DNA from: Trichinella spiralis
Lineage: Eukaryota > Nematoda > Enoplea > Trichinellida > Trichinellidae
Direction of reading: 5' to 3'
Assembly: GCA_000181795.3 (NCBI GenBank)
Contig: CM012953.1
Coordinates: forward strand, 10,966,267 to 11,030,266
DNA: 64,000 nt
Shown in pieces: positions 1-64,000 of this stretch. A program made the translations under genes and the position numbers. Each line of letters begins with the position of its first letter. The first letter of the stretch is position 1. The notes below the pieces were generated by a model, which saw only the letters and a list, made by a program, of their open reading frames with translations, was not told the origin of the DNA and searched no databases.

Positions 1-172
1 CTTTGTCGCATTGGTTTTTTTTGTCTAATTGCTCATTGATTCAAACTCTTCAGTTGTGATTAAGATTTGACGGTCCAATAAAATAGCGTGGGTAATGACC
101 AATGAGAGAAAAGCGGGACCGAGTAGTACCAAACCAATTTTAAATTTCAAACATGTTCCTTTTTATTTTCAG

Positions 173-628
173 GATATTCTGGGGCCGATGTGACAGAACT
201 TTGCCGAGAGGCAGCCATGTATCCAATACGCGAAATGGAAGAGATTGAAAATATCCAACTGGACCAAGTATGCGTATGTTATTGGAATTTGCTGACGTTG
301 TGTATTGAATATTTAAATTTCAGGTGCCACCAATCTCGCTTGATCATTTCAAAAATGCTTTAACAGCTGTCAAATCGACCGTCTCGTCGAATGAAATTGC
401 ATTTTACGAACATTGGAACGAGCAGTATGGATTTTCCGCTCCTGGGAACAGGTGATTCTACTCAGTTTGAATCTTCTTTTTTCTTCCCCACCCTCCCCCC
501 TATGCTTTATGCCATATTAATCAATGTTTTCATTTAAATAAAAAAAATTTTCGACTGATATTATTAATAAAAAAGAGTTGAAAAAATTTTTTCATTTCAG
601 TTTTCAACCCCCAGCAGCAATTTATTGA
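173..628 (+). CDS. Fidgetin-like AAA ATPase, C-terminal exons (5' end outside window)
   Basis: Three exons (about 173-267, 324-451, 601-628) with clean GT/AG borders encode the C-terminal end of a meiotic-clade AAA ATPase. The first begins with GYSGADVTELCREAAMYPIR, the sensor-2/SGAD-LCREA motif of the fidgetin/spastin/katanin group. The sequence then runs through VPPISLDHFKNAL and ends in a short tail with a TGA at 626-628. Family knowledge: these hexamers remodel or sever microtubules, and FIGL-1 type members act in the nucleus and at centrosomes and recombination sites. The tail spacing resembles FIGNL1 more than spastin, but the diagnostic N-terminus is not in the window. Nucleotides 1-172 look like intron. 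The gene is convergent with the PP2C gene, with 253 bp between stop codons. Confidence 0.75.
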
Positions 629-881
629 ATTTGATTGAATGCTGCTCCTTTTTTTACCATTTTACCCGGTGCATCTTTATTTATTGATTATGTTTGTGGT
701 TCATAAAGAAAAAAAAAGCACAATGGATATTTCTGTTTTATTCTTTATTATCAAACAACAACAGCACTTGAGATGCGATCAAGAAGAATTTCAGTTTTAT
801 CCCTTTTTCCGAGCATCTCGTGTTGTTCAGTCGACCTGCCGCCGTATATTTGGCTACCCGTCTGTTGTCGACACGTCTCCA

Positions 882-2653
882 TCAGCCTTTGAATTTGTCA
901 GGAGCCGGCCCTCGTCCGTACGATTCCATCTCACGCCGTCTCTGGACGAATCTCCAGACCAACGCTTGAGCGGTGGTCAGGTTGTTGGTGACAGCGCGAC
1001 GGAATCGCATTCTGTTGTTATACGGTGGCAGACGAAAGCTGGGCGGCGGACTGGTGAACGCCCTGTCGCTGTACTTCTGCCATACCGTGGACCGGTGAAT
1101 TGGACAAGAGCGCGGGGTCGCAGGGGGAATCACCCGAATATTGTCCACATCCACCGGTTCTGGGCTCGTCTGCCGCTGCTTGGTCTCTGCAGTATCGACG
1201 AGCAGCTCGACCGGTGCCGCCTTCAACGCCAGCATACTCTGTCCGCGTATGTCTAGCACGGCCGACGGCTTTTCAGCGAGCAGCTTGTCGATGTCGAACG
1301 ATGGTCTGTCCGACAGAATGCAGCTTTCTGGAAGCGACGACCCCGACGGATTGGTCGGGTCGAACAACACCACTATGACACTGATGTTGTCGGATCGCAG
1401 GCGACTGCACCGGATCAACGCCTGCCTGGTTATCCACCGAGCATGATTTTTCGGCAGGGTATAGTTCTGAAATTGGCAGTAATCGATCATTTATTACCAT
1501 TGTTGATATCAGGGAAATGGAAATGTTGAAAAGTAATTTATTTTCACCTTTGTTTTGGGCGTTTGGTCAGCTTTTTCTTTCCACTCGCCACAGTTGATGA
1601 TGTCGATGACAGTTTGGGCGTCGAGAATATTCCACAAGCCATCCGAAGCGATCACCAAACAAGCGTCTTCTTTTTCCAACTGAATGACGCTGACGTCTGG
1701 CTCTGGACTGACGACATACTGTTTCGACGATGGATTGTATGACCACAGATCTCCTGAAAAAAATAAAACTTCAGCACAGTTGTTCGATCGGCCAGCTGGC
1801 CTGTTCTTACGGTAAAGACATACGTACCTAAAGATCTGGTCAAATTTAAAAATGGAACCTTCACGACGGCTGGCGTTTCGGTTGAAGTGCCCGCATTGGG
1901 AACCGCCGGTTGGTTCCAGATGACACGTTTCCCGCTGTTCGTGTCCGCCACTTCTCCGCCCACTTCGGCGAGGCGCTTCTTCTCGGCCGGCGCATCCGGC
2001 TTGTGATCCACAGTTAACTTCACCGCGCCGACAGATCCGTCTGAAATTACAAATCAAAATGGTAAAGCATAACAGCTCCTGAATCAGTCCCAGTCGAAAC
2101 TTCTACCTCGATTCCTTTTGCCCAGCACAACAGTCGAATCTCCAACGTGGCCAATGTAAATTTTGTTCTGTCGAACGAAAGCCACACTGGCAGTAGTACC
2201 GGACGTGCTTGGCAAGCCGGAGGATGTTTGAGGCCATTTTTCTAAAACAACAAAGTAGCACATCGTGAATATTTGCCATAAATGCAGCAGTAGCAACCAA
2301 TTCTCTATAAACTCTCGAAACTTACTGATTTCTTTGGTCATTTGTTCGTGGGTTTGCAAAAAGCCGTCGGTGATGGCTTTCAGCACGTCGTTGTCATTTT
2401 TCGACCAGAACATTTTCTGCTGGGTGATGTTGTCGTGCAGATGCTTTCGTGCAAATTCGCTAGCCTCGGCACCTCCGTGACCGTCGAAAATGCCGAAATA
2501 AGCATAACCGGCACGATTTCTTGTAACTTTGGTACAGCAACGAATGCTGAACCTGTCTTCCATGTATTTCCGAGAGCCGCGGCAAGAGCAAGTGCTGATG
2601 CTCAGATTGTTGGACGCAGCCGACGACTCTGGACTACTCTTTTTCGAAGGCAT
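882..2653 (-). CDS. PP2C-family Ser/Thr phosphatase, PPM1D (Wip1)-like
   Basis: Several exons join in frame on the minus strand. I chose ATG 2651-2653 (protein start MPSKKSSPES); an in-frame extension to about 2713 exists but lies across an AG that looks like a splice acceptor. Order of motifs: CRGSRKYMEDRF near the start, the metal-binding FDGHGGAEA, GTTASVAFV, IGHVGDST, RSLGDLW (restored by splicing at about 1760-1830), ASDGLWNI and finally RSDNISVIVV. All metal-coordinating aspartates of the PP2C fold are present. The GSRKYMED opening and insert pattern fit metazoan PPM1D, a nuclear phosphatase that damps stress and DNA-damage kinases. After the catalytic domain there is a Pro/Arg-rich tail of about 120 residues. 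The gene is convergent with the AAA ATPase gene. The function at this locus is inferred from the family only. Confidence 0.85.
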
Positions 2654-3877
2654 TTTCCCTTGCTGACAGTACATTTTTCGACGACAAGCACAAATAGTTA
2701 AACTGATGAACAAGAACAGGGAAAAGCAACACGCCGATACTGAAACACCGAAGCGTACAATCGAACCGTACTGCTCGATGGTTGATGCTTAACTGAAATG
2801 GAAACCAATGCACCGCATGTACAAATACTATGGCGAAAACAATGACCACAGTGACACAGAAATGTGAAACAATGAAAGAAAGGACAACGATCACGGTGAC
2901 CCAGAGGAACCGAACTGAAACAATGGACTATTTGAGTTCAATGGAGCAGTACCGACTTAACGGATTTGTGAAAACAAAAATTCCATCATTTCTCTTGACA
3001 ACTTGATTATCGCTAATCATCTCAATTCGCGTAAGCTTACCCCCTTTCAAGCAGTACAGCTGAAAGCACGGCAGAACAAGTGACAAGATGAACAAAGGAA
3101 CGAAAATCCAACGAAAATATAGATGACCTTGTTCACGAGATTATATTATTACTTAAAATAACACCTAATTATTATTACAAACGTTGGGGCGAAACGAAAA
3201 CGAAAGTTCAGAACGATCAATTTAATTACAGTATGACATGGGACATCTTATTTGTCAATAAATTGCAACATTTTCTTAATTGTTGAAAATATTTCTTTCG
3301 AATAAATTTAAATAATATTCAGAAAATTTAATCATACTTATCTTGTCTGACTTCTTCATGTGCAATGTGATGCATTTTTTTACGAAATTATTGCTTGGTA
3401 TTTATTATATTGGCAAAATAATCTTGCAAATCTCTTTCTTTTCTAAAAATATTTCTGGAATAATAATAAATGTAGAGGAATTTCCGGTTTATTATTTCAT
3501 TTTTGATAAAACTTTTTTTTTGAATTTCACCACTTTATTAAGAAATAATACTTGCGCACTGTAATACAGCATACACTTAATTGTTCAACGTTTGTAAAGG
3601 AGATCGGTAGCTGTTGTGACAAACTGCATGCACTTTTTGCTCAGTTAGATGGAATACGCGTCAAATAGTTTCTGAGAGCAAAGTTTTATAGAACGGAAAA
3701 TTTAAAAATTAACTTGGCTCAAAAACGGAGCCACAACGTGAAATTCCTTTGAATTGAAAAACGTTGAACTTTCTTTTCAACACTCATAACGCTTTGTAGT
3801 GAACAAAATTGTTTATTTTCAATAATCAAGCAAAACTTCAAAAATACTTTCATATTACAAAGATATGCAAAATCATA
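2654..3877. other. Intergenic, no gene recognised
   Basis: AT-rich stretch between the PP2C start and the ARPC3 stop codon. It should contain the PP2C promoter and the ARPC3 3' untranslated region. Open frames here are short and show no family motif. Confidence 0.6.
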
Positions 3878-4900
3878 TCACATTCCGGGTGGAATTAAAG
3901 TCAAATCTAGAAATTTACGTTTGCCAAAAGATGTCCACCACTGAAAAAAAATTTTCATTTACGAATTTGAATGAAAAAAAAATTTAGATTTAGTAAAAGA
4001 TATTTACTTTTAGCGGTTTGTCGGTAGTTGGATCGAACACTTTCTCACAAAGTCGAACACCCAACTCTTGTCGAAGCTGTTGCAAATAACTTCGTAGAGC
4101 TTCTTAAAAAATTTTTAATTGATCAACACAGCTTTGAAAAAAACGGTTGCCATTGCATTATTACCTTCTTGATCGGCATTGGCAGGCCCTTTGAAATGAG
4201 AATTCATAGGAAAACCCTGATCACCGGGTATTGGTATACAACGGTCAAGAGCAAAAGCGCTCATCTCTTTCAAGCCTTCTGTCTTGCTTGAACACTTTCA
4301 TTACAAAAAAAATAATATACGGATATGCAAGTATACATTAATGCTTGAGTTTTACTTTTTGCAAACGTTTCAAACATTCCACTATATAAAGCGTGAGATA
4401 TATGAGTACACGATCGGCAGCACTCTAAATCATTAAAAACGTTTTCATAAAATGCAATTAATTCCTCTTTAAATTACGTAAAAAAAGGAATAACAGCAAT
4501 ATTGTGAAATAAACGTCGATAAGAAATACAAAATTTATATTAACAATTAAATGCAAAAAACCTTAATTTCAAATCGTCGAAAAAACATATTCGCCTTGAA
4601 ATATTCGAGTACTTCATCGATAATATCTTCACCGTCTTGAAAAGCACACGCAAATTAAAAGTACAATAAAACATATTATTAATAATATCCATACCACATT
4701 TAGGTGCGGGTCCCCGAAACGATGTTCTCAACGGCAATAACGCCATGTTGCAAATCTGCATCGTCGATTTATCAAACTTCGAATGGTAAGGCTAAATATG
4801 TCAAAATTTGAAATGGTGCGTTTGCATTATCACATACAAACTCTATACATAAATGATTCACTCAAAAAATGCTCAGTTAATCATTTCAACTTACCGACAT
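3878..4900 (-). CDS. arpc3: Arp2/3 complex subunit 3 (ARPC3, p21-Arc)
   Basis: The gene is split into small exons, the first of which codes only Met-Ser (4895-4900). Joining GT/AG exons in frame gives about 174 residues, close to the roughly 178 of animal ARPC3. Landmarks are [17 protein letters not shown] near residue 18, [78 protein letters not shown] and the C-terminal [11 protein letters not shown]. These match ARPC3 along its whole length. Known role: ARPC3 is a structural subunit of the Arp2/3 complex that nucleates branched actin filaments. The gene is head-to-head with IFT172 with about 450 bp between start codons. Identity is firm. Exon 4-5 borders (the acceptor near 4287) were chosen for frame and could shift by a few bases. 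Confidence 0.9.
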
Positions 4901-5318
4901 ATTTTATTACAACATGCAACTCATCTAAATTAAGTATAACTTTTACAGTAGGACAGAAATGAATCAGCAAAACTGAAAGCAGTAAAGTAATATCAGGGTA
5001 ATTCGTTTATTATCGACAATGATTGTTATATGCTTTTTTTGTAATTTCAAACACAATTTACATCTGTAAAATTTAGTGTGAAATTTTAATTTCTAACATT
5101 TTAAATATTTTCAAAAACTGCTATATCATATTTAAAAAATGTTACTTTTGCGAATGATACATTTATAACATGTGATTTATTTAAACATTCTTCTGTTTTG
5201 ATTAACTGAATTCCCGCAATTTTGTATTTTGATAAATCGAATCAAGCTATTGATTACCATTATCTCATAAAATGTACTTGTAGGCAGTCTGAAAACAGCC
5301 TGTAAAGTATAATTTTCC

Positions 5319-5332
5319 GTTGCCATGGTTAC
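5319..5332 (-). promoter_or_regulatory. RFX/DAF-19 X-box
   Basis: The minus-strand reading GTAACC-AT-GGCAAC matches the X-box consensus GTNRCC(0-3N)RGYAAC at every position. It ends 20 bp before the IFT172 start codon. RFX-type factors (DAF-19 in nematodes) bind this motif in promoters of ciliary genes, and IFT172/osm-1 is a classic target. The site also faces the ARPC3 promoter. Confidence 0.85.
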
Positions 5333-5352
5333 CGTGCGGTAGTCATTTTCGT

Positions 5353-8300
5353 ATGAGACTCAATTACAGTAAAGAGCTTTTACCTTTCCAGGTTGGAAAT
5401 TGGATTATTTTAATTTCTTTAAAAAATTTTTCAGTTTTTCTCATTTTCTATTTAGGAAAAATATTGCCCGGTTCAAGCGATTGCCTGGTCACCCAATGGC
5501 CATCGTTTGGCGGTTGGCACGGCTGAAAATTCTGTAATACTATTCGACGAGTCAGGGGAACGAAAAGATAAATTCAATGCCAAATCTGCCGATGCAAAAG
5601 TAAGCTCATATATTTTGCTTGTCAAAAAAATTGTTTTTTACAATTTAGTTGTTGAACCAATTAAAATTATTTTATGAAAAAGGCTGAAATTGTATTTTAT
5701 GAAGTAAATGATGTGGCATTTATAAATTGAAATACTGAATATTGTACTGTTAATTGTATCAAGTTAAAAAAATGTGAATAGTGAATTACGCTCTAACTTT
5801 CGAATTTTAGAGTTTATAAAGTTTGAACTGTTGTAAATATTGCTTGCATAAGTATTTGTCAGATGTAAGAAAATGACATGCGAAAAATTTATTGACGGAA
5901 GTGGGATTCGAACCCACGCCTACGTATGTAGACTGCGACCTTAACGCAGCGCCTTAGACCACTCGGCCATCCCGTCTTGTTGGATAGCTTCTCAAAAATT
6001 TATAAATAGTACAGCAGTGCTGAACGAATGTAAAACAATTTTTGAATTTGTTTTATTTTGAAATATAATTTTATCCGCTCTTAATGAACGTAAAAAGACT
6101 CGTATTAATCGATATTTGTCATTGTATAGTTGAAATAAATTATTAAACTTCATATTCTAAAGTGAAGTATTTACCTGTGCATATTTGGAAAGTGCTGTTA
6201 GATGATGTTAATGTTAAAATAAGATTTGCAGGCAAACAGAGGAAGCTATTTAGTGAAATCACTGGCATTTTCTCCGGATTCGACGAAACTCGCCCTTGGC
6301 CAAACGGATAATTCAGTATTTATTTACAAATTGGGCTTGAAATGGTAAGCTTTGTTTAATTTAATTCATTTTTTTATTTTCAATTTTCAGGACCGATAAG
6401 AAGATCATTTGTAATAAATTTGTTTTGAAATCACCAGTCGCCTGCTTGATATGGGTAGCTGAGCAGAAACTTATCATTGGAACTTTTGATGGAAGAGTAA
6501 AAAATTTAAATAAATTTATTATTTAAAGTGCTTGAATAGAAAAATAAGATAATACTTATTTCAGATTCGTTTGGCAAATCCCAAAACGAACAAAGTATCT
6601 ACAATTTTTAACAACAACGTCACAGTTGTTTCGTTGGCATACAACAACAGGTTTCGTTATAATTTAAACTGGATCTCAGATTTATTTTATTGAAATGCTT
6701 TTCATATTTAATTTAATCTTCAGCATGTGATAAATAATATTTTGAAATTCAATTGATTTTTAGTAACAATGGCGAATTATTTTTTTCCGGTCATATTGAC
6801 GGTCTTGTATTGATGCACACGTGCGTTCAAGGCTCTAATTGGACATGGAAGGTAGTTTTGAAAAGTTGGGAAAATATTAAAATAAACGTATGCATGAGGA
6901 CATTGCAGAAATTTTTTCGACACTCCACAGCGCCGTATGTTTTAATAGCGGCTCAGAATACACTGCTGGCTGCAGGATGCGATCGACGTGTTTTAATTTA
7001 CGATCGCAATGGTGACAATTTACAACAATTCGACTACAGTAATGACAAAGAAGATCGTGAAATCAACACTGGTGCTGCAAATCCTGGAAGTCAATCAATT
7101 GCAATGGGCAGTTTTGACAAGTGAAACAAATTTTGAAATTAATATTCAAAAAATACACATACACACATATATATTTTTTTTTCAATTTTCATTTCAGAAT
7201 TCGTATATTTGATTGGAATAATCGAAAATCTGGATGGATTGAAGGGGAAATAATTTCCTTGACCAACTTTTACACGATAACTGCTTTGTGCTGGAAACCA
7301 GATGGTTCCAAGCTTGTTGTTGTAATGCTTGTTATTTAAATTGGACATAATGTAGATCATTATTATTCTTTAAAAGAAATATATATTTATTTTCAAGGGT
7401 AGCTTGACTGGAACAGTGGGATGCTTGGATTGTTGTCTCAAACGATTGTCGATTGGAAAAAAGTTCAAAGTATCATTTATTAGTTCAAATCAGGTAATAT
7501 TGAAAAAAAATTGTTCATAATTGATCAGATCAATGCAAGCTGCCGTTTCCAATAAAATGAACAATTTTCAAAGATTGATTGCTTTCATCAGGTGCTGGTG
7601 AAGAATCGAGCCAACAATGAGCACATCTTACTTCGATCAAAGTATGATTGTGAAATTACGGACGTGAAAGTTTTCGGCAACGATCGTTTCGTTGTTGCCA
7701 AATCGAACAGTTCACTGCTTGTGGCGGATTTTTTCAAAAATAAATACAGCGAGGTAAATATTAAAATTATCGCCAAACCAAGAGCCAATCGTAATAATAA
7801 ATATTTTCAGGTACGATGGCAGTCGGCAGGAAATGAAAAATATTATTTCGAATTTGAAAATGTAATTCTACTTTTACAAATTTTGAGACTCCTTTTTTGT
7901 TTTAAATATATTTTCTTCGTGCATTCACCTATATCGTTATATAAATTCACCAGGTGTGCGTATTTTTCAGGTATGTTTGGTTTTCAATGCCGGAGAGGTG
8001 ATTCTCATTGAATACGGTATTGATTCTGTACTCTTTTCTGTAAAAATGACTAAAATCAATCCGTGCATAATAAGGTAAAGTTGATGATTGTTTGTTTGTT
8101 TGTTTGTTTTGATACATGTTTTGAGATAAAATCAAATACCACAAGCAAACAACAATAATTACTACAAAACGCAAAAAATTGAAATTTGATTTTCACGAAC
8201 AAAAATTATTTATTTTAGCGTTCGTGTCAATGAACGAAAAGGAAAATCTGTTGACAATGTAAAAGCGATTGCTTATCTTTTGAATTTTAGAAACATCGTT

Positions 8301-11300
8301 GTTGGTAATTTATTTAGAAAAAAAAGACGAAAATTTCATTTCTTAATATTAAACATTTTTCTGCTTTAGTGGATTTACTAACGAAAACTCAAATTGCCAA
8401 TATTATGCACGATTCAAAAATCGACTGGTTGGAAGTGAGTAATTTTTGCTTTGAAGTTGTCAAAATTTGAAATTTTATTATTCTGTAATGTAAATTTTAT
8501 AATAATAATAATGATGATTTTCAAGATGATATTTTTCACATAGAATCTTGTAATGTTATTGAAATAAAATTCATTGGCTTTATTCAGTTGAACGAAACGT
8601 GCAAGTTTCTGATTTGGCGTGACCGAAGAGCGAGATTGTATTTGTATGATTTCAAAAAGCGGACGCAAGTGAATTTGCTCAACAGTTGCGCTTTTGTGCA
8701 AGTAAATTTTGAAATTTTGAAATTTGGGAAAATTGTATGAGTCGATCAATTTAGTGGGTTCCTGGAAGCGACGTAATAGTTGCTCAAGCATTGCAAAATT
8801 TGTGCGTATGGTATGATGTCACTGCAACTCTGAATCCCAAAATGGAACCGATCAAAGTATGCATGCATTTGGGAAACATTTTAAGCTACATTCAACAAAT
8901 CTCGTTGCTTAGGGAGAAATAGTGCAAATTTATCGTCACGAAGGAAAAACCAATGTAGTCGTTGAACTTGGAAATGAAGTGAACTATCATCCGTTGGATG
9001 AAAATTTGATTGAATTCACCACAGCATTAGAAGACAGAAATTTGCAAAGGTTCGTTTCATACATTTATATCCATTTATACAAAATGCAATTCTTTTTTTA
9101 GATTAACCGTTTAATATTAATTATTCTCTTTAATTTTAGGGCCGTTGAATATTTGGAAACACTAACCTCGAGCTTTGAGTGTACCTCTATGTGGAAGCAG
9201 TTGGCAGATGTAGCGGTGCAGATGAATGATTTCTCTGTTGCTCAAAAGTGATTAGTGTTTTTTGTTTGAAAGGTTTTATTTAACATCCCATATGGTAGGT
9301 GTTTTGCTGCTGTTGTTGATATTCCTCGGCTACAATTCATCACACATACAAGAAATATGGCGAACAAAGAGGAAGATGAAACGAAGGTTTTTTTTTGTTA
9401 ATTATTCAAATCAATGTTATTTGCTTGAGTATAAATTCGATTGATCGATATTTAGAATTATCAGATCGAAGCTAGAATGGCACTGATGCAGCATGATTTT
9501 GGAAAAGTTGCAAACATTTATTTGGAACATGTATTTATCGTTTTTTACTTTTTACAAATCAAATTGCACAATTTGACTTTTAGAATGCAATCAAAGAAGC
9601 AGTAGAGTTGTTCACTTCGTTGTATAAATGGGAAGAAGCCATTCAGCTTGCCGAAAGCAATGTAAGCTATTTTAGTCTATTTTGAAAATGAATTTTAGTA
9701 AATTTTATTATTCATTTTTCTAGGGTTATCCAGAATTGGAAAATTTGAAACAACAATATTTTGATTATCTAATAAATACTGGGCAGTTGGAAGAAGCAGC
9801 TAAAGTATGGAAACTGTTTGAACTTGTTCTTCATTTTAAATTATACTTTGTTAATGAAAATTTTAGATTAAACTGAATGAAAAGCAATATGAATATGCCA
9901 TAGAACTTTATTTAAAATCCGGATCACCTCAAAGTGCATTGAAAATTATACTTCACAACAAGGTATATAAAGTACAATATTCAAAAATTATAATTGTACA
10001 TAAAATAAATAATGTATTAACATTTTTATTGATCTTGAAAAAAGTATGAAATTGAGAGTGACTGATAGTGAGGTTTTTTAATAATCTTTATTCGACAGAC
10101 AGTCTGTGAAATTGAAAATTAAAAAAAGTAGTTGTTGAATTTTGATGGAAATTGTTTCACGCTTAAAAATTATTTTCTTATGATAATAAAGATCGGTTTT
10201 TTTCACAACTAAAATGATGTTTGAAATTTTCAGTTTTTGTTAGAAAATGATGCCATCGTTCAAACTGTTGCAGTAGCTCTTATAAAAAGAGAAATGTATG
10301 AACAGGTAACACTTATTTTTAATGGAGAAATTAATATTCAGATATAATACTGAATATTGTAACTATATAAATTTATTTTATTATTACTCTAATGAACACT
10401 TATTGAATATTAGATGTATACATTGATTAATTTTGTATAAATTTGGCAATTGTAAATGAACGTTTAGGCTGGATATTTGTTTGAAAATACGAAAGATACA
10501 AATCGTGCATTGGAATGTTATCGAAAATCAAACACTTTCGACAGGGGTATTTTATTAAAAAAAATATTTTTCTTGTTATGCTTTAATGATTTATTTTTTT
10601 CTAGCTGTGGAATTATGCAGAATGATAAAGCCTGAAGAAGTGGTCATTTTGGAGGAACAGTGGGGTGACTACTTGGTGAAACTAAACCAAAATTATTCCG
10701 CTGTCAATCATTACATAGGTAAATATGGGGAATGCAGTATTTTCAAGAGCAGTGTACAAATTGGCTGTATATTTTAGAAAGTGGCAAAACATTGAAAGCA
10801 TTAGAAGCATCAATCAAATCTGAACAGTGGAGTCGAGCTGTAGAAATTTGTGAAGCTGTTGAGCAATCTAGAGATGCACAACAGTACTTTCACGCTATTG
10901 CAGAATATTTGGCATCAAATGGAGATTATAAAGTATTGTTTCAGTTAAAAATTAAAAATAATAGCATTTACACGTTTTCGTGTTTTGAAGATGGCAGAAA
11001 AATTTTACTGTATGGCTGGCTTACAGAAAATTGCCGTTTCTATGTACAACAAAGCGAAGCGTTACGATGACGGATATCGGGTAGGGAAATGCAGTTGTAT
11101 CTTTTACTGCAATGCAGCTACTGATTATTTTCATTTGTAAATTCGATTGAAGATAGCCGTTAAATGCATGGATGAGGACGAGGTCAATGAAGTCTATCTG
11201 AAAGAGGCTCAGGATTTGGAAAAACGAGGTCTGCTTCGAGACGCTGAACGACTGTATTGTGCGATCGAACAACCGAACCGAGCAATATCCATGTACAAGC

Positions 11301-14300
11301 AAGCTGGCCAACATGAACAAATGATGCGTCTCATAGAACAATATCACTCAGATCATCTGGATAAAGCACACAACCATTTAGCCCAGGAACTTCAAGAGGA
11401 AGAAAAGTACAAAGAGGCTGAAATTCATTATTTAACTGCTGGCAATTGGAAACAGGCCGTAAAAATGTACAAGTCGGTTTCCAATTGGGAAGATGCGTAT
11501 CGAGTGAGATTTTTGCTTTATTTGTTGTTTTCCAATATTGCTTATTTCACATATATTTGTTTTTGTACAATAAGGTAGCCAAACAATATGGTAAAGAAGA
11601 AGGAGCGGCGAACGTTGCTTACTTATGGGCAGAGGCGGTAAAAGGTGAATCTGCAGTTCGTCTGCTGCAGAAATTGAACATGCTCGAAAGGGTGATTGAT
11701 ATTGCCTGTGAAAAGAATAATTTCGATTTTGCGGCCGAACTTTGTCGTCTCGGCTTGAAATCCAAGCTGAACTATGTCTACATGAAGCAGGCATTTCGAT
11801 TTGAAGAACTCAACAATTTGGAAATGGCTGAACAAGCTTTCATTAAAGCGAATATGCCCAAAGAAGCTGTTCTCATGTTAGTATTTTATTTGTTGAACAG
11901 ATTTTCAAAGAAATACAATTTATGAATATTTCAATTTTTGGTTTAGGTATGTTCAACACCAAGACTGGAACAGTGCAAGTCGCGTAGCTGAGCAACACTG
12001 CCCTGAAGCAAGCGCTGAAATATATATTGGTCAGGCTCGATCGGCATTTCAAAAGGGTGACTTTGCCAAAGGAGAAACATATCTTCTGAGAGCTGGAAAA
12101 CCTGAATTGCTCATTCGAACATATCAGGTAATTTATTTATTTAAATTTTTAATTTTTAGTGATTAATTTGTTGTGATTTTGCATATGATGCTGTTTGAAT
12201 AGATCAGTATGAATAAGGTTGTTTCGACATTATCAGATTATGATTTCATTGTGAACTGTTTTTCAAAAATAACTTTTAACAGATCAAAATTGAAATATTA
12301 TCCAATTAAATGATGAAAATACTTTGAACGGCTGATCTGTATATGTTTGAACATAAATCAAATGAACGTGACAAATTTAGGAAATGAATCTTTGGTCAGA
12401 AGCACTTCGTGCTTGCCGTGAGTTTCTTCCTGAACAGTTGCAAATTTTGCAACAAGAATACGAAAAGCACTACAATGACGATAGTATAAAGTATGAAAAT
12501 ATTTAATTTTATCAAAAATGAAATTTTAATTTCAACATTTTGAAGAAATATCGAGATGTTGGTACGTCAGGCTAATGAACTGGAAAAAAAAGGAGAACAC
12601 GAACGCGCTGTGCATTGCTATTTAAAAATTTCCCGAGCTGTAACTGACGACGAATTTCTGCTTGAGAAATATTGGCTCCGAGTAAGTTTTATCATAGAAT
12701 AAATATTTATTTTGCAACTGTTTTTTTGTTCTTTATTTCAAACGTATCATTACAATATAACGATCAATTAATGTAAAATGCATTTTTTAAAAATTTATTT
12801 CAGGCAGCTGAAATTGTTCAAAAATTTTTGGATTTCAACAGTGAATTGTTAGCAGAGATTGCCGCTTCACTGGCAAGTATTAAACGTTATAAAAAAGTAA
12901 GCTAACCATTAAACAATAGAAAAAATTATGATTTGTTTCATTTAAATTTATGATCAAATGTTTATGTTCTGGGATGAGACATATTTGAATAAAAAGTGTA
13001 CATTGTAGGCAGCGGAATTGTACTTGGAATGTGATGAACCGAAAGAAGCAATTGATTGTATGATAAGTGATTTGAAATGGGATGATGCAAGAAAAATTGC
13101 CGCTGACCTGGCTCCTGAATTAATTAATTATATCAACCTCAGATATAAAGATTATTTGCTGCGGGAGGGATGTCAAGATGAGGTAATTATCACGAAGGAC
13201 AAGTTCATCATTTTTAAATATTTATCATTGCAGTTGGCTGATTTTGATATTAATTGTGCCGCAGAAGTGTTGAACAGTCAAGGTGAATTCAAGAAAGCAA
13301 TTCAGTTGGCTAAACAGCGCAATGTAAATTTTATTTTATTTCATGAGAAAAATTTGTGTTTGAAAAAAAATTTTTTTTTCTGAAGAATACTCCACTGTTA
13401 GAAAAATACTTGGTACTTCATTTTTCTGAACTGATCGAGGATAGAAGGTTCCAAGAAGCGGTTGAAGTTTTGCATGAAAATTTTGAAATTCACGTTGATC
13501 AGGTAAGCTAAAATAGTGGATATTGTTCTGTGATTTTTCGGATGTACACTATTGACGTTGCCTGAATTGAAACACAAATTTCAGATGCTACCATTGGTGA
13601 ACAGACTGATCGACTGTTTTTTGTCAGAAAAAGAACACAGTAAATATTTCGACTATTGGACAACAGCGTCCTTGCGAAATTTGATGAACGACTTTGTAAA
13701 GAAATTTTCATTGAATACAAAAAACTTCAAAATTGTTACTGCTATTTTCAGAACAAAAAATTGAGAACTTCGTCATCAATTGATGAGTCAAAATTGGAAC
13801 GATTTGAACGTGTATTGGATATTGTCCATTATTATGCAAATCGTGCAGTGCTGATGCAGGAAACTGTGGACAGCGATTTAATACTAATGGCTGCAAAAAT
13901 CAGCTTCAGCTTACTTCGCTATAGTGATATATTGCCCGTTGAAAAGGCATTTTACGAAGCTGCAAATGCTGCAAAAGTAATAATAGAAATGAATTCTCTA
14001 TTTACGGAATCGTTGAAACTATCTGAAATGGTTTTTCTTTAATGCAGAAAGCTGGTAAACGGTATGAGAACCTTGCATTTCTGCTTTACAACCATTACAT
14101 GGATATCTGTGATGTAAGATGAGCAAAAAGAAGTACAACTAAAAGTGATTGGAGGATGTGAAAATTTTTAGGCAATTGATGAAAACAACCCTGAACTCGT
14201 TGATTATTCTGATTTTGATAAGACAGATATCCCTCTGTACGTTTCGTTGCCAACAGTGCGGTATACAACGGTGAATATGGACTAAATTGAATACTGTTGA

Positions 14301-14792
14301 ATTTTGTTGATAAATAAATAAATAAATAATTAATTAATTATAAATATATGATTTCAAGGATGCGGAATACGAAGAAGTGAAAGAGTGGGTTCTAGCGGCC
14401 AGTGTTGACAAAGAAATCAGACGTTCTTTTCCAACAGATGATCGAGGAATATATGAAGCTTGTTTACTAAATCCGGATGGTTCGATTGCAGAACCGTGCA
14501 TTCTCACCGGTTGAAAAATATTAGAATGTTAAATGAAAATGATGAATTAATATTTAATTATTTAAAAGCATTTCAGGATATCCAGTAATTGGTCCAAAGA
14601 AAACATTCGAAAGAGCTTCTTTCTGTGCAAACAAAAGCGATTGGAATACTTTGATCATAGCAAGCCGAGTATGTTTGCAATTTTCAAATTTGTCATTTTT
14701 AATTTTTATGAAATTGAAAAAAAACTTTTTTTCAGATGCGTCAATTGAAGGAGATGGAAGATGTCATCGCTTATATAGAAAACTGGAGTTGA
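5353..14792 (+). CDS. ift172: Intraflagellar transport protein IFT172 (OSM-1 family)
   Basis: About thirty exons join in frame from ATG 5353 (MRLNYSKELLPF) to TGA 14790-14792, giving a protein in the size range of IFT172 (about 1,700 residues). The N-terminal half is a pair of WD40 beta-propellers: AIAWSPNGHRLAVGTAENS, LAFSPDSTKLALGQTDNSV, and ITALCWKPDGSKL. Diagnostic IFT172 stretches include KINPCIISVRVNER, WLELNETCKFLIWRDRRARL and QWVPGSDVIVAQ. From about 9.1 kb the protein is a long run of TPR-like helical repeats ending in ILTGYPVIGPKKTFERASFC and a short tail. Known role: IFT172 is a peripheral IFT-B subunit that carries cargo along cilia and takes part in turnaround at the tip. The start was chosen at the first ATG after the X-box whose exon continues in frame. 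Intron 2 (about 5600-6230) holds an antisense tRNA gene. Confidence 0.95.
5894..5976 (-). tRNA. tRNA-Leu (anticodon AAG)
   Basis: An 83-nt cloverleaf with a 7-bp acceptor stem (GACGGGA with TTCCGTC, one G-U), a type II long variable arm and an intact TTCGAAT T-loop. The anticodon stem CTGCG/CGCAG closes the loop TTAAGGT, giving anticodon AAG (Leu, CUU). No intron is present. The gene lies antisense inside intron 2 of IFT172. Confidence 0.95.
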
Positions 14793-15279
14793 TCAAGTGT
14801 TCATTGAATAATAACAATAATAATTCTGGGCAGTGTTTTGCGTTTTTGTTTGAAATTTCAAATATTTGCATATTATTTTTTTACATCAAATTGATATTGA
14901 ATTGTTGTTGTTGTTGTTGTATTGTGAGCATGTCTTGTCTTTGTTATCTTAAATAGGCTAAAATAAAATTACAATTATTAAGAAATGTCTGTTGTTTAGT
15001 AAAAATTTTCATTTTGAATTCGATTAACTTGCAAATTTCATTTGCTACAGTATAGCAATAAATGTAAAATGATGCCAAATATTTCAACAACATTTATTAC
15101 CAAATGCAAAGCACAAAAAGTACAACAAACAGCGCAAAATAATTAACCTTGGATATATAATTGATTTTCATCCTCTCATTATAAAGAATACTACTCGTCA
15201 AGATGTACATGCTTGGAAATTGATGCTGATCACCTACCTATTCAGGTGTGAAAAAAAAATTATTTCAAATTAAAAAACT
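14793..15279. other. Convergent 3' region between IFT172 and the PHF14-like gene
   Basis: AT-rich with small poly-Asn-codon-like AAT and TTG runs. It should hold the two 3' untranslated regions. I see no further gene. Confidence 0.6.
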
Positions 15280-18146
15280 TTATTCTCTTCGCTTTTTCTT
15301 TGACGAATTCTTTCCAGCACGCTGTAATTTTGCAAATCCATCATTAGCGGTAGCAACATCACCAAATACACTTTTAGTAACTGTGGAAGTTGTGCTTTCC
15401 TGGTTCACTGCTCTGAAATTGTTCCAAATAACAATCAAATTTTGATAAATCAAAAATCATGCATCACGACAATCACAATTGTCAAATTTGAATATAAAAC
15501 CAGCAAAAAAATCGAAACTAATTACTGGTTTGGAATATTAAATTTTGGACGCTTCTTTTTGTTCTCAATTTCAGAAATTGAATCCTCCTCTTCAACACTA
15601 CTTGTTGACCCGAACGAACAATGATAAGCATCTTCATCACCACTGTTCACCGGGTTCCGTCGTCGTTTGCACTTGCCGCCTGTATCTTGAACACTGTTTA
15701 ACATGTTTGATAAATCATTTTCATGAATTTGCTTATTCTCCAATATGTTCTTCCTTAAATGATAATTCTTCATTACGTTAAAATATATGAACATTTTTTT
15801 AATTACACTTTTCAAAATTTAAATTTTATGATATATATAATTTTAAAAGAACAATATACTGAGCAATAATTTTTATTATATTTTCCATTAAAATAATAAA
15901 AATTCAATTAAACAAATGATATATATATGTGCGTATATGTATGTATAGGCAACAAATGTTGCTCTTCAAAAATTTTTTCCAGAAAACATAAGTACAATTC
16001 TTTTTTCAGTTGAAAGCTTAAAAATTAATTAAATAAAATTGTAATAAATCAAAAAATTAATAACTGCTTTTTTTAATTTTTCAAAGCAAATAAAAAATTT
16101 AAACTCAGAAAAATCTTATCAATATTTGCTGTTTGTTTGAACAAATGAGCAGTCAATTGAGAAGAAAGTGAATAAAGAAGCCGAGTGAATATAGAAATAT
16201 CAGTGTGAAAAGGTTACCGAAATAATTGAGTATTCGAAAATCAATAAAATTATTGTAATTTAAAGGTTAAAAATGAAAAAGTTTTTGCACTTTGAATGAA
16301 TTACAAATAAATTAAAAGAAAATAATTAATGCTATTAAGTAATTCATCAAAAATCTATCTTGTCACTTATAATTTTTTTTAAGTTGAAATGGTCAATTTT
16401 TAAAGTAACGCTAGTATTTTAAACACGAATAATATTCTATTTAAGAAAATATTATTTAAAAAGCATAATTTATGCCATTTCTCAATAAAAAAATTTCTAA
16501 TGCTCAAACTTACGTATTGTTACGTTTCCGACAATTATCACATAACCAATAACAGGCAGCGTCATTTTTAGAATAGCATGGATATGGCGGTTTCATGCAC
16601 CTTCAACAAACAACCAACATCAAGTAATTAACATCAAATTAATAATAAGAATAAATATAGAAAACAAACTCACAACATATGATAAAGTCTCTCACAACTG
16701 AAGCATTGCAAATCTGGCGTGTATTTGCTTGTTGTTTCGTGACACGCTGCACATTCCGTAACCGATTCAGACGAACCTTGATCGCCTTAAACAGAAGAGC
16801 ATTAAAAAAATAAAAAAACAATAAAAAATTATGCAAACCTAATTCATGTGGATAAATCACATTTTCAAAATTGGCTATTGTCAGTAGACTGCACAGTTTT
16901 AGCAGTTTTAATTCTTCTGGACGAACATACTTTTTTATTTCGGCCTAAAAACAGCGTAGACGTCAAAATAAAGCAAGTAAAAAATTTGTGCAAACAAACA
17001 ATTTACTTCAGCTTGATCAACACTTTGACTGATGCCTATTAAGCGGTTTTTTAAACTTTTCTCGGCCAATTTCATTTCAGCAATATAATTGGCAAAATCG
17101 GATGTCATGCTCATCTGAACTGGTTGCTTAAATGAATCCAGATTAATCAGACTAGCAGCATAATTATCATCCCATTGCTGTTCAGTCATATCGGTCAAAG
17201 CGATCGACTTGTATTTCATCAAAGCTGTTGCGTGGGCACTAGAAGTAATCGGCCTTTGAATAACTTCCGCGTCACTACTGTCGCTAATTTGAAGCTTAAA
17301 TTTCTTCTTCAAATAAGCTTTGTAAACTTTTGAAGCCTGATTACAGGCCAAAGTAGTGCGCTCGTCTGCAGTTCGAGCAAAATAAAGCCTATCAACTGCT
17401 CCAGCCAATGCACTGTGAATAATTCGTGTGCTTTTACCTTCCGATGAGCAATGGCTTAAACAATGAATATCTGAATAATTGCCAAATTCAACTATCCCAA
17501 AACGGCTTGCACAGCTGGCGTGAAATGACTCCTTACACAATTGCACCACACATTTGATAGTGGCGCCGGATACAGACTCGCTAATTTTAGAACATAAACT
17601 ACAACGAGCATCGAGAAAGGTGCTCCTCACTCTGTTCAACGAGACCGGCCAAGACAACGTCTCCGACTTGTCGTGCACCAAAGGGTTACAAAGGGCACAA
17701 ACCGCATGGACCCATTTCATTTGGGTTGTCAGTACAAACGCTCCTTCGCCCTGGGTTGGGCACAATTCACAAAAGAGCATCTTTCGATTAACACGCAACA
17801 AACATGGTTCGCAGAACCACATTTTATCTCCACTTGCAGTTTGCCAACGCCGACATCTTTCCTTTCCATAGCAACGTTGGTGCACCCCCAGACCGCACAT
17901 TGAACAAGTGCGAAACACTCCATCCGATTTAAGCTCTAAACAGATGTTGCACACTTGGTACGGTAGATCAACTTGCAAGCCATTTTCAATGTGCTTCAAC
18001 ATGATATCAGTCAACATTCGAGGTATTTCAGATTTAGCAAGCTCTACAACATCAGTATCAGATAAAACAAATTTCAATAACCCTTAAAAATACTTACTGG
18101 AAGAATTCATCACTCCGATTAGCTCATCTATCACTGTATCAGACAT
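15280..18146 (-). CDS. PHD-finger chromatin protein, PHF14-like
   Basis: Starts at ATG 18144-18146 (MSDTVIDELIGVMNSS). A 54-nt intron leads into a long exon, further exons lie near 16.96-16.85, 16.78-16.68 and 16.60-16.51 kb, and the last two are near 15.75-15.53 and 15.41-15.28 kb. The third intron from the end is about 760 nt. Domain order is a first PHD finger (CNICLELKSDGVFRTCSMCG to FCEPC), an extended PHD (CELCPTQGEG, WVHAVCALCNP, CSLCSKI, FHASCASRFGI), a helical linker, and a third PHD (CAACHETTSKY to WLCDNC). The C-terminus is acidic then basic and ends KKKRRE. The PHD-ePHD-linker-PHD order fits PHF14, which reads histone H3 tails, rather than JADE or BRPF proteins. It is much shorter than vertebrate PHF14. 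Nuclear location is inferred. Confidence 0.8.
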
Positions 18147-19133
18147 GGCTGATTTAATAATATGCGATGCAAAATCCTTTGTTAAATGAACTAAAACGTA
18201 CTATGACTACTAAAGTATACTGATTGTCAAGTTAGATGTTTTATCTGCCTTTTGTCGCTATTTGAAAAACGTTTTTATTGCATAACAATATTTCAATTTA
18301 AAATTTAATTAAATAACTCGTTAACTTTTACTTTAAAAAACAAATGAAAATGTTTTTCTAATAATTTTGATTAGTAAAAAGTTGTTTTTAACTATGCTAC
18401 ATTAAACTCGCAATAAATGAAAATTATAACAGTGAAATATCTTTAATAAAAAACTTTCAGCTTAGACATTTTCAAAAAAAAACAATGTTATGTTTTTCAG
18501 TCATTATTATTTGAAGATTAAATTCAATATAGTATTTGTAAAGAATTTTTCGCGACATCTCGATTTGCCCATAAAAAATGAGCAATGGCTTCGTCACTTT
18601 CTACTTTTTCGCATTACTAGAATAAAAATATTTAATTGTAATTTTTTATTTAAACTTTTGATCATTTTTCAGCACACAAAATAACATTTTTAAACAATGA
18701 AAAGTGTTCATAGTTTCCATTGAAAAAAGTCATAGATACAGGTGCTTGTCCTTTATCATTAATGAACCTAATCTTGAATTAAATATGTGTTACTTTTCAA
18801 CAAATTCTTAAAATCAGAATTCCGTATTATGAATATAAAAGACTTGGTAATGTCATCAACAATGAACAGTAAGTCAAAATGTGTAACAAATTTCCAAAAA
18901 TGGATGCACAAAATTTTGTTTATTCAAAATTAAAAGTAGTACCGATAAATAAAAAACAAATGTTATGTGCAAGAGTATATATATTGGTCGACACACAAAC
19001 ATCACATTTTTCAAAAATTAAAAATTTTCAAAAATAATAAAAACAATAAAACGATAGAATAAAGGAAAGGTTCAAACATGGTAATGTTTATGATACGTAC
19101 ACAAATTACACTGCGCAATGGTAAAATTCATAA
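18147..19133. other. Intergenic, no gene recognised
   Basis: AT-rich. A patch at about 18540-18620 is open on both strands for about 25 codons but has no start, family motif or convincing splice pair. Confidence 0.5.
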
Positions 19134-19779
19134 TTATAAAAAATCTTCAATTTTCATCTTGCTTCCTTTCAGAAAACGAATAAAATTCTTGTCACTGTTT
19201 TCCTAAAATCATTAACGATTAAACAAATCATATTAAATGATACAATAAAAACAATACTTGCCTCGATAATAGGTTTCATTTTTTCAACATATTCATTTTT
19301 ATAATTTTCCTTTAATTCATGAAGTTTTTCTGCTAATTCGTCTTTGACCTTATTCTTTAAAAATCGAAGTAGTTCTAAAAAGAAGCAAATGTATATACGT
19401 TCACTTATCTATATAATCTGCCGGTTTGAGTAAAATATACATTACCATTTTCCACAGGTTGATGAGATATCGGTTCCGGTTCTGGTGCTGCTTTCGGTTT
19501 CGGTACTGTTTTAGGTTTCGGTGCTGCTTTAGGTTTCGGTGCTACTTTAGGTTTCGGTGCTGCTTTAGATTTCGGTACTACTTTCGGTTTCGGTGCTGCT
19601 TTGGGTTTCGGTGCTGCTTTGGGTTTCGGTGCAGCTTTGGGCTTCGGTGCTGCTTTGGGATTCGGTGCCGCTTTGGGTTTCGGTGCTGCTTCGGGTTTCG
19701 GTGCTGCTTCAGATTTCGGTGCTGCTTTTGATTTCGGTGCTACTTGCGGTTCAGATTTCGTTCTTCCTCTTTTAACCAT
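19134..19779 (-). CDS. Small Lys/Pro/Ala hexapeptide-repeat protein, function unknown
   Basis: Begins at ATG 19777-19779 with MVKRGRTKSEPQ. Residues 13-102 are then 15 tandem hexapeptides, mostly AAPKPK with E, S, N and V variants. A first intron follows the end of the repeat exon (donor GTAATG). The second coding exon gives a charged helix (ELLRFLKNKVKDELAEKL). The last intron appears to be GC-AG (GAG|GCAAGT ... TTTTAG|GAA), and the protein ends with GSKMKIEDFL and TAA at 19134-19136. The total is about 180 residues, very basic, with no signal peptide. The Pro/Lys/Ala composition resembles histone H1 tails and other DNA- or RNA-associated disordered segments, but there is no globular domain to confirm it. 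I do not recognise the family. Confidence 0.6.
19474..19743 (-). repeat. 18-bp tandem repeat, 15 copies, in coding sequence
   Basis: Fifteen adjacent 18-nt units encode the hexapeptide array of the Lys/Pro/Ala protein. The unit length is a multiple of three, so copy number can change without a frameshift. On the plus strand the same DNA gives long open frames rich in Gly/Phe or Arg/Cys, which are shadows of the repeat. Confidence 0.9.
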
Positions 19780-21142
19780 AATTAATAAAAAGCTATAGAT
19801 CTAAAGGTGAAATGCCACATCAACACAAATATTAAAAAACAAAAATGCAAAAATTGGAGCAGACATCACATAAATAGGCTAATACTGGTAAAATCAGTTC
19901 AGTAAAAATTCACCTTGTTCAATGGTACACTAAAAGTGCTTTTAATCCGAATGCTTTCCTTTTCCAATTTCCTAAACGCTGCAATTCTGAATTCATATTA
20001 AAAATTCATGGAAAACTAATGCGCTACATTTTTTTATAAAAACAAAATTTAATAAGGACATAACTGAAAGGAAATTAAATTTTTTTAAATGATATCAGAC
20101 TAAGAATTTTTTGATTAAAATCCAACTTCAAATACTATCGTATTAGTCAATTAAGGATTTTCAGGTTTAACAGATAAAGTAGAACATAAAATTTAACTGT
20201 AATGAAAAATTAAAACGAAGTTTTTAATAAAAAGTAAAGAAATTTTTTATTTTAAATTACCTACACTTTTATACTTATTAATTGTTTTTAAATTAAAATT
20301 GCATTAAAATGCACAAATAGTGTTGAAGAGGAGTAGATAGAACTGGAGTGACAGTATTCTAGTGCCTTGATTTTCAACGATTACGGGAGGTGCGGGTGTA
20401 GCAAGGTGTAGAATGTGTGATGGTTTTTGCTAGTGACTGGCAGATTTAGTGGTTTTGTGCCTTGCGGTTAGTCAGTTGTGTGCGAAAATACTTGGAGGTA
20501 TTTGCGCCTCTGTTTGTGTTTTGCACTGAATAAACAATGCGAGCAATCAACTGAGTTTTGTTGATGCACACTCGATTGTGCAAACGAGACAATCGCGAGC
20601 GGATAGTCAGAATTGCGTCTGACGGAAATAGAAATACGGTCCACTATAACTGCGGATCAAGTTGCGCGTAAATTTCGTTTGCAACAAATAACATGCATAT
20701 ATTTCATCATGACGTCATCTTTTTGTACTATCCTGTTGTCTTTATTTTACTGTCTGCAGTAATTTCTCATATGTCATTTTTTCTTGTAGCTTTATTTTAA
20801 TTGTATTTTATGCTGATAGTATTGACAAGCGTTTATGAATTTTAATTACATCTTACATTATATAATAATAACAGTGATTTTAAATAAAATATGGAGAAAC
20901 ATTATTACTTTTCTATAATGTACTATACTATACTCAACAAGGATCGATAGGAAAATATTGAAATATATTTGAATTGATATGGCATTTGTAAATTTGCTGT
21001 TTTTGTAATGTGAACAGTTTTTTTATTTCAATACTGTTCATTTCATGTCCAATTCTTTTATATTACTTAGCAAAGTGTACAATTTTTAGTAATTCTTTAA
21101 TTTTTTAATATGATGACCATAAGCAATGAAAACTAACTTTTA
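19780..21142. other. Intergenic with a GC-richer patch at about 20340-20700
   Basis: Mostly AT-rich. The patch at 20340-20700 is clearly less AT-rich than its surroundings, contains AATAAAC at about 20530 and an open minus-strand frame of about 55 codons. It could be an LTR fragment or another old insertion. No family could be assigned. Confidence 0.35.
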
Positions 21143-22085
21143 AGGGGGAACTTCGATTATCCGAAATTTTGAAGATTTGGAGGGTCGTTCGGATAACCGA
21201 ATTTTCGGATAATCGGACGTTTGCAATTTTTTAAAATGTATGTATATAATTGAAACGTTTATAGCTGTCATTTATAATGAGACACGAAACAGTAGACATC
21301 CCGTTGTGCGATGTTATTTGCCCTTTACTCGCTTAAATTGTATGCAGTGTTTATTATCTTAGTCGATTATGTATTCTTCATCGCTACATTCAAAAAGGAT
21401 CACGTTTAGTTTGTGTCATCAGTAATAAAGTTTCTGTTTGAACGAAGAAAGCAACTTCTGTGCAGTGACATCGCGAATATGTCTCATTAGCATCAGCCCA
21501 GTAGTGCTGAATTTTTTCTGTTGCTCCATCCACTTCAAGCCGAATTTGAAGGAAGAATGGCTCAGCTCTTCATTTGGCTTATAAGACACATCGTCGTCTT
21601 CATTTTCATCTTTTTCCACTACTTCGAATATTTCGTCGTCAGTTAATGTTTCACATAATGGGGTATTATCCACGGTTAGCAAGTGTTCGACTTCGTTCTA
21701 TGATAACACAGGATTTGTGAACATTTCTAGCGCTGAATCAAGCGCGTTGTTTAACGCTTTTTTCATCAGTTTTCGTGAAGAACAGCTACTCGAAGTATCC
21801 ATGTACGACACAAAGTTAGCTGACGTCGACTGCGATAGATATCTGAAACTGTGGACAGACCCACACCTAAACTCTCAACGATTTTCCTCAGCGACTCACC
21901 CCTCTTAACTAGTCTACACAATTCTAGTTTTTGCTCTAAACTGAAAACCTTTCTCTTTCTCGTAGTAAACATACCGTTGATTAAAAAATTAGCCAACAAC
22001 AGAATGTTACAGTATTAGTGAAATGCAGGTTGGCTGACCAAAAAGTGTTCGGATAATCGAGTAACGGATAATCAGAGTTTCACTG
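21143..22085 (-). mobile_element. Internally deleted Tigger/pogo-type DNA transposon
   Basis: A 943-bp element flanked by TA on both sides (21141-21142 and 22086-22087). The ends are imperfect inverted repeats of the Tigger/pogo type: the right end read inward is CAGTGAAACTCTGATTATCC and the left end AGGGGGAACTTCGATTATCC, with a second GATTATCCG-like block just inside each. Within it, minus-strand frames encode the start of a pogo-like transposase with a psq-type helix-turn-helix (FSLEQKLELCRLVKRGESLR, about 21.99-21.77 kb) and an acidic C-terminal piece (TLTDDEIFEVVEK, about 21.68-21.42 kb). The DDE catalytic core between them is missing, so it cannot be autonomous. Confidence 0.8.
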
Positions 22086-25000
22086 TAATTGCAAGATTGA
22101 AAACTCCTTTCTTTTTCTTAATGTCAGAGCATTACAGGTCTAAAGAGAATTAAAGTATAGCAAAATTTTAATTATTGTGCATATTTTATTAAATGTTTTC
22201 AATTACTAATCTTTTGATTTCTTTTAATTTGATTTTAATGCGTTTTAATTTTAGCTTCAACTCTGTACTTTGTACTACAAGGAATTAATTAAGAATTAAT
22301 TCTAATAAACAAAAGGATTTTTACATGTGCTATTTCTTTATTCAATATGAAATGAAAAAACTGAAGAGAATAAGAAAATTATTTTTTGTTGTTTTTTGTT
22401 TTCGGGCTGTACACTTTTTATATGACATAACTGTGTAATACATAAATAATATAATTAATATAGTTTAAACTTTATTATTTATAAAATATGGCAAATATTT
22501 CATTTGGAATTTCAGCAGCCATAAATCTCACATTTCTAAGGTTACGGTTTATTTATATTGTCAACAGCAGAAACTGTTATAAAACATTTTTTAAATTTCT
22601 GGTCCATGTTTGTGATAAAAGTGAGCAAGATTGCTTTTCTAAAATCAACTTAAGTCAAAATAAGTGCATTCGTTTGCATTGAGATTGAAGCATATAATTA
22701 AGAGACATAGTCATACAGATATGACTTGTAAAATTTGCAAATATTATTTAAATTTATGTGGCTCACATTTTCAAAATCTTTATCAGAAAAATCCAGATCA
22801 GGGGCAAACTTGAAGCCCTGTTTACCAAATAACAAGCAGCTTTGAATGTAATAATTGAATTACTTTGATCAGAAATTCATTACACGCACTAACAAGCATT
22901 CACTTACAAATAAACTAATTTATCCAGCTTAATTTGCCTCAGTAAGCAATTTTTCAGCTATTTTGATTTATATTGTTGCATGAAGATGGTAAAGAGGTTT
23001 GTAAAAATTGCAAATTAATATTCTATTCTCAAGTTTATTTACTTATCAGAAATGTAATATTATATGAGACTGCGAATATTATATTAAAAGAAACTCATAT
23101 CACTCTAAACTAACTAATTTTGATTGCAACAAACAGGAAAATATCTTTATTAATTAAAGTTCCTGTGGAGTACATTTGGATTTTAATTAAATTAAAAATT
23201 ACATTAAGAGATAGCGATATATTTTCAATGAACTTCAAGAGTGTTGACACCTGTGATTCTCATTTTAAATTTCTTTCATCTCCATTGTAAAACTCTGATT
23301 TTTATTGTGCCGAAATTCACTTCTTATTTTTAAATGCAAATTTGATATCTGAAACTTTGCATCATAAAGTAGTGCAATGAACATGTAAGACGGTAAAACT
23401 TTTTTTAATTTTTTAAAATCTGTTTAATACTAAAAATAAAATAATTTAATTTACTTATGATATGTTACATTTTTAACTTCTTAAAATTTCATTCTGCTTA
23501 CACTGTTATATTTTGATTTCAGTATTTTTTAATGAAGTGAAATTGAGTAAGTATACTTCATTGATATAATATTTTTAAACCCTAATTAAATTCATGATAC
23601 ATGTTGTTATTAAGATGTTAGAAAGACTGTTTTAACTGCTATCTGGAGATTTTTAATGAAATTTGACGTTACTACTGACACGTTGAAGCCGTCTAAGTTA
23701 TTAATGCATCTATTTCTTTGTTAATTTGATTTCACTGAATTTACAATCCTTATATAACTTATTATCATGAATATCTGGACACATTTTCCTTTCCTTCATA
23801 TTATTTTGACGACCGATTTATGAAAATGATCTATATTAAACTATATGATAAACTTTTCACTACATTTCAACTATATTATTTTATTGATTTTGTTTATGAT
23901 AATTTACCCCCTATAGTTTATCACTCTGCTTTAGTTATCTTTATATCTTCTCTTCAGCTCATCTTGTAAAATTATTTTTTACTTTTTCGCTGATGTTATA
24001 CATATGCATGTATCAATTTAACCCTTCATAAATAATGATAATAAATGAGTTACATACATATATGTATGTATATGCATATTTATTATTATTACTATATCAT
24101 TATTAATATTATTTTGATATATTCATCAAATTATTCTATTTTATATTTTTAGGTTTTTTTAAAGCAAAATCAGATATTTAAATGCTTAATTTTGCCGTTT
24201 CATTATTTAATCATCATGTGATTTATATAATAGAATTTGCAGATTGTCATCGTGCAGTAATCGATAAGCAAAAAATTTCAGGTAAACAACAGTTATTTTT
24301 ATAAAATTAAGTAGATAAAAAGTACTGAACTATCAATGATCACAGTAAAGTAGAATGTATTAAAATATCAGTATATACAAATATCTTTCTACAAATATTA
24401 AAAATCAAAATTAGGTGAAATGGAAATTTTTTGATAAAAATTATATTGTTATGGAAAATATTAATGCCAAAAATGCTAAAAGCAGCTATTTTACTATCTG
24501 CTGTGAGAATCCGTTTTCTTAAATTAAGAAATGAATACTTAAAGTTACTGAGATTTTACTTGAAAAATGGCAAATATTCAATGATAGTTGAATATGTTGT
24601 ACTTAAATCATGATTTTACAATCCGTCGTTGTATACAAATATTCAAAATCTTATTTGGATTCACTTTGTTATTGAATGAATATATTGACAAATATTTTTA
24701 AATTTCACTATAAATTTTTACTTATAACGGGCATAATTTTACAAAATATGTCATTTAATTATTTATTATGCATCATAATTTCACTAATGTACTAATATTC
24801 ATTCAAAATTTAAGCATTAAAAAATTACTTGAATTAAAGATGTGAATTAATATTTTATAAATATATTCAGAGTTTTGCTCTACTTTTTTGTGGAGCTCCT
24901 ATTTTGCACTTTTATTTGATCTTATAGGTAATATATGCTTTACAGTGCCGAATTCAGAGTGATTATGATTTTGAGCTGAATGAATTATTGAAATTTATAA

Positions 25001-25253
25001 AAAGTAACCGTGACAACCATTCATGTAATTCATTTTATATAATGACAATGATAATTTGCTTTCTGTAAAATTTTATTAAAAGAAAAAAGATATAAAGGCA
25101 TGATTTTTAAGATGCAATTTTATTGTTGATGATTTTTAATAAGGTTATTTTTCATTCAATGAGATCTTTTGATTTTCGGACGCTCCATATATGATACAGC
25201 ATAAAATTTATTTCAGACATTTGTACGGTAAAATTTTAATTAGAAAAAATTGA
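22086..25253. other. Gene-poor AT-rich stretch
   Basis: About 3.2 kb of very AT-rich sequence. I see no gene. A perfect 20-bp palindrome of TA/CATA composition lies at 24051-24070, probably simple-sequence derived. The last few hundred bases should hold the promoter of the 7TM receptor. Confidence 0.6.
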
Positions 25254-26201
25254 ATGAAAATGGCTAATGATACCTTGCAGTCGATGCTGGTTGCGCATGA
25301 ATCGGTGCTTGTCGAAAGTACATCTGCAGTAGTAGTACTGATAGGCGTGGTGATAATTGCCATCAGTTTACTTGGAGTTTTGGTGATACTCAAATCAAAA
25401 GAGCTTCGAAACATCCATTTTTTGACCATGTGCATTTTGTGCTTCAACGACGCCGTGGGTGGTGCTAGTTCTGTTGAATTTGAAATTTGGCAAATATTTA
25501 GCGTCTACTTTATGCAAGGGACAGTCGAAATTGCTTACTGTTGCCAACGTTTATTTCTCCTGCATACGGTCCAGACGAACGACGTTATGTTGGTTGCCGT
25601 TCTATCCATAGAACGAACCGTTGCAATTTTTCAGCCATCATTCTACAGAAATGTTTCACCGTGGAAATTTCCAGTGCCACTTTTGTTTGCTGCATTCATG
25701 TTTTCATTGTCTATGTCCATAGTGATGGTCATCGACGGATTTCAGCAGAACAGAAGTCTGATGCTCTGCGGCAGCGACGACTGTTGGTCTTCGACCATCA
25801 CGTCCACTACGTTCCAATATTATTTTATTATAGTCAGTGTTGTTATATTGCTTTTCAACGGGATTTGCCTCGTCTATGTCAGTTGGAAAGCTCGTACCTA
25901 TCGTAAACGCAATTTGTTGAACATCTTCCGTCTAAAGTACAAAGAAAGTGTACGCCTGATGAAAACGTTTGGCGCTATCATCGCCGTGATGCTCATCTTG
26001 CAGATTTTTGGACGACTGTTTCGCATAATTTCTTTGTCCACTGATAGTATCCGGGTACGCTTCTCGCTTGGCAACGTATTTCGAGTGTTGAACAGCTTGT
26101 GTGCAATTAGCAACTTTTTCATCTTTTTACTAACTTCTGACAGTTTTCGCTTCACTCTCAGAAATATGTTCACCAATCACAGTGTTGTTGCACCTTTTTG
26201 A
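25254..26201 (+). CDS. Intronless seven-transmembrane receptor, rhodopsin-like orphan (nematode serpentine type)
   Basis: A single uninterrupted frame of 315 codons. A second in-frame Met at 25260 is an equally possible start. Seven hydrophobic segments can be drawn: about residues 23-45, 55-80, 88-120, 137-160, 183-208, 237-260 and 275-298. The DRY position at the end of helix 3 reads ERT (LSIERTVAIFQPS). Helix 7 reads LCAISNFFIFLLTSDSF, without a canonical NPxxY. An amphipathic helix 8 (FRFTLRNMF) follows. Cysteines before helix 3 and in extracellular loop 2 (CGSDDCW) could form the usual disulfide. This pattern is seen in nematode chemoreceptor-like or neuropeptide-receptor-like families. 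Ligand and exact family are unknown. A MITE begins 4 bp after the stop codon. Confidence 0.75.
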   Translation: MKMANDTLQSMLVAHESVLVESTSAVVVLIGVVIIAISLLGVLVILKSKELRNIHFLTMCILCFNDAVGGASSVEFEIWQIFSVYFMQGTVEIAYCCQRLFLLHTVQTNDVMLVAVLSIERTVAIFQPSFYRNVSPWKFPVPLLFAAFMFSLSMSIVMVIDGFQQNRSLMLCGSDDCWSSTITSTTFQYYFIIVSVVILLFNGICLVYVSWKARTYRKRNLLNIFRLKYKESVRLMKTFGAIIAVMLILQIFGRLFRIISLSTDSIRVRFSLGNVFRVLNSLCAISNFFIFLLTSDSFRFTLRNMFTNHSVVAPF

Positions 26202-26205
26202 TTTA

Positions 26206-26822
26206 CGGTCGAACTTGGTTAAGTACACATGGAATTTGGCAAGAATTTTCATGCACTTATCCACAGTTGGGAATTATGCTGAGTAATTGAAAGGGGAAAT
26301 AACTTCACATTTACAAATAGGTTTGTTGTGAAAAAATGCCCATTTAATTTATGTACAATAGTCAGAAATGTAGGCTTGAATTATATTTTGTGGCACCAGC
26401 GTTACTAGCTGATCTTCATTTCACTTTAGATTTGTCTGATTTATGCTGTTTTTGTGAAAATATGACCAGATCCGCGACAACTTCCTTGTGAGAAACTTCC
26501 TGGAAAAGCAGTGGATGTTTTGACTTTGGCCTAGCTCACCTTGTCTGTGATACGCGTGCTTATTACGATGTGGGGAGCATAGACTTTGCTGAGTATCAAT
26601 AGTTGCTATGGCTCATAAACCTAAAGCGGCCTGGAACGCTCCTATTCTTCACTTAAGGGGTATATGCTGCGAACAGTAAATCCCTTGGAGCTCAGCAAAA
26701 TGATGCACTTAACCAAGATGTGCACTTATCCATTATTTTATTATATAATCAACTACAGGAAATTTTGTTAGCCCAAAATCTTGCTCACTTAAGGGAAATG
26801 TGCACTTAACCAAGTTCGACTG
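26206..26822. mobile_element. MITE with 25-bp terminal inverted repeats
   Basis: The left end CGGTCGAACTTGGTTAAGTA and the right end read inward CAGTCGAACTTGGTTAAGTG match over about 25 bp with two differences. The flank is TA on the left and CA on the right, which fits a decayed TA duplication as left by Tc1/mariner/pogo elements. Several CACTTA(A) motifs repeat near both ends. No transposase frame is intact. It starts 4 bp after the stop codon of the 7TM receptor. Confidence 0.7.
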
Positions 26823-29800
26823 CACTTCTATTTTTCTCTTTTGCATAAAATAAATTTTTTTTCTTATTTAGCATATGACAATATTTGATTTACATCACTT
26901 TTGCTCGAGGATGCTGGAATCAGGGTTTTTCCTTGCGTTCCATTATTGGCCTGAAATTTTTATTGGTTTTACTTATTCGTTCGCTCGAAGTGCTCTCAGC
27001 ATGATTTGATCTCATGTGTATACCTTTTATTGACCCCTCTGAATCGAAAATTTATTAGTCATTCATTTCCAATTGTGAATGGTAGCAATTCAATTGCATA
27101 TATAATTGATCAAAATATTTTTATAATTCTTGGCAATATTAAGTTCTGTTTTTTTCATTATGAAATTAGCACAATTAAGCACTTAACTGATGTAATAACC
27201 TGCGATATTAAAACATCAGTAAATAGTTTTGATGGGATGTAGTGCCATCAATGTCGGCAGTAAATTATAGCTGTCAAATGATTTCTTTGACATATTCATA
27301 TTCAACTAAACCATTTGACCTTAATCAAACTGAACACGAAAATAAACTTTGATTTAAATAAGAACATCATATCTTTTGTGGGTATTTATTTGAATCAAAT
27401 TGAAATGCACAAACTAAGAATTTAATAAGTACTAAGTTAATTTAAATGATAACATGTTTGCTATAAGTTGATACAGAAGCAAGAAAAGACTCAGTCAAGT
27501 TACTGTTCAATTCCGTACAAAAATCTGATAACCTCCTTAGCATAATTAATTCTTCATTATTACGTAATGAAATTTCATATGCAAGCACACTACAAAAAAT
27601 GGTGAAATTTACTGTGCAGCTGTGTGGTATTTATTACTACGAAAAACAAACAAGCACCACAACAGCTGCGCTGATAATATGGAAAATGTTGCTTTTGTTA
27701 TATTTTGATATGCAAGCTATCAAAAGAACAAATATTATGTAAATAAAAAAGAAACAATTACAAAGAAATGTTTCAGCAGATAAAACTGCTTTCGTGAAAT
27801 TCACAATACCAGCTTGTTGCAATTTCTAATTATTAGTTTGATCAACCCTTGACTAGCATCATTAATACAAAATAATGTCAAAAGGGGATACTTTTATTCT
27901 CAACATAGTAAGAGTAATTTTTATTAAAAAAATTAAAATTTCATCTACTTGAACAGAAAGGAAAAAAATTTATCAACACATTGTAAAATTGTGAAAATTG
28001 TTTCAACACTTGAACTTAACCACTTGCAATATTTTATTTTATGCATTCTGTTTAAAATCCCTTTTAGCAAATAGAATTGAAAAACAAATGTCGAGCTATT
28101 TGATATAAAATAAGCCATTTTATATGACAACAAAAGCGATTTTTTCTTAAATTGTTAAATGTTAAATGTAAATGCATTCAGCTGCTCACAATGGCCTCTA
28201 CTTGTTGTTTCTGCTGAACAACTGCTTTGGACAACGCTTGTAAAGTTTTTGAATGCTTAAAGTTGCATCAGCTTAACAATTGCGCATAATAAATCAGCAC
28301 AACAATGAACTTGCTACTTTCTGCATTATTCAATGACAGAAAAGTTTGGAGACATGAAAAACAGCTTGGCTACTTTGCTGCTTCTTGAAAAATGAACGTT
28401 TATGCACGTTACAATTTATTCTAGTTAAATAATAAAATGCCTAACAAAATAAGATTTTCATCAAAAATTTTCCCAATAATAAACAGCTATTTTCATTTTT
28501 CTCCAAATATCATTGAAACAAATGTGTATAATATCTTGAGAAAAACAAAAAATCTGTTTTCACTTCATTGCCCTTCAGAGTGTCGCCTTCAACAATATCA
28601 CTTCAAATTTATTGCAGAACAATGTAATTTATATTGAAAAAAATAAATATCTGAATTTTTCATCAAGCCTCCTTTTTAAAGATAATTCCATTACTTAAAA
28701 TGGGCGTAAAAAATAAGTATCTGAAAACCTATTGCAAAAGATGCAAGAATGGAAACAAATTTCTGCATTACATATTGTTAAAAGTAAAAATTATTTAAAA
28801 AATTATCAATTTGATAATAACAGTGTATGTATTATGAACCTTTACAATCAAAGCGTCATATTTTATTAAAAGTAATAACATACATTTTATATCTTCAATT
28901 AAACATTACAAACGTTAAATGTTTCAAGAATTATTTCGCTCGGTTTTCAGAAAATGTTCTGATTATTAATTAAAAATTTGCATTCTGCTATTCCATTCCA
29001 TAAAGCAATTCGTTCAAAGAACAAATAGAAATAATGAATTACGTGTTAATAATTTCTTAACTTTCATTATCCAAATTATGCATTATATTCATTTTGAGCA
29101 CATTTTTCAAATATACATATACAACAGATGCACAGATATTTTGTTGATACTTTTATGTTACTGTTTTTTGTTGGTTTTCAACAGTTAAAATGCCATTAGC
29201 TGATAATTTCTATTTCATTAGCTACTAGCAGTTAATGATGAATCATTACATTATTTTACGTTTCATAGGCCAAAATATTTCTATTACAATTTTCATAACT
29301 TTAAAGTTGAATTTCTAATTCAAATTTTTATTAAAATTTTTTATGTCACTTTTGTTTTGTTACTTGGGAAATTATTCATTTCTAATATTTGTTTTGAAAG
29401 GAGAATAGCCTACAGCTATACATAGCGAGAGTCAACATCAAGCGTTGTTTGCTCAAATAACTGGAAAAAGCACGTGACTTAGCCAGCGTTGTTTGCTTAG
29501 ACGTTTATAATAAGCATGTATGAAAATGTGTTTTCGTTCCGGGCAAAAACATCGCATGATATAGATACAAAATTTTTTGTGCATTAGATTACACATGCAC
29601 AATTTAGTCTGTTATTCATTCAATCAAATTAATTAAAAATATAAATGTGGAACAAATATTTAACATACAAATCAGTAGACGCTCTGTGATGCAATCGCGT
29701 AATACTAAATAGCATTAGCGAAGTGTATGGAAATAAGTAACAAGTATTCACGGAAATTCGATATTTGCAGGGATGCCTTAACGTTTATGTTGCAGGTCAA

Positions 29801-30049
29801 CTGTTCTTACTTTTGAATACTGTTAAACATACATTTATAAATTCACTTTTTCTTAATTAAAAATCTGTTTTGCATGGATTTCTTTAAAAGAAAAAGAAAT
29901 TAATGTTGCAATAATTTACGATAATACAAATAAAAAATGCAATTTCAGAATGTTCCATTTACTTTCAAAGAAACAAAATCTATATACGACAGTATGCAAA
30001 TACAGTTCCAGAATGAAATGAATATATCATTTGAACTTTTGCGGCTTTG
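26823..30049. other. Intergenic, no gene recognised
   Basis: Over 3 kb of mostly AT-rich sequence. A patch at 28190-28255 reads on the minus strand as a short Gln-rich open segment ending in a stop, but no convincing upstream exon was found. Two GTTGTTTGCT copies lie within about 60 bp near 29440-29490. Confidence 0.45.
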
Positions 30050-31320
30050 CTGTTTGTATTTTCATTATCATTGATAGAATTCATGCGGCTGTCGTTATCT
30101 TCGGACTGCGCTTCTGAACATCCTGATGATGTTGGTTGTTGCTTTTAATTACCTTTCAATCTTCAGCTCTTTGCTAATCGTTAAGGGATTTTTATGCCCT
30201 TTTAGAATTTCGATTAATTCCGTCCCTCTCTGAAAAATCTTTAAACTCCATTTCAATTCAAACTTCCCTTTTTTGCTTCTTAATTTTCATGTTCAGTTTT
30301 GTTTCTCATATCCTTCTCATCCGTGTTCATCTTCATTTCATGTTTTTATGCGTGGCAACCCACTGAGCAAGTCATTTGTAGTGCATCTGCCTAATGCGCT
30401 TCCCAATTACTTCAGTGGATGCCTATGCTTGCAACACTTGCATTGCTTTTTCCTGCTCACAATCATGGCCATCTTCATTATCATTTGATTTCTGAAATGT
30501 CCATTTTCTAAGAAATTAATCTTTGAAAGGGCTGACATGTGCGACGACAATGCACAAGCTTCGTTACATTTTCATTTGGGCGAAATGTTCGTCATCATTC
30601 ATCCTCTTCTGTTTCTTCTCCTTCTTCTTCTTCACCAACGTAAGCTGGTAGTCAAATCTTCTTTTAGTTCCTCGATGATTTCTGTATCCAGAAATCTACT
30701 TGCCCATACTGACGCTTAGGGACTGTTTCGCTAACAAACATCACACAGCGCATTGACACAGTGAGTCGTTTCAAAGAATGCTGAAGATGTAAATTCTTCT
30801 CAACGATAGTAACAGCCGTAATATGGCAGGTTCTTTAAAGATTTTCTTAGGGAGGTCGGCATCAAGCTTTCTCTGTGCCGTTCTCTGTAGTGTTTGGTAC
30901 ACCGCGTCCTGTCATAACCAAATTAGGGGAACAATCATTGTTATACATCTATTAGCCAGGAGGAACAATCACCAAACACACTGATCAAGAAATACGCACA
31001 TCCTCCATGGACTGCTTTGTCATTGCTTGAGTGTGTTCTTTTATAATATCGTGCAAATATTCTATTGGTTGTCATCGACGCCGTACCTCTAGCGTTAGTC
31101 ATGATTGGATTGAAGGTCGTCATGACAACTGACTTTATTCACAGTGACAAGTGGCGCCACCTACACCGTTAGCACTGATGCTTATTTTGGCGTAACATAA
31201 TGTATGCTTGAATTTTAACTGCCGTTGATGTTAATGCCGTTGAAGATGCTTTCAAATAATTTTATTGTTAATAAATTCACCGCTAATATTTGTTTGTTTT
31301 GTAAATAAGGTATATCTTGA
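30050..31320 (-). other. Candidate unrecognised multi-exon gene or pseudogene
   Basis: On the minus strand a chain of short open segments has protein-like composition and splice signals. In order from the right they include LLTIKLFESIFNGI (about 31.3-31.2 kb), YLHDIIKEHTQAMTKQSMED (about 31.07-31.0), DAVYQTLQRTAQRKLDADLP (about 30.91-30.82), FLDTEIIEELKEDLTTSLR (about 30.69-30.63), SNDNEDGHDCEQEKAMQ, GTELIEILKGHKNPLTISKE (about 30.24-30.16) and a Ser/Asn/Asp-rich stretch near 30.1 kb. The first four join in matching phases. The later ones do not join cleanly: the last two are separated by an in-frame TAA and only 11 nt. I recognise no domain. It may be an undescribed gene, a decayed copy, or chance. 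Confidence 0.35.
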
Positions 31321-34300
31321 ATTAGGTTATTGAAACTAATTTTTTTTCAGTTCGATTAAGATATTAATATCAATGTAATAATTAAATTCTCATTATTTGT
31401 TCATCCTAACTTATGTTGTAGGATAAAAGACACTATCTCCTTGGCTTACACAGCATGGGCATGAAGGCAGTTAAAAATAGATTATTTTATAAAGAACGCC
31501 GTCTTCTAACGGATTTTAATGAAAAATGACGAATGCAGAAGTAATGAGCTGAGCGCTGTCATCTCTAGAACATCGAACCTTCCGCTTCTGTGCTTCACAA
31601 TCTGAATGACATTGATTCTATAGCAATCTTTCCTCAGTTGCTTTACTTACTAATTTTTAGCAGCACTTCGTAGTGAAATGACGAAAATGGAAAATTTGCC
31701 TTTGAAAAATCAACAATCTTTCACCAACAATTTTAATTTATTCACAAATGGCGTCAGCTTAGTTGATTAATAAATGAAGAGATGAAAATTAAAGATAGTG
31801 AAACTGAGCAAAGCGACTATAATATAAGCATGTAAGCCATGGTTACTGGTATGCATAAATGATGTGTATTTTAGCCTCCAGGTTGACAACGTATGGACGT
31901 GAATCGCTTTTGGAAATAACAATAATTCTTCACTGTGGACCTTACTTATCACTGTCAAACTTCCCCATAAAAGTTCAGTGTGTAATGAAACAATTGCAAA
32001 AATATTGATAATGAAAAAATATATACTGTAAATCAAATGAAACGAAATGTTGAAAATAAATTATCTGATCTTCAAGTTCTCCCAACGGTAAACAACTCGT
32101 TGGAAATTTTAAAAAAAGTCCCTAGCCCTTTTCTCAAGGTCAACCGATATTTGTTTTAACACAACAACAAGCAGTACAACTGGGGTTAAATTTTATTCAC
32201 CCGATGACAGTAGTTAGTGTTGTATTTCTGCCATGATCAAAGACTCGGTAGAAGTGATAATTGTTTATTCGACACACTAACTTGAACACACACACGCTGT
32301 ATAAATTCGTAACTGACTGACTATGTTATCTATGAGCTACAGTAAATGAATTAGAAGATGATCAGGTTACATTATCAATAATTTTGGATTCTATTAATTC
32401 GATATACAACATCAATACACAACACCAATACACAACAGTTAGAATCAACGAGAACATGAAGAAACAAATAATTCGAAAAGCAACTTCTTCACAACGCTCT
32501 CTTTCTTCCATCGACTACTACTTTTTCCTCTATCTTGTTTCTTATATATAGCGCCAGGACGAGTTACCTGCGTGGTACATCATCGAGGTATATTCTGTGC
32601 CGTTATTTTCCTTTCGACCGTAGTAGGTGCGGCTGCTTCGTCTCCACAGCCCCAATTCCCTGCTTATTCTAGGCGCCTGTTCTTCCACAGCTGTTGTTGT
32701 TTTCTTGTCCACAAATGATGGTTAGGATCTGAGTTCTCTTAGCTCCTGTGATGTCACTTGAAACTCCTAACACACATGGTCGGGCACTATACTGTTGCGC
32801 AACCAGCTGAGCTGACATCCTTCAGGGTCTGACAATGGATGCTATCTTCGAATTGTATACTTGTGCGCAGCATGTATACGTGCCTGACGTTCCAGTAACT
32901 GGTCGCGGTGCCGTAATTTCGACAGTGAAAAGTTAGAATTTGAAACTATTGAAAGGTACACTTTTGAATTTATGAAAATTGTTTGAAGAAAATATTTTGA
33001 CCACATGAAATATTTTAGCCATTCATAATTGAAAAATATTAGCTAATGAAATACCAATTTGTAGAGACCAATAAAAACATTTAGATGAGACGGAATCATG
33101 CTAAGAGTAATTCAAATCAATGAACAAATGAATCCATGAGTTCTTATTATTCATTTCCTTGATTAATAAATAAATTCTTTTACTAAGTTCAGTGTCTGTT
33201 TTCCACGAGATCATCACGTGAGTAAAGTAGGTGGGCTGTGAAAGTAAGCTTCAGAAAGAAAAGAAGAGAAAAAAAATACTAATGAACCTGAACGCAGGTA
33301 GCTATTTGTTACAGTAATTTTAATTTTCTACATTTTACTGTTTTAACCAAAGCTTGTTCAGCATTGCTAGATTTTATTTCCATTTTTTGTAGATCATGCC
33401 CATTATTTCAGTTTTCCATTTTTTGTGCTCATATGAGTTGAAAATCTTAAATTCGATAAATATTTTTACAAACAAATAACATTGTTCACTTAAAGTTTAG
33501 CAGTGCTTCCAATAAATATATATAGGAATAAATTTTACGTAAAATTATCGCAAAAATGGTAAAATTTATGTACAGCTTAAAACCATTAGAGAAGTTATTT
33601 TGATAGGCAAGTTAATTAAGTCTTAAGGATAAATGAGCAGTCAGTTTTATATAAATAATACAATGGAGAGTTTCATAAGTTAAATATTATCATATATAAC
33701 AAATAATTTCGCATACTTTTTTGTAATTTACTACTGGTATGCTTTAACGTTAACTGTAAATTAATTTCATGATTTAATGGAAATTACCCAATTTATAATT
33801 ATTTTGTGCATAAAAATTTGTTGCTTAATTTTAATTTAACGAAAGTTTTGATGAAACTAGAATAATGCGGATATAATTTTAAATTCAGTATTAAAATGCA
33901 TGAAGAAACTTACAGTAACAGTTCATTTTTTTGTGTAATATTTCATTGAATAATTAAATTTTGTTTTAAGCCATATTATTATTTGTCATATTGTTATTGG
34001 GTTATTATCTGACTTTTAGTAGAAAATATTTGAATAATCAAGTATATTTCAAAATTGTTCCTGAGATAAATTTACATACCGTATACATGACGAAGTTCAG
34101 TAAAGTTTTGTTGCGAGTAGGTGGCGGTTTTCAGTGAACTTTCATTTGCATGGCTCCTATTTGATCTCAGCGATTTTGATTGAATGAATTTTTTATTTTT
34201 CCTGCCTTTTTACTGCCTTGAGTCATTTTTTGTCATTTTGTTGTTTATTTTTTGCTGTTGAATTGTAAAGTTCTACTTTAAAGCACAGCAAGGTTTAAAG

Positions 34301-34391
34301 TAAATCACTTTATTGGACAGGTTTTAGTTTAAACATGTCTTTCATAGTTATATATTTCTTTGTAAAGGTAGTGCTTTTTAGTATAGTCACG
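31321..34391. other. Intergenic with an LTR-like fragment
   Basis: AT-rich apart from the 32.2-32.9 kb patch listed separately. A further patch at about 31430-31530 is open on the plus strand after an AG but leads nowhere I can follow. The final few hundred bases should hold the promoter of the CRAL-TRIO/GOLD gene. Confidence 0.4.
32190..32850 (-). mobile_element. Possible LTR fragment
   Basis: A GC-richer block. On the minus strand it begins near TGTCAGACCCTGAAGG, contains a strong TATA box (CTATATATAAG, about 32545) and then AATAAAC at about 32260, the order expected of U3-R-U5. The solo LTR at 41.8 kb shows the same minus-strand order and a similar GTGTGTGTTxxAGT segment before AATAAAC. 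The 3' boundary and target duplication could not be fixed, and no internal retroelement sequence is attached. Confidence 0.35.
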
Positions 34392-35552
34392 ATGGATGAA
34401 CAGGAGACGCCGCCATCGGAAAATGACCAAGTTCGGAAAGTGATAAGTTTGCCAATTCCGAAAGACGTGGGTACGGATTACAATTTGGAGCGCTGGTGGA
34501 AAGGTTGGCAGGGTGATTTGGAAAGAATCAAGGTGCATTTTGAAAGTTACATAATCAACAGAAGAGCAGCCGGTCTGGAAGATCCGGCTTTGATCGACAA
34601 CTTTTTGCAACATCCGGTAATCCGACGTGTATTACCTGTGGTGCGTATGTCTGTTAAACCGTTTGTCGTGAATACCAAAGACAACACAATTGTGGTGATT
34701 AATTGTCTTGGTAACATTGAACATCTAAAATTGGCACGAGTTTTGAAATCCGGTGAATTGTTGATGTATTATTTTGTTACGGCTGAGTATTTTTTCAAGC
34801 AGGTGCTTGAACAAGAACGTCGAACTGGTAAAATGTCCGGGGTTACATTGATTTATGATTTGTTCGGTCTGAAAGTGTTGGATTACCTAAATCCTTTCTC
34901 GGCAATAATGCAGATTTTCGCTCTGGGTTCGACAGTAATTCAAGAATACTACTGTGAATTGTTGACAAATTTGTTTATTATCAATCCGGGCCCTTTTGTG
35001 AAACTCGCTTTCACACTGGTCAAGTCGTTGTTGGTTCCACGTACGTTGCAAAAGGTTCGAGTATTGTCCGGCGACTCATGGAAAAGTAAACTTTGCGAGT
35101 ACGTTTCTGCCGACGCCTTGCCCGTTCAATTCGGCGGTACATGGACCGAAATTCAAGAAGGCATAGATCCTCTGACATGCTGCACGGTGAATACTCCAAT
35201 TCAGGAGAGTCTTTATTTTCAGCCGAAGCTGGTAAAAGAATATCATACTGTCTATTTGAAGCCTCGTAAATTGTACGAAGTTGACGTCCAGGTCCAGGCA
35301 GGCTCAACTTTATTTTGGCAGTTTTTTTGTACTGGAAAATTCACTTTCACCATTATCTATAAGAACAATGACGGAAACGATCAACCAGAATTGATGTTGC
35401 CACGTTTGGTCATGATCACCCCGATGGGTAGTGAAATGCCCGAAGAAGGTACGTTGCTATGCAAACGTACTGGAATATACACTATGGAGTTTGCTTCTGT
35501 TGGTAACAGTTATTTTTCCACACGGCTGGACTATGCTTATCAAGTTGAATAG
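34392..35552 (+). CDS. CRAL-TRIO and GOLD domain protein (SEC14-like)
   Basis: An intronless frame. I chose ATG 34392 (MDEQETPPSENDQVRK), giving 386 residues. An in-frame ATG at 34335 would add 19 mostly hydrophobic residues. The N-terminal helices (ERWWKGWQGDLERIKVHFES) match the CRAL-TRIO-N segment. The CRAL-TRIO lipid pocket follows (LLMYYFVTAEYFFKQVLEQE, GVTLIYDLFGLK, LFIINPGPFVKLAFTLVKSL). The last 110 residues form a beta-rich GOLD domain (LYEVDVQVQAGSTLFWQFFC, ending RLDYAYQVE). This architecture is that of SEC14L/CTG proteins, cytosolic or Golgi-associated phospholipid transfer proteins. The specific lipid is unknown. Lack of introns contrasts with most neighbours. Confidence 0.88.
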   Translation: MDEQETPPSENDQVRKVISLPIPKDVGTDYNLERWWKGWQGDLERIKVHFESYIINRRAAGLEDPALIDNFLQHPVIRRVLPVVRMSVKPFVVNTKDNTIVVINCLGNIEHLKLARVLKSGELLMYYFVTAEYFFKQVLEQERRTGKMSGVTLIYDLFGLKVLDYLNPFSAIMQIFALGSTVIQEYYCELLTNLFIINPGPFVKLAFTLVKSLLVPRTLQKVRVLSGDSWKSKLCEYVSADALPVQFGGTWTEIQEGIDPLTCCTVNTPIQESLYFQPKLVKEYHTVYLKPRKLYEVDVQVQAGSTLFWQFFCTGKFTFTIIYKNNDGNDQPELMLPRLVMITPMGSEMPEEGTLLCKRTGIYTMEFASVGNSYFSTRLDYAYQVE

Positions 35553-37371
35553 ATCCGTTTTTGTTTCACTTTTATTTGAAGTAATTTTCACATTTTCTGT
35601 TATTTTAAACTCAAAAAATTTGTCTGTTTCTTTGTTTAATTTTTTTTAAAAATAAATTCAATCATTAATAATTAATTGAATTGTTGTGATTTGTTTACAA
35701 ATTTGATCACTTTCAAAATTATTAATTGAAATAGGTAAGTTACAACTCAGCTTTTTATGTTCAAATTCTGCAGCTTTGAATTTTTGCAAAGTACAATTTG
35801 AAATATATGCTTAGAAAGTATTATCAGAATTCCATTTTTAAAGATGATGTGCCATATGGTTATCATTGAAATGAACATTGATAATCTCATCTGTAATGCG
35901 TGAAGTACAACAATATCACTCGTAATATCGTTACCAAGCGACAAATCCAGTTTTGGGTTTTATACAGTAAAAGTACTTGAAAATCAAGTCTAAATCTTTA
36001 ATTCTGAATTTCAAACTCTTCTTATTGTGAATAAAGATGTAAAAAAGCTTGAAGTTAAACCTAATGCTATTATTTTTATATCCAAATAATATCATTTTTA
36101 AAATTATTTAACTAAACATTTTCTAATAAGAAAATTAAAATTACACAATATTTATAAATATATTTCCCTACGTATAACACTAACCGCAAAACTTTTCGAT
36201 TCATAAATCAATATTACATAAATGTTTTCTCCAAAAACACTGTGAATGCCTTCGCGCATGCTTCTTAACTTTAAAAAATGTCACAGACTTAAACAGCTTG
36301 GAAAAAAAGGTAAGTAAACTTAAAAGTAACAAAATAATTAATACCTATAGGAAATCAATATTAAGCTCAACGTTCAATTCATATTCTATTGAAAATATCA
36401 GTCTTCAACGGAAAATTCAGTTTACTATGAAATGTTAACGGGAAAACAGATTTTCTTTTAACTGCTTTAAAAAAAATAATTTTTTGATGCAAACTCTTAC
36501 TCTAATATCCCAAAACATTGTATTAACAGCACGCAGCAAAAAATTATGCCACCCCATTACAATTGAAAGTAAAAAGTAGTTTTGAATAATGCAGTTTATA
36601 ATCGATTTTCTCTCTTCAGTTCAAAATTAACAACAAAAACTATGCTATCAAAGTTAATTTAGAACAATAACTTTCTTCAGAAAGATTTTGTACATTTTAG
36701 TTCCTGACGAAATTTTGTTTTGATTCCGATATACATAATTCACTGTTTCATTGCTCAAGAAAAACAGTATAAAATTAGTTTTACATACTTCTAGAAATTC
36801 AATATTCACTAAACTGCACATGTGTGACGTTGTGAAAACAAAGTTAACGCACGTAGAACGTCATCAAATGAAACCTTTTAAAATTTAATTGCTAAATAGT
36901 AAAACAGAAAGTGAATGATTAACAAGGTTTTTTCTCTTAAATTCATACAAAAAACTTATAAAGTAGCAAACTAATTATTTCAGAATATGTATAATTTTAA
37001 AGTAATGTAAATAGCTTTCAAATAAATAAAAAATAACACTGTGTCTATAAATTTCCCTACATTTTTAAGCAATTTCTCAAAATTCTAAATGCTGTCAACT
37101 ACATTTGTTAAGAAATAAATTTACCATCAGTCACGTTTTCAATCATAAACCACTTAAAATTTACTTTAAGTAGTTTCCTATCATTCTTCAACTGAATTTA
37201 TATTTTAAGCATTAAGAAAAGCTTGAACGGAATAGCTCAGCTGCAAAAAATATGCGCAATATGACAAAAAAACGACTGCAGAACAGAAATAGCTAAAAAA
37301 TATTTCAAATATTTTTAATCAAATTTAAAGATGCGATGCGAAGGGACATACACCGATAAATAACTGTAAAG
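35553..37371. other. Intergenic, no gene recognised
   Basis: AT-rich stretch between the SEC14-like and RPS26 stop codons, holding their 3' ends. A 66-codon minus-strand frame at 35747-35944 shows no family motif. Confidence 0.55.
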
Positions 37372-37728
37372 TTACTTCTGTCCAACGCCGAGCATTCCAG
37401 GACGATTTCCCAAATTCATTCGTTGGGTAAATCTTGGTGGATTGCGATCTCGACGAGCTTCACGCGATCTATTACGCACAACTTTCGAATGGATAGCACA
37501 AGAAACACAATAATGAAGCTTGAAGAATAGTTTAGGCATGGCAAAACTTTCGTACAAGCTGGCCTCCGTAATATCGCGTATTGCAGCAGCCTCCACAATG
37601 TTGCGCACAATGTATTTCTTTATTGCTTTATCTTTAGGACAACATCGTCCACAGTTTGTACAACGAATAAACCTAACATGTCCACGACCTTTCTTGTTTC
37701 GTCCATGATTCCTTCGTTTGCGAGTCAT
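37372..37728 (-). CDS. rps26: 40S ribosomal protein S26 (eS26)
   Basis: An intronless frame of 118 codons from ATG 37726-37728. It begins [20 protein letters not shown] and carries the zinc-binding cysteines CTNC and YCVSC, the conserved core [19 protein letters not shown] and RFTQR near the end. Length and sequence match eS26 from end to end. The protein sits at the mRNA exit channel of the small ribosomal subunit. A TTATAG just before the ATG could be a cis- or trans-splice acceptor. Confidence 0.97.
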
Positions 37729-39236
37729 TTTAAAACTATAATAATAGTAATATAAATAATAATAAGTGACATCCCGTGCATTTACAGTATTGATACATCA
37801 TTAATTAGAAAATCAATTACATTTCAGGAAAAGTATTCCAATTATAATAAGATAGATAATAATAATATAAGATGGACAGATAGATAGATATTATTTAAAA
37901 TAAAGCGCAATATCAACTACCTAAAGCAACGTAACAAACTTCTTTTGACTTAAACAACAACACGTCAATGCTACAGTAAAAAAATAAGAAAATAAAGTAT
38001 TCTTAACAATAAGAACATACGGTATTCCAGAGATATTGAAAAGTCAGTTAAATAAATATATTCATAAAGATAGAACTATTTATGTTTAATGTTAGGGAAG
38101 AAAAATAAAAATAATTTATTAACCATGTAAGAAATTTGGACTCGGAAGAGGAAAAGCGTCTTAAGTATTGTGTGTATTTTGAAAGCGGGTATTCATAACT
38201 CATCTTCTAGGTTTTGGCCTCCTTTTTTTCATTGGCTGTGCACTGATAGGCTATTCTACGTGGGGCACTAATTTGGGAATGCCTAATACAACTTCATTCA
38301 GCTTTAACCGTACGTTTATCAAAACACTTTTACACACAACTTTTACCAAAGGGGTCTTGGCGGACCCCACTGTTTTATTTGCATTTTTACGTTACTTGAT
38401 GTGTGAACCTATAAAAAAGTGGCAATAGATAAAATCAGTCGGAAGCTTGCTTTTTTGTGACTGAAATGGTCCAAATTCTGTGATTGAATGACAGTTTTTT
38501 TCAAAATACGACTTAATTTGTCATAACTTGACCCAGTTAGGGCAAATTATAGTGATATTTTACATTAGTTCCTTGTTAAAGTGAAAACATATTAGTCTTT
38601 AAAAATAATTTTTACAGTTTTACATTTTATTCATTACTACTTCAAGTGATAAACTGATTGCTTTTGTAATTTTATTTCCTCAAATTTACACAGATCAGCA
38701 AACTAAAATTTTCTACTATCCGTTGAACCCGCCCTAAAACTTGTCAACTATATAACATATAACATTTTATTTGACAACAACAAACAAGTGTTAACTACAT
38801 TACAATAAGCACAATGTGCAAAGATATACAATACAATAAAAAAAGACTGACAACTTCCTTGCCAGTCTGGTATCAGTGGACTGTATCTTTCCTTCTATTT
38901 CGGGCGGACCAGTTTTATCGTAGCTACCCAGTGGCAATCGCTCGCGTTCACAAACCAGAGCGTTAAAACGATTCAGTCGATTAATCGCACGGTTCACCAA
39001 ACGTAAAGCACGAACTGGGCACAATGCTCGTTGATCGCACATCCTCTCTTCTCTTCTTGTTTTACTTCTTCTCGATCTTCATAATCTTCTTTCATCGTAT
39101 TTTTCACCGTTGTTTCCTTCTCTCCATAACGTTGCCCATTCTGTTGTCACATGTCGTTCTGCTGTGCATGTGCCTCTTCTTCTACTGAATCACGTACTTC
39201 ATATTCGTGGCCTTTTGACAGTACTTTAAGAACTGC
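37729..39236. other. Intergenic with a dispersed repeat
   Basis: Holds the RPS26 promoter and, at about 38315-38410, one copy of a repeat shared with 49.0 kb. The stretch 38200-38420 is open on the plus strand for about 70 codons without a start. Confidence 0.5.
38315..38410 (+). repeat. Dispersed repeat, copy A
   Basis: Shares about 85-95 bp with the segment at 48997-49092, including ACACAACTTTTACCAAA and the flanking AAAACACTTTT. The copies are diverged. A weak hairpin (CAAAACACTTTT ... CCAAAGGGGTCTTGG) is present. Confidence 0.6.
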
Positions 39237-39376
39237 TGTGAACCCGACCCCGGTTGTCAGACGCCGCGATAGTGATCTTCAGGGCAAGGGGTCCACACTA
39301 TTCTTGTCCTGATCGCGCTTTGCGCACGTTGAACCGAAAGAGTCACACCGACGAGGTCGGCGCCGTTACGTACGAA
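39237..39376. repeat. Direct repeat flanking gypsy remnant, left copy
   Basis: Aligns with about 41105-41249. The best block is 39340-39367, differing from 41216-41243 at one base in 28 (GAGTCACACCGACGAGGTCG core). Similarity continues leftward more weakly (GATAG..ATCT..AGG, ..CCTG). It could be a decayed LTR. Confidence 0.5.
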
Positions 39377-39489
39377 GCAGTTGTCATGCTCAAGCATTTC
39401 GCTCTTCGATGGGAAATCCATCCCACATCTTGTGTATATAAACGCACTGTTCAAATAGTATTCGACGGGGTTTTCCTGTTCGTCTTCTC

Positions 39490-40150
39490 TTTTTACAGAT
39501 TGACCACACTTGCAACAGTTGTGTAGTGTATCTTCTCATACACCAGAAAAGCAACTCTACCATACTTGAACTGCCTGTGAAAAAATCCCTTTGTCTCGTC
39601 TTTCGGACTCTGATTCTGTATCCAGTGCCGATGCCCTTTAACGACACTGTGTGTCCCATGTATCACACACCGCGGCGCATTAGTTGATCGAATTTTCAAC
39701 CCTATTGACTGCAGGCGATGTAGCACCTCTGCGAGCCGTTCCAGGTTTTCTTCTGTCTTCCTAAATAAGATGATATCGTCTAGATAGACAAAGCAAGTCT
39801 TTCTGATCAGCCCACTTATCGCGGGCTCTATTAGACGCTGGAATGTAGCGGAGCGTTGCAAAGGCCGAACGGCATAACTTTGAATTGGAATTGATTTGAC
39901 AGGGGCGTGGAGGAGGCCATCTTCTCATGGTCTACTTCGTCCACTTCGACTTGCCAAGTACGCCAGGTCAAGTGTGCTGAACCACTGTTCTCACTAGCGC
40001 GTTCAGGGTGTCGTCGATGCGCGTAACTAGCGGTGCGTCGTTCCGCTTCACAGTGTTCGGGCTGCATTAATCGACGAAAATACCGAGAGAAACATCTTTT
40101 TTTAGCACGAGTACCACGGCCACGTGAAGGGCTCAATCACACCGCAGCTC
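39490..40150 (-). pseudogene. Ty3/gypsy-type reverse transcriptase remnant
   Basis: Minus-strand translation shows, in different frames, GVIEPFTWPW near 40140, FKVMPFGLCNAP near 39880, a QRLI segment and the catalytic YLDDI box near 39770-39793, followed by EENLERLAEVLHRLQSIGLK. These are consecutive motifs of gypsy-family reverse transcriptase. Stops and frameshifts interrupt it several times, and no intact gag, RNase H or integrase is present. It is a dead fragment of a retrotransposon. Confidence 0.85.
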
Positions 40151-40619
40151 ACCACCAACTGAACACGACGCACCAATACCAACTGACTGTATCTCGGAAT
40201 GCCAACTAACTACCGTAACCTTTCTGATGATCAAGTATTACCTAACTTTCCTACCGAACGGCCGCCAGGTCTTCTTGCGGTTAAAAGTCGTTCTCTCTGT
40301 CGTACCTGGGATAAGTGATTTTTATGTTTTCCAGCTTAAAAGTACAGAGCAGCCTACCCTCTGTTACAATTCGTTAATCATGTGTGAAAAACGTCAAAAG
40401 GTCACTACAAATAGCAGTGGCCGACGTGGTAGCCCCAAAACGGAGTTGGACCCTTCAGCATTTACTAGCAGAAAGTTACACAGATTAAGTAACTTAATCA
40501 TTAAAAATTTCACTCATCAAAACATTAGATGGTGTTGTATCGACGATTACAGCATTCGGTAAATGATTTTCAAGTACATTAACAGTACACTGTATGGATA
40601 GGCAAACACGGGCGTAATT

Positions 40620-41250
40620 CTCTGGGCGCACGTTGATCTTCGAGTCCTCGAATTGGTGGTTGGCTTCAATCTTTGTTCTTTCTCGAATCCTCGACGTCTA
40701 TCGTTGCTTCGCGCCCTAATGTCTTCTAATCCACGCTGCTCTACTCTTCATCTTCACTACTTCGCTGCATTTCGCTCCCTTTCCGCGGCGGCGCTCCCCA
40801 TGGCTATATACAGAACCCCGGTGTCAGCGGCCCAGAGGATGGCTAACGCGAACCGCTAATGGCAGCTCGCGCGCCGCGGGGAGCGCGCGCTATCTGAGGC
40901 GCCGATCTTAACTACCCTCAGCTGCCGGTGAGCTGCCAGGGTTCGGTCCTTTGGTCTTCGCTTACCCCACTGCGCCGTTGGCCATTTAGCGGGTCCGTTG
41001 CCACGGCCGCTCCTCCAGGTCGCCTGATAATCCACCGCCGGAGTTGTTTGCGCAAGAAGCCGTTGTTCGCCGAACAACGGCTAATCCCATGCACCGCATG
41101 GGGTCTCTTCTGACCCCTACCCCCGGGATCCAAGAGGCCGAGATAGCAATCTACCAGGCAGTGCGCGCGCATTGTTCCTGCCCTGCCCGTGTCTTGTGCG
41201 CACCAACTCACGGGTGAGTCACACCGACGAGGTCGGTGCCGTTCCGTCCG
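40620..41250. repeat. GC-rich, hairpin-dense block with the right direct repeat
   Basis: Strikingly GC-rich compared with the rest of the window. It contains a near-perfect inverted repeat at 41058-41082 (12-bp arms, 1-nt loop), a 7-bp-stem hairpin at 41086-41102, a 6-bp-stem hairpin at 41100-41117, a GCGCGC/GCGCGC pair near 40870-40890 and a TATATA at about 40804. The right direct repeat copy is at 41105-41249. It most likely belongs to the same decayed gypsy element, as LTR or leader. Confidence 0.55.
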
Positions 41251-41794
41251 GAAAACATGTAGCTAGCCCGTGATTTTTTCTTTCCAGGAAAACAGTTATT
41301 ACTAAAATATATGAGTAAGCTTGATAAGACCATTATTATGGAGAATAGTTGAAATTTTACTGTGAATTATATTTACGGTGATGTGGCTGTGTGCAATGAC
41401 TAATATTCTGAAAACGATGAAATACATAAGTTACAATATTCTTTTGGAAAAAATATAAATTAAAATAATTTATATGTAAACATAATTTCATTTAAATAAT
41501 CATTATTACTTCTAGAAATCCATCAGTCATTCGAGTAAATGATGGTAAACTTCTCATTATGAACTAATGCCATTATTGCAACGAATAATAAGGACGCATT
41601 TTAAATAAAACTCTGGTTTTCTTACCAATGAGCATTATAATTCATTCTGATATGTACATCATCTCATTTTCTTTAGCATTTATTACTTAATCTAAAAAAA
41701 TAGATTTTTCAAAATGAATTGCTTGGCACATGCATATTAAGTAATGTACTGTGAGATAATGAACTTTATTAGTTCTGATGCACTTCTTTAAAAT

Positions 41795-42108
41795 TGTAAC
41801 GTCCTGGGTTACTGTAGACTTTTGTCGGTCATTCATGCGAGGCAAATCTCTGGTTTTCAACGTTTATTCACAAACGGATACAAACACTGACAACACACAC
41901 ACAAGCTAATCACGCTAGCTTCTCTCTGAGTGTCTCACTGTGTCTTAAGCGTCACGATGAGGCTATACATATAGAAAAATGTTTGTGCTGTTGAGTAGAC
42001 GCCGTTATCCTTTTTTCGTATTATTGTTCATGAATTGGCGCCTGTGATATTTTCTTACATTCGATCTTGATTGTCTTTTAATTGTCGAATGCAACCGTAC
42101 TCGTTACA
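41795..42108 (-). mobile_element. Solo LTR
   Basis: A 314-bp unit bounded by TGTAACG and CGTTACA, with the 4-bp direct repeat AAAT on both sides (41791-41794 and 42109-42112). Read on the minus strand it has a TATA-like CTATATGTATAG and then GTGAATAAACG, the promoter and polyadenylation order of an LTR. No internal retroelement sequence adjoins it, so it is best explained as the product of LTR-LTR recombination. Family is likely gypsy or similar. Confidence 0.75.
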
Positions 42109-42112
42109 AAAT

Positions 42113-43094
42113 TTAGTAACCTACTCATTACAAAAATAAGCAAAGAAATAAAAATAAAAATAAATGTATATAATAAATTAGTTGAATTAAATGGTTTAAT
42201 TTAATCTTTTCAATCAAACAAATTTCATAATTGAACAGAGCAATTTTAGCACGAAACAAAGTTAGCCATTCAACTGAAATGTCATTGTAGATAAAGTTCA
42301 GTGTGAATTTTTATACTTTCTGAAAATATTTTTTAAACTAATAATTATTCATGAAAATACGAAGCTGTGTTCCTCGATCGATGCATTATTTTATTATTCA
42401 TGTCAAATAATTTAACTTGAACATCTAATGTACTGTATTTCCACATGTAAGTAGGGCTTCCTGCATGTCATTGACGCATTTTTTTGTGTGTGATTTTTAT
42501 TTTTGTAATTGAATTTGCTTCGTACGATCGAAAATTTTATTTTTACTTATTTTTACACAACCAAAGTAGTGCTGTTTACGTCGAGGTTTTCATATATATT
42601 GAATAAACTTCGGTGTGAAACTTTTCTTTAACTGTTTTTGCTATTTCTTTGTGCTGTTTACTATTGTTTAGTTACGTTAATTTTTTAAAATTATTGCTCT
42701 GTAAATTTTGCATTTTTTACTTTAGCTATGATTATTAATAAATATGGCGGTTCTTTTTAAAATTATTTATGTATAAATTGAGCTTGTAACTGGTATTCCG
42801 TTGTTTTAGTTTTTGTTTTGGTTTGTTGGTTTATCGGTTTCTTTAATTATAACAGTCAGATCAGAACATTAGTGTGATCAGAGTAGCTTTTTGTTTTGCC
42901 TATTTACCATATTACGCGTGCTATTTTGATCGTGATGATTATATTTTAAATGAAAATTTATATTTTTTTGGGTTATGTTTGCTATTGCATTGATTGGATA
43001 AAGTTGTTGCATATTATTTTAAATTTTAACTAAATGATTTTTTGTTTTATTATTTTTAGCATCAAAGTTATAGTGCAGTTCTTTGAATTGAAAT
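42113..43094. other. Upstream region of eIF5A
   Basis: AT-rich, no gene seen. A TTTTTAG about 35 bp before the eIF5A start codon could be a splice acceptor, so a non-coding first exon or trans-splice site is likely here. Confidence 0.5.
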
Positions 43095-43583
43095 ATGGCG
43101 GATGAAATTCATGATGATGAAAATTTTCAAACAGGTGATTCTGGCGCATCCAGCACTTTTCCCAAGCAGTGCTCTGCATTGCGAAAGAATGAGCATGCAT
43201 TGCTGAAAGGTCGGCCATGTAAAATTGTAGAAATGTCCACTTCAAAGACTGGAAAACATGGTCATGCAAAAGTTCACCTTGTCGGTATAGACATTTTTAC
43301 AGGCAAGAAGTACGAAGACGTTTGTCCTTCTACCCACAATATGGACGTGCCGTTTGTGAAAAGGAAAGATTTTCAGTTAATGGCAATAAATGATGATGGT
43401 TATGTTGCCTTGTTGGATATGGATTCATTTGAAGAAAAGAGCGATTTGAAGCTTCCGGATGGTGAATTGGGGCAGCAGATAAAGGATGTATTTGAAAAAG
43501 ATGAATCTGGAATTCTGATAACAGTCGTTTCGGCTATGGGTGAAGAGGCAATTATGGCTTATAAAAATATGCCGAAAGATTAA
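43095..43583 (+). CDS. eif5a: Translation initiation factor eIF5A
   Basis: An intronless frame of 162 codons starting [14 protein letters not shown]. The hypusine loop [12 protein letters not shown] is complete, with the lysine between G and H as the modification site. [14 protein letters not shown] and the C-terminal OB-fold ([20 protein letters not shown]) match eIF5A throughout. The factor frees ribosomes stalled on proline-rich and other difficult motifs and needs deoxyhypusine synthase and hydroxylase. The ATG follows a typical AAAT context. Confidence 0.97.
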
Positions 43584-44906
43584 GTTGCAAAGTCCGTTGG
43601 TCAAAACTGTATTGTTAACACAATCGTTTGATTTAACTCAGTTAATTTAACACCACAGAAATACAGTATAGTAATGTTTTGAATGTTGGTTCAATCTAAT
43701 AACATATGCACAAAAATACCGAGGTATTTTACTTGTTATGGTTTTGACCATGCTTTGCGCTTCATTTGAAAAGAATAAATGCTATGAATTTATTTTATTT
43801 TGTTTTGAATTTTATCTTATTTTAAGCATTAAAATATTGAAATTTTTTCTAACTTAGACAGTGGTCACATCCAAAGTAATTATAACTTTAATTTGAAGGC
43901 AATAGCTTAAATTGTTGTTCGTAAATAGGACCTGTTTGTGAATTTGTCATTTCATGACATTCTGAGTTTAAAAAACAACATTAATTTTAAACACAGTGAA
44001 CAAGTTGCATGTATAACGGGAGTGACAGTTTGTTTGGATTTTGATTTTGTACATAATGAAAACAAGAAATAGTTTTTGAAAAGAAAAATATTCATAAATT
44101 GTTCAAAAGTAAAAATTTTGATTTTAAAATTCAACAAACACTAATTTGTTTAAATAAAAAATTTTTCATTTTATTACAGACGGTAATTTGACAATAAAAT
44201 TTGAAATCAATATTATACATACTGTTGTACGAAATATTTTTTATCATTAATATTAATTATTACAAATTTTAAAAAATGATCTACATATATTCAATTGCTT
44301 TGTTCCATGCTTTTGAAGAAAAATAAAAATTTGAATACGGTATTTCACGAGGACGAATTGAATGCACTGCTTTAGAAAAGTGTACAATCTTTTTGATATA
44401 TTAATGTGAAGCTTTAAAACTAAATTTAAGTTGAATTTTATTCTATTTTATCAATTGCGTCATTATTCACCTAGATTGCGTTATTAATTACTTGAAAATC
44501 CTTTACGTACTGTTGAACGTTGAGTTACGTGGATACTATTAGTCTTCAAAGCGTTTGCTTGGTTTTTAAGGCAATAGTAAGGTCCTAATTCATTGTCAAT
44601 GTTTTTAATGCTCAATAATAAATAATATTTGATCATGCATTTTTCATTTAGTGAGTTTAATGATTTTCATTAGTAACAAAGCAAAGCAGTATTGTCGGTT
44701 TGCCGAGTGTAGTATTTTTTGAGCGTAAAGGTTATTTTTCATTTACCGCCGACGTTTTTTTTAAATTGTAATGAGATTTTTACGTTTACTGAGGTTTGTT
44801 GATATTTTAATTTTTTTAAAGCTTTTTTCTTAATTTCTTTGCGCGCAGAAAGTTTTTCGTAGCTTAAAATTGAGGATACATCAGTTAAGATTCATTTTCC
44901 AACCGA
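43584..44906. other. Intergenic, no gene recognised
   Basis: AT-rich region between eIF5A and the aminopeptidase, with the eIF5A 3' end and the aminopeptidase promoter. Confidence 0.6.
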
Positions 44907-47312
<2,406 letters not shown>

Positions 47313-50139
47313 GCGACATTAAATTTTTTGCACTTTGGCAAGCAGTGATTAGATTAAAATTAAACAGTATTGGAAAAATTGTACTTGCATATTTATACTT
47401 TTCAACTTCGATTAATTCCATTATTCTACTAGCATTATTGATTTTTTTTGATCAAATACACATATACGAAAATGAATCACAATCTAGTATTATTTGTGAA
47501 GTAATTTTTTCGCAAAGCCTGCTGTTTTGTAGGTTTTTGTGAAGTATAATTTCATTTCATTTGGTTAATAATTCGTTGAACACTGCGCAATGCTGCTGTT
47601 GTTGTGACGATTTTGATTGAATAAAATTTTTGTTCACATTTTGTTAAATAAAATTTGGAAAATGTGGGCAAATTGTGCACGATAAAAATTGCCAACCTTT
47701 TTATTATAATTTTGATTTAAAAAAATTGATTAAACGTTTTTGATTAAAAGAAATAAAAAGATTGAAATGACATCTGAAATATCGAGAAAACAGATTTTGG
47801 TTTATGATGAAGCTGATGCGTACATGTAATATTTTTTGATGTACACATTATAAAGTTTAATACAATTTAGTGTTATTAAAATTATCATAATTAATTTTTT
47901 TTCAATATAAATGAGATTAAATGGATAGTGTTGAATAAATTATTAAAATTTTGAGAGTTGTAATACAATTACAAAACTTCTTACTGTTTACAGAACGAAA
48001 GTTTTAATCAGTACTGTTGCATTAATTTTAAAAAATTATTTTTATTTTTAATATAATAATTAAACACTTTTTTATTGCAATATTTTTAAGTTTATTTTTT
48101 TATTTTAAAATAATTATTTGTTAATTAATGATTTTCATTTAGTTCGGCAGTTCTTTAAATAGGTTATCGGGAATGTTTTATGTAAAGAAAACTTATTAAA
48201 ATTATTTATTTCAAATTTTTGTGTAAAAATATATGAATTATTTAATTTAACACATCTTATTTGCAAAATTATCAAAGTTTGCTTATGCTCATTTAAAATG
48301 CATGCGCTTTATTACTTTCAGTATTATTGTTTTTCTTTAATCAAAAACTGCTTTCTGATATTTGCTTTGAGACTGGTATCACAACAGTTCTTTTTTGGAA
48401 ATAAGTAAATCAAGAAAGTTAAGCAAATATTTCTAAATTATGCTTCTAAAATTATGAATACATGAAAAATTTAACCATAAACTGTCATAATTTGATGTTT
48501 ACTCATAATTCTCACCAAACAAGTAATAACATTAATGGGCAGTGGAAACGAAAAGATATTTGTTTAATGTAAATATAAATATAATTAAAAGTAATAATAT
48601 AAATTTGTATCAATTATGATGATTGCTTGGCTGAAAAAATGAAAATATCCTTTTCCGAAAAATAAGCAAAAAGTAGTTTTCGCTAATATTCTTCCGTAAC
48701 TTTTAACAGAATCTACAAGCAAAAAATTATTAATCACAAACAAGCGAGTGCATTGCAACAATAGGCAATAATAGGCATAATTTGATGAAATATTCAAATC
48801 GAACAAAACCTACAAACTATCAAAAAGAATGAATAATCACCAACAATTTAATCTTCATAATTTGTTTGTTTTTTCATTAAATTCAGTAATTATTTATTTG
48901 ATTAGAAATAATTTTTCAAAAACAAAACGAAAAATTTTGAATTTGTTTCTTTTTTAAAAAATGTTTTGCATTGCAGGTTCATTTATTAACTCTGTGATTA
49001 CCAAAACACTTTTGTACACAACTTTTACCAAAAGGGTTTTGGCTGGACCGAAATATTATTTCATTTTCATTTTCACGTTAGCTGATATATGTGAAGTTTT
49101 CCATATTCCAAATTATAAAAATGAATATTATGAATAGGATAAAAGAAATTCAAGTAATGCAGAAATTTCGTCCAAAATGGCTGATTTAGAATATTTAGCT
49201 AATAATTTTGTTACATTCTCGTAAGCAGCATTCAATTTTTGCTAAAGCTGAAAACAACACTGGAATCATCAATCAGTGGAAAAACAACGCCGAAATGTAT
49301 TCATTTGTTGGTAATATTATGATTAGTCGATCTGAAAGCATAATTAAACGCGTTATAAAGAAATTCATTCAATTGGCAACGATAAATCTTCATGTACTTT
49401 TTTACAGATTTAAAAATATATCACTAACAAGACAATCAAGCATACTTTTCCAAGCATTTTCATTAAATAAACATTCTTGCAGACTGTTCAGAAAATTGCT
49501 GTATTTTACAATTTTTAGCATTCATCTTATTCTAATAAAATATTATCAAAAATTGTTGATTAATTTTTGAAATAAAAACAAATGTGAATCTCAGGCTAAG
49601 TATGTAAAATGAAAATCTGTCGAATAAAGCATCTTTCTGATTAAAAAATTTTCAAAATGATAATATTAAATAAACAATAAACGATGAAATAAATATTTTA
49701 TCTTTAAGATTTGCTCCCATTTCTAGAAATTTAATTTAATGAAAAGTAAGTTTTTTTTCATACTGTACATTATTTTATTTCTTTTTGTTAATTTGTGTTG
49801 TTTCTGCTGCTGTAGAGCAATTTTTTAAGTTCATGTGTAGATTTTGTTTTTCATCTAAGTTACTTCTTTATTATCAGATGTATGTTTATTGGTAATATTT
49901 GGCCGATTGTTTTTAAAATTTGGTCGTTTGCGCAACATTGTTGTTGTTGTGGAAAAGTTTTGCGCGCCAGAGATGCTTACGAATGAAAAACATTTTTGAC
50001 TCCATTTCAGTTGATTTTTTTAGTTTAATAATCTTTATCTGTTCTTTTAGTTTGAATATGATCCAATTTTTCAAGCATGCTGAAATATTTTATTGAACTT
50101 TTTTTGTTTAGGCTATTCAATCACATTTGATTGTCTACA
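47313..50139. other. Intergenic with a dispersed repeat
   Basis: AT-rich. Holds copy B of the repeat at about 48997-49092. A 120-codon frame at 49208-49570 lacks an ATG start and any family motif. Confidence 0.5.
48997..49092 (+). repeat. Dispersed repeat, copy B, with hairpin
   Basis: Similar to 38315-38410. It contains inverted arms CCAAAACACTTTTG (49001-49014) and CAAAAGGGTTTTGG (49029-49042), which pair with one mismatch around a 14-nt loop. An open plus-strand frame runs through it from a TTGCAG acceptor-like site. Confidence 0.6.
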
Positions 50140-53100
50140 ATGGAAAACGGTATGAACTTAAAGGTTCAGTTTTTCAACGAACTCATGGCAATTGTGGAAG
50201 TCCAAATCCGACAATCATCTTACGTCGGCGTTGTATTGGCAGTTAAAAATGGGTATGAATATAAACTTTATTTGTAGAATTTAAATTCAGCTTCGAATCT
50301 TCTCCTCATGTCCTCATGTCCTCTTGTCCTTCTTGATTGTTTCAGCTTGACCAAATTTTCTTTTTCATCGTATTATGATTTTATTTCCCATGATCTCTTT
50401 TATCACTTAGATTTTCTGCAGGTGTCATTTTCAGCAATGTTAATTTATAACTAGGTTATATTATTTTCTGTAAGATTATTGTTTATTTGATTAGTGACAT
50501 TGATTATAAAAGTTTAAGCTTTATTTTAATTACACAGTAGTTATAATTGTTATTTTTATTAAGTATATATTCAGTATTTTACCTTAAAATATTTAAATTT
50601 CAATTATATGATGATTTTTTTAAATTATATCTAATTATGCAAACGAAATTTAAAAAAAACACTTTTATGTGACAACTTTTAGTATTTCTATACTTTATCA
50701 TCTTTTTAATAAATAAGCAGAGATTCTGTTAATTGTTGTTTTCTAAAAGATAAATTGTAGAGATTATTTATACTCAGTGCAAGTAGTTATATTGATTTTA
50801 TTGTTAATCTTGTTAATATTATTATCAGTATACATATAATTTTTAAATATCTGAAAGTCGCTTTATTTTTTAATTGAAAATATTTTTTTTATTTTCAGTA
50901 ATTTAAATTTTATAATATAATGAGCTTACAACAATAACAACTCTATCCACACAATGAATTACAGTGTATAGCCTTGTTTGGAAGTGGTTTGTTGTATTTC
51001 ATGCTACAGTTATTTTATAAAGTCCTGCAACTTTCAGCACTTGTATTACTTAATAATTTTAAAAAATTATTTCCAAATTTTGAGGTTTAAGAGTTTTCTT
51101 TTCAAAATGAACTAACAACTTTACATATATTCAACCGACAGTGGTCATGCATGCGACAGTGCCATGATTGTAGTTGTTTATTCATGTAACTACCATATGA
51201 ATGAAAGATTATTGATTTTTTAGCATTTGAATCTTAGCACCTGATATATTTATATTGACTTTATTATTTGATCAATTTTAATTTTTGATTAAATTCCTTT
51301 TCCTATAAAACATAATGTTTTTACTCTTAGGTTGTTTTGATATTTTTGGCAATTGAAAAAGGCGAAAAAAGCGAAAGCTTTAATTGTATAGTTACTGTTA
51401 AGCTTAGTGGTTTATCATTAAAAAGTACATTTTTTCAGCTATCGCTGTGTTAATAATTTTCCACTTGTAGTTTTCCAATATTCCGATAATTTTATCAAAT
51501 AAATAAAATTAATAAATAATATTATTTATGCTTGTGTTGTAGTAAAATTTTCTCCATTTCCACTTATTTAGTGTGTTAAAATTTTTCAATAATTTCATTA
51601 TTTGCTTGCCACAAAACAGTGAAGTGGTTCTGTTTAATTTTTCTTCTTTTCATTCTCTACTGATATGGCAAAAACTTTTTTTACATTGAATATTTGATTT
51701 GAATTTATATTGAGAAAGTATTCGCACAAGCATTATTTTCTTCAGTTTTTTGATTTAACAACAGTTAAAAGTGAACGTCACTTTTTATGGTGAATAATTA
51801 AATTTAGAGTTATTTTTTATTTCAAATTATGTTTCCATGCTGTAAATATTGTTTTTTTTTTATTATTTATATTTTTTGCAATGCAGCATGTATTTTGCTG
51901 TTTTAGTTTGCAGATTACAACACAATTACCTGAAAATCCAATAAAAACATGTAAACAATGGCACTGTAAAAGTAAACTGAAGGCGAACATATGAATACTG
52001 ACTAGTGTTTTTGGTATAGGCATCTTGCAATAAAATATTTGAATTTCTAAAAACAGTTTATAAGATTACTGTAAAAACATTATGCATATATGCATTTATT
52101 TATTTAAAATTTGATTTAAATTTTTAAAATGCTCTTAATTAATGCGCATGTTTTAAGAATTTATTGTGATTGTGAATTTCGTTTTTTCTTAAATATGGCA
52201 AATTGTTTTGTTTCAAAAATTTTATCCAAGTTATACAATATTGAACAATGAATGAGAAACTTACAAGCTTACAGTATTATCTGAAATTCATGTTTAGAAA
52301 TAACAGTACAACAAAAGTATATATTCATGCTTTTGCATTTTTAATTGATTATTTATGATTAGCGGATGTGATTTCAGTTTTGTAATTGAATGAATGTTAC
52401 TAAATATAGTTTAAATGTGTAAAAACAGCAACTTAAAGCTGAAATCTTTTAGCAATCTGCCGTTTGCTTTGAATGAGAAAGAATTTGACGTCTTGAAAGA
52501 ACACATGCAGCAGTTTTACCGAGAAGGTCCATATAAAATGGACAATGTATCCGGAGTTGTAACCAGGTGCGCAGATTATCAAGCAGAAGAGATGTTTCGA
52601 GAAAAAATTGATAAAAACCAAGCTGCTTCAGCTGCTGGACAGCCCATTAAATCCAGACGTTTGTGTAATCGGTTGCAACGTGTTAGGTAAACGGATATTT
52701 CATTGCTTTTTTAAAATTATTATTTTGCCACAGAATTGTATTTTTCAATGCTTTTTTACGATGCACTTTTTCAGACGTTGCATGTCTCGCCGCCAAATAT
52801 TATGCGTCAAATGCTTGAACAAAATGATCAATTCTGAAAAGGATCTCGAAACTCCTACTAATAAACGCGCCAGTACCACAAAACCAAAAAATACACCACC
52901 ACGCAAGAAAAAGAATAAGCAAAAAACGACCGAAGTTGATTCGCCGTCTAAAAATTTGGAACGTCAAGTCGCCGATGTTGAATTTACCGGTGTTACAGCT
53001 ACTGTAACTGCGGATACTATAACAACAACAACAGTGACCACTGCATCAGTGGTCACCACCGTCACTACCACTGCTGCTACGGCGACTATTACTACTGCTA

Positions 53101-55801
53101 CTGTTGTACCATCTGAAATTAATGCTGAAAATGTGGAAAGTGAAATTTCGACCAATGATGAACCACAGCCGATTCAAGCTGAAGTTGAAACTGAAGTTCG
53201 AAAAAAAGAATTTTTTCTTTTCCATTTTCATTGTTGGTTTGTTTTGTTCATATTTTCAGATTCTCGTTGTTGATGATGATGAAGCACGTGATAAAGTTGT
53301 CGAAGAGCAGTCAGAACCTGTGTTGCTTGATGTTGTTCCTGAAAATCCCAGCATTCCGAAGCAGAATGTTGAACAGGAAACTTTCTCTGTTCCGAAGAAA
53401 TCGGCGAGAAAGTCGCTCACGGGTACAAGTGCAACGTTGCAGATTGATCGCATTTTTGAATTTATTTTATTCATATATCATTTATTTAGAAATTTGTTCC
53501 GAACTGACAACCAAAAAGCTTGAATTGCAAGCTGCGATGGAAGTTGGCCAACAGCCGAAGCTTCCAGAAGCGACAGCGGTGCAATTGAATTCAAACGATG
53601 ACAACAGGCTAATAGAAATAATTGAACAACCATTACCAAAAACAAAAGGTTTTATTGCATTGCTTGTTTGTACATATTTCAATTAATTATAATAATTTAC
53701 GTTTTCAATAAACAAATATAGATGGTGTTGAACAAGAAGTGAATGATCTGCCATCGATGGAGTTGGAAAATGTGGACATCGTTACTATTCCAGGTGAGTT
53801 GTATATTTGAAAAAAGAATTATAATAATTTATATTTTAAATAAAAAAGATGTAGCTGTGAATGAACCAAATGATGATCAGGCGTCGACAGAGATAGTTAT
53901 CGTTCAAGAGATGGACACTGTCTCCATTCCAAGTGAGTTGTATATTTGAAAAAGGAATTATAATAATTTATATTTTAAATAAAAAAGATGTAGCTGTGCA
54001 TGAATCAAATGATGATCAGGCGTCGACAGAGATAGTTATCGTTGAAGAGATGGACACTGTCTCCATTCCAAGTGAGTTGTATATTTGAAAAAGGAATTAT
54101 AATAATTTATATTTTAAATAAAAAAGATGTAGCTGTGAATGAACCAAATGATGATCAGGCGTCGACAGAGATAGTTATCGTTGAAGAGATGGACACTGTC
54201 TCCATTCCAAGTGAGTTGCATATTTGAAAAAGGAATTATAATAATTTATATTTTAATAAAAANNNNNNNNNNNNNNNNNNNNNNNNNNNNNNNNNNNNNN
54301 NNNNNNNNNNNNNNNNNNNNNNNNNNNNNNNNNNNNNNNNNNNNNNNNNNNNNNNNNNNNNNNNNNNNNNNNNNNNNNNNNNNNNNNNNNNNNNNNNNNN
54401 NNNNNNNNNNNNNNNNNNNNNNNNNNNNNNNNNGGGGCGGGGTATATTAGTATACAGGAGTTATACTCGCCGATTGCTAAACAATAATAGAAGATGCTGT
54501 GAAGGATACGAATGAAGATCAAGCGTCAGTCAGAGATAGTTATCGTGAAGAGATGGACACTGTCTCCATTCCAAGTGAGTTGCATATTTGAAAAAGGAAT
54601 TATAATAATTTATATTTTAAATAAAAAAGATGTAGCTGTGCATGAATCAAATGATGGTCAGGCGTCGGCAGAGATAGTTATCGTTGAAGAGATGAACACT
54701 GTCTCTACTCCAAGTGAGTTGTATATTTGAAAAAAAAATTATGATAATTTATGTTTTAAATAAAAAATTTGCAGCTTTAAACGAAACAAGTGGGGATTTG
54801 GCGTTGAGAAAGTTAGCTGCAAATGCAAAGATGAACATCGCCTCGAATTCAAGTAAGTTGTATATTTTAGAAAATGATAATAATTTATATTTTAAATTAA
54901 AAAATATAGATGGCATTGAACAAACGGAAGATGTGCCATCGACTGAGTTAGTTACAGTTGAAAGGAGCCATGACAACCACATCGTTGGTGAGTTGTATAT
55001 TTTTTCTAAAAGAATTATAGTAATATATATTTTAAATATAAAATTAGTAGATTTATATGAACCAAGCGGTGGTGTGTCATCGGCAGAATTGGCTGGAAAT
55101 GAAAAAATGGATGTAGTTGCCAATACAGGTGAGTTGTATATTTGAAAAAAATATTATATTTTAAATAAATAAATAGTAATAGATTTAGATGAATTACGTG
55201 GTGATGTGACATCGGCAGAATTGGCTGGAAATGAAAAAATGGACGCAGTCACCGGTTCAAATGCACTTGCTGTGAGAAATGAACAGCTCACTTCTAGCAG
55301 GCCAAAAAGAAATTTGAACAAATCGCATTCGAAGTTGAACTGTCCTTGTTGCGCAAATGGTACGAATCTTTGAACATTTGAGTTTATAGATATACATGTA
55401 CAGTTTGTATATTATATGCAGAGGGTAAAGTTGTTTCAGTTACTTCGGTCAAAGAAGGAGATTTGGTTTGGGCGAGACGTTCCATGCATGAAAGAAATTA
55501 CTGGCCGGCGAAAGTGTCGCTTTTGGTGGATAATACGTTTGCAATAGTGGAGATTTTTGAAATGCCACCCATCGAGATCCGCGTTGACGTTGAATTCATC
55601 GAACCGTTCAGGAATAGTTTTCGAAAGTACTACAATCCAAATAAGAATATGAAATTCCAGAAAGCTGTCGCTTTGGCTATTCTCCAGACCGAAGGGGAAA
55701 TTTACAGGGAGTATTGTGAAAAAGTCTCGAAAATGTGCAGCAGACTTATGTGCGATTTGCTTCGAAATAATCCAGCCGTAGCATCGGTGTGCCAACGTTG
55801 A
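50140..55801 (+). CDS. PWWP-domain protein with a tandem exon array, function unknown
   Basis: Exons: 50140-50252, 52453-52686, 52775-53195, 53260-53422, 53490-53648, ten visible short modules from 53722 to 55359 (the last extended), and 55422-55801. All join in frame with GT/AG borders. Exon 1, from ATG 50140 across a 2.2-kb intron, is the least certain. The N-terminal part has a Cys-containing basic region (RRLCNRLQRV, ILCVKCLNKM), then Lys/Pro-rich and Thr-rich low-complexity sequence. The array codes acidic repeats such as NEPNDDQASTEIVIVEEMDT. A CPCC motif precedes the final exon, which is a PWWP domain: EGDLVWARRSMHERNYWPAK, then a Phe/Tyr-rich helix bundle. PWWP domains bind methylated H3K36 nucleosomes and DNA, so a chromatin role is inferred. 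I recognise no named orthologue. Part of the array lies in an assembly gap. Confidence 0.75.
53722..55263 (+). repeat. Tandem exon-plus-intron modules (at least 10)
   Basis: Module exons at 53722-53793, 53849-53932, 53988-54071, 54127-54210, [gap], 54491-54574, 54630-54713, 54775-54852, 54910-54987, 55048-55128 and the start of 55177-55359. Lengths are 72, 84, 84, 84, 84, 84, 78, 78 and 81 nt, all multiples of three and all phase 1-1. Introns of 48-61 nt follow one pattern (GTGAGTTGTATATTTGAAAA ... TATTTTAAATAAAA..AG). The central copies have a 139-bp period and are nearly identical, while the outer copies are diverged. Confidence 0.92.
54263..54433. other. Assembly gap (171 N)
   Basis: A run of N inside the tandem exon array. 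The sequence just right of it (GGGGCGGGGTATATTAG) is unlike any module, so copy number and order here are unreliable. Confidence 1.
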
Positions 55802-56936
55802 ATTGCCAAGAAGTAGTGCCAAGAAGAGTTATCATTGAAGTTTTATAATGAGATGTTATTTTTTATAGTGCCTGTCATTATTTATCGCACTGCAAAGTTT
55901 AAAGCAATTCTTTATAATTTGCATATAGATATAGATATATATATTTGAATATGAACTCTGTCCTATGCAATAAAAAGTAGTGAAAAAAATACTTGTCAAA
56001 TTTTTACGATATGCCTTTGTATGAATAGTTGATGTAGTCTTTTTGTTTGAGATGTTTATTCTTAACGATAAATGATGTTAATTTTGTGATTAAACGAAGT
56101 AAGGATGATAGTTTATTTTTCAAAAATGTTCTGAAAAATTTAAGAATGCATTTTTTCAGATCATCAATATTCGAATGAAGAAAGTTGAAAGTCATCAGTG
56201 TGAAATGAAATTGTAATAAATCTGGCATATTCAGAGCATAAAATTTTCAACTTGAATAAATGAACTTATAATGATAAAAGTATTTATTTTTGAATTCTTT
56301 TTAAAATATAATAATAAGATTGATAAATTAAAGCAAGTGAAGCTAAATTTGAATTGAGTTTTAAGAATAAGAAAAACATCTATAAGTATATATATTATTT
56401 GAACATGGATGTAGAAATTAATCAAATGTTGAAAATATTTTCACAAATTTCAAACGTTAAAAAAGCATAGAAAACAAGCATTTACAATAAACGACTGTCG
56501 ATAATTGACTGATTCGACAAATGAGTCGACGAATGATGGAAAATTCACTCAACTAAGAATATAATATAATCTAATGTAATATAACATGATAAAATAATGA
56601 TGGAACACTTTTCTCTAAAATGCCCTATGAATTTTGCTTGCAAAATGAATAGCATGTGTTGCTCTTATAATGATGCACTTACTCGTCGATGCTCTTCATA
56701 TTAGCACTGGTGTAAAGAGGAGAGTTCTGATTCATTGTTGCTTAGCAGAAGCAGCCGGTGAAGTTTATCAAAGCAAAAGAAGAAGAAGAAGAAGAAGAAA
56801 TCAGTGAAAACAGCCATCATTATTTCCACAAACATCTCCTCCAGTTTCTCTCCTCTCTCCGTCTTTCCCTCTCTCTCTCCCTCTCTCTCTCTCTCTGCTT
56901 ATCTTTTATACATTCAAATCTCTCAGCAGTAGTAAT
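55802..56936. other. Intergenic, with CT/GAA microsatellites near the right end
   Basis: AT-rich. Contains an (AGA)n run at about 56777-56800 and a (CT)n-rich tract at about 56845-56898 close to the next gene's first codons. The tract may be part of its promoter or 5' untranslated region. Confidence 0.6.
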
Positions 56937-58324
56937 ATGTCAGGTAAGAAGTGTGTTTTCATTTATTTATTGCTAATTTTTTTCTTGCTATGCATTAAAG
57001 TTGACCATTTTCTAAAAAAAAGCATATTAATCTGCACTTCCTGAACTTTATTTTGTCATTAATTTCTTTAAAATTTAATCTTCTGCATTATTAATCAATC
57101 ATCAATGCAGTTCAAACAAAAAAAAAAGTATATCCACTATTGAATGAAAATTTTGATGCAAACGTGCAGAAAAATTGCGAAAAAAATAGTCCAATAAACA
57201 AATTTTTCTTCTTTTATATTAATTTAAAAGAATATTTTTTTAATACAATTTTGTTAAAGTTCAGGATGTATTTTTGTTGTTACTGGACAATAATTTTAAA
57301 ATCAAATCATGTAATTCGACAAATCATTAATTAAATTAATCGATTACTGACGATACTTTTATCAAATGCAAATTATTCACTTGCAAAAAGTGATATAATT
57401 TTATTACTGAATGAAATTTGAACATTTGCTTTATTTTTCTCAATAAAGTTACAATTCAAATTAGTGTTTAAAACAAAAATTTTTCACATGCTGTGAGTTG
57501 ATTTGTTCATTTTAAAATATCTCAGAATGTAATTGAATTTCACAATCGACGACGATGTTGAGCAATGAAAAAAAAGGAAAAATAATTTTCACTTGAAACA
57601 CATCAAAAAGTGTAAAATTGTTTTTTTTCATCTCAAAGCATTGTAATTTATTGCATTGAATGGCAGTGAATGATGCAGAAATAAATGAGGGGTGGAAATT
57701 GAATTTTCAAGCACAACCGAAACTATTCCCATTGGAATTTTCAGGCTTGATCAACAAGGAACTTCGTGAAAAGCTGGAAAAGCGCATTGAAGATTACAGC
57801 AAACAATTGATCAGTGCCAATTGGAATTCGCTTGACGGCTTCTTCTATCCCACCAATGCTAAAGTCATTTTTCCAGATGGAAAAACTGTCAATTCCAAAG
57901 AAGGTACGGATTACTAATGCTTATTTTATCCAATAAGCAGTTTTATCCAATAAACAAACAACAAATTTTTCTTTTGATTACTTTAATGAAAATTAAAAAA
58001 ATCATATTTTGTATTTCATTTTTATATTTTTCTCATTTAGAAATTGTGAATAGATTGAAAAAAGAATCTGAAGAAAAAAAACACCAAGTTTCTTACAGAG
58101 TTGAAGAAGTCGTGGGCTGCGACGATTGGGCGTTTACTAGAGGAACTTTTAAAATCCAATTGGACAAACAAGAATTAGATCATGGAAAGTGAGAAATGGA
58201 AAAATTAATAAAAATATAAATTCAAAATTATTTTTCAAGGTACATCATCGTCTGGAGAAAGTACAAAGATGAATATATGATTTACAATTTCATATTCAAT
58301 TCTTCCAAATCAGAGGCAAAGTGA
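56937..58324 (+). CDS. NTF2/SnoaL-like (DUF4440-type) small protein
   Basis: Exon 1 is only ATG TCA G (56937-56943). Exon 2 starts at 57745 after TTTTCAG, and two more exons follow, ending with TGA 58322-58324. The product is about 130 residues: LINKELREKLEKRIEDYSKQ, WNSLDGFFYPTNAKVIFPDG, EEVVGCDDWAFTRGTFKI and a C-terminal strand YIIVWRKYKDEYMIYNFIFN. The alpha-helix then beta-sheet pattern with DxxFYPxNAxVxxPDG fits the cone-shaped NTF2/SnoaL fold found in many small nematode proteins of unknown role. No signal peptide is present. An alternative start at 57660 reads into exon 2 in frame. The gene is convergent with the cys-loop channel gene, with 168 bp between stop codons. Confidence 0.7.
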
Positions 58325-58492
58325 AAAAGGAGGAGAAAATTTTCGTTTGACGCTTTTTACAATTGAATGCAAGCAATTTTACAATTTACCAATGAAACGA
58401 TTTTTCCTTTATTGCTGTACTATGGTTTTGTGCTTTTTGTTACCAGTGGCTGTTCTTTGCTTTGCGGCAGATTTCTGCTTGCTTTGCTCCTG

Positions 58493-60454
58493 TTAGCGCA
58501 AGTAGGCAATCATCATTATCAAATACAACGTTGTCAGTGCTATTGCCAAGCTAATTTTGATCACATTCAACGTGTCGCTGTTCGGGGACAATATCCGCCA
58601 CGCCCATGTACTTCGCGGTCGTGAATTTTCCTTATTCAACGCGGATGTGTCGGTCGACGACGGATCTTCAGTTGTTTCAACGCCAACGGTCGCACCGGAC
58701 GACGTGCTTCTCCGGAAAGAGAAGCGAGACCAGAGCGTTTCCAATATCCGGCAGTGGTTCACACCGTGGCCAACGTGGCGCACCGTCTCAATCACCACCA
58801 ACGACATCATGGCAAACACAGTTGCGGTCAGATTGAAGGCAAAATATTTAACTTGAACAATTTCATTTGTTTAAAAAAAATAAACAACAACAAATTATTT
58901 ATTCAAAGCTTCTTACCGATTCGAGGGATGCTGGCTGAACTAGACGGTAACTGAGATAGCATGTCCTCGGCTAAGACGGTTTGCAGCAAAAGATTGAACG
59001 CAAGCAGTACTACAGCCTTGTTGAACGATGCCATGGAAAATGTGATCACGGTTATGAAAGAGGTTACCAGCGTTGGCAATAGTACGGATATTGTAAAGTG
59101 TGGTGCGTAGCGTTCCATTTTGATCCAAATGTAAATCAGTGGAAAATGCAACGCGTGCTCTTCTTCCGGTGGCCATTGGCTTCGTTCTTGATCGGTCATC
59201 GCATTCCAAAAGCTGACGTTCATGTGTACATCAATCACCTTCCAACCGCTTACGATCACTTTTTCATCTTCCCAAAAAAGATTCAACATCGGCTTTCGAT
59301 CCAAAGGACGAATATCCAATTCCCTTCATAATAACAATATTATCTTTTAAAAATTTTTATACAATGAACATTTTCAAATTGCATAAATATACATGTAAAT
59401 TTTTTAAATTTGCTCGACTTGTCGTACATTCAGTCGATTCACAGTTTTAAAACACACAATCACAGTTTAAGCTTACTTCAGATTGTAATTCCAAGATCCA
59501 AGTATCACCGGGCATGATTGAACATCGTATGGATAGTCGGTGAAATCAAATTTGCACGACGCTTTGTACCTGAACATCGGAAAATGTTCCACTCGACCAT
59601 TGGACTCCACCCAGGAATGTTGATAAAAAGTGTAACGAATTGAATCGTCCGCTTGCCCTGCTCTTAAAAAAATATGAATCTCAAATAATAAATTGAATTT
59701 GGAATGAAAAATAAAAGACACGCACGCGTTGTAAAGAATCAGATCAGGTTTCCAAATATGCCACGAATGCATGAGCAGTCTGTTGACTCCGTTGAATTGT
59801 TCTGGATTCCAAGAGAGATATTCATCGTTCCACAACTGCAATGATAAACAAAATGGGAAATGAAATTATTATTTTTTAATTTTAAATTTACCAAATACTG
59901 AAAGCCGTGCACCGTCATCGTTTGATGTTCTTCATTCTAAACAGTAATAAATACTTTTACAAATGAATTTCGTCCACATTATCAAAGTATTCAAAAAACA
60001 ATGAGACGTAACAAAGCAGTATACAAACAAGAAGCAGATTTTTAAAAGCAATAATTTGCTTTTAATATGAGAAAAAGTAAAGCGAAAAAGGCAAACATAC
60101 CACTTCTTCGATGTGCTGTATGACGGCAAAAAATAAAACAATTAATCCTTGATTTTCATCTTTCACTGGTCTGTGGTGATGGTTGTAGGTTTCGAGAAGT
60201 GATCGTTCAAGTCCATTCAAAATTTCTTGATACGGCAACAAATCAGTAATGTTCTCATTTGCTAAAGTGTGAAATATTTCAGTTTTAATCGTTCATTTAT
60301 TATTTTTTTTGTTAGTTTAAAATCAAAATATAAATTGTACATTAACATTTTAATAAAAGGGTGAATTACATTTGTCTGGGTCTTCTTCTTCTTCTTCTTT
60401 TGCATGGGAAAATTCGAGAAATAATAATAAATGGAGAAGAAAATGTAATCTCAT
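58493..60454 (-). CDS. Cys-loop ligand-gated ion channel subunit, divergent nAChR-like
   Basis: Seven or so exons join in frame from ATG 60452-60454 to TAA 58493-58495. The N-terminus is a signal peptide (MRLHFLLHLLLFLEFSHA) followed by an acidic EEEEED run. The ligand-binding domain has LWNDEYLSWNPEQFNGV, WKPDLILYNA and a 13-residue Cys-loop, CKFDFTDYPYDVQSC. Loop C carries no vicinal Cys pair, so it is a non-alpha type. Then come TM1 (FTISVLLPTLVTSFITVITF), TM2 (KAVVLLAFNLLLQTVLAE), TM3 (YFAFNLTATVFAMMSLVVI), a Ser/Thr-rich loop and TM4 (VIKISLAIALTTLYLIMMIA). The PAR signature of anion channels is absent, which favours a cation channel, but the usual GEK before TM2 reads FNK. Ligand and partners unknown. 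Confidence 0.85.
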
Positions 60455-61761
60455 TGCTTGCTAGAACAAAGATCGAGCTAGTTGAAGCTGAACGACAACT
60501 GACACAATGAATAACACATTATCAGTATAAATAAATTTTATTTTAAATGTGGTATTCAATTTCTGTAGAATGCTTTGACGAATTGCGTCGAGTTTATCAA
60601 CTGTGAACGTAATTTGAGCGATCCTGTACGAATTGATGCTCAATATTAGTTACTATTCAAATTTCTCTCAGTTTGCCAGGCACAAGCAGATAAAACAAAC
60701 ATTATATCATTTTCTACATGAAAATCTACTTTGAAATTTAAATCTATATTAATTAATAATAAAATATTGCATTACTTTCCAAAACTTATCTCGAGCAACT
60801 TCATTAAACTCAACATATATACTAATTGATGAAAAAACATAATAATAATATACATAATATCTTAGTGATTGATATTTAGAATTGAGTTTATTACTTTTTC
60901 AACGTTATAAATTGTTATTCATTCCAAAACTTTACAAATAATAATGTAAAAAATTCACTAAAAGATTTTGCAATGAAATGTCAATGCAATAAAGCCAAAA
61001 TAGCTAATAATTGAAAACATGCACATACACATGAAAATTGCAAAGTTTTTCAACGTAATTTCAGAAAAATACGACGTAGAAATGTAAGAATCTTCAAGAG
61101 TTTTTATGATGAGTTTGAAAGGATTTTACATCTGAATCTGTCAAGTATTATGTTTAACAAATTAATTATTCTCATAAATATGTTTTTATTTATTGCAGGC
61201 TATTATTATATTAAAAAATGACAAAATATTTTCATAATCATACATGCATTCATAATAATTAACTTGAATCTCGCATGATAAAATCAATGAACATTGTCAG
61301 CAGCTTTCTAAAAGAAGGATAAATTTATTGAGTGAAAAAACATTTTTCTTGCTTTAGATAACTTTTAACATGAAACAAAGAGAACGGTGATTTTAGTGGT
61401 AGTAATATGAGAATCAGATTCACCTAAACACTGATCATACCGTGAATTAAATAACAACAAATGACGATCATTTTGAAAAAAATTATTTTAATACAACATT
61501 CTTTGAAATGACAATAAAATTGCATCTACTTTTTAAAGCTTCACAAATATTAAGCTGAATGATCATTGTCATTCATAACAAGTTCATGTTGCTTTACGAA
61601 ATTACCAGCAAATTACTTATCAGCATTCTATCAGCCATTTCCATTCTTTAAACTTGCATAAAAAATAACAATAAAACGATGATTTAAATTTAATTGCCTC
61701 TTTACTTATAAAAAAGCACAGTCACATACAAATAATTTTCAAATCAGGCACATCATTATTT
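60455..61761. other. Intergenic, no gene recognised
   Basis: AT-rich region between the channel gene's start and the COX6C stop codon. It should hold the channel promoter. Confidence 0.6.
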
Positions 61762-62172
61762 CTACAGTTTCCCAGCTTCTTTTAAACGATCGGCCAAATT
61801 CTGCGGGCAAGATTGCAACAAATTCTTCGAACACATGTGTTCTACCATCTTGTATATATCAGCATTTCTAAAAACAACCTGTTAAGTACAATTTAGCAAA
61901 ATTCAAATTCAGCAAATACAGAATTCACAATAACATCGAAAAACAAAAGCTTTATAACATTAAATTCAAATTCTCTCAGCAAACAAAAATGAAATTGTAC
62001 ATATAAAAAATAAAAGATACTTCATATATTCAAGTTGTCGATTGTGGCGAGGAATGCAAATCAAATGCCAAATTGTGAAACCCAAACCCATAGAAAATGC
62101 GATTCCAGAAATAATTACTTTGCGCATAAACATTCCATTCAGATTACGCAACTGTGGCTTCGCAATCGACAT
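61762..62172 (-). CDS. Cytochrome c oxidase subunit 6C (COX6C)-like
   Basis: Two exons: ATG 62170-62172 to about 62020, then about 61867 to TAG 61762-61764. Joined, they give about 86 residues: MSIAKPQLRNLNGMFMRKVI, a single transmembrane helix (SGIAFSMGLGFTIWHLICIP), then RHNRQLEYMKNADIYKMVEH and a short tail ending EAGKL. The order of a basic N-terminus, one helix, the R-x-Y-x-(D/E)-F/IY segment and small size match COX6C, a nuclear-coded inner-membrane subunit of complex IV. The TTCTAG seven bases before the ATG suggests a splice acceptor, possibly for a spliced leader. Confidence 0.8.
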
Positions 62173-63241
62173 ATTTCTAGAACATATAAAAGTAAATACA
62201 TTTGAATGTAAACAACATTAAACTGTAAGAAATTAAATGACATCAAAATAAAGTTAATAAATAACTATAACAATAAATAAATAAATGATAAGTTAACAAA
62301 ACAACAGTAAGTATAACGAAGAGTAAGTTAAGGAATTTGGTTCGAAAAATGAAGTCTAACCAATCAGTCAAAACCTTTTTCCAAAAAAGCAGTAACAATA
62401 AGCTCAAAGCAAAAGGGACTAACACTTAAAAAATGACTACTGACTACTAATGCTCAAACTGCTTAGAAAAACACAGTGAAATAAACTGTTAAAAAACAGT
62501 ACCTGAAATGCTCGCAGTAAAAGAAATTATTTTCAATGACAGTATGGGATGCAACAGTACGCTTTATTAATAATTAAGTAAAAAATTTAAAACGTCATAA
62601 TAATTTTTGAGTATTTTAGTAAAACACTAAAAGAAAACTATAATACAACAGTAAAAAATAATTAAATAAAATATAACTTAATAAATAGATTTGTTTTGAA
62701 CAAAAATAGAATTAAAATATTTGTACTTTTTAAATCATAATACAAAGAATTATACTATACATTTTTAATCAGAAATGATAAATCAGCTAAACAACAAGCA
62801 AAGCCAAATAATTATAAAATAAATAAGTATGAAAGAAGAACTTGATCAAAATAAAAACAAAATTTCAAATAGATTAGTCCAGTTAACATGATAACAGACA
62901 TGATAAAAAATATTAAAAAATGAAATTTTCATTTTGAAGCACTTTTCATCAGAAAGACTGAGATTTTCATCAGAAGCAATTGAAATTTGAAAAATAAAAA
63001 ATGAAAGAAAATATGAAAAAATGAAATATTAAAAAATGAAATTTTATAAAATATTTGCCGTTTAATTGAAAAATAAAAATGATAAAATTTAATATTCACA
63101 AAAATTTAAAAGAATATAAGAGCAATGTAATAAATATAAATAATAAAATTGAAAATGTAAAATTTTATAAATAATTCAATAATATTTCGTAGTAAATATG
63201 TATTGCTTAATTGTATTAAGAATTGAAAGATAATACTCATT
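62173..63241. other. Intergenic, very AT-rich
   Basis: No gene seen. Poly-A and AAAT runs dominate. Confidence 0.6.
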
Positions 63242-63560
63242 GGGGAGCGTGTAGCACGGTGGTAAGCCACATAGCTTGACGTGCTGAACTCATAGGGTTC
63301 GATTCTCGCTGCCTCATGAAAATATGAAATGTAATCCTAATGCATGCTGCTCTACAGATCCATCAGGTTCGTATCCCGAATCTGCCGAGATGTATGGAAT
63401 TTATACGACCAGTGGATTCCTGCTATCTCTTTTACAACGTACACTGTTCTACAGCTGCTACGTGCTTAATAGCTTAGCCTCGACGAGCGCAGAGTCAACG
63501 GCGCGTGTCCATCTAGCAGACAGCGCTCTTTCGCCGCATGCAATATTTTATTCCTTATAA
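63242..63560 (+). repeat. tRNA-Val-like SINE head or tRNA relic
   Basis: Bases 63242-63314 are tRNA-sized (73 nt). They carry an A-box-like TAGCACGGTGG and a B-box-like GGTTCGATTCT, each one base from consensus, a TTGACGT loop (anticodon position GAC) on a short stem, and an acceptor pairing of about 5 of 7. The T-stem is broken, so it is unlikely to be a working tRNA. A GC-richer body follows with a second B-box-like GGTTCGTATCC at about 63367, ending near 63560 in AT-rich sequence. This is the layout of a tRNA-derived SINE. Confidence 0.5.
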
Positions 63561-64000
63561 TAAAAAACATTTTAAATATTCACATAAACAGCTTTATCCA
63601 GCAGCTGCACTACCAATAGCGCAATAATTAAGAAGCATTGGTAGATGGGCTTTCAGTTGAATGTAACAGAAATAAATTTAGTAAAATCGAACGTCTATAT
63701 AGAGAGAATAAATGTATCACATCTCGGTCAGGAAATTAGATGACTGAAAGTTTCGAATCACTTTTCACCAACTGTTGATTGTTAAAATATATTAAATCAA
63801 AATATTGCTTATCATTTTCAGCATTTTGAAAAACATTTTACAGCTTGTCAAAACTAAAAATGAAATATTTTTAAATGATAAAATTTCCTTAAGAAGAGAA
63901 AACAAAATGATACAAACTGCTAAAAAGAAATAACATGAGCAAATGCCTGAAATGTTCACACTGAAAGAGAATATTTAGAACAGCGGTATGCGGCTGCATA
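63561..64000. other. Intergenic, no gene recognised
   Basis: AT-rich sequence to the window end. Confidence 0.6.

What the first reader, a model, noticed from the sequence alone, without database searches (positions are those of the whole stretch)
53722..55263. Tandem array of symmetric exon-plus-microintron modules in a PWWP gene
At least ten short exons, all phase 1-1 and all a multiple of three, each followed by an intron of 48-61 nt built on the same template. The central copies repeat every 139 bp and are almost identical. Older copies at both ends have drifted in the exon yet keep the intron pattern (GTGAGTTGTATATTT ... TATTTTAAATAAA), so the introns look at least as conserved as the exons. 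This is a ready-made system for lengthening or shortening an acidic spacer ahead of a PWWP domain, by genomic copy number or by exon skipping. It also gives a direct view of intron multiplication by tandem duplication.
Basis: seen in the sequence. Interest (0 to 1): 0.85.

Follow-up and report, generated by a model that had tools for sequence, protein, structure and literature searches.

The report
Tandem exon-intron array in Trichinella gene
A gene for a probable chromatin-binding protein in the parasitic worm Trichinella contains a row of about ten copied exon-plus-intron units whose number and type appear to differ between species, so the protein's acidic spacer can grow and shrink by whole units; similar arrays are known in spider silk and schistosome mucin genes.

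Summary
The window is Trichinella spiralis. Between about 53.7 and 55.3 kb lies a tandem array of ten visible exon-intron modules. Exons are phase 1-1, mostly 78 nt; introns are 54-63 nt. The array precedes an exon whose predicted fold is PWWP.

A 171-nt N gap sits inside the array, so reference copy number is unresolved. Two introns (I7, I8) are multiples of three without an in-frame stop, so reading frame alone does not demand their splicing. Small introns are normal in this genus.

Gene models from 11 Trichinella taxa keep a common module order but amplify different modules: type B in T. spiralis and T. nelsoni, type E in the T. britovi group, an E-A pair in T. zimbabwensis and T. pseudospiralis; 8-14 units in all. 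Between old T. spiralis copies, introns differ by d 0.11-0.23, exons by 0.50-0.95, with silent and replacement sites alike. Best reading: intron-mediated unequal recombination plus constraint on (or homogenisation of) the introns, lengthening an acidic spacer in whole modules. The kind is known (Flag and MaSp2 silks, SmPoMuc). Exon skipping is untested; no transcript was seen.

The parts
53490..53648 (+). Coding exon just before the array, 159 nt, phase 1-1
   Evidence: only one open frame, joins in frame to E1; present in homologues
53649..53721 (+). Intron I0, 73 nt: own 5' end, but its 3' part and the start of E1 are similar to I7/E8
   Evidence: local alignment to I7
53722..53793 (+). Module exon E1 (type A), 72 nt
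53794..53854 (+). Intron I1, 61 nt
53855..53932 (+). Module exon E2 (type B), 78 nt
53933..53993 (+). Intron I2, 61 nt
53994..54071 (+). Module exon E3 (type B), 78 nt
54072..54132 (+). Intron I3, 61 nt
54133..54210 (+). Module exon E4 (type B), 78 nt
54211..54262 (+). Intron I4, cut off by the gap
54263..54433 (.). Run of 171 N inside the array: copy number of the reference unresolved
54434..54490 (.). 57 nt, 42% GC, unlike the module; its only match in the genome search is itself; probably a poor contig edge (inference)
54494..54574 (+). Module exon E5 (type B), 81 nt with the AG at 54492-54493; an internal stretch is shifted by two compensating indels relative to its neighbours
   Evidence: read against E4
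54575..54635 (+). Intron I5, 61 nt
54636..54713 (+). Module exon E6 (type B), 78 nt
54714..54774 (+). Intron I6, 61 nt
54775..54852 (+). Module exon E7 (type C), 78 nt
54853..54909 (+). Intron I7, 57 nt, multiple of three, no in-frame stop
54910..54987 (+). Module exon E8 (type D), 78 nt
54988..55050 (+). Intron I8, 63 nt, multiple of three, no in-frame stop
55051..55128 (+). Module exon E9 (type E), 78 nt
55129..55182 (+). Intron I9, 54 nt (other AGs would make it 48 or 60 nt)
55183..55359 (+). Exon E10: first 78 nt are a type E module, remainder unique; 177 nt, phase 1-1
55422..55801 (+). Last coding exon, PWWP-like domain, ends in TGA
   Evidence: Pfam PWWP E 0.019, under cut-off; AlphaFold2 model best matched by PWWP domains

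Best explanation
The array is part of a gene found only in Trichinella in the protein searches made here, whose protein ends in a PWWP-like chromatin-reader fold. Each unit is one phase 1-1 exon of about 26 codons plus a 54-63 nt intron. Because neighbouring introns are alike and every exon is frame-neutral, unequal recombination (or slippage) between introns adds or removes whole modules without breaking the frame. Each lineage has therefore amplified a different module while keeping the overall order. The exons drift fast with little constraint on residues beyond acidity, length and frame; the introns stay alike because they are either constrained as splicing signals or homogenised by the same exchanges. 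The effect is an acidic, probably unstructured spacer of 205-295 residues ahead of the PWWP domain, whose length changes in steps of one module. Shown: module anatomy, open frames, intron/exon divergence, lineage-specific amplification in gene models, PWWP-like predicted fold. Inferred: splicing in vivo, the exchange mechanism, disorder and biochemical role of the spacer.
Against: No RNA or long read was seen, so no junction is proven. I7 and I8 could be read through (the search tool sees a 149-aa open frame there). The other-species data are predicted proteins, whose names mostly fit the Illumina drafts of PMC4740406 (inference from the taxon codes), and near-identical units may be collapsed. 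The classifier marked 9 of the 32 units of the three non-encapsulated taxa as uncertain, 7 of them in T. pseudospiralis. In the T. britovi group the two B modules stay distinct and match position by position, so homogenisation is not continuous. The jump at the donor (0.42-0.43 in the last 12 exon bases, 0.93-1.00 in the first 12 intron bases) favours constraint on the intron over simple conversion. On percent identity alone only 1 of 10 old intron pairs exceeds every shuffle, and I8-I9 does not exceed them on score either. Only 1 of 5 AlphaFold models was confident (mean pLDDT 75 against 50-54), and by sequence the best PDB match, PWWP2B, has E 0.96.
Confidence: 0.75

Rival explanations
1. 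The introns are conserved by function, not by exchange: the extended donor block and the AT-rich block before the acceptor are a splicing code that these introns, which lack a pyrimidine tract, need.
For: Conservation starts at the first intron base and is highest in the first 12 nt; the middle is freer, with a deletion in I9 and changes in I7; the last 25 nt are A-rich without a clear pyrimidine tract.
Against: The last bases before the acceptor vary among old copies. The first 20 bases of the template, with up to 2 mismatches, match 11 places, 7 in this array and 4 elsewhere, against 4 for the reversed control, so it does not look like a general signal of this genome; but that pattern also misses I7 and I8 of the array itself. 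I1 = I2 = I3 is most simply recent copying.
Confidence: 0.4
2. Regulated exon skipping or mutually exclusive choice makes isoforms with different spacer lengths.
For: All module exons are symmetric; a tandem acceptor 6 nt apart is used differently by two T. spiralis gene models, P0002 and P0013.
Against: Symmetric exons are expected from duplication alone; 4 introns folded singly show no unusual RNA structure (z -0.98 to 0.90); each of the 11 gene models parsed keeps 8 or more modules in series.
Confidence: 0.15
3. The array is partly an assembly artefact.
For: 171 N and an odd 57-nt edge lie inside it; E5 carries two compensating indels; the P0013 model stops at the gap after three B modules.
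Against: An array of 8-14 units is predicted in each of 11 taxa, with lineage-specific sequence differences; the P0002 model from another T. spiralis contig has nine modules, four of type B.
Confidence: 0.07
4. The introns are introner-like mobile elements that inserted repeatedly.
For: Near-identical introns, exons less alike.
Against: Exons are related and of equal length; the searches found no similar intron or module elsewhere in the 53-Mb genome.
Confidence: 0.02

Closest known systems
Flagelliform and Argiope MaSp2 spider silk genes
   Same: Repeated exon-intron units; introns homogenised within a gene; introns proposed as the place of unequal crossing over (PMC9779670, passages read); silk introns more homogenised than exons (stated in PMC2576457, passage read).
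   Different: In Argiope MaSp2 the exons are homogenised too; here the old exons are strongly diverged while introns are much less so, and the product is a probable nuclear protein with a short acidic spacer.
SmPoMuc mucin genes of Schistosoma mansoni
   Same: A parasite gene with a repeated short exon plus flanking introns, variable copy number (PMC2576457, passages read).
   Different: Units of about 1 kb, a multigene family, a mucin; here 139-bp units in a single locus.
Cryptococcus gene CNN00420, intron gain by repeat expansion
   Same: New introns arise by copying an intron-containing repeat (PMC2395259, passages read).
   Different: Two introns gained in one allele; here about ten units with turnover seen in gene models of 11 taxa.
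PWWP2B, DNMT3B, HDGF-type PWWP domains
   Same: Predicted fold of the last exon.
   Different: Sequence below the Pfam cut-off; ligand binding unknown; no relative outside Trichinella in the three protein searches.

Membership tests
Tandem exon-intron arrays of the Flag/MaSp2/SmPoMuc kind | Tandem units each holding a coding exon and an intron | tested here: met
   (by open frames and splice-site pattern, not by RNA)
Tandem exon-intron arrays of the Flag/MaSp2/SmPoMuc kind | Introns at least as alike as the exons they separate | tested here: met
   intron distance lower in 10 of 10 old pairs
Tandem exon-intron arrays of the Flag/MaSp2/SmPoMuc kind | Unit number differs between related genomes | tested here: inconclusive
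   8-14 units in 11 taxa, but from gene models of draft assemblies
Tandem exon-intron arrays of the Flag/MaSp2/SmPoMuc kind | Units are spliced into one transcript | not testable with these tools
   no transcript data
PWWP domain proteins | Pfam PF00855 over its gathering score | tested here: not met
   15.9 bits against 25.6; no Pfam hit over a cut-off in 8 homologues
PWWP domain proteins | PWWP fold: beta barrel followed by a helical bundle | tested here: met
   AlphaFold2 model and PDB comparison; confident in 1 of 5 models
PWWP domain proteins | Binding of methylated H3K36 nucleosomes or DNA | not testable with these tools
   none
Introner elements (definition recalled) | Near-identical introns dispersed in many genes of the genome | tested here: not met
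   no other locus found
Mutually exclusive exon clusters with docking/selector RNA structure | Intron RNA structures pairing one docking site with selectors | tested here: inconclusive
   4 introns folded singly, no unusual stability; pairing between introns not tested
Schistosome micro-exon genes (definition recalled: exons mostly under about 36 nt) | Very short symmetric exons | tested here: not met
   72-81 nt and 177 nt

The most novel reading that the evidence does not exclude
The introns, not the exons, are the conserved part of the gene here: a 54-63 nt cassette that serves both as splice signal and as recombination homology, so selection holds the intron while the coding sequence between is nearly free, giving a self-maintaining system that lets a chromatin-reader spacer change length in fixed steps across a genus.
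Probability: 0.3. Interest if true: 0.65.

Novelty: new member of a known kind. Interest (0 to 1): 0.48.

Why it matters
It is a compact natural series in which module age, exon drift and intron conservation can be read side by side, with (in gene models) at least three lineage-specific amplifications in one genus whose two clades are dated by others to about 21 million years (PMC4740406, abstract and passages). It lets the question 'do repeated introns stay alike by splicing constraint or by exchange?' be tested with existing long-read Trichinella data. It also shows that the name 'Zonadhesin' given to the T. spiralis protein has no support from Pfam.

Tried and rejected
Disfavoured: dispersed introners; conserved RNA structure within single introns (4 folded); a second locus with the same modules in the genome (matches only in this array). 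A relative outside Trichinella: none listed in three protein searches (7994, 276 and 371 candidates scored, the first capped); this does not exclude diverged orthologues. Pfam on 8 of the 12 homologues gave no hit over a cut-off. Baseline for tandem arrays: 14 stretches of 10 kb (140 kb, three with long runs of N, 18,980 bases in all) gave 36 TRF rows, none of period 60 or more, while the same script finds the array in the window; too small to say how rare such arrays are. An Rfam 18S search to name the species did not complete; the species was named from protein hits instead. A COX1 search of the genome found nothing. Paper searches: 'Trichinella' with 'PWWP' gave 5 papers, seen as listing only, none on this gene by title or abstract start; some searches gave listings from which the comparators came, one search gave none; nothing on this array was seen in those listings (most listed at most 20 papers of more). 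Correction of my own first pass: E5 was first cut at the wrong base and looked broken; with the AG at 54492-54493 it is open. E10 was first started 6 nt too late and moved to 55183.

Full report
What it is. The window lies on a 20-Mb contig of a 53.1-Mb genome. The predicted protein of the gene at about 50.1-55.8 kb matches two T. spiralis proteins at 97 and 100% identity (P0002, P0013) and ten further Trichinella taxa at 58-86%. So the organism is T. spiralis.

Anatomy. TRF reports the 139-bp period. I placed ten module exons: E1 72 nt, E2-E4 and E6-E9 78 nt, E5 81 nt, E10 177 nt, all phase 1-1; complete introns I1, I2, I3, I5 and I6 are 61 nt, I7 57, I8 63, I9 54. Of nine exons translated in three frames, eight are open only in the phase-1 frame and one (E7) also in another. 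Of the eight complete introns, six carry an in-frame stop if retained; I7 and I8 do not and are multiples of three. The intron before E1 shares its 3' part with I7, and E1 starts like E8, so the left end of the ancestral repeat lies inside that intron. The array contains 171 N, then 57 nt whose only match in a genome search is itself. The reference copy number is therefore not known. The P0002 model shows nine modules, four of them type B; the P0013 model stops at the gap.

Exon against intron. For the five old modules with complete introns (E1/I1, E6/I6, E7/I7, E8/I8, E9/I9; 10 pairs), intron distance, with the first 6 and last 3 bases and gap columns left out, is 0.11-0.23; exon distance is 0.50-0.95; third-position distance 0.29-0.98; the intron is lower than both in 10 of 10 pairs. 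Over the 15 pairs of E1, E6, E7, E8, E9 and E10, pooled pS is 0.48 and pN 0.42: residues are little constrained, length and frame are. AT-rich introns align well by chance (71-74% mean identity of shuffles after gapped alignment), so raw identities of 79-90% overstate the case. On alignment score 9 of 10 pairs exceed all 500 shuffles; on identity only 1 of 10 does. The introns are thus clearly related, but their degree of conservation is less extreme than the raw figures suggest; the composition-corrected distances above are the fairer measure. Conservation jumps at the donor from 0.42-0.43 (last 12 exon bases) to 0.93-1.00 (first 12 intron bases), then falls to 0.72 and 0.63, the register being lost there. 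The 3' end near the acceptor varies. This profile looks like constraint on the donor side plus shared descent. On the other side, I1-I3 are 98-100% alike while E1 and E2 are 61% alike, which needs a recent exchange or duplication with a border at the E1/I1 junction. I think both act.

Age. Modules of types A, B, C, D and E were found in both clades, although 9 of the 32 units of the three non-encapsulated taxa were marked uncertain, 7 of these in T. pseudospiralis; C and D each form one clade with all 11 taxa (support 96/85 and 98/87; few columns, many forks unresolved). Others date the clade split at about 21 million years (PMC4740406, abstract and passages). In the thymidylate synthase gene T. 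spiralis and T. pseudospiralis differ by 42 silent changes in 924 nt (PMC4022200, section 16), by my estimate about 0.2 per silent site. Old intron pairs (0.11-0.23) are at or below that level; exon silent sites are above it (dS 0.53-1.47 in 14 of the 15 old pairs, 0.23 for E9-E10). The comparison is rough, one gene only.

Turnover. Module strings: T. spiralis A B4 C D E2; T. nelsoni A B3 C D E2; T. britovi A B2 C D E5; T. patagoniensis, T8 and T. nativa A B2 C D E4; T9 and T. murrelli A B2 C D E3; T. papuae A B2 C D E A E; T. zimbabwensis A B2 C D E A E A E; T. pseudospiralis 14 units, of which 7 are uncertain and three are only 9 residues long (these three were left out of the tree). Spacer 205-295 residues. 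In the 7 of 11 taxa compared, B modules are on average 65-95% alike within a taxon and 44-60% alike between encapsulated and non-encapsulated taxa, but in the T. britovi group the two B modules have remained distinct by position, so exchange is episodic; independent duplication of one ancestral B in each clade would give the same picture. These are predicted proteins, so counts may be too low.

The protein. The spacer has 45-69 acidic and 7-24 basic residues in the 10 of 11 taxa counted; one did not fit the script's pattern. The last exon scores under the Pfam cut-off for PWWP and has no significant sequence match in the PDB (best PWWP2B, E 0.96), but the AlphaFold2 model (mean pLDDT 75 for the kept model, 50-54 for the other four) is matched best by PWWP domains, PWWP2B first. 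Its function, presumably recognition of methylated nucleosomes, is inferred.

Against what is known. Repeated exon-intron units with homogenised introns are described in spider silks and in SmPoMuc (PMC9779670 and PMC2576457, passages), and intron gain through copying of a repeat in Cryptococcus (PMC2395259, passages). The present array is a member of that kind. What stands out is how far the old exons have drifted compared with their introns, the different module amplified in each lineage, and the setting: a probable chromatin reader. Small introns are normal in the genus (median 72-83 bp in four annotations, PMC11242134, table passage).

Verdict. Observation mostly right; mechanism partly right; exon skipping untested. 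A real, neat and checkable case of a known kind.

Noticed in passing
window 53847-53854 and the same place in I2, I3, I5: Two in-frame acceptors 6 nt apart (AG-ATGT-AG); the T. spiralis models P0002 and P0013 use different ones, which adds or drops two residues per module.
   Followed up: partly
window 54775-55128: E7-I7-E8-I8-E9 can be read through as one open frame because I7 and I8 are multiples of three without stops.
   Followed up: partly
window 19484-19745: 18-bp tandem repeat, 14.6 copies; on the minus strand an open frame of repeated KPKAAP-like hexapeptides.
   Followed up: partly
window 16935-18083 minus, 25254-26201 plus, 34299-35552 plus, 2084-2788 minus: Neighbouring coding stretches: PHD-like zinc finger, Srsx-type chemoreceptor, CRAL/TRIO (Sec14-like) protein, protein phosphatase 2C.
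   Followed up: no
P0002: The T. spiralis protein is named 'Zonadhesin' in its source; Pfam found no such domain in it.
   Followed up: partly
P0012: The T. pseudospiralis model has three 9-residue units (EIEVVTIP-like) in a row inside the array: either tiny exons or an in-exon repeat.
   Followed up: no
L012, L013, L024: Long runs of N (3983, 7138 and 7859 bases) in the sampled genome stretches.
   Followed up: no
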